From Fragilariopsis cylindrus CCMP1102 (Eukaryota > Bacillariophyta > Bacillariophyceae > Bacillariales > Bacillariaceae), in assembly GCA_900095095.1 (NCBI GenBank), contig FMBT01000572.1:1-46811 (forward strand): 46,811 nucleotides of DNA, written 5' to 3'. The notes beneath the pieces were generated by a model that made no database searches, had not been told where the DNA came from, and saw only the letters and a program-made list of their open reading frames with translations. Both the position numbers and the translations under genes were made by a program. This document shows positions 1 through 46,811 of this stretch, piece after piece (the first letter of the stretch is position 1; each line of letters begins with the position of its first letter).

Positions 1-1280
1 TGTCGTCGTTGTTGGCTGTGCACTTATTCCCCTCGTAGTCGACGTTGTTGCTGAATCTGTGGATAGGGCATGAACAACATGCGGCGAAAAGCAGCATTTT
101 ATTACTACTATTGTTATTGTTATCGGCAGTAGTAGTAGTAGTAGTCTCATTTTATTTTTAAACACTTTCTCAAATCTAATTTATTCCAGACCTATATTGT
201 TCCGAGCCAATGTTCAATACTAATGATCATAGGCTTTATCAAAACGTACCGGGCTGTACAGTACTTTGTTCATACCACTGTAAGTTGTACAACAACTTTC
301 AATGATGTTTTAAAATATTCAATTTAAAATTCAAATAAAATAGTTGATTGTGACGTTTTATTTGATGTCCCTTGTTGTTCAGTCACGGTTGAATCAATAA
401 CAAGCAAGTGCGTTCCTGCTCAACAAAGCTGACATTATTACGTATACTCTTATGTTATCAAGGTACAGTAGAAGGCCTCAGTCAAATTACTATTGTATCT
501 CTCTACTGTAGTTATTGTTGTTGAAGGCATAAATCTTACTCGTCTCATAACGAAGTTCAAATCCGTTGAGATAATTTTTTTTATCATACATGCACGTATG
601 CCATTGACTGTGTTTGTTTATTGTTTAAATGAAAAAGACTTACACTCTCGAGTCAATTGCTGTTGAAACTGAGTCAGTCATGCTTTTTAAACAAAAAATC
701 ATGATCCTACATATTAGCGATGGTGCTGACGCGAATCAAATGCCATCTGTTGTGGTTATATAATATTCGACCGTTTTTTTTTCATACTAAACGTAGAGGT
801 GGAGCGCGATAATGATACTTCGTACTCCGTGCACCCGCTAACTTTAGCGCGCGCTAGCTACGTTGAGGGATTTAACACGATGATAAAAGAAGCGTTGAGA
901 GTGCGCATGCGGTGGCCATACTAAGCATAATAATACACCGGTTAGCTACGAAGAAGCGGAGTTTCCTCGATCCATTGCTTCTTTTACACTTTCATCTACC
1001 GATTTGTACCGTAATCGACGAGTGAGAGAAAAGTGGCGAGTAGCATTTAATTTTCTTTACATCTGATGCACGACCATTATTTATTTTTCTTCGGTTGCTT
1101 TCTTCACACACAAAAAAGGAAAGAGATTCGACTACAGTACCGGTTCATTCAAACTCGATCTCGAGGCGTACCGTGTAGTCATACAAGTGTGATAATCAGG
1201 ATACTTACTTTGTAACAAATAAGTGAATTGAATTGCAGAGTATACGAATAAAAAGACATTCAAGCTATATTCAAAATAAA
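1..1280. other. Intergenic region, no confident gene
   Basis: No supported gene. Bases 2-73 on the plus strand are open and read as a hydrophobic stretch ending in TGA, so they could be the last codons of a gene lying to the left, but 24 codons are too few to judge. Four copies of the heptamer TACAGTA/TACTGTA occur at 257, 464, 504 and 1133. The last few hundred bases are presumably the promoter and 5' leader of the monooxygenase gene. Confidence 0.5.
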
Positions 1281-3293
1281 ATGATTAACGATGCGAGTAG
1301 TAGTACTCGTGACGACGACGAATCTACGATGGCTCCTACACTACCACCACCAACAGTTTGTGTAATTGGTGGTGGACCGGGTGCCATGTTTTTTTGTCAT
1401 TCACTGGAAACACAAAAGAATCTGTTGATAGATCAGGGAGAAGATATTAGTTCCTTCCCAACCATTGTGAAATGTTTTGAACGATCCTCTGGTCCCGGTG
1501 GAGTTTGGCGTTCCGATCGTACTCATGGAGATAATAAAAAAGACGAAGTGAAGAGGAATGAGAATGAGAACATTTCATTATCGTCTGACAACATTGCTGC
1601 TGTAACTGCAGCAACTGCCATAACGATGGACGTCGATAATAATCATATCAATATCAAACTTGTTCTTCCTTCGACTTCTACTTCGACTGAGGACGAAGAA
1701 GTGGAACTATTGTCAGCAACCGTTCCGCCATCGTTGACCTCGTCTTCTTCGTCGTCATCTCTTACAGCAATAGAGACAGTAGAAGGAGTAGAGGCAGTAG
1801 AAGCAGTAGAAGCAGTAGTGGGAGTACAAGTAGATGCAGTAGTGGGAGTAGTAGAAGTTGGAACAGATGCAGAGGATGCGAAGAAAGACGAAAATTCCTC
1901 ATCCGACAGAATCAATATGTATTCTGCATTGTGGACCAATGGTCAAAAGGAAGCATTTGAATTTTATGATTATACGTTTGTTGATCATTTTGGGTGTGAT
2001 ATTGCCTCCAAGTTACCCACCTACCTACCACGATCGATTGTTTTGGATTATTTAATAGCACGTGTGACACACAAATGTCCAGATTTTTTCCAAAAATATT
2101 TTTCCTTCCATACCTCTGTCATCAATGTGAAATATTTGGAACATAAACATGATGAACATGATCTTAGTACTGATGATGATGAAGATACAAGTACGAGTAC
2201 AAGTACTAATAATAAGAAATTTCAAGTAACAATACGTAATGAATTAACTGGTTTAATATCAATGGAATATTATGATAAATGTATCTGGGCGGGTGGTAAT
2301 GAAGGTCATCCTTACATACCTGAAACAACAAAACAACTATTTACTAAACATTCGAATGGTCATAATAGTAATACTAATGAAGGCAACAACAACAATAATA
2401 ATAGTAATAGGACAACAGCAGCAGTAGGACCAACAGTACCACCAGCTGTTATTGTTGCATCTCCAGCCGCCACGACCACAGGTGGTGTGGAACTGAGAGA
2501 TTTGAAAAAACAGAAAGTAGATCAGACAGTACTACTGTTTCCCGATGCGGAACAACAGCAAGCTGCCGTCACCTCGGATTTCGAAGACGACGGCAACAAC
2601 AGGACCAATAGTCAGGAGAAGAAGACTACAAATAGTAGTAGTACTAGTAGTACAAACAGTAGTAGTCCACCTCTACGAATTGTTCATTCAAGTGATACAT
2701 CTAACTTTAAGGATGATGTATATCAAAAAAATGTCCTCATAATTGGTGGTAATTTATCGGCTGAAGATTTAACATTAATGGCCATTAAGGAAGGTGTGAA
2801 TCATGTATATATAACATGTAGAGGTGCAAAAGATGATGAAACTGCAGTTGTTACAACTACATCCCGATGGCCATATGATAAAGTTACAATCCATCAGGAA
2901 ACGTGTGTCACAAATGTTAGTGTTTGTAATGAAATTACACTCACAAAAGTTGAACATTGTCCAATCAAACGTAAATATGTATTATTTGATGAGAAAGACT
3001 ACGAAAAAGTAAACGAAGCAGGCCCAATTGTATTAGATAACATTGATACAGTTATTTTTTGTACTGGATATGAACCTAATTTTAATATGTTAGACGATAA
3101 TTTACATCCCTATAGTAAAAACAACGAGAGTCGAAATGCTAAATTTAATGCTCCCAAAAATTGGACGATGCATCCTTCTACTACAACAACAAGTGATGAC
3201 GATCAGAAAATGAATGAAGGCAAAGATGAACATGATACCGATACCGATAGAGACGACGACGACGATGAATCGTCATCCTCAGAATCGTCATCA

Positions 3294-3326
<33 letters not shown>

Positions 3327-4278
3327 TCATCAGATGACGATGATGAAGAAGATTATGATATTGAAGAATATTTACAATCATTATACCACAAGTTATCAAA
3401 ATTATATCTTGGAAAGAATTATAAACAAATTGAAAATAATATTATACCTACTACTAGTAGTAGTAGTGAAGATAATGGTACCGGGGGTGGTATATTCGCA
3501 TATGAACTATATGGTGCAGAACATCCACACACATTATATCGTGGTATATTTTCAATACCCAATCCTAATATGATGTATATTGTTAATAAATGCACAGATG
3601 GTCCATTAATGGAAATAGATGTTACATCATGGATAATTGCTAAAGTTATAACAACATCCTCATCCTCATCCTCCAAAAAACAACAACACGCACTACCAAA
3701 AACTAAACAAGACATGATAAATGAAAATTTAGCTGTGAATTTAGAATGTATGAAGTCACCAATATCACGTTATGAAATGGATCCATCGTATGTACACGCT
3801 ATTAATAAAACATATGATCCTGTAACAGATAAACATCCTAAAGAAGAACAGATAGAAAAAGCATATGCAAAACTAGCGGATGAAGAATATTCTTATCCTC
3901 TATTTTTATTAGGTCAATATATGATCGAATATAATTATCCTATTAGTTTTATTCAAGTATATAATACTGGGGTAGTGGTAATGATAATAGTGAAACGAAA
4001 ACAATCACGACGACGACTACGGGAAAAAAACTTCCTATTGTTGGAGTAAATATTGTAAAACGATGGTTTGGAAAGGTGATAAGGAAAGCGGTCGTGCACG
4101 AGCTCATGTTGATAAGTATCATAATCATGGTAGTAGTGATGATGAAAATGAAAAAAACAACAACAACGAAGTACCATTCTGGAGAACATTCCGTGATCAT
4201 CCAAGTATAGATAACTTTGTTTCCCATTTTACTGGTATTAAATCTGTACCATTAGGACCTAAAAGTGGTTTGATCTAA
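1281..4278 (+). CDS. Flavin-containing monooxygenase-like protein, frame broken near the 3' end
   Basis: Predicted FAD- and NAD(P)H-dependent oxygenase of the flavin-containing monooxygenase family; the substrate cannot be told. The FAD-binding GGGPG motif is at residues 31-35, a second Rossmann motif (IIGGNLSAED) at about 487-496, and the family hallmark FCTGY at 593-597. Low-complexity inserts rich in Ser, Asp, Asn and Thr sit between these blocks, making it far longer than a typical 450-550 aa member. The start is the ATG at 1281; an upstream in-frame TTG is not credible. The original frame stops at 4047-4049, but conserved-looking C-terminal sequence (RTFRDHPSIDNFVSHFTG) follows in another frame to 4278. 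The frame moves once near the G run at 3969-3972 and again near 4072, each consistent with one missing base. A 127-nt intron (3957-4083) is a weaker alternative because its acceptor is poor. Confidence 0.8.
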
Positions 4279-5307
4279 ATGAGAATGATAAACTTTGGTA
4301 GAATACTTAAGTTGGTACGTTGGTAGGTAGGTATATGAGGAATTTGATATTGATCTCTTTGTGAATGAGTGATGGGAAGGGAGGACATTACTATACAGTA
4401 GTAGTAGAACTAAAAGAAATAAAATATACAGCTTTAGTATAAATCCTTGCACCGTAATTTAACAGTACTGTAGGCATATTCGAATCATAACATGGAACAA
4501 TAAGCATTCTGATGATGATATGCATGCTGCTGCTGATGATGATCATGCTGTTGACGACGACGACGACGATTACGGTGATGATATTGATGCTGTCATTGCC
4601 ATTGTTCTATTGCTACCATCATTTCTGTTGCTACTGTCATGATGATGAAAAGACTCAGCAGTCCCTGGGTGGTATTATGTTTACTATTAAATGAATGGAT
4701 TAAAAATGTTCCACCATGGTGATTTATAGAAGTAGAATTAGTAGAGATATCCTTTTTATTCGTTTTTTGTCTTCTCATTACGATTGCTATTGTTCTGATC
4801 AGCGACCATTTCTTCCTATATTAATGCTTGCTGCATCATATATGTTTTGGTTTTATTCCCTGTTGTTGTTGTACATCATAATTTTAAGGTTACTTCTTGC
4901 ATCATTCGCCGGCCGGTACCGGATGCTCTAACAGGACCATCTTCCGTTTCAAGGGTTGAAAAAGTTCTACCAAAAAAATAAATAATCGAATCCCCTTCAT
5001 CGCGCGAGTTCTTGAATGCACGCGCAAAAAATAAATTAGCGATTGAAACGGGAATTTACCTCGCACCCCATATCGCGCATAGTGACTGGTTAGCGACTTG
5101 TTAGACTAAACAGTATTTTTATCGATAATAGGTGCTGCTATTGAATTGTATTTTTCGGCGTGCACTATGAAACAAATTACATCTATTCAAATCTAGTTGG
5201 ATGGGATGTACACGTTGCAGTACTGTAGGTCCTAATACTGTTATTGTTATTGTTATTGTTATTGTTATTATTAATTAATATTTTCACAGTATACTATAAT
5301 TACAATA
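4279..5307. other. Intergenic region between convergent genes
   Basis: Just over 1 kb with no credible gene. It holds GAT/GAC trinucleotide runs around 4513-4590, TACWGTA heptamers at 4394 (just upstream in the 3' region), 4466 and 5221, and a short TTATTG repeat near 5240-5270. Since the flanking genes point toward each other, both 3' untranslated regions should lie here. Confidence 0.5.
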
Positions 5308-6510
5308 TTATTCTTGCATATGTTCTTTGTGACCCATTCGAAACCATAGTTTCTTGAAAAATAAACGCTCTTCCTTGCTTATTGGTATATTCTTATTCTT
5401 ATTTTTCTTTTTCTGTTTCTGTTTCTGTTTCTGCGACGATGACGGCGACGAAGATGATAACAATTGTTGTTGTCGTTCTACTACATTATTATTTTGTAGA
5501 TGATTTTGTTGTTGTTGCTGTTGTTGTTGTTGTTGTTGATAGTTCATATGTCTTTGTTGTAATTCTTGTTTAATTTTGATTGGACAATGTTCACAGTGAA
5601 ATATAAGATGATTATATAAATCAATCTTCACTTCTCGAACAAGACTACGTCGATCTTGTGGGAATATTATTATTGCTGCTGCTGCTGCTGCTTGACCACC
5701 ACCACCAGATTGCTTTGGTAATGGTATTAGACGAGATGGCGATAGTCGTTGATGATGTTGTTGTTCCTTCGTTTTTGTACTACTATTATTGTTCAAATGA
5801 CAACAACAATGAATACATGCTAATCCAACAAGACCAGTTGGTTTATTCTTTCCTGAGGATGATGTAATATTGTTCTTGAAATCTCTTTCTTGTGAATATT
5901 TAATTATTTTAACTTGGTTTAATATATAATATAAAAATGGAAACTTCTCGTCGTCGTAGTCGTCTGCGTCAAATAATAACTGGTCAGAAGTTGTGGAAGA
6001 CATCACTAACAACCGTGGTGGTGGTGGTGGTGGTGGTAGTAGACTAGTAGAATGATCGTGGTTGACACCATCATCGTCATAGTCATTGTCATCATCATCA
6101 TTAGGACCATCATAAGGACCATTACTGGATTCATCGTTATTATATGTATCTGGAACAATTCTTGTAGAAACTGCAGCAGCAGCTGCGATAGCAAACACGC
6201 CGACACTCCCTACTTGTAATAGTAGCATTATTATTCCTCCATCATGCCCGACTACGGAGACGACGATTGGAACAACAGCATCCTCATTAATAGTGCTGCT
6301 GCTGCTACTGCTACTACTACTACTACCAAAAATAGAAGAAAAAGGGACAATTTTCGTAGTTCTCGCAGTCGTCGATTTCGTGGTTTTTGAACGGATGAAT
6401 TTCGTTCGTCTCAATAATGGTGATTGTTGCTGCTGCTGCTGCAATGGCACCAGTCCTTTGCCTAGTATCGATTTAAATAATAATGTCACAGTAGCGGGTC
6501 TCGTCGTCAT
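5308..6510 (-). CDS. Hypothetical protein with a putative Cys/His zinc-binding module
   Basis: A 400 aa protein I cannot name. The N-terminus is basic and Ser/Thr-rich with a poly-Ser run (63-72). A hydrophobic Ala-rich stretch lies at about 93-114, followed by acidic and poly-Pro segments. The only well-ordered part is C-terminal: C232-x2-C235, then after a low-complexity insert H301-x4-C306-x2-C309, then poly-Gln (about 325-335) and a closing block KEERLFFKKLWFRM. I recall similar C-x2-C / H-x4-C-x2-C modules followed by an aromatic FF..LW block in many uncharacterised diatom proteins; zinc binding is inferred only from residue spacing. The start codon is ATG and the frame is uninterrupted. 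Location and function are unknown. Confidence 0.65.
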   Translation of the reverse strand: MTTRPATVTLLFKSILGKGLVPLQQQQQQSPLLRRTKFIRSKTTKSTTARTTKIVPFSSIFGSSSSSSSSSSTINEDAVVPIVVSVVGHDGGIIMLLLQVGSVGVFAIAAAAAVSTRIVPDTYNNDESSNGPYDGPNDDDDNDYDDDGVNHDHSTSLLPPPPPPPRLLVMSSTTSDQLLFDADDYDDEKFPFLYYILNQVKIIKYSQERDFKNNITSSSGKNKPTGLVGLACIHCCCHLNNNSSTKTKEQQHHQRLSPSRLIPLPKQSGGGGQAAAAAAIIIFPQDRRSLVREVKIDLYNHLIFHCEHCPIKIKQELQQRHMNYQQQQQQQQQQQNHLQNNNVVERQQQLLSSSSPSSSQKQKQKQKKKNKNKNIPISKEERLFFKKLWFRMGHKEHMQE

Positions 6511-7108
6511 GATTGATGAATCGAATGGATCGATGGAAATAGCAGCAGCGGTAGCAGTACTATAGTAGCAACTGTACTACTCCTCATCTCATTGTGAGGA
6601 TCATAATAATATCTACAAACTGCAATTATTCCATTCTCTCTCAAGACCAGCATGGACAATGTGTATGTCATCATGCAGAAATGATCATTCTTGTGCGTCA
6701 ATTGTCAAACAAAAAAATGAGAAAGAAGAAAAAAAAAGTCAGTCTTGTAGCAAGATTGAATCGTGATTGAATCCTAATATAAAAATCTTATTAATGCATA
6801 TATAACTTTTACTGGAAATCATCGGAGCTCTGTTATTTCTGCGTGTTCCACTGATTCATTTTCTACAGTACTAGCTAGTAACAGCATGCAGTGTTGTTTG
6901 TTGTTTTATCTAGCTAGATAGTTATGTAAGATGAAACTTATAAAAATATAAACGTAAAAGGCTATCGTATTGGTTGTTACTGGTAATTTAGATCACACTA
7001 CTAGTGTGCCATTGCATTGCAAGAAGAGAAGCGAAAGGAAGAACTCGAATTGAATCTACTGTAACTCTTTTTTTTAAATGGACTGGATTGTTGTCATCCA
7101 GTCAATCA
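6511..7108. other. Intergenic spacer
   Basis: About 600 bases between the end of the PDZ membrane-protein gene and the start of the zinc-finger-like gene, both on the minus strand. TACWGTA heptamers lie at 6864 and 7057. No other structure recognised. Confidence 0.5.
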
Positions 7109-10100
7109 TTATATTTCCTCACTCTTGTTTTGATTGATGAGGTATTGTTGATGGTGGTGGTGATGAGGGTCGTAAAGATCAATATCATCGACATCCTCCA
7201 CGATTCTTGAATTACTTAGGCTGCTAGCGCTACCATAACTACTATTACGCTGATGGTTGAACCCCGCCGATAATGATGATGCACCGGATGTTGCTTTTTG
7301 ATGGTGTTGTTGTCCCTTATTGTTGCTACTATTGTTATTATTATGTGCGAACGATGCAATGGGTGATAATCGATCCCGCCTCAAAATGACAATGGGCATA
7401 CTTGTACTTGTATTACGATGATAGATCGAGGATGATGATTTACCCTTTAATAGCTTCGTTACATCCGAGACTCCACTTTGTGATACATTCTTCCCATCAA
7501 TTTCAAGTAACTTATCACCCTTTTGAACTAAACCAAATAATGGGGAATATTCTTTCACGGCATATATCATCGGTCCTGTGGTCGTACTTGATTCAAGTAC
7601 AAGACCCCAATTTCCTTTTCGTGGTGCCACAAATTCCAGTCGAACAGCATCAACTTCTCTGTTGCTCTTGCTGTTAATCAATAACTCGTCCGTAAATGTA
7701 ATTGCCGATAAATTACTACTATTTTCAACTACGCGTAGATCATCGGACGTATCGGACGATTTCCGTTTGTGCCCATCGGAATCGACACTACCACCCGTAG
7801 CAAATGTTCGACTAAAAGGACTTGCGAATGAGAATGCTGATTTTCTACTGTTATCACTAGTAGGACTGGTACTGTTATTACTGTTATTTTTTCGATGACC
7901 ACCACCATTATTAGCAATACCATATCGTTCAGGTGTTGGTGGACGTTTCGGTGGTAATGAACCACGACGTCTAGAACGATGATAAGCACCAGATGATAAA
8001 TTCGCCTCGGATTGACTCCCATGCATGGCCGATGTCGGTATGGATAGACGATCAATGTTAGTGCTTGTACCGTCTGTAACTGATACTGATGCTTCTACTG
8101 CTGTTGTTGTTGGAGGAGATATAGTATCCCAAGTTCCATACAAAGATTTCTTCGCTGTCGCCGAATGCGATGGGGATGCAGTGCTTCGATCTAGATCATC
8201 GATGGCACTAAAACTATTTCTTCTTCGATGTGTTCCATCATCATCATAACTATTGGCAGTTTGGTATACTTCAACCTTTCTGGGATCTGACATCATCAAA
8301 AATTCTTCGTTGTAGTCTTCACTTAAATTAGAGACAAGATTCCGGATACCGTCAGAATCGTGTTCGTGCCCGCGTTCGTTTAGCATATGGCCATTGGTAG
8401 TAGCATCGGGTGTCTTCTTGTTCTTGTTCATGTTCTTTTTCTTTTTTATAGGCCCGAATACACCACTACCACGCTGAGCTGTCATTTCATAGGATGCACT
8501 CGAATAAGCATCGTAAAAACTTCCCCTAAATGATGTATTTGGACTGTCGTCGATGCCGCCGCCATTACTGCTGTTGAGGCTGTTGAATTGACTACCACTA
8601 TTATTACTATTACTATCACTTCTTTTTGCTGTGGTAGCGTTAGTTGATCTACGAAGCAAATGTTCACGAAATTCGGATGCGAATTTATCAAGTGCTTTCG
8701 CTTTTTCTTGTGACGAAGGCGGAAGAGGAGTGCCATTCCTGATCCCACTTGCAACAGTACTTGTGGAATTCTTTGCCAATGATATAGGTGTATTCAAATC
8801 TGAAATGTCAATATCATCATTACTAACATCGATGTTATCAATAATAATCATTGGTGGTAAGACACTCGCATACATATTAAATCCACTATCATCATCATCA
8901 TCATCGGACGAATCAACATCATTTATGCCATCAATCGCGTCTTCACCACCAATTCCTATGGTCGGTATAATATGGTTCTTGCTGTTATTATTCATTATAG
9001 AATTATCCGATCCATCACTCATCGGCGAAACAAGAGTATCTCGTAATATCCCATCACCGATAACATCAAGACTCTTTCGTGATAGCTTTCCTCCTTCGAT
9101 GGCAAATAAGTCGTCACTATATCGTGAACTATCCCTTGTTCTTTCTGTATTATTTAGACGATGATCGTCTGGCATATACTCACTATTATAAGTATCTTCA
9201 TGCAACTCTTCTTCGTCATTTTTACTTTCTTCTGTATCAGGATCTGATGATGCTTTACTACGACTCATATTTAAACTCAATGAAGCTAAGATTCGTTCAA
9301 GGTAACTTCCTCCTCCCTGCTCGCCATTATTACTACCATCAGGTCTAGCACCACCATTAGATACCTTAGTGACTGATGGATTCGTCATTTGTTTGCCTAC
9401 TTCTTTTTCTACATTATCATTATCATCAAAAAATCGACCACTACCAGCGTCATCATCATTATTGGCTGCTAATGGTGTAGCATTACGACCACCAGTACCA
9501 CCAATTTGTGAACTTTGATAAAAAGGGACCCAACGTTTTGGCTCTTTAAAGTATCTATGATAGACACACGAGCCTAAGAAAAAACCAAATACAAGGATCG
9601 GCACGAGAAACGAAATAGTTGTAGTAAACTTTGTATTGCTCTCCTTTTCGTCATCTTCATCGATGCCATCATCCGATAAGATATCTTCTTCCGCAGTTTC
9701 CATTGCAGATGAAACGGAAGCATACCTGTATTGTCAATGTAGCAGCAGTCAAGGAAGAGAGTGGGATAAAGTGGGACATTTGTTCAGTGATTTATTGAGT
9801 AAGAGAAAGTGTGATTATACAAACAACAGACAAAATTCGGTACAGTACAGTACAGTACAGTATGACGTACATGAAGAAACCACCAATCGATGATCGTTGT
9901 AATTCACGTGTAAAATCAATACTATCTATACCTAATACAATAAGTTCGGACATCGTATCTGGATTCATCCCAATTAAAAATCCTTCAAATGTTATAATCA
10001 CATCTAATGCCTGATCAGTTCTAATAATACTTGAACCACTACCCCATGACTGTTTTTTCAAACGGTTTAAATCTGACGATGTTGTTCCTTCGCCTGAAGA

Positions 10101-12050
10101 TTTTTGTGCTATTCTTCGACTTCGAAGTGATCTACTATTATTATTCTCGATTCGACCGGTTGCTACATCGATATCAACATCGATATCAACATCTGCATCA
10201 CTATCACTCTCACTATTATCATCATCTGTATCTTCCACTAAATTTTGAGATGTTAAAACAATATTTTCAATTTCAAACATTAAAATATCACCAACAACAA
10301 CATCATCATTCAGGAAATCATCTTGTTCAATTTTGTATTCGAATGAATCATCACCACCATCACCAACATCTTTTATATTTCCATTATTTGTATTATTTTT
10401 ATCGACATTATTACTACTATCACCAGTCGTCGTCAACGACGACGACGACGACGACGATGAGTCTTTGTTATTATCATTACTACTACTTTCATCACTCTCA
10501 CTACTACCACCAGTATTGGAACTAGAACCAGAATTACCACTACTACCACCAATATAGGCACGGACAAAATCTTCGACGTACTGTAATGCAAAGTCTGATA
10601 AGGAATCGACATCGGAGGGATCCATAAATCCGGAGACACGTGAGATACGAAATGAGACGGGTGCCGAAAAGATGGAAAAGGAATCACATTCAATATTACA
10701 TGTCTGGGGACAACTATTGACCAACTCTTGTAATTCCGTTATGTTTAAACCAACAAATCTCCATGCTAAACAATTTGTATTGGTATGTGCAGCACATGTT
10801 AAATTATTAATTGGACTACGATACTCTACTAAATCATGACATAATTCAGTTGGAGTAGTAGTTGGTACCAATGATGGTTGATCGGTGGGCATCATTGATG
10901 GATAATCAGATGGTAGAACAGATGGTTGATCTGTCACTGGTAATGTTGGTGGATAGGATAACGTTGGTGAAAGGGATGGTTCTTTTGTGGGTGGAATGGT
11001 TGGATAGGGTGTAATTGTTGGTTCAATTGTTATTATTACTGCTTCTAGTGCCTCCAATGCTTGTGAAGCATTACTAGCAAGTGCATCTATAATATCTGCA
11101 TTCACAATATCATCCCATGGGACATCATCTTCTAATATTAATAAAACTTCAGCAGCAACTTCTTCTTTAGATGGTGGTGATGTTGGTTTTTTGGTTATTG
11201 GAGGGGCTGTTATATAGTAATCATCTGCATATGGTTCATCAAAGATCATTGCCTCATCGAAGTAAGGACGTGAACTACCTTCATCGTCATCAAAATAGAT
11301 TTCAGCTTCATCAAATAATGGTCGAGATGATTCATCTTCTACTACAGGAGGAGAAGAATCATCATCTGTCCATGGAACTTCATCATCTAATATAGTAACT
11401 GAATAATCATCATCGTTATCTTCTTCTTTTTCTTCTTTTACTACTACTCTACCTTCTGGCTCATCTTCATCATCTTCATCTTCTTCTTCGCTGCCACGTC
11501 CTATATCAGAATCTCTTAATTTCTTGTAGGTATCTGGAACACGAAAATTACTACTACTTGTAGGAGGATCATTATCATTATTATTTCGTGGACGACGATC
11601 TCCTCCAAATCCATCAAAATCTATATATTTCTCAAAATCATAGTCGTCTAATTGTTCTTTTCGTCTTCGAATTTCGTCCAAATCAAGAGAGTCTATTGAT
11701 GGATTATATTTCTCAAAATCATAGTCGTCTAGTTGTTGTTCTCTTCTTCGGTCGTCCGAGTCAAGAGAGTCTATTGTTGTTGTTATTGTTGGTGTTGTCT
11801 CGAAAGTCTTCTTCTGATGTTGCTTGTGCTGCTGCTGCTGCTGCTGTTGTTGTTCGATCGCTACACAACAATACGCCATCATTAGTGACACTACTATCAA
11901 ATTTAAAATCATCATCGTCGTTGTCGTTGTCATAGAACAAAAAAGACGACTACGATAACGACATCGACATCGACGGTATCGTCGAAGTGAGGGTGACAAT
12001 TGCGTTGTTATTACTATGCTACTACTACCACTACTACTACTACCCATCAT
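7109..12050 (-). CDS. Single-pass membrane protein: Pro-Thr/Ser-repeat ectodomain and cytoplasmic PDZ domain (two exons)
   Basis: Two long open frames join through one intron (9726-9870) into a 1598 aa protein: exon 1 is 12050-9871, exon 2 is 9725-7109. The join splits a Met codon AT|G and continues in frame for seven residues before the Met that opens the second frame. From the N-terminus there is a signal peptide or anchor (about 45-64; the Met at 40 could be the true start), acidic low complexity with a duplicated RRxxQLDDYDFEKY block, Pro-Thr/Ser repeats of the kind common in secreted diatom proteins (about 340-400), a Cys-containing segment (about 402-453), and a folded-looking region interrupted by Ser/Asn and Asp inserts. 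One membrane span (about 761-781) follows, then a long disordered tail with a PDZ domain at about 1419-1509 (binding-loop region GNWGLVLE). The layout suggests a type I receptor-like or silica-vesicle-membrane-like scaffold; that role is inference. Confidence 0.78.
9726..9870 (-). other. Intron of the PDZ membrane-protein gene, carrying a TACAG tandem repeat
   Basis: A 145-nt GT-AG intron with donor GTACGT and acceptor AATACAG. Removing it keeps the frame. Close to the donor it contains four overlapping copies of TACAGTA (9841-9862), the heptamer found throughout the intergenic DNA here. Confidence 0.75.
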
Positions 12051-12913
12051 TATTTGATTTTTTTTAGTTCTTTATTTAGCACGATTAGCCGATTCAATTC
12101 AATTCGATTCAATTCAATTCAAATTGAAAAAAAGAAACTTAGCTCCTGATACCGTATTGGCTTCTTGTTAGTTGTATGATCGATGGTATATATGGTCGAT
12201 GCATGTATGTGCTTCACTCACTGTTGGTTTGTTTATCCGACACTGTAAGTGCATTGCTTTGCTATAATGTTTTGCGGTAGTTACGAAAAAAAAATATATA
12301 TATATCCCTTTTGGCTGTGCCGTGTTGTTTGTCTCATTCTTTTTCTCAAGAAGAAGATGAAGATTCGACATAAATACAGACCATAAAAGTTGCCGCTTCG
12401 AAACTACCGTTATCATCGCTGTTTCATGTGTGGGTCCTCCGCTGTTTCATGTGTGTGGGTGTCAGTTTTTCATAACTTAGTTAGGTTGAAAAAAATGAGA
12501 CGGACATGTACTTAAGTACAATGTAACGGCTCTTTACACAACAAATATTCCGCTTCTTTACCCATGCATCATGGAATAATTAATTCAATCACACGTACAA
12601 CATTATTTGTTTGAAATATGCGGGTACAAACTATCCAATAAAAGTTCATTCACGAAAGCTGCGCGTTATCGATCGAGGCGGGGGGGCAGGGCCATTTCAT
12701 TTGTATTTGATCTCCTCACTATTCGCTTTTCTCGCAAAACAGGAATAATTAATTAATGGGAAAGCGAATTCTTGTAAAATCCGTTACTTGTACAGTAACT
12801 TCCGTTTTCTTTTTGTAGTTGTTTCTTTCGTTCTTTCTTTCTTTCTTTCTTTCTTTCAACATTGCAGAATACAATTCAACACAAACACGAAGAACAAATA
12901 CAATACATAGACC
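12051..12913. promoter_or_regulatory. Divergent intergenic region (shared promoter zone)
   Basis: 863 bases between two genes that start in opposite directions, so both promoters should lie here. Visible elements are AATTCAATTC-type repeats at about 12090-12126, a TACAGTA at 12791, and a long pyrimidine tract of CTTT repeats at about 12826-12857, some 60 bases before the kinase ATG. No TATA box can be assigned. Confidence 0.45.
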
Positions 12914-14896
12914 ATGACAACGAATACAGATAACAATAACAGGATGTTGATGTCACCACCACCTCGTCGTCGTCGAAAACCTTTGGGAAATATTCAGAAA
13001 GAGAATGATATTATTATTCCATCATCATCTAATGATGATGATAACGATAACATCAAAAAGACTCAAGAAATGAGATCAAGTTCTGTACTTTCACCAGCGA
13101 TGAAATTATTACCTATCATAAGAACACCGATGAAACCATCATTAGCAGTACCAGTAGCAGTAGCAGCTTTGAATTACAATCGAAATAATAACACACCGAA
13201 GAACAAAAACACTGGCGGTACTAGTGGTAATATCAGTTTTCGTACTCCAAATGCTGGTAAAATCTTATCACCATTACCATTGCAATCACGACGTATTAAA
13301 AAAACTTCAGCACAAAAGAAAAAAATTATTACTATTGATAATATGGAGGAATGCTTTCATCTTTTATGCAATATCGACGAAGACCAGGAAAACAAGGAAG
13401 ATTATAATGATGAAAACAATAATTCCGCTGCTGGTAATGGAAAATATTACCAGCTGCTCAAAAGCAAACATCATCTTGCTCTTATGATGAATGATTCTGA
13501 GGATGACGATGAGGATGACGATGACGATGACGATGACGATGATGTTAGGGATGACGATGATGATTATTGTTTCGATGATGATAATAATAACAACAACATC
13601 AACACGATCGGGGGTAGTAACATCGTCGAGGTGGAAGCCGTCCAAGAAGATATCGACGATACCAATGACGACGACGACGAAGAATCAATTGAATGGCAAC
13701 GATCGATTGATGATGTTGAATTTGTTTGTAAATTGGGTGAAGGTGGTACAGCTCAAGTATATCAAGTACGTGAAAAGGAGACAGGAACAATGTTTGCATT
13801 GAAGGTACAAAAAGAATCAGATGATGCAATGTGTGAAATGGATTTACATATACCATTATTGCATCCACATATATGTCGTATGATTGATTATTTTTATTGT
13901 GATACGAAACCGTTTGAAGAACATTTACTTATGGATGTTCAATCCGAAATGCAGCATCAACAGCAACTTGCGGAAGAAGATGATGAATCATGTACCACAA
14001 GATATTTGTGTTCAATTCTAGAACTTTGTAACAGTGGATCTTTACATGATGTCATTGATCGTTTCTGTACTATGCCGGAATCAATCGCTGCACAGGTACG
14101 TAAAGATAATAAGAATAATAGAAATAGTAATAGTAGCAATAAGAGCGATGATGAGGATGATGTATTCCTGTGAATTTTAGATCCGATCGGTCCATCCTTT
14201 GCAATCGATATGATTGGTTATCTTACTATTTCTTTTCTATTTTATTTTTCATGAATCAATAACCTTCATATCTTTTGCTATTAAACCCCCACTACATAGT
14301 ACATGAAGGATGCTATTGATGCACTTGACTATTTACATAAAGATGAAATGATTATTCATTGTGATATCAAGCCAGGGAATTGGTTAGTAACAGGAGAGGG
14401 ACCTGATACTGTCGGTACAATTAAATTAGCTGATTTTGGTATGGCTGTTCCATTCAATGAACGTGAAATTGTTGGTGGTAGTCCGGTATATATGTCCCCG
14501 GAACATTTATTAGCATGGCGAGATATGACCGACGAAATCGATTATCGATCAGATATATATTCCATGGGTGTTGTTTTATATGAAATGTTAATGGGGTATT
14601 TACCATATGAAGTATTAGAAGCCAATACAGCTAATGATGACGACGAGGATACCGATGATCAAGACGACGATAACGATAGTGAATATGGTGACAGTGGATA
14701 TCCTGTATTGGATTTACGTAAATTGAATGATATAACATCGGATAAACCATTTTATATCCCACCACCAATTTTTATGGAAGACATTTCAGATGAAGCGCAA
14801 GATTTAATTATGCGTTTAATGGAACCAAGTCTATCAAAACGTATTACATTGGAAGAAGTAAAGAATCATGAATGGTTCCAAAAAGTACTGCTGTAG
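12914..14896 (+). CDS. Protein kinase with N-terminal KEN box (two exons)
   Basis: Exons 12914-14095 and 14300-14896 join in phase 0 into a 592 aa kinase. The catalytic domain is C-terminal: Gly-rich loop GEGGTAQV from residue 275, ATP-anchoring Lys 297 in FALK, catalytic loop HCDIKPGN at 414-421, DFG at 439-441, an SPE motif in place of APE, and a final WF helix. The usual HRD arginine is Cys (HCD), so phospho-activation through that Arg is unlikely, but the essential Asp and Lys are present, so it should be active. The N-terminal 260 residues are disordered and highly acidic. They open with a basic patch, then KPLGNIQKEN at 22-31, which contains a KEN box (29-31), a degron of the anaphase-promoting complex. 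A mitotic role is therefore plausible but unproven. The intron carries an in-frame stop, so splicing is required. Confidence 0.82.
14096..14299 (+). other. Intron of the kinase gene
   Basis: A 204-nt intron with donor GTACGT and acceptor ACATAG. It interrupts the kinase domain just before the helix leading to the catalytic loop. Read-through would stop at 14171-14173. Confidence 0.75.
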
Positions 14897-15352
14897 TCGC
14901 CGTCGAATGATGTACATGTATAAAGAATAGTAATAACAGTAATATGTATGTACTGCATGGTAGGAATGATGTGTGTGATGGGGAAACAAAACGAGTACAG
15001 ATAAAATTATATCACGTAATACTCGAAGGATTTTCCTTCTTCCTGTATTGTGTGGTGTTGTGTTGTGTTAAGGGGAAATAATAGGAATTATAATATAGTA
15101 TGGAAGTTTGAAAGTGTTCTATAAATAAATTAGATCTTCGAATTTCGACATACTTGTACAATAATTCCAAATAAATGATATGTTTATGAATATTTGAACT
15201 AGAACTTTTTCAACTCGGCTACTAAGTATAGAAAGAAACGTTTTTGTTCTATTAGTTGTTTTTTGCTTAGTACGAAAATTATTTCAGTGTGTATACTATT
15301 TTTGTCTACATAGATCTGAGCATCGAAAAAACATCTAGTTTATTTATATATT
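14897..15352. other. Intergenic region between convergent genes
   Basis: 456 bases between the kinase stop and the channel stop. AT-rich with no recognised repeat or gene; it should hold both 3' untranslated regions. Confidence 0.5.
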
Positions 15353-18300
15353 TCATTCATCTTTTTCTTCGTCGTCATCACCATCCTCATTTTCATCATC
15401 GTCGTCATCAAAACCTAAAACAGCACCAAATTTATCAAAGAATGTACCTGCGGGAATAGCATATAGAGCTATACCAACATAGCAGAACATAATACATAGA
15501 ATGCGGCCTGCCCACGTGAAGTCTGTTACACCCCACTCACCTCCTAAGAAAACAGCTGTCATATACAATGTATTTGGCATGTTCACAAAGACCTTCTGAT
15601 CACACATACCGGGGTAGTATTCATTGCATTCCTCGGTGGAAGCAAAGTCAAAGCAGCCGGGGATACCACTAGTTGTATTCGAAACGAGTGGAATCGATGC
15701 ATCACATTGTCTCCAATTAGGATTATTTTGTTCTAAAATGAAAAACAATGAACCACCACCAATCCAAATAATCAAAGCAAGTAGACCGGTGGCTTTCAAC
15801 ACATCTGTTGATGCACGGAAGACGTTATCAAGTTTACTAAATGCTGTAACGAAGTCCTCTAATTGTAAAATTCGGAAGATTCGAAAAATTCGAAATACTC
15901 TTGCAACATCACCTCCAGCTGCAATTGTACCAGTACCGACAAGGATTTCTTCAACGTACCACGGCGCTGTGGATAGAAAATCGACGATACCAAAAAAGGT
16001 TTGAGCGTAAATAAAACTTGAATACAACGATTCGCGATTTTTTGGTGCACAAAATAATCTTGAACCATATTCTAAGGTAAATACAGCAATCGAAATTGCC
16101 TCAAAGACGTCAAAGAAATTGCCAGGATCGTTACCAACGGCCTTATCAATTTGCGGAATGCTTTCGACCATCACAGCAACGATGTTGGCAATAATAACAG
16201 TAAAGATAAAAACTCTACCACAAAATGCAAAAGGCGTGAATCGTATTTTTCCATTAGAGTCTTTTGTTCCGTTAAGAAATTCGTTTACAGCGATTTGATA
16301 GTTATCAACGGTAGGACCAAAAGGTGAATTTGGGGGTGCGACTCCTTCCAGTGCACGGTACTGCTCTTCATACCAGTCATCTCCTTCTACAGCACCAGCA
16401 GTAGCAATGGCATTCTTGTTTTTCTTGGACTTGTTTTTACTTTGTACGATTTCAACGAAACCACTTGCAATTAATCCAGATGGAATAGAGACAACACCAA
16501 CAGCAGCAACGACCATGAAGAAGTTAACAAACTTTGCAGGCCAATCATACGTCGTAATTGGATAGTCGCCGGTAAGATGAATACCTATAGGTGAGACAGA
16601 GAGAAAAATTGGAAAAAGGAAGCATACGAGGTATTAATAATGATATCGATCGTATGATTGAGTATAAGGTAGGTAAGAACGACGATACAAATACATACAT
16701 TAAGAGCACGTATTATTGCACTTACCAGTATAAAAGAAACTATCAAAGAAATTTCTAAATCGATCCATCATCATACAATCCTCGACACACCCATACAAAG
16801 GAACAGGATCAATTCCATTCGTAGAATCAGTATATTCGAATAGATATAGAAGTCCAGCAAAGATTGTCCATAATGTAATAGCGGCGTATCCAGCAACCTT
16901 TAAGGAATTCCATTTGTACCGGATAACATCATCTATCAATGTAAAACTTGGAGCATACTTATCAAGCTTTAAAAGACGGATGATACGTGCCATCCGTAAG
17001 TACTCATCGTATTGATCTGCTAATCCTTCTGGTAATACTAGGGCAACATAGTATGGTAGAATTGCTAGTAAATCAATAATCGAATAGAAACTGAATACAT
17101 ACTTGATTCGGGAAACGAATCCATTCATAATGCTACCAGGTGTTGTTATTCCGCTCGAAGAAAATGACGGATCGGCACCTGCACCAATAAATCGGATAAC
17201 ATATTCCAATGTAAAGGCGTATACAGTAAAAGCTTCAATTCCTGAGAAATCGTTTTCATGACCTTTCACGGTTTGTAATATACCTATTGAAATCGCAACA
17301 AAGATTAAAATGTATATCAATGTTTCGACTGCTTGTGCTAATGCTGAGCCATATCCGTTCACTAAATTGTAACACCAACGTTCTACATCAGTAGCAGATG
17401 CAGATGTAGATGCAGATCCACCACCTCGTGTTGATGCTACATCTCTTTGTTGTGTTTTTGTTGCTTCTGGTGCTGTTTCTCGATCATCGTCTTCAGTTTC
17501 TTCTTCAACGACTTCCTCAAAACCTGCACCGAGGATACCAATTGGAATACCAAAAATGGCAGTTCTTTTGTTTTGTTTTGGTGTGGCAGAAAACGAGGAA
17601 AGAACAATAGAAAGAATAAATAATAGTATTAGCAGATAGAATAATAAAGAATTAAAACATGAATAGAATAGAATTAACTTACGCAAATAAACCTAATATT
17701 CCTGTAGCAATTTTTCCCCAAACTGAATATTGTGCTAATGGTGCTTCCCCTGATAAATTTAATAATGTCATCCACATTGAATTTGGCATATTGCTATAAT
17801 TCGAGGACATTTCATGATCCGGATTATTTTGTTCTGTGATATATAATATTGCACTAAATAATACCCATAGTAGTACTGATGAAAAAAATGTGACACATAA
17901 GACATCATAATTTCTGGTAAAGACATCATCAAAGGATGTAAATGCATGTGTATATTTTTCAAAACGAAATAGACGTAATAATCGTAATGCTTTAACAAAT
18001 GTATAACCAAAATCACTAGGACCAGATGATATACCACTACTCCTAGAACCAAAAAGAACAATCCAATATGGTAAGAAACCAAGTAAATCCACCATTGGTA
18101 AAAATCCTGTTGCGTAGGACCATACACTACTGCTACTACATCCACCACCATTGTTATTGTTATTGTTGTTGTTACTGTTATTATACATCGGATCAATTGT
18201 GATACATGCCAAAAATTTCAAACTATATTCGATTGTAAAAATTACTACAGCAAATAATTCAAAATAATTTTGAACTATACGATATCCATTTGGTAATATA

Positions 18301-19643
18301 TCAATAGTATCAATCATATATGTAATTGCTGTACCGATCACTAACATGTTAATAAAATAGGTATCACATAGTCTTGCCACCATTGTCGTCATTGGAAAAA
18401 AGAAATTGTATAATTTAGAACGATAGGCTGTACTGTATGTAGTTGGTGCAATATATCCTATAGTGTATACACCACGTTCAATAATTGGACCATCAATATC
18501 AATATCAATATCATTGTTCTTATTCTTTTGACGACGTCTACGTCTACGACGTTTGGATATTTCAGTTTCAAATCCATTCCCAATAATACCAACAGGTAAT
18601 GCAAAAAATGTAACAGCTATGATAGCAGTAAATGTACCAATTAGTTGTCCTTTTGGTGAATGTTGATCAAATAATGGAAATTCACCAAATAAATTCAATA
18701 ATGTATAGTAGGATGACATTGGTATGGATTGATATAAATTCCAACATGGTTCATCAGCTTTAGAAGAACAATCTACAATACCCCAATTATCAATAGTACA
18801 TAAACTTGTATCAACGTCAACGTCATTGGGACAATATATCATATCTAAATTTTTACGTTCCACAATATAGTATAAGGATGATATAACAATCCATGTTGTT
18901 ACACCCACAAATGCTGCAGTACCTAATATAGCCTTTTGAGCTCTGTATACATCATCACATAATGTTAGTGCTGAATCATACCGTCGTCCAACACCATCTA
19001 CTCCTCTACCCATTAATCTAAATAGACGAAACATTCTTAAAAATGATGTTGTACCAATTACGTTTGATGATGTAAATAAAAATACATCGACATAAAATGG
19101 TACTGTGGATGCTAAATCAACAATTGAATAGAAATTTGTAAATATATATTTAAGACGTCCTACTATAATACCAGCAGAACTACCACCATACAATTCTTGA
19201 TTTTCTAATGGAGCAGTCCATACTCTTAATACGTATTCAATAGAAAAAATACTTATAGTAAATAATTCTAATACAGATGTTGTACCTATATTTAAATATT
19301 CTAATTTATTATTATCATAATTACCAAACCATATTGTATCACAAATCATACCACAAGCTATTAAAGTGTCATTGTCATTGTTGTTTTCATCGTTAACAAA
19401 TAATGTACCAATAATAAAGGCAATAACATTTGTTAAAATTAATAGTACCATAAATTTTTCATATATTTTACCACCAAACGTTTTGGAATCTAAAAAATCC
19501 CATACCAAATTATAATAGTCATTGTTATTGTTATTGGGATCAGTAGTAGTGGTGGTGTTAAGAGTAGTGGTGATAGTCCTGCCAGTATCATTACTACTAT
19601 CCGCCAGTAGTAAAGGAGTAGTTTCACCAAGCGACGAGCTCAT
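15353..19643 (-). CDS. Four-domain voltage-gated ion channel with non-canonical pore ring (three exons)
   Basis: Three exons (19643-17683, 17564-16726, 16584-15353) join in frame to give 1343 aa with four tandem six-helix voltage-gated units. Each S4 has Arg/Lys every third residue: RMFRLFRLMGR (203-213), KALRLLRLFRFEK (551-563), RMARIIRLLKLDK (844-856) and RVFRIFRIFR (1162-1171). S6 motifs are ALPVGIIGNGF, GIPIGILGAGF, SIPSGLIASGF and AIPAGTFF, close to KCNQ/Kv S6. The pore loops lack the K+ signature TVGYGD. The aligned positions read NLFGE (317-321), NLSGE (629-633), HLTGD (936-940) and FLGGE (1279-1283), giving an acidic ring E/E/D/E. Family knowledge says GYG loss abolishes K+ selectivity and that an acidic four-residue ring marks Ca2+ or Na+ channels. 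It should act in a membrane as a single pseudo-tetrameric pore. Selectivity is inference; the domain architecture is firm. Confidence 0.88.
16585..16725 (-). other. Intron 2 of the four-domain channel gene
   Basis: 141 nt, donor GTAAGT, acceptor CCTATAG with a good pyrimidine tract. It splits a G|GT glycine codon at residue 934, inside the domain III pore loop, so the pore motif HLTGDYP exists only after splicing. Confidence 0.82.
17565..17682 (-). other. Intron 1 of the four-domain channel gene
   Basis: 118 nt, donor GTAAGT, acceptor AAAAG. It splits a GC|A alanine codon at residue 654 and joins the start of the domain II S6 helix to its Pro-Ile-Gly half, which supports the model. Confidence 0.8.
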
Positions 19644-21490
19644 GATATGATTGACAGGGGAAGCTCAAAATTGTATCGATTGACTTGACTTAACTACAGT
19701 ATTTCTTACTAAGCTAGATTTCTTCTACTTTACCAGTGCAGTTAGTAGTACCGTACCGTACTCCTACTAGGACCTAACTACTGTACCGTAGTTACCTCTC
19801 GTCCTGTCGAAACAATATATAACAAGAAATAATTAAGATTAGGATGAATGAATGAATCTCCACTTACTTTACTTTACCTCTGCTCTTCCTATCTTCTTAT
19901 CAGTCTACTGTATCACGTATTGTGTTATTGTTATTGTTTGTGTTTGTTGTTGAATATACGGTATCAAGTGTACCGGTAGGTGTCATGATCGCTCGATCAA
20001 TCATCGCGGCTGATCAATTATTTTTTGATTTTTAATTCATTCAAAAAGATATTTTTTGATTTTTTGTATCAAGATTTTGGCTGTGTCCAATAACGCGTGC
20101 GAGCCATGGCTGATCATCGAATCTTAATTGTCGAAGACAGAGTTAGCGCTAAAGAGCAAATTTACAGTAGTCCTTCCTTCCTTTGACCATATTCATGCTG
20201 ATGCTGGTTGGTTGCTAGTTTCTATTCATTACCATCTACCCTCCTTAAGTTTAAACTGCTAACTTTCATGTCATGTCATGTCATGTCATGTTATCATAGA
20301 ATAGAATAGAACAGTTGTTGGTTGCATCATATCATATCATCAGTCAATTTGGGGTGATTACAGAGACAGATTACAGAGACAGAATGAATTGATTAGTCTA
20401 ATAATAATCATACAGTAGTTGTTGTAGGAGGAGACTGAGATCAACCAACACAATAACCAAAAGAATCAACACACACACTATTTATGCAACCTCTACTCTC
20501 TAACCAAACTAAGCATACAGAAAGGCTGGTTTAGATTATAATTATATGCATGGGGCTGGCATGTCGTGTCATGTCATTCATCATCATAAAGTAGTATGAG
20601 ACTCAAGGGAGGTTGCTAGTAAGACTTCGCTTCCTCAACAATAACCTCTTGTAGCTAAGAATGGTAGCAGTGGTAGCTGCTGCTAGCAAGTTTGCAAACA
20701 AACTAAAGAGCATAACCCAACAACAAAAAACAGATGGTTCAGTCTTATGTGATTAGGCACAACATATCTGATCTGACTGGTGATGGTACAGAAATAGAGA
20801 AGCAGAAAATCGATGATAGATTTGGAGATGATCCAATCTAAGGACAACACCATAATGTAGAATAATCGGCGGGTCGACTGTTGACTTTACATCTTTCTAA
20901 GATATAGAGGAGCAAAGCGGCAGCTTTTAAATAATAAGTTATATGACTGGTGATGGTAATAAACCAACTAGTATATCATATATACTTTTTTATATCACAC
21001 AACCAAGAAATTCCTCGTCTAATCATGTAATCCAAATCTCATACTAAACATGGACTGAACAATGGTATAGCAAACTCAAACGACTGTATTCTTCTAGGTT
21101 GTTTCTACTACAACACGAGTTATTGCTACTGCACCATCCGCAAGCTTATTTATGTATCCAATCCATGGTTCAAGGTATACAATCATTTGATTATAGTATT
21201 ACCTAGACTAGACTAGACTAGATTCGATTTATTCTGTACATCGCGGCGGCGAAAACGCTGGTCGATCACGTAATCAAGTCATAATACAATGAGTAGTATC
21301 TAGAAATATCAGTTAATTTGAGGGCAGAAAAACTGAAGCTCTATGATTATTCTCTAGTAATCTAAAAGAAATACATCACACACACACACACACACACACA
21401 GGTTTCTTTTTCCTCTTCTCATTTGATAGCTACTGCTACCAGTTATCGTGTATTTTATTATTGACGTTATCATTTTCAATTTATGATTTT
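19644..21490. other. Long intergenic region with simple repeats
   Basis: About 1.85 kb with no credible gene. It contains the channel promoter on its left. TACWGTA heptamers lie at 19695, 19779, 19906, 20163 and 20411. Simple repeats include CATGT units near 20268-20290, a doubled ACAGAGACAGA block near 20358-20383, CTAGA units near 21206-21225, and a CA dinucleotide run near 21376-21400. Confidence 0.5.
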
Positions 21491-24400
21491 TTACTTTTTA
21501 CTTCCCCACCATTTTGTTTTACGGAATGATTCAAAATCATGTTCTTTCAATATATCATATAACTGATCAATTGTTGATTGCAGTAGTTCAAAATCACCAC
21601 CAGCTTCACTATTTAATTCACCATACATCAATCGGTCTTGTAATTCAAATAATGTATGTGATCTATTTATACTCCATGGTCGTAAGTAAGAAAAATGAAA
21701 TAATATATTTCTTCTGAATCCATGTATTGTTGAATCTAAGCAGGATTTTTCTTTACCCCAATAATGGACCAATGGTTTCCATCGTCCACACCGTGTCAAT
21801 CCTGGTAATGTAACACCAATACCAACATGACGCCATAACGGACCACGTTTACCGATACGGAAATTAGCTGGCATGCGTGGTATGCAATCACTATGATTCC
21901 GCACCTGTACTATTTGTAACTTTTTAGATCGTTCTTGATGACGGAATGAATCTGCCCAAGAATGACCACCTATATACGGTGATGCGAATGCAATAGCTTT
22001 TACTGGACCATTTTTAGTAAATCGTTCTTCTGTTGATGCGAAGAAACTAAAAAAATGTGTTAATGCTCCGCCCAATGAGTGGCCCGTCACAAATAATTTA
22101 TAGTCAGGACCGATCCTTTCTAATCCATATTTATGTACCATATTAGCAATTTCTTCATATTTTGTTGTCCCGGTATCTTTACGTTTTCGAAATAAGTATG
22201 TATACAGTCCCGAAAATACACGTAAAGTTTCTTCTCTACCATCAAATGGATCTTTTACAGGATTTTTAATTTTATGAAATTTATAATTTGATGAATGTTT
22301 CCAATCATTTGCTGTAATAGCACCTCGGAAAACAACCATAACTCTTCGTTGTAATGTATCAACACTAATTGCATATGTTAAATCTTTAAGAGGATACCAA
22401 TCATTCATCCAAACGACACGTGCATGACTTTGCACTAATAATTGACTAACAGAACCAACTTTAAATAACTTCGATAGGAACTGTAATCGACCATCATTCC
22501 GTGTCTCAACAGCATGCCGCATCGCATCGACCATTTCTTTACGCGTATACCCTGCACCTAAATTCTTTTTAATATCTTCATTTGTTTTACCTTGATCAAA
22601 AAACACATCTGTGAATTCATTGAATTCTTTTGCAGCAGCAGCTTCACGATTTGTTGGTAACATATTCTCAACTTGATCATTTAATTCTTTTGTAGCAACA
22701 TCTATACGTGTTTTTAATCGATCAGCAATTTGTTTTGAATTCTCTCTATTTAATGGATTCTTTTGTATAAATTGACTGTATCGATGCTGACCTAAACGTG
22801 ATGATTGTGTCAATCGGTTACTTGTATCGCTGATATTACCGCTATTTTGATCCTTCGAAGAGAAGAGTTGTTTTGACGGTGTTGTTGTTGTTGTTGTCGC
22901 ATCTTCCCACATTTCTCGATCGGAGCCATGAAGAGAGGACTGAAATGATACTTCCTTTTTAGATGAATCCCGGTTGGAAGAAGAAAAAGAAGAAATCGCT
23001 GACGTTCTATTATCACCTGATGGCGTCGTAGCTCCTCCTTCTGCATTATTATTATTATTATTATTATTATCATTATTACTATCTGTCGTCGTCGTCGACG
23101 CACCTATTTCTAATTCACTATCAGTTTCTTCAAGTACCGAACCAAGTGTTCTTATACTACCAGTACGATTATCTCTTTCTCTTTGTTGGGATGATTGTCT
23201 TGCTTTTGTTGTATCTCGTTTTTGTTGCTGTTGTGATTTTGATGATTTATTATAAGTCGGATCCGATGTATGTCTTGTAAGCGAAGTCATTGCTATTGGT
23301 GCTACTGCTAATGTTGGGATGGAGGGTGGTAGTGGTGGTGGTTTTTTTTGAAAATATCGTCGTCCTATTGCTGTTCCAGATGATGGTGATGAATAACCTG
23401 ATGATGTGGTCGGTGTACCTGGACCAGCAGAACCACGACGTTGTATCCCTGAAGTTGGTACAGTTGGTGAACTTCTTCCTGAAGGAGATGAAAACGATTG
23501 TTGCCTACCTCCTACTCCTCCTCCTCCTCCTGTACCACCACCGCCGCCGCCACCGCCCCAGCCACCAGACAATGATTGTGTATCGGATTGTCTATCTCCT
23601 GAATCTCCTCTTTGACTACCCTGAAAATTTGTATAACCAAAATTAGATGTATTCATTGTTCCACGTCGACGTTTAACGTTAGGTATGTCAGTCACTAAAT
23701 CTTCCGATATCATGCGTGAATATGCTCTCATTAATGATTCCATTGATTCTTCTACTAAGTTCTTTTTTTCATCATCTTTTCTATAGGAAACAAAATCTTC
23801 TTCGGTATCAATATCCACTTCTTCTAAATTACGATTCCCCCAGTATTTTTTTTTGTTTTTCTTCTTTTTTTCTTTTTTCGCTGCTTCATGTTCCACTTTT
23901 TCATCGACCGTTTTCACAAATGTATCACGAATTTCTAATATTAATATTGCCATTATAACAGCAGGTGATAATCCTTTTGGATAACCAACATCTTTTGATT
24001 TACCTTTCTCATCTCCATCATTATATAAGCATGCAATATCTTTTGCGGAGGCACGTCGATAATAATCGGAATCCACCGCTAAATTTTCATACTTGGTAGC
24101 CATCCGACCAGTTCCGGACATTAAACGTAAATCAGCTAACAGGAACACTAAATAACTTTGTGCTAACACTTCACGAATTTCATCTAATAATGGTTTTTCT
24201 TCTACCGGTCTATTGATCGAATGAAAACGACTCCCACGAGCACCAATAGGTGATGGTGAGGGTGATGGAATCGATGGACCATAATATGATGGAAGACGGG
24301 GTGTTCCAGGCGTTGGAATGTGGGGCGGTTGTTGTGGCAGCGAGGATGCGGATGTGACAGACGCTACGTCAATGTTGTCAGGTGGTGGTCCTACTATTTT

Positions 24401-25192
24401 TATTCCGTCTCCATCTCTACCTCTACCACCAACTGCTATTGGTGTCGTGGCGGAGTGTACTGATCCTAGTGCTGGTCCTAGTGGTGTTGCTGTTGCGGTT
24501 GCTATTGTTGCTGACGTTGGTGTTGTTACTCCTCCTCCTCCTGATCCACCACCACCACCACCACCTCCAGAACCAAAACCACCAAATTTTGGTGAAATAA
24601 AACCCGGTATATTATCAATCATACGACGACCAAAATTATTATTATTACTATCACTATAATTATCTTTGTTTGTTGTCTGAGCCTGTGTTGCTTCAAGGAA
24701 TAAATCACCCTCAACATCATTATGATTGGCAGCATCGGCACTAATGTATTCGCCTCCTCTATCACCGGTTGCAATAGTGTCGTCCATATCATCAAGTATA
24801 CTACCATTTAAACTATTATCAGTATCAATCCCAAGAAGAGTTCCTCCTCCACCTGTTGTGGCGAAATCGGCTGTATTAAATAGACTACACCGTTCACTAT
24901 CAAGTACGATATCATTTAATGTTGTTGTATAAGATTCAGTAGGACTATTGCTGTTGTTGTTGTTGTTGTTGTTGGACGGCGATATCACATTGATAGGAAC
25001 AACAGGAACACCCGTATCAATTGTTCTTATAGGAGGATTAGGAGGAGGAGGATTAGTGTTGTGATTAGAGGAAGTTAAGGATGCTTCATCATCATTCCTG
25101 GAACTATTATCGTCAGGGGTTGTCATGATCACAATACTATTTGGAAGAGGAGGAGGCGGAGGAGGCGTTCCTTGGTAATTATTTTCTGTCAT
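21491..25192 (-). CDS. Class 3 (fungal-type) lipase with long disordered N-terminus
   Basis: A 1233 aa alpha/beta hydrolase of the lipase class 3 family, predicted to cleave acyl ester bonds in glycerolipids. The catalytic domain occupies about the last 350 residues: a VVFRGA strand preceding the core, the nucleophile elbow GHSLGG with Ser 1039, and the likely acid Asp 1102 in NHSDCIP. The catalytic His is probably one of those in the following RHVGIG or STIHGF segments. The first 850 residues are mostly low complexity, with poly-Pro at the N-terminus, Gly-rich and Asn-rich runs, and a Ser/Thr-rich stretch with many possible phosphosites; one ordered block (about 330-400) precedes an acidic/Lys-rich helix. 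Typical family members are 300-700 aa. I start at the ATG at 25192; the frame extends ten codons further only to a TTG. No signal peptide is seen, so it is probably intracellular. Confidence 0.82.
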   Translation of the reverse strand: MTENNYQGTPPPPPPLPNSIVIMTTPDDNSSRNDDEASLTSSNHNTNPPPPNPPIRTIDTGVPVVPINVISPSNNNNNNNSNSPTESYTTTLNDIVLDSERCSLFNTADFATTGGGGTLLGIDTDNSLNGSILDDMDDTIATGDRGGEYISADAANHNDVEGDLFLEATQAQTTNKDNYSDSNNNNFGRRMIDNIPGFISPKFGGFGSGGGGGGGGSGGGGVTTPTSATIATATATPLGPALGSVHSATTPIAVGGRGRDGDGIKIVGPPPDNIDVASVTSASSLPQQPPHIPTPGTPRLPSYYGPSIPSPSPSPIGARGSRFHSINRPVEEKPLLDEIREVLAQSYLVFLLADLRLMSGTGRMATKYENLAVDSDYYRRASAKDIACLYNDGDEKGKSKDVGYPKGLSPAVIMAILILEIRDTFVKTVDEKVEHEAAKKEKKKKNKKKYWGNRNLEEVDIDTEEDFVSYRKDDEKKNLVEESMESLMRAYSRMISEDLVTDIPNVKRRRGTMNTSNFGYTNFQGSQRGDSGDRQSDTQSLSGGWGGGGGGGGTGGGGGVGGRQQSFSSPSGRSSPTVPTSGIQRRGSAGPGTPTTSSGYSSPSSGTAIGRRYFQKKPPPLPPSIPTLAVAPIAMTSLTRHTSDPTYNKSSKSQQQQKRDTTKARQSSQQRERDNRTGSIRTLGSVLEETDSELEIGASTTTTDSNNDNNNNNNNNAEGGATTPSGDNRTSAISSFSSSNRDSSKKEVSFQSSLHGSDREMWEDATTTTTTPSKQLFSSKDQNSGNISDTSNRLTQSSRLGQHRYSQFIQKNPLNRENSKQIADRLKTRIDVATKELNDQVENMLPTNREAAAAKEFNEFTDVFFDQGKTNEDIKKNLGAGYTRKEMVDAMRHAVETRNDGRLQFLSKLFKVGSVSQLLVQSHARVVWMNDWYPLKDLTYAISVDTLQRRVMVVFRGAITANDWKHSSNYKFHKIKNPVKDPFDGREETLRVFSGLYTYLFRKRKDTGTTKYEEIANMVHKYGLERIGPDYKLFVTGHSLGGALTHFFSFFASTEERFTKNGPVKAIAFASPYIGGHSWADSFRHQERSKKLQIVQVRNHSDCIPRMPANFRIGKRGPLWRHVGIGVTLPGLTRCGRWKPLVHYWGKEKSCLDSTIHGFRRNILFHFSYLRPWSINRSHTLFELQDRLMYGELNSEAGGDFELLQSTIDQLYDILKEHDFESFRKTKWWGSKK

Positions 25193-26191
25193 AGTAATAA
25201 TATATACGATTATGTTGAACAAAAAATCAATTACTATTTAGATTTGGCCACCTACCCGCCTAAAAAGTATTTATTGCACACGTTCTGTTCTCTATTCCTA
25301 AACGAGAGAGGCGAGCGAATTCAACGAGCAAACATGTAACTAACTGGTTCGGTTCTCTTCTCTTCTCTTCGTATCTAAAAGACCTTGTCTTGTGTGCCAG
25401 TGTAGGAGAAAATTGGTTACTTGTTGTTGGTTTGGTTTGGGGTTACTTAGGTAGGAAGTATGTGTCGTATGTTCAATATAAACTTTTAAAAAACAATCAT
25501 GTGTCAAACGTATTCAGCTGTTAGCTATTATGTCGTCATGAAACACTATTCCGTCTGTTCTTCGTTCTATAATAGGGTTAAAAATAAAATTAATACGAGA
25601 CATTCTCGTTCTACTGTATTACAATTACAACGATTTTGTTTTTAGTTAACTCGTGTCTTGTTCCACGGTACTGCTAGCGTTACTACTGTAGAACGAACGA
25701 AGCGTAGATATTGGAAGGATTGAAGGAAGGACGTGTGATATTATTGTTTGCGAATCTCGCAAACAGAGCGCATACTAGCATCTAGCTAAGAACGCGTACT
25801 AGCAGCTAGCTAACGCGCACTCCTCATACACACCTGCTCACTCACGAGCTTTCACGATAAATCATTTTTTGATGAAATAAAATAATAATCTTACTGAGAT
25901 TATTTGTACAGATATTCAATCCGATGCAACTAGGGTTTTCTTCATTACCCGTTTGACACAGAAGAATCTTTTGATAATTACGATGACGACGACGACTTTG
26001 ACAATGATAATGATAACGACAACGGCAATATGGCAACGATAATAAATCATCAATGGTAGAAACAGAAATTCGTTACTTTGAGGTGAATTGGATTGTATTT
26101 CCATACTATAATATATAATAAAATATAATATATCATATGACAGATTGAAGAATAATGACGAATCTATGTATGTATATCAATTAATTTATTA

Positions 26192-26222
<31 letters not shown>

Positions 26223-26283
26223 TGTATGTATTTATAGTAACTCTTCACGATCGATTTTACTAGCCCTTCTCTTGTATTGTGCC
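25193..26283. other. Intergenic region with hairpin and microsatellite
   Basis: About 1.1 kb. It holds the lipase promoter on the left and the esterase 3' region on the right. TACWGTA heptamers are at 25612 and 25684. A perfect 7-bp inverted repeat with a 3-nt loop (TTTGCGA/TCGCAAA) is at 25747-25763, followed by two imperfect copies of a 20-22 bp block (25768-25789 and 25793-25813). A TATG tetranucleotide microsatellite runs from about 26190 to 26232. No gene recognised. Confidence 0.5.
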
Positions 26284-27722
26284 TTACCAGAGGATAAAGA
26301 ACCCAATAGCAATCGAAATTGAGATGAGCAATGACAGCCAAATACGGGAAGATTTGCGCGATCCCGAGTTTGTACCAGCAAGTGAGTCATCGCCGGTCTT
26401 TTTCTCGTCTTGTTTCTTCTTCCAATCTGACCATGCCCAGACAAGAGTGTTTGGCATATCCTGAAAGAGTAGTTGTGGACCATGGCAGGAATTCATTCCA
26501 AAAGCGTACCGGGTGTTGTAGCCTTTTGCAACAAGTGCTTCTTGGGTCTTGTTGTTTCCTTCAGCAAAAGAAGAAGACTGATATACCATAGATTGATCAG
26601 TATCGCTGCCATCAGTCATATTGATCAGGCAAGCCTTGGGCGTTCCCAGATCTCTATCGCTAGAGGCATGAAAAATACGAATTGGTTTGAGGTCTGAATT
26701 TTTGATCAGTTCAGGACCTCCTGGACGCCACAATGCTTCCATTTCCCCGGGGAACTCAGTGTGGTTATTAGCGGTACTGTTAAGATCACCCAAGTTTGGA
26801 TGATATGCAATTGCAGTTCCAAACAGCTCTGGTGTAAGAAATGCCATACGGATCGCAGTTGCCCCACCATTACTTGAGCCAAAGGATGCACGCCCGGATG
26901 GATCGTCTGTAATATTCAAGTTGGGATATTTGCTTCTAATTTCTTGGTGATTTGACACATATGGAAGAACTTCATTTGAAACAAACTGTGCATAATCCTT
27001 CGAAACTGTGTTATACTCAAGTCTTCGCTCAGAGTACATACCATTACCACAATCATCAATAGTACCACCGAGTGGTCCGACTGTGATGCATAGTAATTGA
27101 ATTTTGTCATGTCAGAGATAGGATATAAACCAAACAAGAAAAACAAACAAACAAATATAATATATGAACACTTACACGCATAGTCTAACTGGTAAGGGCC
27201 TGCAACCGCAACTGCCACGACGACAAAAGTGGGTAAGGAATGTTCGTCATCATCCGAACCAATAAATCTATCCATTGCACTTCTAATGAATGGTAGCGAT
27301 TCATCTCCATCTTGAAGAACCATCACGCCTACCTCATCCCCATCTTTGTACGCAGCGGGGATATACACGGTGATATTGCGGATACCCATATCACCATATA
27401 TTTGTCCACAGTTACCATCGCCGCAGATTTTGGATCCTGACAAAAGTGGGTGATCAACCGGATCACAGTTGTATGTAGTGTTGGCGATTGGCATGTGCAA
27501 TGTGAATGTCTTACCTTGTTTGCATTCAGAGCATGATAAGATTGCTTCATCAAATGTATAATTTGGTCCTATAACGTACGTGCCACTGACAGTGGAAGAT
27601 ATGTCACCAGGTGCTGGAAGCATACCCATTGCTTCGAACATTTTTTTATCATCATCCTCAGTCTGTGCGTTTGTGGTAGTGGCGGCCAAGGCTATGATGG
27701 CAAATTTGATGGCACACTTCAT
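26284..27722 (-). CDS. Secreted alpha/beta-hydrolase, enterochelin-esterase-like (two exons)
   Basis: Exons 27722-27176 and 27080-26284 join through a 95-nt intron to give 447 aa. It resembles the putative esterase family that includes bacterial enterochelin (Fes-type) esterases, which hydrolyse esters; the actual substrate is unknown. A signal peptide ends near residue 19 (TTNA/Q). The N-terminal part is Cys-containing. The hydrolase half has the nucleophile motif GSSNG with Ser 252, Asp 324 or 326 in ASSDRD as acid, and His 382 in SCHGPQ, followed by the WAWSDW helix usual in this family. A hydrophobic C-terminal helix (about 429-446) after a Ser/Lys-rich stretch suggests membrane or GPI anchoring outside the cell. 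The intron join creates FGPLGGTIDDCGNG, a sensible family-like stretch. A siderophore-related role is a guess only. Confidence 0.78.
27081..27175 (-). other. Intron of the secreted esterase gene
   Basis: 95 nt, donor GTAAGT, acceptor TCACAG, splitting a T|TC phenylalanine codon. Removal keeps the frame with the second half. Confidence 0.78.
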
Positions 27723-28632
27723 AATTAATTGATGCCAAGTTAATATTGGTAGTTGGTTAGTTAGTTATTGCAAAACAAAATATTATATGAGAAAACGAGG
27801 ACCAGAAGAGGAACGGTGGTCGTGGCAAGTTTGTACGCAACACTAAATTTATCGTCTCTGACAATAATGAATCAGTAATAAAAAATGACTTGTCGCGAGG
27901 AGTCAGGATTTTTTTTTGAGCTCGCTACGCGCCATAATTTGACAGTAACTTTCGCGAATCTGCATATTTTTCCTTGGGAACGTAGCGAAAAGAAGAAAAG
28001 AAGGAAGCTATCGCGAAACGTGAACTCCTTGCGTGAACTACTGTATCATAATTCTCCCGTTTTATTCAAATTATTTCAAAGGAGTGCAAGATAGATTGAT
28101 TAACGCATACATCTTTTAAGAAAGTCAATGTAATTCGCATCCTCTATAATATTTTGTTATTTTGTTTTTTCGGCGACCTGAAGAGAATAATATTCTTTCA
28201 TACTCTGTAATTTTGTTTTTTCGGCGACCTGAAGAGAAAAAGATTCTTTCATACTAGAAGCAACGTGCTTCCGAATGAGATTGTTGCATAGTGAGTACAA
28301 GGATGTACCGTACCAAATGCCGGATATGAGGAGAGGATACTTCACGTAAGGTTTTCGCAAAAATAGTCCAATGAACGTGTTCAATTCCACGTAGACACTT
28401 CCTCAGTATCGGAAATTTACCTATTTTCCGCGGAGTCGCACAAATCAAAATCGGTCCACCAAATCGCTTACATATCCAAGACTGCAAAGGAGATAGAAAC
28501 TCGGAAATATTATGCACAGTGTACATTACGAATATATTTGCCATAATAAAAAAGATTCGACAACGAAAAACGAAATAAAAAACGCACACCACTTTCTACT
28601 ACTACCATTAAAAACAGGTCTATCCCAACAAA
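27723..28632. other. Divergent intergenic region with a 51-bp tandem duplication
   Basis: About 910 bases between two genes that start in opposite directions. A 51-bp unit containing CGGCGACCTGAAGAGAA occurs twice in tandem at about 28164-28258. A TACTGTA heptamer is at 28039. A small minus-strand frame over the duplication repeats 17 residues but shows no other coding sign, so I do not call it a gene. Confidence 0.45.
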
Positions 28633-29754
28633 ATGAAACTCTCCTCGAAGACTAACGAATTATTCTCTCTTTTGATTATCGCCATCATCGCTGCAGCTGC
28701 CGCAGGTGATAATAAATGTGAAGACCCTCTTAAAGAAATTACATACCGTTTCAACGGCAGTAGTTGTGGTGAAACGAATGCATTAATGAGTCGAGAACTA
28801 TTCAGTTGTGTAGATTCAGGCAATGCATCAACAGGTAGTGACACATACTATATTGAGGCAAGTGGAAGCGGAGACAGCTTGTATTTTGCAGGTGACGTTG
28901 GAATTGGCTCCGAGTACACTCTCAATCAAGGCGGTGCATTCGATTCACTTGGAAGTGCTACAATCAAGGTGTACACCACAAAAGATGGAGAATTATTACA
29001 AACAGTTACGATCAATGATATGACTTGTAGTAATCCATTATTTTTATTTGATAAATTTGGTGGCAGTCAAGTTACACAATGGGTCGAAACATCGGGACGT
29101 GTCGTTGACGAAGATGATGGTGATGAAGAGGAGGATGACTACACTGTTATAGGTGACAATAATTGCCAAGGTCCTGTAGAAGAAATCACATACCTTTTCA
29201 ACGGCGGTAGATGTGCTGCAACAGATACAATAATGCTTCAAGCTCTATTCAGTTGTGAAGATTCAGGCAATGCATTAATAGCTACTGGACCATACTATAT
29301 TGAGGCAAGTGGAAGTGGAAACAGCTTGTACTTTGCAGGTAACGTTGCAATTGACTCCGAGTACACTCTCAATCAAGAAGGTGAATTCGATTCACTTGGA
29401 AGTGCTACAATCAAGGTGTACACCACAAAAGATGGAGAATTATTGCAAACAGTTACAATTAATGATATGACTTGTACTAGTCCATTGTTTTTATTTGATA
29501 AATTTGGTGCCAGTCAAATTACCAAATGGACCGAAACATCGGGACGTGTTGTTACTAGCGATATTGAGATATCAAAAGAAAACTCCGAGACGGATGTCGA
29601 TGCCGATATCGGTGATGTCGATGACGGTGTCAGTACTAGTAGCGGCGTTGGGGTTATGGAAGCAGGATCATCTGCAGCCACTACCAACACCGTTACCGCA
29701 ACCATTGCTGCTGCTGTTGTCGTCACTGTAACAAGTGTCATCACTCTCATTTAA
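28633..29754 (+). CDS. Secreted surface protein with two duplicated four-Cys modules
   Basis: A 373 aa protein with a signal peptide (about 1-25, ending AAAAAG). Two homologous modules follow, offset by exactly 149 residues: C29, C45, C59 and C132 in the first match C178, C194, C208 and C281 in the second. Shared blocks include YYIEASGSG, SLYFAG, TLNQ and SATIKVYTTKDGELLQ. An acidic linker (158-169) separates them. A Ser/Thr/Ala-rich region and a hydrophobic C-terminus (about 355-373) with no charged tail suggest a GPI anchor. Four Cys per module suggests two disulfides each. I recall similar uncharacterised domains in other diatom proteins but cannot name the family with certainty. The function is probably cell-surface or wall related, by inference. 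The two copies are 60 nt identical without a mismatch in one stretch, so the duplication is recent or homogenised. Confidence 0.8.
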   Translation: MKLSSKTNELFSLLIIAIIAAAAAGDNKCEDPLKEITYRFNGSSCGETNALMSRELFSCVDSGNASTGSDTYYIEASGSGDSLYFAGDVGIGSEYTLNQGGAFDSLGSATIKVYTTKDGELLQTVTINDMTCSNPLFLFDKFGGSQVTQWVETSGRVVDEDDGDEEEDDYTVIGDNNCQGPVEEITYLFNGGRCAATDTIMLQALFSCEDSGNALIATGPYYIEASGSGNSLYFAGNVAIDSEYTLNQEGEFDSLGSATIKVYTTKDGELLQTVTINDMTCTSPLFLFDKFGASQITKWTETSGRVVTSDIEISKENSETDVDADIGDVDDGVSTSSGVGVMEAGSSAATTNTVTATIAAAVVVTVTSVITLI

Positions 29755-30701
29755 ACAAGCCCCATACCATTTCTGTTAACTTTTTATATATATAAATATT
29801 AATCTATATCCACGTAAAAATAAAATAATATAAGATCGTATATATACATGACTAATTTAATTAGTTCAATTACTTCTCTCATATTCAAAACTATCCCATA
29901 GCCTTTCTAATATTTGTGCCAGCTTTTTATGTTTGTTGTTACTGATATTTCTCATTATTGTTTTTAATTCTTTGTTGCGTCTTTCGAAGCCCTGCATAGT
30001 AAACACACCAACGCCACATCTATGATTGTCCCATGTTTGTCTTGCAAAACGAGGAATGTAGTACCGTAATAGTGCATGCAAGTAATAGGTTTCATCATCA
30101 AATCTTCTCTTTCAAATCTTCTCTTTCCTATTTCGCGATACCAGTACCAATTTCGCGCCACCATTTTCGCGCTACCAGGGCAATGCGCTTCACTTGGAGC
30201 ATAAGTGGGTTCAAAGCTTTGTTCACGTTGGATTGAAAATGATAAATCCTTCTTTCAATAAGTACTACACCAATAAGTCCGTTAACACGTCACCATCTTA
30301 TTTGGGTCGAAATGACACCACTATTCGTGCTATGATTTGCTGTCGTTTGAACACACGCCTAATAAGCAAAATCAACACAAAGATCATAAAACAATAAGCA
30401 CATCATCAATAAAATAGAAAAACACAACAACGACGATACCCTTGTTATATCCATACCATACCACACCATACCTTACCATACCATGTAAGTGACACAATAC
30501 GCTATACCATACGCTGTACCATATACTCGTACGCTGTAGCATGTAAGTACAAGTACAATTAATTTATTGCTTCTATTACTGCAGCAACAAACTATAATCT
30601 TACTGAAATTTTATTTCATCGAAATTTTAGTTCAGCCCAAAGCGAAAAATAATTAGCTGTCGCTCCCCAACCAACACAGAGTGTACGCGATTTTCATTGC
30701 G
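29755..30701. other. Intergenic region containing a protein relic
   Basis: Nearly 950 bases. Apart from the minus-strand relic listed separately, it contains doubled 16-bp copies of CAAATCTTCTCTTTC near 30097-30126, three short TTTCGCG..CCA blocks near 30130-30175, and CCATAC repeats near 30447-30484. The right part should be the receptor promoter. Confidence 0.45.
29866..30099 (-). pseudogene. Truncated C-terminal fragment of an unnamed, possibly mobile-element protein
   Basis: About 75 codons are open on the minus strand and read like real protein, without the low complexity of spurious frames: YYIPRFARQTWDNHRCGVGV, then FTMQGFERRNKE, then a basic helix and a closing LWDSFEYE. No ATG lies in frame at its beginning and a stop lies just upstream, so this looks like the decayed 3' end of a longer gene. 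The style suggests a repeated, perhaps transposon-encoded family in diatoms; I cannot name it. Confidence 0.4.
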
Positions 30702-32295
30702 ATGTTCGGCGATGATGGTTATCCCGTTGTTGTGGAATCATTTCGCTACTTGTTGGATAGGATGGTTGTAGAAGAAGAGCAAACACAAACAGACGGATAT
30801 GAAATGAGCACTCCACTACTAAATATGAATTTGTGGCAACCTCGTGTGATGGGTTCAATAACATTCATTAGTTCAGTATGCATGCTATTAATGGCATGGA
30901 AAAGACGCAACCTTTTATTTCATCGACTAGTATTGGGTAAGAAGAAAAAGACGTAAAGGTAGCTTATTAGCTACTGTGTATTGTCAACAAATAATATTTA
31001 TCGAGTATCCAATTTCTAACAGTCTTCTCTATATCCATGAACAATCATTGCTTTCTACAGGACTGTCACTCAATCAAAAAGTTTACAGCCTTTTTTTGAT
31101 TTATGGGGCCGCAGCCATTCCAAGTGATGAAATCAACGCGATTGGAAATTTTGGGACTGTTGCTACCTGTACCACCCAAGGATTCTTTATCTATGTTTGC
31201 ACTTTTTCGTCACATTTGTATTATGCCAGTTTCTCGGTGTATAGCTTTGTTGGCGTTTTGCACAACTTTGAGAAGGAAAAATATATGTGGGTCGAGAAAT
31301 ATATTCATGCAATAGTGCCGATATATCCACTTATTACAGCGTTTGTAATACTCAGCAAACAAGGATTCAACAACAATGGTGGTGGTTTTTGTTCCGTAAA
31401 AAACACACCATTGGATTGTAATTATCCAAACTATGATGACGTTCCCTGTGTTCGAGGTACTCTTTTAAATAACGGTGTATATTTTTATATGGTATGTGTA
31501 GTCATCATACTCTTGTTTTCTACTGCTATCATGGTCCTCCTCTATGTCAAGGTCACGCAAAAACAACTGCAAATCTTCATACGTGCGAAAGTAGTTGCAC
31601 AACAAGCTGCAATATATCTATGTGCACTGTACTTGGCGCTCCTTCCCACTTTCATCATTAGCTGCATGGCAGTAAGTGGTCACAATAATTTCCCCCTTTG
31701 GGCCACGAGCTTTGCATTAGTTACTTTTAGTCTTTTTGATGTTTGGATTATGTTCACTTATGTATACTTTACATTCGATAGATTTGGTAGTAACAGTAAC
31801 AGTAACGTCGACGTCGACGTCGACGTCGACGTCAATGGCAACGGCAATGGTAATGGTAATGGCAATGGCAATGGCAATGACATTCGCGGCAGCGTTGCCA
31901 CTGTCACTACTAATATTACTACTACGAATAATAATGAGGTGCATCTAGCTTCCTCGCAAACGTCAAATAGTAAAGAATTCATTTTTGGTACCGAAAAAAT
32001 TACAGCCGAAAACATCACAGCTCCCGTGATGGTGACGTCGGCGTCAGCACCAACACCAGTGCCTAGAACATCCAATAATAACGTATTTTACAAAATGTCT
32101 ACGAAAGCAATACGACGTCGTCAACGAATGCGACGTCGTAATGAGGCTGAACAGCCCAAATACAGTTTCAATATCTTCGATGGGACGAATGCATCAGGTG
32201 TATTTGCTGATTTCATTCATGATGGAGACTCAGACGATGAGAAGGTAGATAATGCTACAACAGACCATTGGGCTGCTGTTCAAGATCATATTTAA
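30702..32295 (+). CDS. Seven-transmembrane receptor, GPCR-like (two exons)
   Basis: Exons 30702-30936 and 31061-32295 join into 489 aa. Seven hydrophobic helices can be placed: ITFISSVCMLLMAW; VYSLFLIYGAAAIP; a long third helix following CTTQGFF; YIHAIVPIYPLITAFVIL; YFYMVCVVIILLFSTAIMVL; IYLCALYLALLPTFIIS; and SLFDVWIMFTYVYF. A Cys at the start of helix 3 and Cys residues in the loop before helix 5 fit the usual disulfide. The CTTQGF motif and layout resemble secretin/cAMP-receptor-like GPCRs of protists, so G-protein signalling at a membrane is likely but the ligand is unknown. The C-terminal tail is long, with Val-Asp and Asn-Gly runs coded by GTCGAC and GGCAAT repeats, then a basic cluster RRRQRMRRRN and an acidic end. 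I start at the ATG at 30702; an upstream in-frame codon is GTG only. Confidence 0.75.
30937..31060 (+). other. Intron of the seven-helix receptor gene
   Basis: 124 nt, donor GTAAGA, acceptor TTTCTACAG with a strong pyrimidine tract. It splits a G|GA glycine codon between helices 1 and 2, linking two frames that alone would each lack part of the seven-helix core. Confidence 0.78.
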
Positions 32296-33314
32296 AAATG
32301 AAATCTGAATTATATATTTTATGTTAATTACATTAATGTCCGTTCTAACTATCCGTTCAATAAACTAATCATGATGAGGTTGACGAGGACAAAGTGGCTG
32401 ATGTCAAGGAAACGACGAAGTGGAGTACAGCGCAAATCATATCTATAATATTCCACAGCTTCAATAATAATACATAAACAAAGATTCAAAATAACAGTAA
32501 CATACACAATATTTATATAGAATTAGTGACAGAACTACTTTACTGAGTGACAATTAATGAAATCCATCAGCGCATATGTATATATATATGTATATATATA
32601 TATACTTCTTTATTTCGCTGTCGAATCTATTGTGCTGCCCATGATTTCCCAGTTGTTACATGACTCTCGGCTCCCTTCCACGACGATCTCAAATATACTT
32701 GAGTGTCGTTGAAGTCAAAAGGATGATGAGAGACGTGTCTCTTTCTCAAGGATGTGTGATGATGATACTACGTATCATATACTCTAGCTGTACCTCTGCT
32801 TTCTCGATCTCTTTCTTTCGTTGAAGATCTCTTACTGGCTGAATTGCTCACCTTGTGTCGACTTCCGCTTGATGTGGTAGGCCAAATCACCAACTATTAT
32901 TGTAAAAAACTGATTAGAATTGTCTAAAGGAGACGACTTACCCTCGCAGTAGCCCATGATGATAATGAGGGAGTTGTTGCCGAGCTTTGTGTCCTGCGAC
33001 AATATTTTTTAGAACTATTAAGAGCTCAAATAGTCGAGTGAAGGGTTTAGTAGTAGTAAAGGTTGTTTTAAACGATCTATGAGCTCTGCCTCTTCTCCCT
33101 CCACCGATCATCAATAATGATTTCGTCGATGAATAGAACATAGTAAAGTGTGAATTTGAAGTGTTTTTTTTCATTTTCTGTCATCATCAAAATTATGGTA
33201 ATGACAGTTGCTTCTTGTTGTGATTATTATTGTGCTTTTCGTACAATACTGTACAATTTAAAATAATGTCCAAGGTAAGATAATTTCCTTGATATAAATC
33301 GCTGCAAATTGGTA
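32296..33314. other. Intergenic region between convergent genes
   Basis: About 1 kb of AT-rich DNA between the receptor and the MYND protein gene. It includes a TATA/GTATA microsatellite near 32577-32605 and a TACTGTA at 33247. A short minus-strand frame at 32938-33174 shows no recognisable protein character and is not called. Confidence 0.5.
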
Positions 33315-34328
33315 TTATTTTCTCGCAGCAGCTCTCCTCTCTCTCTCAATGCTCCATTCATCTTTGTGGACGTTACCATATGAAGCAAGAGCAACGGAGT
33401 ATTCTTTCTTGGTAACAAGCTTGAGCTTGTAGCATGTGGCAATCTGTTTCAAAGAATCAGTACATCCAGCAGCTGCCGCTAACAACCAATGCCTACTTCC
33501 TAATCGATAATTACACTTGTTCCATTTGTCAGCACCAATAATGTGTCGAGCAATAATGTTTCCTTTCTTGACAGCCTTCTGTAGATAGTCCGCTGCCATT
33601 GCCATATCTGTTGGTACTATTTTACCGTCTTTGTAGTGCATGGCAGCTCTTGAACCTGCGGCTGAATTACCCATTTTGGCAGCACGAAGACACAAATCAA
33701 ATGCCATTTGTGGATCCTCTGGTAGACCATGTTTGCCAAAACGGTACCATTGGGAGGCCATATTAATTGCAAAAATATCATTCATCTCCATTCGTTTCTT
33801 CAAAAGGATAACACATTCTTCATCTGATGATGGACCCGGTTCTCTACAGAAAGCACAGCACGGATCTAATCCCCTCTCACGAGTGGCCCGAACATTTTCT
33901 TGAAAACAACCGCCACATATTGAATTCCCGCAACATGCCATATATATACTCGCGCATTCATCGATTGGAAGTGGAAGTGTACAGATAGGACAATCATCTT
34001 CCGGTGGAATGGGCTGGAACAATTCATCGTCATCGTCATCGTCACAATCAGAGTCGTCATTCTTCTCTTTTTTATGATGATATTTTGTCGCTAATAATAT
34101 ATCTTTCATCGCCTCTCGTATAGCATGTGCGTCTTGCTGGCATTGATACTTATGATGCTTGCGATGAGCCTTTTGACAATCAACATCACAGTAATTCGAC
34201 GAACGACAAGCCGTGCACATTTTCAATGTGAATGGTTCAGCTTTTTTGTTGCAGGTGAAATTGGCACAACACGTCAACGCATTGATGAGAGTGCAATTAT
34301 TTGGAAGGAAAGAGCGTGTTGTTGTCAT
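33315..34328 (-). CDS. MYND finger, RING-like and Sel1-repeat protein
   Basis: A 337 aa protein with three parts. Residues 21-63 carry a MYND zinc finger (C21, C26, C38, C41, C47, C51, H59, C63), a protein-protein interaction module. Residues 113-161 form a second Cys-rich, RING-like finger (CPIC at 113-116, CCGNSICGGC at 132-141, CCAFC at 157-161). Residues 190-300 contain Sel1-like helical repeats (for example AFDLCLRAAKMGNSAAGSRA and AADYLQKAVKKGNIIARHII). The combination of MYND or RING fingers with Sel1 repeats is, from memory, a large expanded family in diatoms; a role in ubiquitin transfer or as an adaptor is inference. The start is the ATG at 34328; three codons upstream there is only a TTG. 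Probably cytosolic or nuclear, since no signal peptide is seen. Confidence 0.75.
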   Translation of the reverse strand: MTTTRSFLPNNCTLINALTCCANFTCNKKAEPFTLKMCTACRSSNYCDVDCQKAHRKHHKYQCQQDAHAIREAMKDILLATKYHHKKEKNDDSDCDDDDDDELFQPIPPEDDCPICTLPLPIDECASIYMACCGNSICGGCFQENVRATRERGLDPCCAFCREPGPSSDEECVILLKKRMEMNDIFAINMASQWYRFGKHGLPEDPQMAFDLCLRAAKMGNSAAGSRAAMHYKDGKIVPTDMAMAADYLQKAVKKGNIIARHIIGADKWNKCNYRLGSRHWLLAAAAGCTDSLKQIATCYKLKLVTKKEYSVALASYGNVHKDEWSIERERRAAARK

Positions 34329-34788
34329 CGTTGTCAAAGGTGTAATTATATTATTACTATCGTTCGATATTTCGTACAGCTTACGGTAGCGAAGGAAGTT
34401 ACATACTCAACTATTCTTCTTCTTCTTCTAGTTTATCTAGTATTATTTTAAACCCCAAAAAGTGTAACTGGTTATGATTTAAAAATTAGCATAGAGGGGG
34501 CCCCGAAAATAAAATTTATTAAGGGGACGCAAAAATTTATTTGGGACAAAATAGCCCCAAATGAATTCTCAATATAAAAACTAAATCATGCCCAAAATTT
34601 TACTAGTATTTGTTAGTGTAGTATATAATAACAACTTTAGCAAAGAGTAATTTTTTTGGAAAATTAAACTATGAAGTTTACAATTGACCTATTGGATGGA
34701 GAACTGTTGTATTCCTGGGTCTTGTTAGCCTACTGGTATCTCACAATGTAGGCTCACACACAGCACATATTTTAGGGATATAAAATGT
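34329..34788. other. Spacer at the left edge of the repeat island
   Basis: Holds the MYND gene promoter and then sequence unlike the gene regions, with G and C runs at 34495-34505. Bases 34576-34590 are one arm of a 15-nt inverted match whose partner lies at 37061-37075. Confidence 0.4.
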
Positions 34789-35860
34789 GTGTGTACACAC
34801 AACAAAATATCTCATTTGAAAGTGTTGCAAAGGACAACACCAGATGGGTTAGGTGCACTAGCATCCGCAAAGTGTCTTAGAACATTGTGCTTGCCTCCTA
34901 CAACTTTTCTGTCCATGTGGTTGCTGAATGAAATTCATTTCGCTGGTGTGGAAGGCACAAAAACAACAACACCATGATTTTTGATCAGAAATGAATACAA
35001 AATATCTCATTTGAAAGGGTTGCATAGGACAACACCAGATGGGACAGGTGCACAAGCATTCACGTAGTGTACTAGAACAATGTGTTTGCCTTCTACAACT
35101 TTTCTGTTCATGTGGTTGGGGAATAAAATTCGTTTTCCTGGTGTGGTAGGCACACAAAAAACAACAGGATTTTTGATCAGAAATGAATACAAAATATCTC
35201 ATTTGAAAGGATTGCAGACAACAACACCAGATGGGTGAGGTGCACAAGCATTCACATAGTGTACTAGAACATTGTGTTTGCCTCCTACAACTTTCCTGTT
35301 CGTGTGGTTGCAGAATGATATTCATTTCGCTGGTGTGGAAGGGACAACAACATGATTTTTGGTCAGAAATGAATACAAAATATCTCATTTGAAAGGGTTG
35401 CATAGGACAAAACCAGATGGGTCAGGTGCACAAGCATTCACATAGTGTATTAGAACATGGTGTTTACCTCCTGCTACAACTTTTCTGTTCCTGCGGTTGA
35501 GGAATAAAATTCCTTTTGCTGGTGTGGTAGGCACATAAGAAACAACAGGATTTTTGGTCAGAAATGAATACAAAATATCTCATTTGAAAGGATTGCAGAC
35601 AACAATACCAGATGGGCCGGGTGCACTAACATCCACACAGTGTACTAGAACATTATGTGTGCCTCCTACTACTTTTATCTCCCTATGGTTGTGGAATTAA
35701 ATTCATTACGCAATGGCAGGCATGCAAACAACATGATTTTTGATCAGAAATAATGAACAACAAAAAATCTCATTTGAAACGGTTACAGAGGACAACACCA
35801 GGTAGGTGGGTGCACAAACATCCACATAGTGTACTTAGTGTTTATTGTGTTTTCCTCCTA
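34789..35860. repeat. Satellite of about 190 bp units, six tandem copies in alternating types
   Basis: The anchor CAAAATATCTCATTTGAAAG (degenerate in the last unit) recurs at 34803, 34998, 35190, 35376, 35571 and 35761, giving unit lengths of 195, 192, 186, 195 and 190. Units 2 and 4 share details (TTGCATAGGACA, GTAGGCACA, AACAACAGGATTTTTG), while units 1, 3 and 5 resemble each other in their second half (ATTTCGCTGGTGTGGAAG or ACATGATTTTTG), so the array looks like a roughly 380-bp two-unit higher-order repeat that decays to the right. The minus strand is open across several units (34858-35403, 181 codons, Cys-rich), but two minus frames are open, so coding is doubtful. Confidence 0.85.
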
Positions 35861-37166
35861 CCATGAGTGGTGGTTCATCATCACTTGACTAAGGTAATTC
35901 TAATTGGTATCATACTATTTATCTCACAACAATTCTCCAGTGGAGTTTGGTGAATAATAAGATGAATAACTTCTCCTTAGGTTATAGAACCAGCATGGTG
36001 CACCAATATACCACCCAGTCATCCATTCCATACCCATAGGGGTTGAGCCAAGGATTATGACCCCTCATACTTACCTTATTCTTACCTCCAGAACACAAAC
36101 ATTGCATTTTTGGCCAACATGTCATATTTCCGTGCCCAAAAGTACCATTCAGAAATAGGTTGTCAAAACAACAAAAAAGGAATTTGACCACTGTTTCAAC
36201 ACCCATATACCTTCCATATATTCATATGGTCAAAATACACCAACAATGCTTGGAACATTTGCCATATTGGTGGTGTGGTGGGGCGGGGAACAATAGAATA
36301 GACATAAAATGGCCCAAAATGCACAGGTTGCAAAAATATTTGAGATGCTACTGCGCCCATACCAGGTGTGCTGAGTCCCAAATAAAATAGCTAGGCATCA
36401 ACCTAATTTATAAAGGTTTTGGATTATACCATTGTTCTAAATAATAATACGTATATTTGGGGTGCCACAGGTCAAAACCCACCGCTATTAAAACACAATT
36501 TCTCTAAGTGCCAAGTGCACGTGTAATCAAGGCCATGATGCACCATCAATGCAGACCTAATAACCTTGAAATTCTTTATGGAGCTCAACATTATACCTAT
36601 GGGTATAAGATCCAACTATTGTTTAGGGCTCTAGGGAGGTTAGGAAGGCGCCAGGGTGTGCTAAGCCCCCAAAAGGGTCATTTAGGCCCCAAAACAGTTT
36701 TTCCCCCTCTAGCGCCCACATCAGCATGGTCCTGCCCAAAGCTCGCCAAGTTTATATTCCCTTTGGTGTATATGGTCAACCCCATCTGCTTACTTTGGGA
36801 CAATTCATCTTTTTGAGTGTGTACTAGGTCACATACCCCCCCCCCCCCCAAATGGGTCATTTTCCTATGTCCTAGGCTGTATCACACCCTTTACCACCTT
36901 CCAGTGTGAAGAACACATATCTAGCGCCCCAAAATCTAGTCCAGGTATCCACCCTATGCACATTAAGCTCAGATTATACCATCTGATTGGGACTTTATAT
37001 ATGCTAGGATGGGTTAGAATGCCAGAAAGAGGAGTGGTACAGGTAGCAAGTACCACAGGACATGATTTAGTTTTTTGTGTTATTTAAAATAAAAACTAAA
37101 TAAGTACAAGTCTTTCCTTTGACGAGAAGTTAAAGTGTTAATATTTGCACAAAAGTCTTAGTGTTT
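35861..37166. other. Unassigned island sequence, possibly an old mobile element
   Basis: About 1.3 kb with no coding signal. Word use differs from the rest of the window: CCCCAAAA and GGCCC runs are common, and there is a run of 14 C at 36836-36849. Bases 37061-37075 (CATGATTTAGTTTTT) are the reverse complement of 34576-34590, which may mark the ends of a 2.5-kb element. Confidence 0.35.
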
Positions 37167-37499
37167 TTAATTACCAATTACTACCGGAATTGTTTCTGAA
37201 TTATAAAAGACAAAGAAGAACAAAACACAATGAGTGGCTGTGGTTCTGCTTCTGCAGAAGCTTTGGGTCCTAAAATTCAAAGCTTTTACTTGTTGTTGGA
37301 ACTTTCCTAGATTTTGATTCACGTGGTCTCTCAGGTAAAGCCCTAAAAATGCATTGGTTACAACAAACGAGTATTTTATTGATTTTGGTGCCATAATGCC
37401 TTTGTCATTCAGTTGTCGAAACAGTAGCAACATCAACCTTGAGTCCGAGGAACGCATTAGACTACCATGACTATCTCCAGTCAAGCAGATCCAGGTGTT
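37167..37499 (-). other. Unidentified open frame inside the repeat island
   Basis: About 105 codons on the minus strand are open and have a mixed, protein-like composition (for example TGDSHGSLMRSSDSRLMLLL and NAFLGLYLRDHVNQNLGKF). There is no ATG at its beginning and I recognise no family. It may be the remains of a mobile-element protein, or chance. Confidence 0.25.
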
Positions 37500-38151
37500 A
37501 AGATAAAGTGAGAGGAAGGAATATCCTTGTGTTACTGCTGTCTAGTATTGTGTTTTGTACTGTCTAATTGAATGAGCTGTTAGTGTATTGTGCAGCGGTT
37601 TGCTGTGAAGAACTCAGCACCAGGCAAGTGGGACAAGAAGGTATCCCAGCTTTGAGACTAGAGTTATTAGTTATTAAAGATTGTTTTCAATAACTTATGA
37701 GGCTGTGAGCTATTTCTCTAATTCTACTGGCTAATCAGGTTGCTTTGGGTTGTTATTTCTGTCCATTCATTCATTCTGGTATGATGTAAGCAAAGATTGC
37801 CCCTGTATATAGGCGAACTTGGGACAAATAATTGTATTTTGGGTTCTTAATAGTGGTGACACGCGCTGGTCAGGTAATCGTGCCCACTATTAGTGAGGAT
37901 ATCAACATTGGATAGGGAATAGAATGAAAGCATTTCTAGATCCCACTAGTTCTACCAGCAGTTCTGCTCCTCCTCCTATCATTGGTGCACCTCCAGTCAG
38001 TACCACCAACAAGAAGGATGATGACAAAATACTAACTAATTTTAAAGAAGCCAACAAGATCTTAGAAACTCATTACAATGTCATAACTGATGATGCTTTG
38101 TTCTATTGTGATTGGAATAGAACAGCAAAGTGCAATGGCTGGTCAGGATGA
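37496..38151 (+). mobile_element. Possible LTR and gag start of a Copia-like retrotransposon remnant
   Basis: From 37496 (TGTTAAGATAAAG) to about 37850 the sequence looks like a long terminal repeat, followed at 37854 by TGGTGACACGCG, which could be a primer-binding site pairing with a tRNA CCA end. An ATG frame of 75 codons (37924-38151) follows at the spacing expected for gag, with a Pro/Ser/Thr-rich start and an ordered helix (FKEANKILETHYN). No polymerase or second LTR follows, so it would be a truncated copy. This is inferred from layout only. Confidence 0.3.
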
Positions 38152-38740
38152 TCAACCCGCTATTCCTCCATACAAGTTTACATCCTACAAACAAACAAAA
38201 TCTGAAATGTTTGCGCAAATAATATTACTATTATTTCTGTCTCCCACTTTTTGTTATGTTTACAGATCCGCACCGTGGAACTATTCAATTATCTGACCTG
38301 TAGTTCTTCTCTCTTTTTGTTCCTACTGTAATTTGACAAAAGACTATTCCCTAGAGTATTTGTATTTATGCAAGTCATATTCTGACATCATCTTTCCTCT
38401 TTTACAACAATTTGAACAGCATTTATATGCTCTCATGCATATTATACATATATACACTCACATACATACCATGTGTACCCTCTCACTCGCATTTTCCTGT
38501 TCAATAGACTATTGGCACCAGACAGAATCATTATCATTATCATGATCATGATTATCAGCACCAGCACCAGCAAAACAGCAGGCAGCAATGACACGAGAAG
38601 CAAAAGAAGACAAGCAAATGATAGATTAACTACTACTACTCTAGTATTGCAATAGGACTATAAAAAAAACAGACAGTTTGTTCGATTCTCAATTTTATAC
38701 TTCTTTATTACTTACACTCCTAAGTTGAAGTAGGACTACG
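38152..38740. other. Intergenic spacer
   Basis: About 590 bases, AT-rich, with a TACTGTA at 38334 and a CAGCACCAG repeat near 38556-38571. It contains the 3' region of the methyltransferase gene. No gene recognised. Confidence 0.45.
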
Positions 38741-39928
38741 TTAATCTACTGTACCTGAACTTGTCCGTGTAATAGCAAATATACCAAATTGTCGTGAACA
38801 TGTATTATATTCTGTATCAAATAAATGTTCCGCTAATTTTTCATATTGAAAACCAGCTTGAATTAATTTTTGAAAAAATATTGGTTTGGTATCATTCATT
38901 GTGATACCAATTAATGATACCGTTGGAATTATACTAGCAGTTGATGACTTTGAACTTGAACTTTGACTTGAACTAAATTCTTTTAATGCATCAATTAATG
39001 GTTCATGTAAATAATCACGATATGCAACATCACTACCGATAATTAAATCAAAATGGTTATCTTTATTTGTATTCGTACTTGTATTTGCATTTACATTTGC
39101 ATTTGCATTTGCATTCGTACTTGCATTTGCATTTGTATTTGATATATTGTATGTATCATCTTCTGAGGATGATACATCATCAGTATCAGTACTACTAACA
39201 GTAGTAGCCCCATTATTACTGAAATCATAATCTTTATTACCCCATAAATATTCTTTTACACAAGCAATATTTTGAATATCATATGAAATATCAGCAGATG
39301 ATGACGACGACGACGACGACGATGCAGAATTGCGTCGTGAACGTTCTAATATTTGTGGTAATATACGTTTTAAATTGGAATCAATGGTATCTTTCATTAA
39401 TTGTAAATGTTCTTTTGTATCTGTTACAACAATTTCAATTCCTGGCCAATTCAAATTCACATCATTGTTGTTGTTCAAGCTATTCTCATCATTGTTGTTG
39501 TTCAAGTTATTTTCATTGTTATTCTCATTTTCGTCGTTATTATTCATATTTGCTGTAGCAACCGCAACAGCAACAACTAAACAAACACTTAAAAAACCAT
39601 TCCCAGAACCTAATTCAAGTACACGTAATGGACGACGACGATTTTTATTATCGTCATCATCATCATCACCACCACCTTCTACTTCATTATTATTATTCTG
39701 TCTTATACGTTTGATTTGTTGTAAAAAATGTGGACTTGTTATAAAATATTTTGCCAAGGCTGATCCAGTGGTCCATAATCCACCACCAATACCGGAATCC
39801 CAATTTTCATTTAGATATATATCATATCCGCTGTCATTATTATCTTCTTCGTGAGGCGATGACGATGAGATATCGAACTGTAAATTTGCCGGAACAGTCA
39901 GTATAGGAGTTGCGCTTGTGCTTGTCAT
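38741..39928 (-). CDS. METTL21-like protein-lysine methyltransferase
   Basis: A 395 aa seven-beta-strand methyltransferase of the family that includes METTL21-type protein-lysine methyltransferases; it should use S-adenosylmethionine, and the target protein is unknown. Motif I VLELGSGNG is at 103-111, preceded by the family feature GGGLWTTGSALAKYF (48-62). An acidic post-I residue lies in IVVTDTKEHL. The motif IIGSDVAYRDYL near 297-308 corresponds to the DxxY signature of the family (D300, Y303). Low-complexity inserts rich in Asn, Asp, Ser and Asn-Ala repeats separate the conserved blocks, expanding it from the usual 220-280 aa. ATG start; uninterrupted frame, no intron. Likely cytosolic. 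A TACTGTA falls across its last codons (38747). Confidence 0.8.
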   Translation of the reverse strand: MTSTSATPILTVPANLQFDISSSSPHEEDNNDSGYDIYLNENWDSGIGGGLWTTGSALAKYFITSPHFLQQIKRIRQNNNNEVEGGGDDDDDDNKNRRRPLRVLELGSGNGFLSVCLVVAVAVATANMNNNDENENNNENNLNNNNDENSLNNNNDVNLNWPGIEIVVTDTKEHLQLMKDTIDSNLKRILPQILERSRRNSASSSSSSSSSADISYDIQNIACVKEYLWGNKDYDFSNNGATTVSSTDTDDVSSSEDDTYNISNTNANASTNANANANVNANTSTNTNKDNHFDLIIGSDVAYRDYLHEPLIDALKEFSSSQSSSSKSSTASIIPTVSLIGITMNDTKPIFFQKLIQAGFQYEKLAEHLFDTEYNTCSRQFGIFAITRTSSGTVD

Positions 39929-42900
39929 TCTTGTTAAATCTTAGAGGATGGATTTGATTTTGATTTTGATTTTGATTGTTTAGGTAGGTAGGTAGGTAGG
40001 TAGGTAGGTAGGGAGACAGACTATTGTATTATAATACAGTGGGTATCGTGACGCGATTGGAAGTGGGAAAAAGTGTTCTTTTTTAGCTTGGCTGTGCGAG
40101 GCTTCGTTCGTGTCCGCCTTTATTTGTCATATGGTGAATGTACTATTCTTTTTGTTTTTGTTATCAGCCATTGCTGTCTTATTGTCGTCGTTCCGTTGTC
40201 GTTGATGTCAAATAAATCTTTGATTTGGATTTGCTGTTGGATTGATATTGATTGATTGATAATTGATTCACTAATGCGATAGTCGATTTTAGTCGCGCGT
40301 AAACTGTCCTCGTGCGATTTTGATTATTAGTTTTTAAAGAAAAAATCCACTATCGACTGACTCATCGAACCGATGATTGTTGATTTTGAATTAATGGTTG
40401 ATTTGGATTGATTGATTGGCTGATATTGATTCACTAACTAATGATTAATGCAATCGATTTATTGTCACGTGCAAGAATTGTCCTCACCCAGGACCAATCA
40501 ATCCACACTTCTGTCCATCTGTCCACAAAATAGAGACGCGAAATTCAATAAATCAATAAAAATTGGAAGTCTCCTCTACCAAGTGCCTGCAGTAAAGAGA
40601 CTGTAGCACTTCGCTTCGTTCGGATGAAGATGAACTTGAAGAGATTTGAAAGTATATATTATTAATATCATAGGTATTAATTTTGTATATAATTTAAGTT
40701 ATACCATAAATAGTGTGTACTATGGCAAAACCACATTGTAAAATAAAGATATATTGTTTTTTCGTAGAGTTGAAGATGATTTTTTCTAAATAATATCAAC
40801 ATCAAAAAAAGGAAAATGACTTCTTCAACGAATTGTAAGAAAAAGAGAACGAGAAGAGTCAAGTTCCGTCATTTACTCATACATAGAATTTGTTTATAGC
40901 GCTTAATGAATTGTTTTTAAAGATTTGTGTCGATGAGCATGAATCAAGCGACGTGATATGGGATGGTAGGAACACGCACGGCGTTTCGATTCAATTTTCG
41001 TCGATGTCATTGTACACATACGCCTAATTCAATATGAAAATTGGTTTCGATGGGCATAGCTACATGGGGAATGGATTGGAAACACGCGACTAAGAAAAGA
41101 TGTCGCACGGCGTTACGTCTATACCTCTACTACGTCGTCATATTAGTTGGGTCATTCCCAAAAAAGTCATGCAGTTTTTTGTGAATTGTAGTCTTTAAAA
41201 AAAATTAACCTATAGTAATGTCCAACGTCGACGTCATCCTCGTAGTCGCCATCGCTGGATTTAGCATCAACAGTTCCCAGTACCGTATATAAATTAGGTA
41301 ATGCATGTAAGTCTTATGAGATCGCCGCCGGGCTACTTGGGGATGATTTAAGATTCAACTTTGAACCTCGTCACACACGGAGAGGGAAAATCTATGTACA
41401 TTGTACAGCAAAGCGAAGAGTCTTTTTATTAAAAATCACATCTTTGGCAGAGCACAAAATCATACAAAAAGTACGTTATACGTTGAACGGATTGTGTGTG
41501 TGTTTTTTCTATTACCCACACTCCTCTCACAATTTTTTTTCAACTACTCATTACGATAGTTTAATTGTATACGGTAAAGAAAAAAGAAGGACCTAAAAGT
41601 CTATCGAACAGTATCCTCACATTGCATCGATCTCCTACAAAATGTAAGTACTACTACTACTGTTATATTGTGTCGTTCGTTCGTTGCTATGTTATGTTAT
41701 GATGCGTCTTTTGTCCTTTGGTGTCGTATATCGTATGAAGCTTTTATAAAGTTGCGGGGTTATAATTAAATAAATGATCATCATGGCTGTGATGTTAGTG
41801 AGCAGCCTTCAAAACAACAACAACAACAACAAATTAAATATAATATAATAATACTGTAACAAACAAGAGGACGTCAATCGACTACCGTATTCAATTAGAT
41901 ACAAGACACCGTCGTGTAACAATATTATGACTGTACGAACCTTCAATTAAATAATGAGTACAAACATAAATATACGAAGCAGCACCAGTAGCAGCAGCAT
42001 CCTACCGCCACACACATAAAGTGCTTGCGCTCCAGTCCCTACAATTCTTCGGTCATCATAACCTAAAATCAACTTTGATGTAGACAGACACCATTATTAT
42101 GAGTAACCACCAGCAAGAAGAAGAAAATTGACGCCAAAGGGCGGGACGAACAAACGAGAAATTAATTATCACAAGCAAGACAAGGAATGTATTACCGGTA
42201 ATGCATCAACTTTTACCTTCTACATTTTATAAAACAAGTTATATCAACACCGTCGTGTCGTGTCCGTTCCGCCAACAACAGCAACACAACAATGTACTTA
42301 GTTCGTACACACTCTTGTGTACATGTATGTGTGACTGTACACGACAAAGAAATGGCATTTCCGATCGATTTTCTATTTGTCGTCGTGCAATATATTCAAG
42401 ACCCCAAGATTATATAGACAGAAATGGCATATTAACCCCCACCAATATTCCACGACGACCGACCGACCGACCTGTCCGGATCACATACTGTAGCAACATG
42501 CAGCAAAAAACATCACCCCAAAATGATTTGATGTACAGTACTCTTCATTATCTGGCACAACATCATCAACATCATCAACAACAACAACAAAATGGTCGAT
42601 CTAATTAATGTGTGGGTGTGATTGAATCATTCATTAACTATGACTATATCTTGTGACGTCTCACACATCCTACCAATGGTATTGGTGTATAATTTCATGA
42701 ATACATCAAATTAAGAAATGAATACGAATTGGTATGCTACGGTATGATGTTAGTTTGTAGTCTATTGATACGTTACGTTACGTTACGTTACTTTAATATC
42801 GTTTCATTATGCTGCACCTATTAGATGTTACTACTACTGCTACTACTACTAACGAGAACAGCAATAACAGTATAACAACATCATCACGATACCATACGAT

Positions 42901-43758
42901 ATCCTTCCCTTTACGTACACATTTTACTTTTGTGCTTATGTGGGATTGTACACGACGAAGATCGGAAATTCGGAATTCATTTGTCTTGACGGTAGTCTCG
43001 TCGTTCAATAACAATACCATTCAATAACAATACCGACCGATCTAGTAAAGGATCAACATCGTCGTGATACGTTTACGTGATTTTGTATCACCTACCCTAC
43101 ATTTTGGTTATTTGGTCAGTTGCATCATGGTAGATACGTATGTGTGCGTGCACAACAAATGAAATTGGTATATACTGTATCTATATGAATTAAGAACAGA
43201 TTTTACTAATGATACATTCAACTTTCGTCATGATACGTAATCTGGTATCACCCAATTCGTTTGGTTGATTGGTTGCATGATGATAGATACGTATGTGCGT
43301 GCGAGTGCATTAACAACAAATTTTAATGATAAATGCAACGTTACGTTACGTTACATTTGTTTCGTTATTGTTCACACATCTACATACATACCCCACCAAC
43401 AATAAAATGATAACAACAACATACCATTGAATATTAACAGCAAGCGTTATGTTACGTTGATTATTTCCGTTGATTGTTTCACTTATGGTACACTATCACT
43501 ATGCTAACAACAACAACAACACAACAATATATCTTAGATTACGGTTATATTTATCATAACGTACATCACTACTTCGTCAAGCTGCCTTTGTATTACTTAT
43601 TATATCTCCAATCTGAATATTATGTGCGATATCCTTTACTCACATTACTGTATTTTATCTTTTTTCTGTCCTTCATCTATTTTTAATCTCCTTGTCTTCT
43701 TCAATCCATTTGTTAACTGAAGAACAAACCAACAACAGCCACCACATTGTTAACCATA
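39929..43758. other. Gene-poor region with microsatellites and diverged direct repeats
   Basis: 3.8 kb without a credible protein gene. Contents: an AGGT microsatellite at about 39981-40013, just upstream of the methyltransferase ATG; two imperfect copies of a TTGATTCACTAA-containing block (about 40240-40340 and 40410-40490); an isolated ATG split by GTAAGT at 41641-41648 that could be a first exon; GTTAC repeats at 42772-42796 and 43338-43357; and a diverged direct repeat at about 43077-43165 and 43236-43320 sharing ATAGATACGTATGTG or close variants. TACWGTA heptamers are at 41852, 42486, 42534, 43173 and 43646. A 135-codon open frame at 42201-42608 is Gln/His-rich and not convincing. Confidence 0.5.
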
Positions 43759-46018
43759 ATGAAGCTTTCTTCTATATGTGCCAGCTCGTTGCTTGCTCCC
43801 GTTGTCATATCAGCTACTTCATTGGTAACAAATGATGACAACAATGAGCATGATCAAAAACAGCAACTTCCTCTTGATTCTTCTTCTTATTCAAAGGTGA
43901 ATGGAACAAACCCTTACAAGAAACTTACTAACCGTAGTGAGGTCCGTCATGAACCAAACAAAATCACTAACATTGATGACGTCAAGGACATGGGCAACAA
44001 GAACCAGTTAGAAGGAGCAGCAGCCTCCACTCCTACTAGTGATAGTAGCTATTCTACTTCTGATGACAAGAATGTATGTGTTCCTGCTGTCACTGTTAGC
44101 AAAAGTAGCAAACTTGATTTTGGTCATCTTCCATCATCATCATGCTCCTCCTCAAAGAAGCAGATTTGCATCAACAACACCAACACCATGAAGGAATCTT
44201 CTTTATCTACGGAGACAAAGACAGGAGTTTGTACTGACATTGATGATATCCCAATTGCATATTGGGACAATGGTGATCCCAATGCTTCATCTGACATTCC
44301 AGCCTCTTATTGGAGGATACTGTTACTAATACTGCTGCACGTGATGAACGCCGCCTTCAAGGACCTGATTGCGGAACAACATGTCCTCTTGCACGTCCTG
44401 ATGTTTCCAACTATAGTGGAGACTTCAAAATCTTGGTTGGAAAATGTACTGGTGGTGATGTTTCAACTTGTCCAACTGCGCCAGCTGGTTATGAGAGTTA
44501 TGAGAATCTCAATTGCTGGAATACTGCAGGGATTACAGAAATGTATGAAGCCTTTTATGAAGTAGATGCTTTCAACTATCCTTTAGAGTGTTGGGATGTT
44601 GGACAGGTAACCAACATGATAGGCATGTTCTATAAATCAACATTTTTTAACGCGGATATTGCTGATTGGGATACATCAAAAGTGAAACAGATGGAGAAAA
44701 TGTTTGCTCAAACAAATTACTTCAACCAAGCAATTGGTGATTGGAATATATCACAAGTTACCAGTATGGAATTTATGTTCAGGAAAGCAGTTTACTTCAA
44801 CCAAGATATTGGTAGTTGGGATACTCAACAGGTAGCCAGTATGAATGGTATATTTTATGATGCAGCTCTTTTCAACACGCCTATTGGTGATTGGGATACG
44901 TCACGGTTAACAGACATGTCTACTATGTTTAAAAATGCTGGTTCTTTCAACCAGAATATTGGTGATTGGAATGTTTCACAAGCTATGTCAATGCGTGATA
45001 TGCTTAGTGCTGCAACTTCTTTCAACACGCCTATTGGTGATTGGGACGTCTCTCAAGTAAGTTTGATGAATGGTACATTTTATGATGCAACTAATTTCAG
45101 CCAGCCTATTGGTGATTGGGATACCTCAAACGTACTGACTACGTATGATATGTTCAGTGGTGCAACTTCATTCAACCAGCCTATTGGGGACTGGGACATA
45201 TCAAAAGTTGGCACTCTTGGTGTAATGTTTTTTGGGGGCAACTGCATTTAACCAGCCTCTTGAGGATTGGAATGTGTCCCAAGTAACTAGTATGGCTGGT
45301 ACGTTTGGTTATGCATCTTCTTTTGATCAGCCACTTAATGATTGGGATATCTCTCAGGTTACATCCATTCATATTATGTTTCAGAATGCAACTGCATTTA
45401 ATCAACCAATTGAATCTTGGGATGTCGCAGTAGTAGATACTATGGGTAAAATGTTTCTAGATGCAGTAAATTTTAATCAATGTCTTTCCACATGGGCTGA
45501 AAAGTCTAGAGATATGGTTGGTACAGAGAATATGTTAAATGGCACTGCATGTCCCAATGGAATTGAAAGTCCAAATCCAACTCTTGGTCCATGGTGTCAA
45601 AACTTTGCCCAAGGATGTTTTTGTACCTGGTTTTGAGCCATCTCAGGAGCCAACGCTTCTACCAAGTGATGGACCAACTGACACCCCAACTGATGTACCC
45701 AGCAACGCTCCAGTGGTCCGCAACCCAAAGAGTAGAAAGTCGAGAAAGAGTAAGGCAAGAAAGAGCAAGTCAAGAAAGAGTAAGTCAAGGAAGAGTAAAG
45801 TGTCTAAGAAGAAATCTAAAGAAAACAAAAAGAGCAAAAATGGCGGTAAGGGTAAGGGTGGCGGTAAGAGTGGTGGAAAAAGTGGCAGTGGTAAGAGCCA
45901 GAACATTTTCAACCGTGCCACCATTGCGCCTGCTACGTCAGCGCCTGCTACATCGGCACCCAATACACGAAGACGTATCCTAAAAACATCTGCTAATAAT
46001 GGTGAGATTATAATGTAA
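43759..46018 (+). CDS. Secreted BspA-like repeat protein with Lys/Ser/Arg-rich tail, frame broken at three sites
   Basis: A signal peptide starts at the ATG at 43759 (MKLSSICASSLLAPVVISA). A Ser-rich region with two IPxxYW motifs follows. Then come about 12 repeats of roughly 25 residues (consensus FNQPIGDWDxSxVTxMxxMF), the BspA-like or DUF285 surface-protein repeat, common in bacteria, Trichomonas and diatoms. After the repeats there is a Pro-Thr/Ser spacer (PSQEPTLLPSDGPTDTP) and a tail with many KSRKS and GKGKGG units. The frame changes three times: near 44311-44316 (one base missing in GG), near 45228-45238 (one base extra in a T6G5 run) and near 45618-45622 (one base extra in T5). With these three adjustments the coding length is 753 codons including the stop. 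The homopolymer context points to consensus errors, but a young pseudogene is possible. Adhesion or cell-wall roles are inference. Confidence 0.72.
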
Positions 46019-46288
46019 GGGACTTCTAGTTGTGCTAGTTGACTGGTTCTTTCGAATAAACAAACAAGACCAATCATCTTACATAATATAATGCAATAAG
46101 AAAAAGCAACAAGATATAATGCAATATGAAAAACAGAAATAAAAAGTATCTATGTGTATTATATTCTCGAGAAGAAAAATAGCAACACAAATTAATATAT
46201 AATCTATAGAACATCCTAATACATAAAATTACCTTATGTACAATAATTCATCAAAATGTGCCATACAACTTCCTTGTATGCAACATTT
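46019..46288. other. Short intergenic spacer
   Basis: AT-rich sequence with a doubled AACAAGATATAATGCAATA-like block near 46089-46128. It should contain the 3' region of the BspA-like gene. Confidence 0.4.
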
Positions 46289-46700
46289 TCACTTCTTTGA
46301 TAGGTTGTGTTCAAATATCATTTGCTGGTAGTTTAATGCTTCATACCCTATGTTCTTGTTTATTTCAGATGGATCAAGCATTTTTACTGCTCCCATCCCT
46401 GATAAATTGTCATCAAGTTCCGTAACCATAGCCTTGTATTCTGATGTACCAAATTCCTTCAGACCTCTGTTGAATCCGAATCATGGTGTGGATTTGGACG
46501 CTTCAATGTTATTGTTTGATTTGGTACTGAGTACATGTGCGTATGAAGATTCTTCAAGCACCCAGTAAGAGCCCATCAGACTTGAGTTCATTTGGTATGC
46601 CGGGTTCAACATCATGCGTTGTATCCTTGTTAACTATATCATTCGTCCCTGGATTGGCTTCAAGATCATCTTCTATCAAAGCGGTTCCTTCTTCAATCAT
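46289..46700 (-). mobile_element. Decayed Copia-like retrotransposon polymerase fragment
   Basis: Two short open pieces lie end to end on the minus strand. The first, 46700-46554, is acidic and unstructured, like the linker between integrase and reverse transcriptase. The second, 46474-46289, reads FNRGLKEFGTSEYKAMVTEL and then DPSEINKNIGYEALNYQQMI. It resembles the start of the reverse transcriptase region in diatom Copia elements, where a GLKEFG motif is followed by an alternating helix and an EAL-Y-MF motif. Stops and frame changes separate the pieces and the sequence ends after NLSKK, so it is a relic. Identification is from memory of the family. Confidence 0.4.
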
Positions 46701-46811
46701 GGAATTGTGGCGTTGGTGAGATTCACAATTGGGTTATTGGCCAATCAAATTTGATAATCAAGGATGACAGGTCCTACCTCACTGTAATTGTTGAGGGTAT
46801 CTTTGTTGTAA

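Follow-up and report, generated by a model that had tools for sequence, protein, structure and literature searches.

The window analysed here is a stretch of 46,811 nucleotides from Fragilariopsis cylindrus (contig FMBT01000572.1), on the reverse strand of which lies a four-domain channel gene (4D) with the following structure.

15353..19643, (-): four-domain channel gene (4D); three exons, 1343 aa, Pfam Ion_trans four times; copy in the second haplotype, L009
19643-17683, (-): exon 1 of 4D
17565..17682, (-): intron 1 of 4D, 118 nt, GT..AG, within DII-S6; at the matching position in haplotype B, 123 nt
17564-16726, (-): exon 2 of 4D
16585..16725, (-): intron 2 of 4D, 141 nt, GT..AG, within the DIII pore loop; at the matching position in haplotype B, 142 nt
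16584-15353, (-): exon 3 of 4D, including the stop

Gene model and conservation between haplotypes

As the preliminary description had proposed, splicing the three exons across GT..AG introns gives a single chain with four complete six-segment units, and haplotype B (contig C448, L009) carries an intact 4D with the same three exons and 1360 aa. Domain I and most of domain II lie in one open exon. Pfam Ion_trans matches the protein in four stretches (4.3e-60) and is the only family matched with E up to 0.001, no CNBD being found. Since the introns split DII-S6 and the DIII pore loop (intron 2 immediately ahead of the filter), neither exon 2 nor exon 3 can encode a complete channel of its own. 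That 4D is an artefact of separate genes or a mis-joined contig is extremely improbable, given introns placed within a membrane-spanning segment and within a pore loop, and the same structure in two independently assembled haplotypes.

The two haplotype contigs align by blastn at 92.8% over 6.9 kb, including the kinase neighbour of 4D, at 96.9% over a further 1.0 kb, and at 86-88% over two shorter pieces. The 4D proteins of haplotypes A and B are identical at 1281 of 1339 aligned residues, with a dN/dS of 0.25. In the pore regions 1 of 230 aligned residues differs, versus 57 of 1109 in the remainder (Fisher p 0.0003), and all four filter motifs (NLFGE, NLSGE, HLTGD, FLGGE) occur in both haplotypes. 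Judged from this comparison, 4D is conserved and under constraint in a second, diverged haplotype.

The four units and the first S6 tail, with domain boundaries set by eye, are located as follows.

18558..19466, (-): domain I, about residues 60-362
17534..18410, (-): domain II, about residues 412-664, split by intron 1
16439..17329, (-): domain III, about residues 733-982, split by intron 2
15413..16225, (-): domain IV, about residues 1054-1324
18498..18569, (-): tail after DI-S6, net charge +5 in 24 residues

Every S4 carries 4-5 basic residues, mostly at each third position, and P-x-G is present in S6 of all four units. The outer turrets L5I, L5II, L5III and L5IV are 43, 15, 26 and 48 aa long and hold 4, 0, 2 and 4 Cys, respectively; L6IV has no Cys, the III-IV linker is about 70 aa, and the acidic C-tail is 23 aa. 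Net charges after DII, DIII and DIV are -9, +3 and -14, such that the S6 tails alternate in sign (+5, -9, +3, -14); with two tails of each sign, alternation would arise by chance in 1 of 3 cases, and the pattern is therefore only noted.

Affinity of the four units to Kv channels

When the PDB was searched with the whole 4D protein, all 60 listed matches (the best 60 of 67) were voltage-gated K+ channels. In searches with individual domains (E up to 10), K+ channels accounted for 49 of 50 rows with DI, 54 of 55 with DIII, and 47 of 51 with DIV; the rest were unrelated proteins, with no row for Cav, Nav, NALCN or TPC, and a control query with NaChBac retrieved Cav and Nav domains. A five-row profile was built from the four domains and a single-domain gene with an LTGQ filter (C324, L014), the closest other gene to 4D in the genome. 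Against the PDB it listed only Kv channels (60/60, the best 60 of 69), with KCNQ3 on top (6.8e-22), and hhalign gave 3.1e-45 for Kv versus 3.7e-11 for Nav/Cav. With a Kv HMM, the four domains scored 96-124 bits, two in-genome GYG/GFG Kv channels 112 and 91 bits, and Cav3.2-DII, NaChBac and EukCatA 34-54 bits. Kv7 (KCNQ) and bacterial single-domain Kv channels are the best PDB and HMM matches, and 4D shares with them its S1-S6 sequence affinity, voltage sensor, pore helix, S6 P-x-G and a 30-residue Gly-Pro spacing. Unlike these channels, which have one unit per chain, 4D has four, together with a shorter filter in which Glu/Asp stands in place of Tyr and no second Gly remains. The earlier reading of all four S6 helices as Kv/KCNQ-like thus holds, both for P-x-G and for the affinity of every unit.

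Prokaryotic and viral relatives were collected from one pattern scan of viral contigs (17 Kv) and a scan of genome contigs (10 Kv); other pattern scans of viral contigs returned no relatives (one used poor patterns), except one that returned 1 Nav. Within one bacterial phylum, the five-row profile matched in 177 of 398 genomes, from which the best 30 loci were taken; 3 of 50,697 phage records also matched. The filter reads G(Y/F)GD in 27/27 of the first loci and in 38/38 of the later ones (8 in genomes already sampled), and is kept in all 56 distinct prokaryotic/viral Kv relatives whose filters were read.

Trees were computed with 36 rows (using 18 of the 27 first loci) and 52 rows (using 21 of the 38 later loci, with C420, C451, C441, L058 and L059 left out). 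Cav/Nav/EukCat form one clade (support 100/100), and 4D plus the LTGQ gene fall on the Kv side with support of 93/75 (36 rows) and 95/93 (52 rows), nested in the best trees among GYG Kv channels. The check that the preliminary description had suggested, whether the domains group within Cav/Nav, gave a negative answer: AU tests rejected their union with Cav3.2 DII/DIII (p 5.5e-5) and with EukCatA (p 3.1e-5), the latter represented by an in-genome gene (C809) picked by NaChBac likeness and its LEWG filter rather than by a curated model. A sister relation to the whole clade, with Cav/Nav and 4D plus LTGQ on one side of a branch, was unrejected (p 0.12, 0.15; 0.51). Sequence searches, profiles and trees alike place the units of 4D with Kv/KCNQ, outside Cav/Nav or EukCat. 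Of the independent origin from a K+-channel ancestor that had been suggested, what these tests support is the Kv/KCNQ affinity of every unit; independence from Cav/Nav is compatible with them but not required by them.

The four domains do not form a clade in the best trees, where C324 falls among them, and a four-domain clade is also unrejected (p 0.27 and 0.33). In a tree of S1-S5 only, C324 stands apart from the 4D domains, which are joined by the long-branched Kv C441. Because the pairings DI+DIII, DII+DIV and DI+DII are all unrejected (p 0.19, 0.36 and 0.09), the trees do not reveal a two-step duplication.

Selectivity filter and predicted acidic ring

The acidic residue of each filter is located as follows.

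18681..18683, (-): E321, DI (NLFGE)
17745..17747, (-): E633, DII (NLSGE)
16565..16567, (-): D940, DIII (HLTGD)
15536..15538, (-): E1283, DIV (FLGGE)

The replacement of TVGYGD in every pore loop, with loss of GYG, and the acidic residue in all four units were both correctly recognized in the preliminary description. Its statement that the first filter Gly is Leu throughout was a misalignment: the spacing from the first Gly to the S6 Pro is 31/30/30/30 in DI-DIV, and since this matches the Kv relatives (30 in 51 of 56 distinct relatives; 28 in 2, and no Pro in range in 3), the first Gly is retained. Relative to the T-x-G-(Y/F)-G filter of Kv/KCNQ, which 4D lacks, two residues are absent directly before the first Gly, Tyr is replaced by E/E/D/E, and the second Gly by F/A/Y/W (DI-DIV), so that DI-DIII read G-(E/D)-x-P.

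Against Kv, the pore helix scores highest at register -2 (1.05, with -0.62 for the runner-up), and against Nav/Cav at register 0 (0.10, with -0.13 for the runner-up). Between Nav and Kv the pore-helix register is ambiguous, with 0.30 at -2 and 0.21 at +2, and the register past the filter is weak (-0.16 versus -0.33). The registers of -2 and 0 were also found by hhalign, which, unaided, placed the acid at the Cav/Nav high-field-strength position. The two-residue deletion would thus bring E321, E633, D940 and E1283 into register with that site, and the E/E/D/E ring is predicted to sit where Cav and bacterial Nav carry their high-field-strength acids.

Predicted function, alternative readings and known systems

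We consider 4D to be probably a four-repeat voltage-gated cation channel (24 segments) of single-domain Kv/KCNQ-type descent, predicted to be permeable to Ca2+/Na+ and perhaps vacuolar. The single chain is expected to form a pseudotetramer in which four S1-S4 sensors pull on KCNQ-like S6 gates (P-x-G), and gating by voltage is predicted. The potassium filter would have been dismantled by one two-residue deletion where the pore helix ends, together with the change from Tyr to Glu/Asp, turning T-T-V-G-Y-G into L-x-G-(E/D), a shorter filter with the ring in the Cav/bacterial Nav acid position. As the ring contains no Lys, 4D would be likely to pass Ca2+ and monovalent cations, not K+ alone; permeation of Ca2+/Na+ is accordingly a prediction from sequence.

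A candidate targeting motif lies at the N-terminus.

19608..19625, (-): ETTPLL (residues 7-12), putative di-leucine signal for vacuole targeting, shared by the two haplotypes

ExxPLL occurs in 3 of 58 first-Met N-termini, namely those of both 4D haplotypes and of an in-genome TPC-like gene, and the diatom motifs EGTPLL and EASPLL are given in PMC11085791. With this motif, 4D may be sorted to the vacuole membrane and perhaps resides there, although the candidate comprises only six residues. In that membrane, opening of 4D would release vacuolar cations into the cytosol; in the plasma membrane instead, it would carry an inward Ca2+/Na+ current.

For Ca2+ selectivity an acidic ring alone is not enough: GE-filter CNG channels are non-selective. 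The G-(E/D)-x-P of DI-DIII could mark a K+-permeable non-selective channel working like CNG (G-E-x-P filter), which we regard as unlikely: Pfam matches no CNBD in 4D, and the filter, two residues shorter than GYG, places the acid differently relative to the pore helix. PMC7576140 names the metazoan CNG clade, with TIGE, as the only exception to TVGY/FG at the level of a clade.

Pore-helix length to the acid is as in Cav/Nav, in agreement with hhalign, and the AU test leaves 4D, LTGQ and Cav/Nav on one branch side unrejected (the p of 0.15 and 0.51 above), so 4D and the LTGQ gene could form a relic sister branch of Cav/Nav, with filter shortening and acid gained once. We think this improbable, because 4D is overall far more like Kv than Cav/Nav, the best trees place both genes among GYG Kv channels, C324 has Gln and no acid, and the branches are long. 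It is similarly improbable that the two genes, sister to all Cav/Nav, are surviving relatives of the step from K+ channel to Cav/Nav, with a Kv body, a filter already shortened by two residues and, in 4D, the acidic ring.

With all GYG lost, 4D could also be a non-conducting four-repeat Kv-lineage protein, a voltage sensor or auxiliary with a decayed filter. We find this improbable, the pore regions being the part most conserved between haplotypes, and acid and spacing being retained in all four units.

Finally, 4D could be a fast-evolving member of the classical four-domain channels (Cav/Nav/NALCN-type FVCC), only Kv-like in looks. Common to both are four six-segment units per chain, an acidic high-field-strength ring (for 4D, on pore-helix register) and turret cysteines, its unequal turrets resembling cysteine-braced FVCC turrets; the ring of LVA Cav is E/E/D/D (PMC5824947), and GEWG in DIV is like EukCatA LEWG. 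This membership is disfavoured and very unlikely, since Cav/Nav rows are absent from the searches with DI, DIII and DIV (E up to 10), the Cav3.2 union is rejected, and all four S6 are of Kv type. FVCC, as described in PMC6259924, have long L5I and L5III, a short L5IV and Cys in L6IV, a pattern opposite to the longest turret in L5IV and the Cys-free L6IV of 4D. Their III-IV linker of 53-57 aa is shorter than that of 4D, which also has no long C-tail.

Four repeats from the K+-channel side are known from CNGK, which the preliminary description overlooked in setting known four-domain channels apart from K+ channels; unlike 4D, CNGK has GYG/GFG filters and a CNBD in each repeat (PMC4749565). Kv-like repeats are likewise joined in one chain in SAR protists, but as two repeats with TVGYG-type filters, and the authors report none in diatoms (PMC7576140). 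EukCatA, the diatom single-domain Na+/Ca2+ channels, carries its acid at the same pore-helix register as 4D but is Nav-type. The C324 gene shares the two-residue shortening and the L-x-G-x filter, and differs in its single unit and in Gln in the acid's place; with exons joined by eye, it also has an EF-hand-like stretch at 24.2 bits, just under the Pfam cut-off of 25.4.

A full-text literature search found no description of such a four-domain channel. If our preferred reading of 4D as a Kv-derived cation channel is true, cation channels with four repeats and a ring of filter acids have originated at least twice, and a machine resembling a calcium channel may have evolved anew by a short route: deletion of two filter residues, replacement of the filter Tyr by an acidic residue, and fusion of four units. 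The change from a K+ to a Ca2+/Na+ filter would then become testable within one protein. According to PMC11085791, Cav is missing from nearly all pennate diatoms, and its replacement is raised there as a question.

The genome is shown to be a diatom's by 27 Silic_transp (silicon transporter) matches, the best at 1.1e-226; an rRNA pattern and a RuBisCO query returned no match. That the diatom is pennate is a guess, made from a TPCL-like gene with VND and from no Cav having been seen. Among at least 28 Ion_trans matches in the genome, only 4D has four units.

Gene model and second haplotype

The genome searched comprised 67.9 Mb in 818 contigs, of which the window is the complete contig C432; silicon transporter models gave 27 matches across this genome, the best at 1.1e-226, which marks the organism as a diatom. 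The four-domain channel gene (4D) was modelled as follows:

19643-15353, minus strand: 4D channel gene, three exons, two GT..AG introns (118 and 141 nt), 1343 aa

Pfam recovered Ion_trans four times (whole protein, 4.3e-60). Intron 1 lies within S6 of the second unit (DII) and intron 2 within the pore loop of the third (DIII), and therefore neither exon 2 nor exon 3 can be a complete gene alone; the single four-unit chain proposed in the preliminary description is upheld. A poly-Asn run occupies the DII S2-S3 loop (window about 18140-18182), and is longer in the second haplotype.

Contig C448 carries a copy of the gene adjoining the same kinase as in the window, with introns in common (123 and 142 nt) and a product of 1360 aa. 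Given the shared neighbours and the occurrence of other haplotype-like contig pairs, this copy is probably an allele (haplotype B) and not a paralogue. Across 6.9 kb the two contigs share 92.8% identity, and the proteins are identical at 1281 of 1339 aligned residues (dN 0.024, dS 0.095, ratio 0.25), with differences at 1/230 aligned residues in the pore regions versus 57/1109 elsewhere (Fisher p 0.0003). The gene is intact and constrained. Synonymous divergence is uneven along it (dS 0.17, 0.09, 0.035, and 0.07 in DI to DIV).

Filter and pore register

The 4D pore helix fits that of Kv channels only with a two-residue shift (mean BLOSUM 1.05; next best -0.62), while the best fit after the filter is unshifted, if weakly so (-0.16 vs -0.33). 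Of 56 distinct Kv relatives, 54 have a Phe 18 residues ahead of the first filter Gly, and DI-DIV have Y/Y/F/F 16 residues ahead of it; between this Gly and the S6 Pro, the spacing is 31/30/30/30 in DI-DIV and 30 in 51/56 relatives. On these grounds, two residues have been lost where the pore helix ends, with the first Gly kept, and, read in this register, Tyr has become E/E/D/E (E321, E633, D940, E1283) and the second Gly F/A/Y/W, all of which agrees with hhalign. An acidic residue in all four units, as described from the sequence initially, thus stands at the Tyr position, while the accompanying claim that the first filter Gly had become Leu throughout gives way to a conserved Gly, by the S6-Pro spacing and hhalign. 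The Kv filter G(Y/F)GD was present in 27/27 and 38/38 prokaryotic/viral loci (56 distinct sequences), these being best matches and no full census (177/398 genomes matched in one search, from which 30 loci were taken); none of the 4D filters (NLFGE, NLSGE, HLTGD, FLGGE) has this form.

Compared with Nav/Cav channels, the pore helix scores highest (0.10; next -0.13) in the register that superimposes the acid of 4D on their high-field-strength acid, and hhalign on whole profiles pairs E321 with NaChBac E191; the Nav-to-Kv register is ambiguous in itself (0.30 at -2, 0.21 at +2).

A single-domain channel gene on contig C324 (L014, about 1602-3049, minus strand; filter MMLTGQGGPDGELPWYT) shares the two-residue shortening, with Gln where 4D has the acid. 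It is the nearest other gene to 4D within the genome, and contains an EF-hand-like stretch slightly under the Pfam cut-off.

Affinity with Kv channels

Best matches of each 4D domain are the other 4D domains (blastp 1e-13 to 1e-21), followed by C324 (5e-7 to 6e-13) and an in-genome TVGYGD Kv (0.4 to 9e-7), with the diatom single-domain Na+/Ca2+ channels (EukCatA) at 0.01 at best. A whole-genome query with DIV gave nine matches. Two are DIV and its allele, six fall on the remaining domains in the two haplotypes, and the last is C324. In the PDB, K+ channels made up 60/60 of the best 60 of 67 matches to the whole protein, the best being carried by DII, and, at E up to 10, 49/50 (DI), 54/55 (DIII), and 47/51 (DIV), the remaining rows being one flagellin-like and one designed protein plus four RNase K entries. 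For C324 the figure was 34/36, with CNG alpha-4 (E 0.69) and a sorting protein as the two exceptions; as a control, NaChBac does recover Cav and Nav domains. When the four domains and C324 were combined in one profile, KCNQ3 ranked first (6.8e-22) and Kv channels accounted for all of the best 60 of 69 matches; hhalign scored this profile at 3.1e-45 versus 14 Kv sequences and 3.7e-11 versus five Nav/Cav sequences. An HMM built from 56 Kv sequences gave 96, 112, 124, and 105 bits for DI-DIV and 130 for C324. By comparison, two Kv channels encoded in this genome scored 112 and 91, Cav3.2-DII 54, NaChBac 52, and EukCatA 34. By sequence, 4D falls outside the Cav/Nav/NALCN-type four-domain channels (FVCCs). 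The domain profile also matched a bacterial 543-aa open frame twice (L081); this could reflect a single match broken in two, or a Kv with two units.

A 36-row tree united Cav/Nav/EukCat in one clade (100/100) and placed 4D and C324 on the Kv side (93/75); their support was 95/93 in a 52-row tree. Branches were long across all trees. Tree tests rejected the union of 4D with Cav3.2 domains (p 5.5e-5) or EukCatA (p 3.1e-5). The originally suggested independent origin from a K+ channel ancestor is accordingly supported in part, by the Kv-side placement and by the rejection of these two unions; independence from Cav/Nav is not fully proven, because union with the entire Cav/Nav clade was not rejected (p 0.12; with C324 included, 0.15; 52-row tree, 0.51). 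The four domains form no separate clade in the best trees, and such a clade was not rejected (p 0.27, 0.33). Restricted to S1-S5, 4D stays with Kv, loses its link to C324, and admits C441.

Possible function, known channels and neighbouring sequence

Each S4 has 4-5 basic residues and each S6 P-x-G, and the 24-residue S6 tails carry net charges of +5, -9, +3, and -14 (DI-DIV). We infer that one chain would place four sensors around a single pore, in which depolarisation would move S4 and open a KCNQ-like S6 gate, and that the short acidic filter may pass Ca2+ and small monovalent cations.

Outer turrets L5I-L5IV are 43/15/26/48 residues long with 4/0/2/4 cysteines, and the L6 loops have none (measurement in haplotype B covered L5I, L5II, L5IV and the L6 loops). 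In FVCCs, according to passages of PMC6259924, L5I and L5III are long, L5IV is short, and L6IV contains cysteines; the 4D pattern differs from this, although turrets are unequal and cysteine numbers even in both.

The N-termini of both haplotypes contain ETTPLL; among the di-leucine motifs of vacuolar proteins in diatoms, part of PMC11085791 cites EGTPLL and EASPLL. E..PLL occurred in 3/58 first-Met N-termini of long open frames (mechanical frames with uncurated starts), namely both 4D haplotypes and a TPC-like gene on C760, with a composition-based chance of 0.0003. If the motif works, 4D could release cations from the vacuole. The C760 gene (L016) has VVVNNWTE, and its N-terminal frame starts MTVTEESSPLLRR, with ExxPLL as in 4D. 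A TPCL-like frame on C90 (L018) has AVVNDWHA, resembling the VND motif that a section of PMC11085791 reports in diatom TPCL, chiefly of pennates.

Sections of the literature treat FVCC diversity (PMC5824947), diatom Ca2+ channels (PMC11085791), and EukCat filters (PMC8002053). CNGK is a four-repeat channel (in part of PMC4749565), from which 4D differs in having no CNBD; tandem Kv channels with two repeats are described, with none reported in diatoms, as are rare non-GYG filters (PMC7576140). Full-text searches of open-licence papers listed no channel that combines four Kv-lineage repeats with an acidic filter; the gene could be present elsewhere with a non-specific label, e.g. ion transport protein.

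An Rfam search of the window gave no match. Other features of the window were:

28612-29751, plus strand: two DUF7467 stretches (190 bits) in one open frame
34802-35838: 5.4 tandem copies of a repeat of about 195 bp
44295-45248, plus strand: DUF285 open frame, 305.6 bits

DUF285 is a family named from Mycoplasma, found here on a diatom contig.
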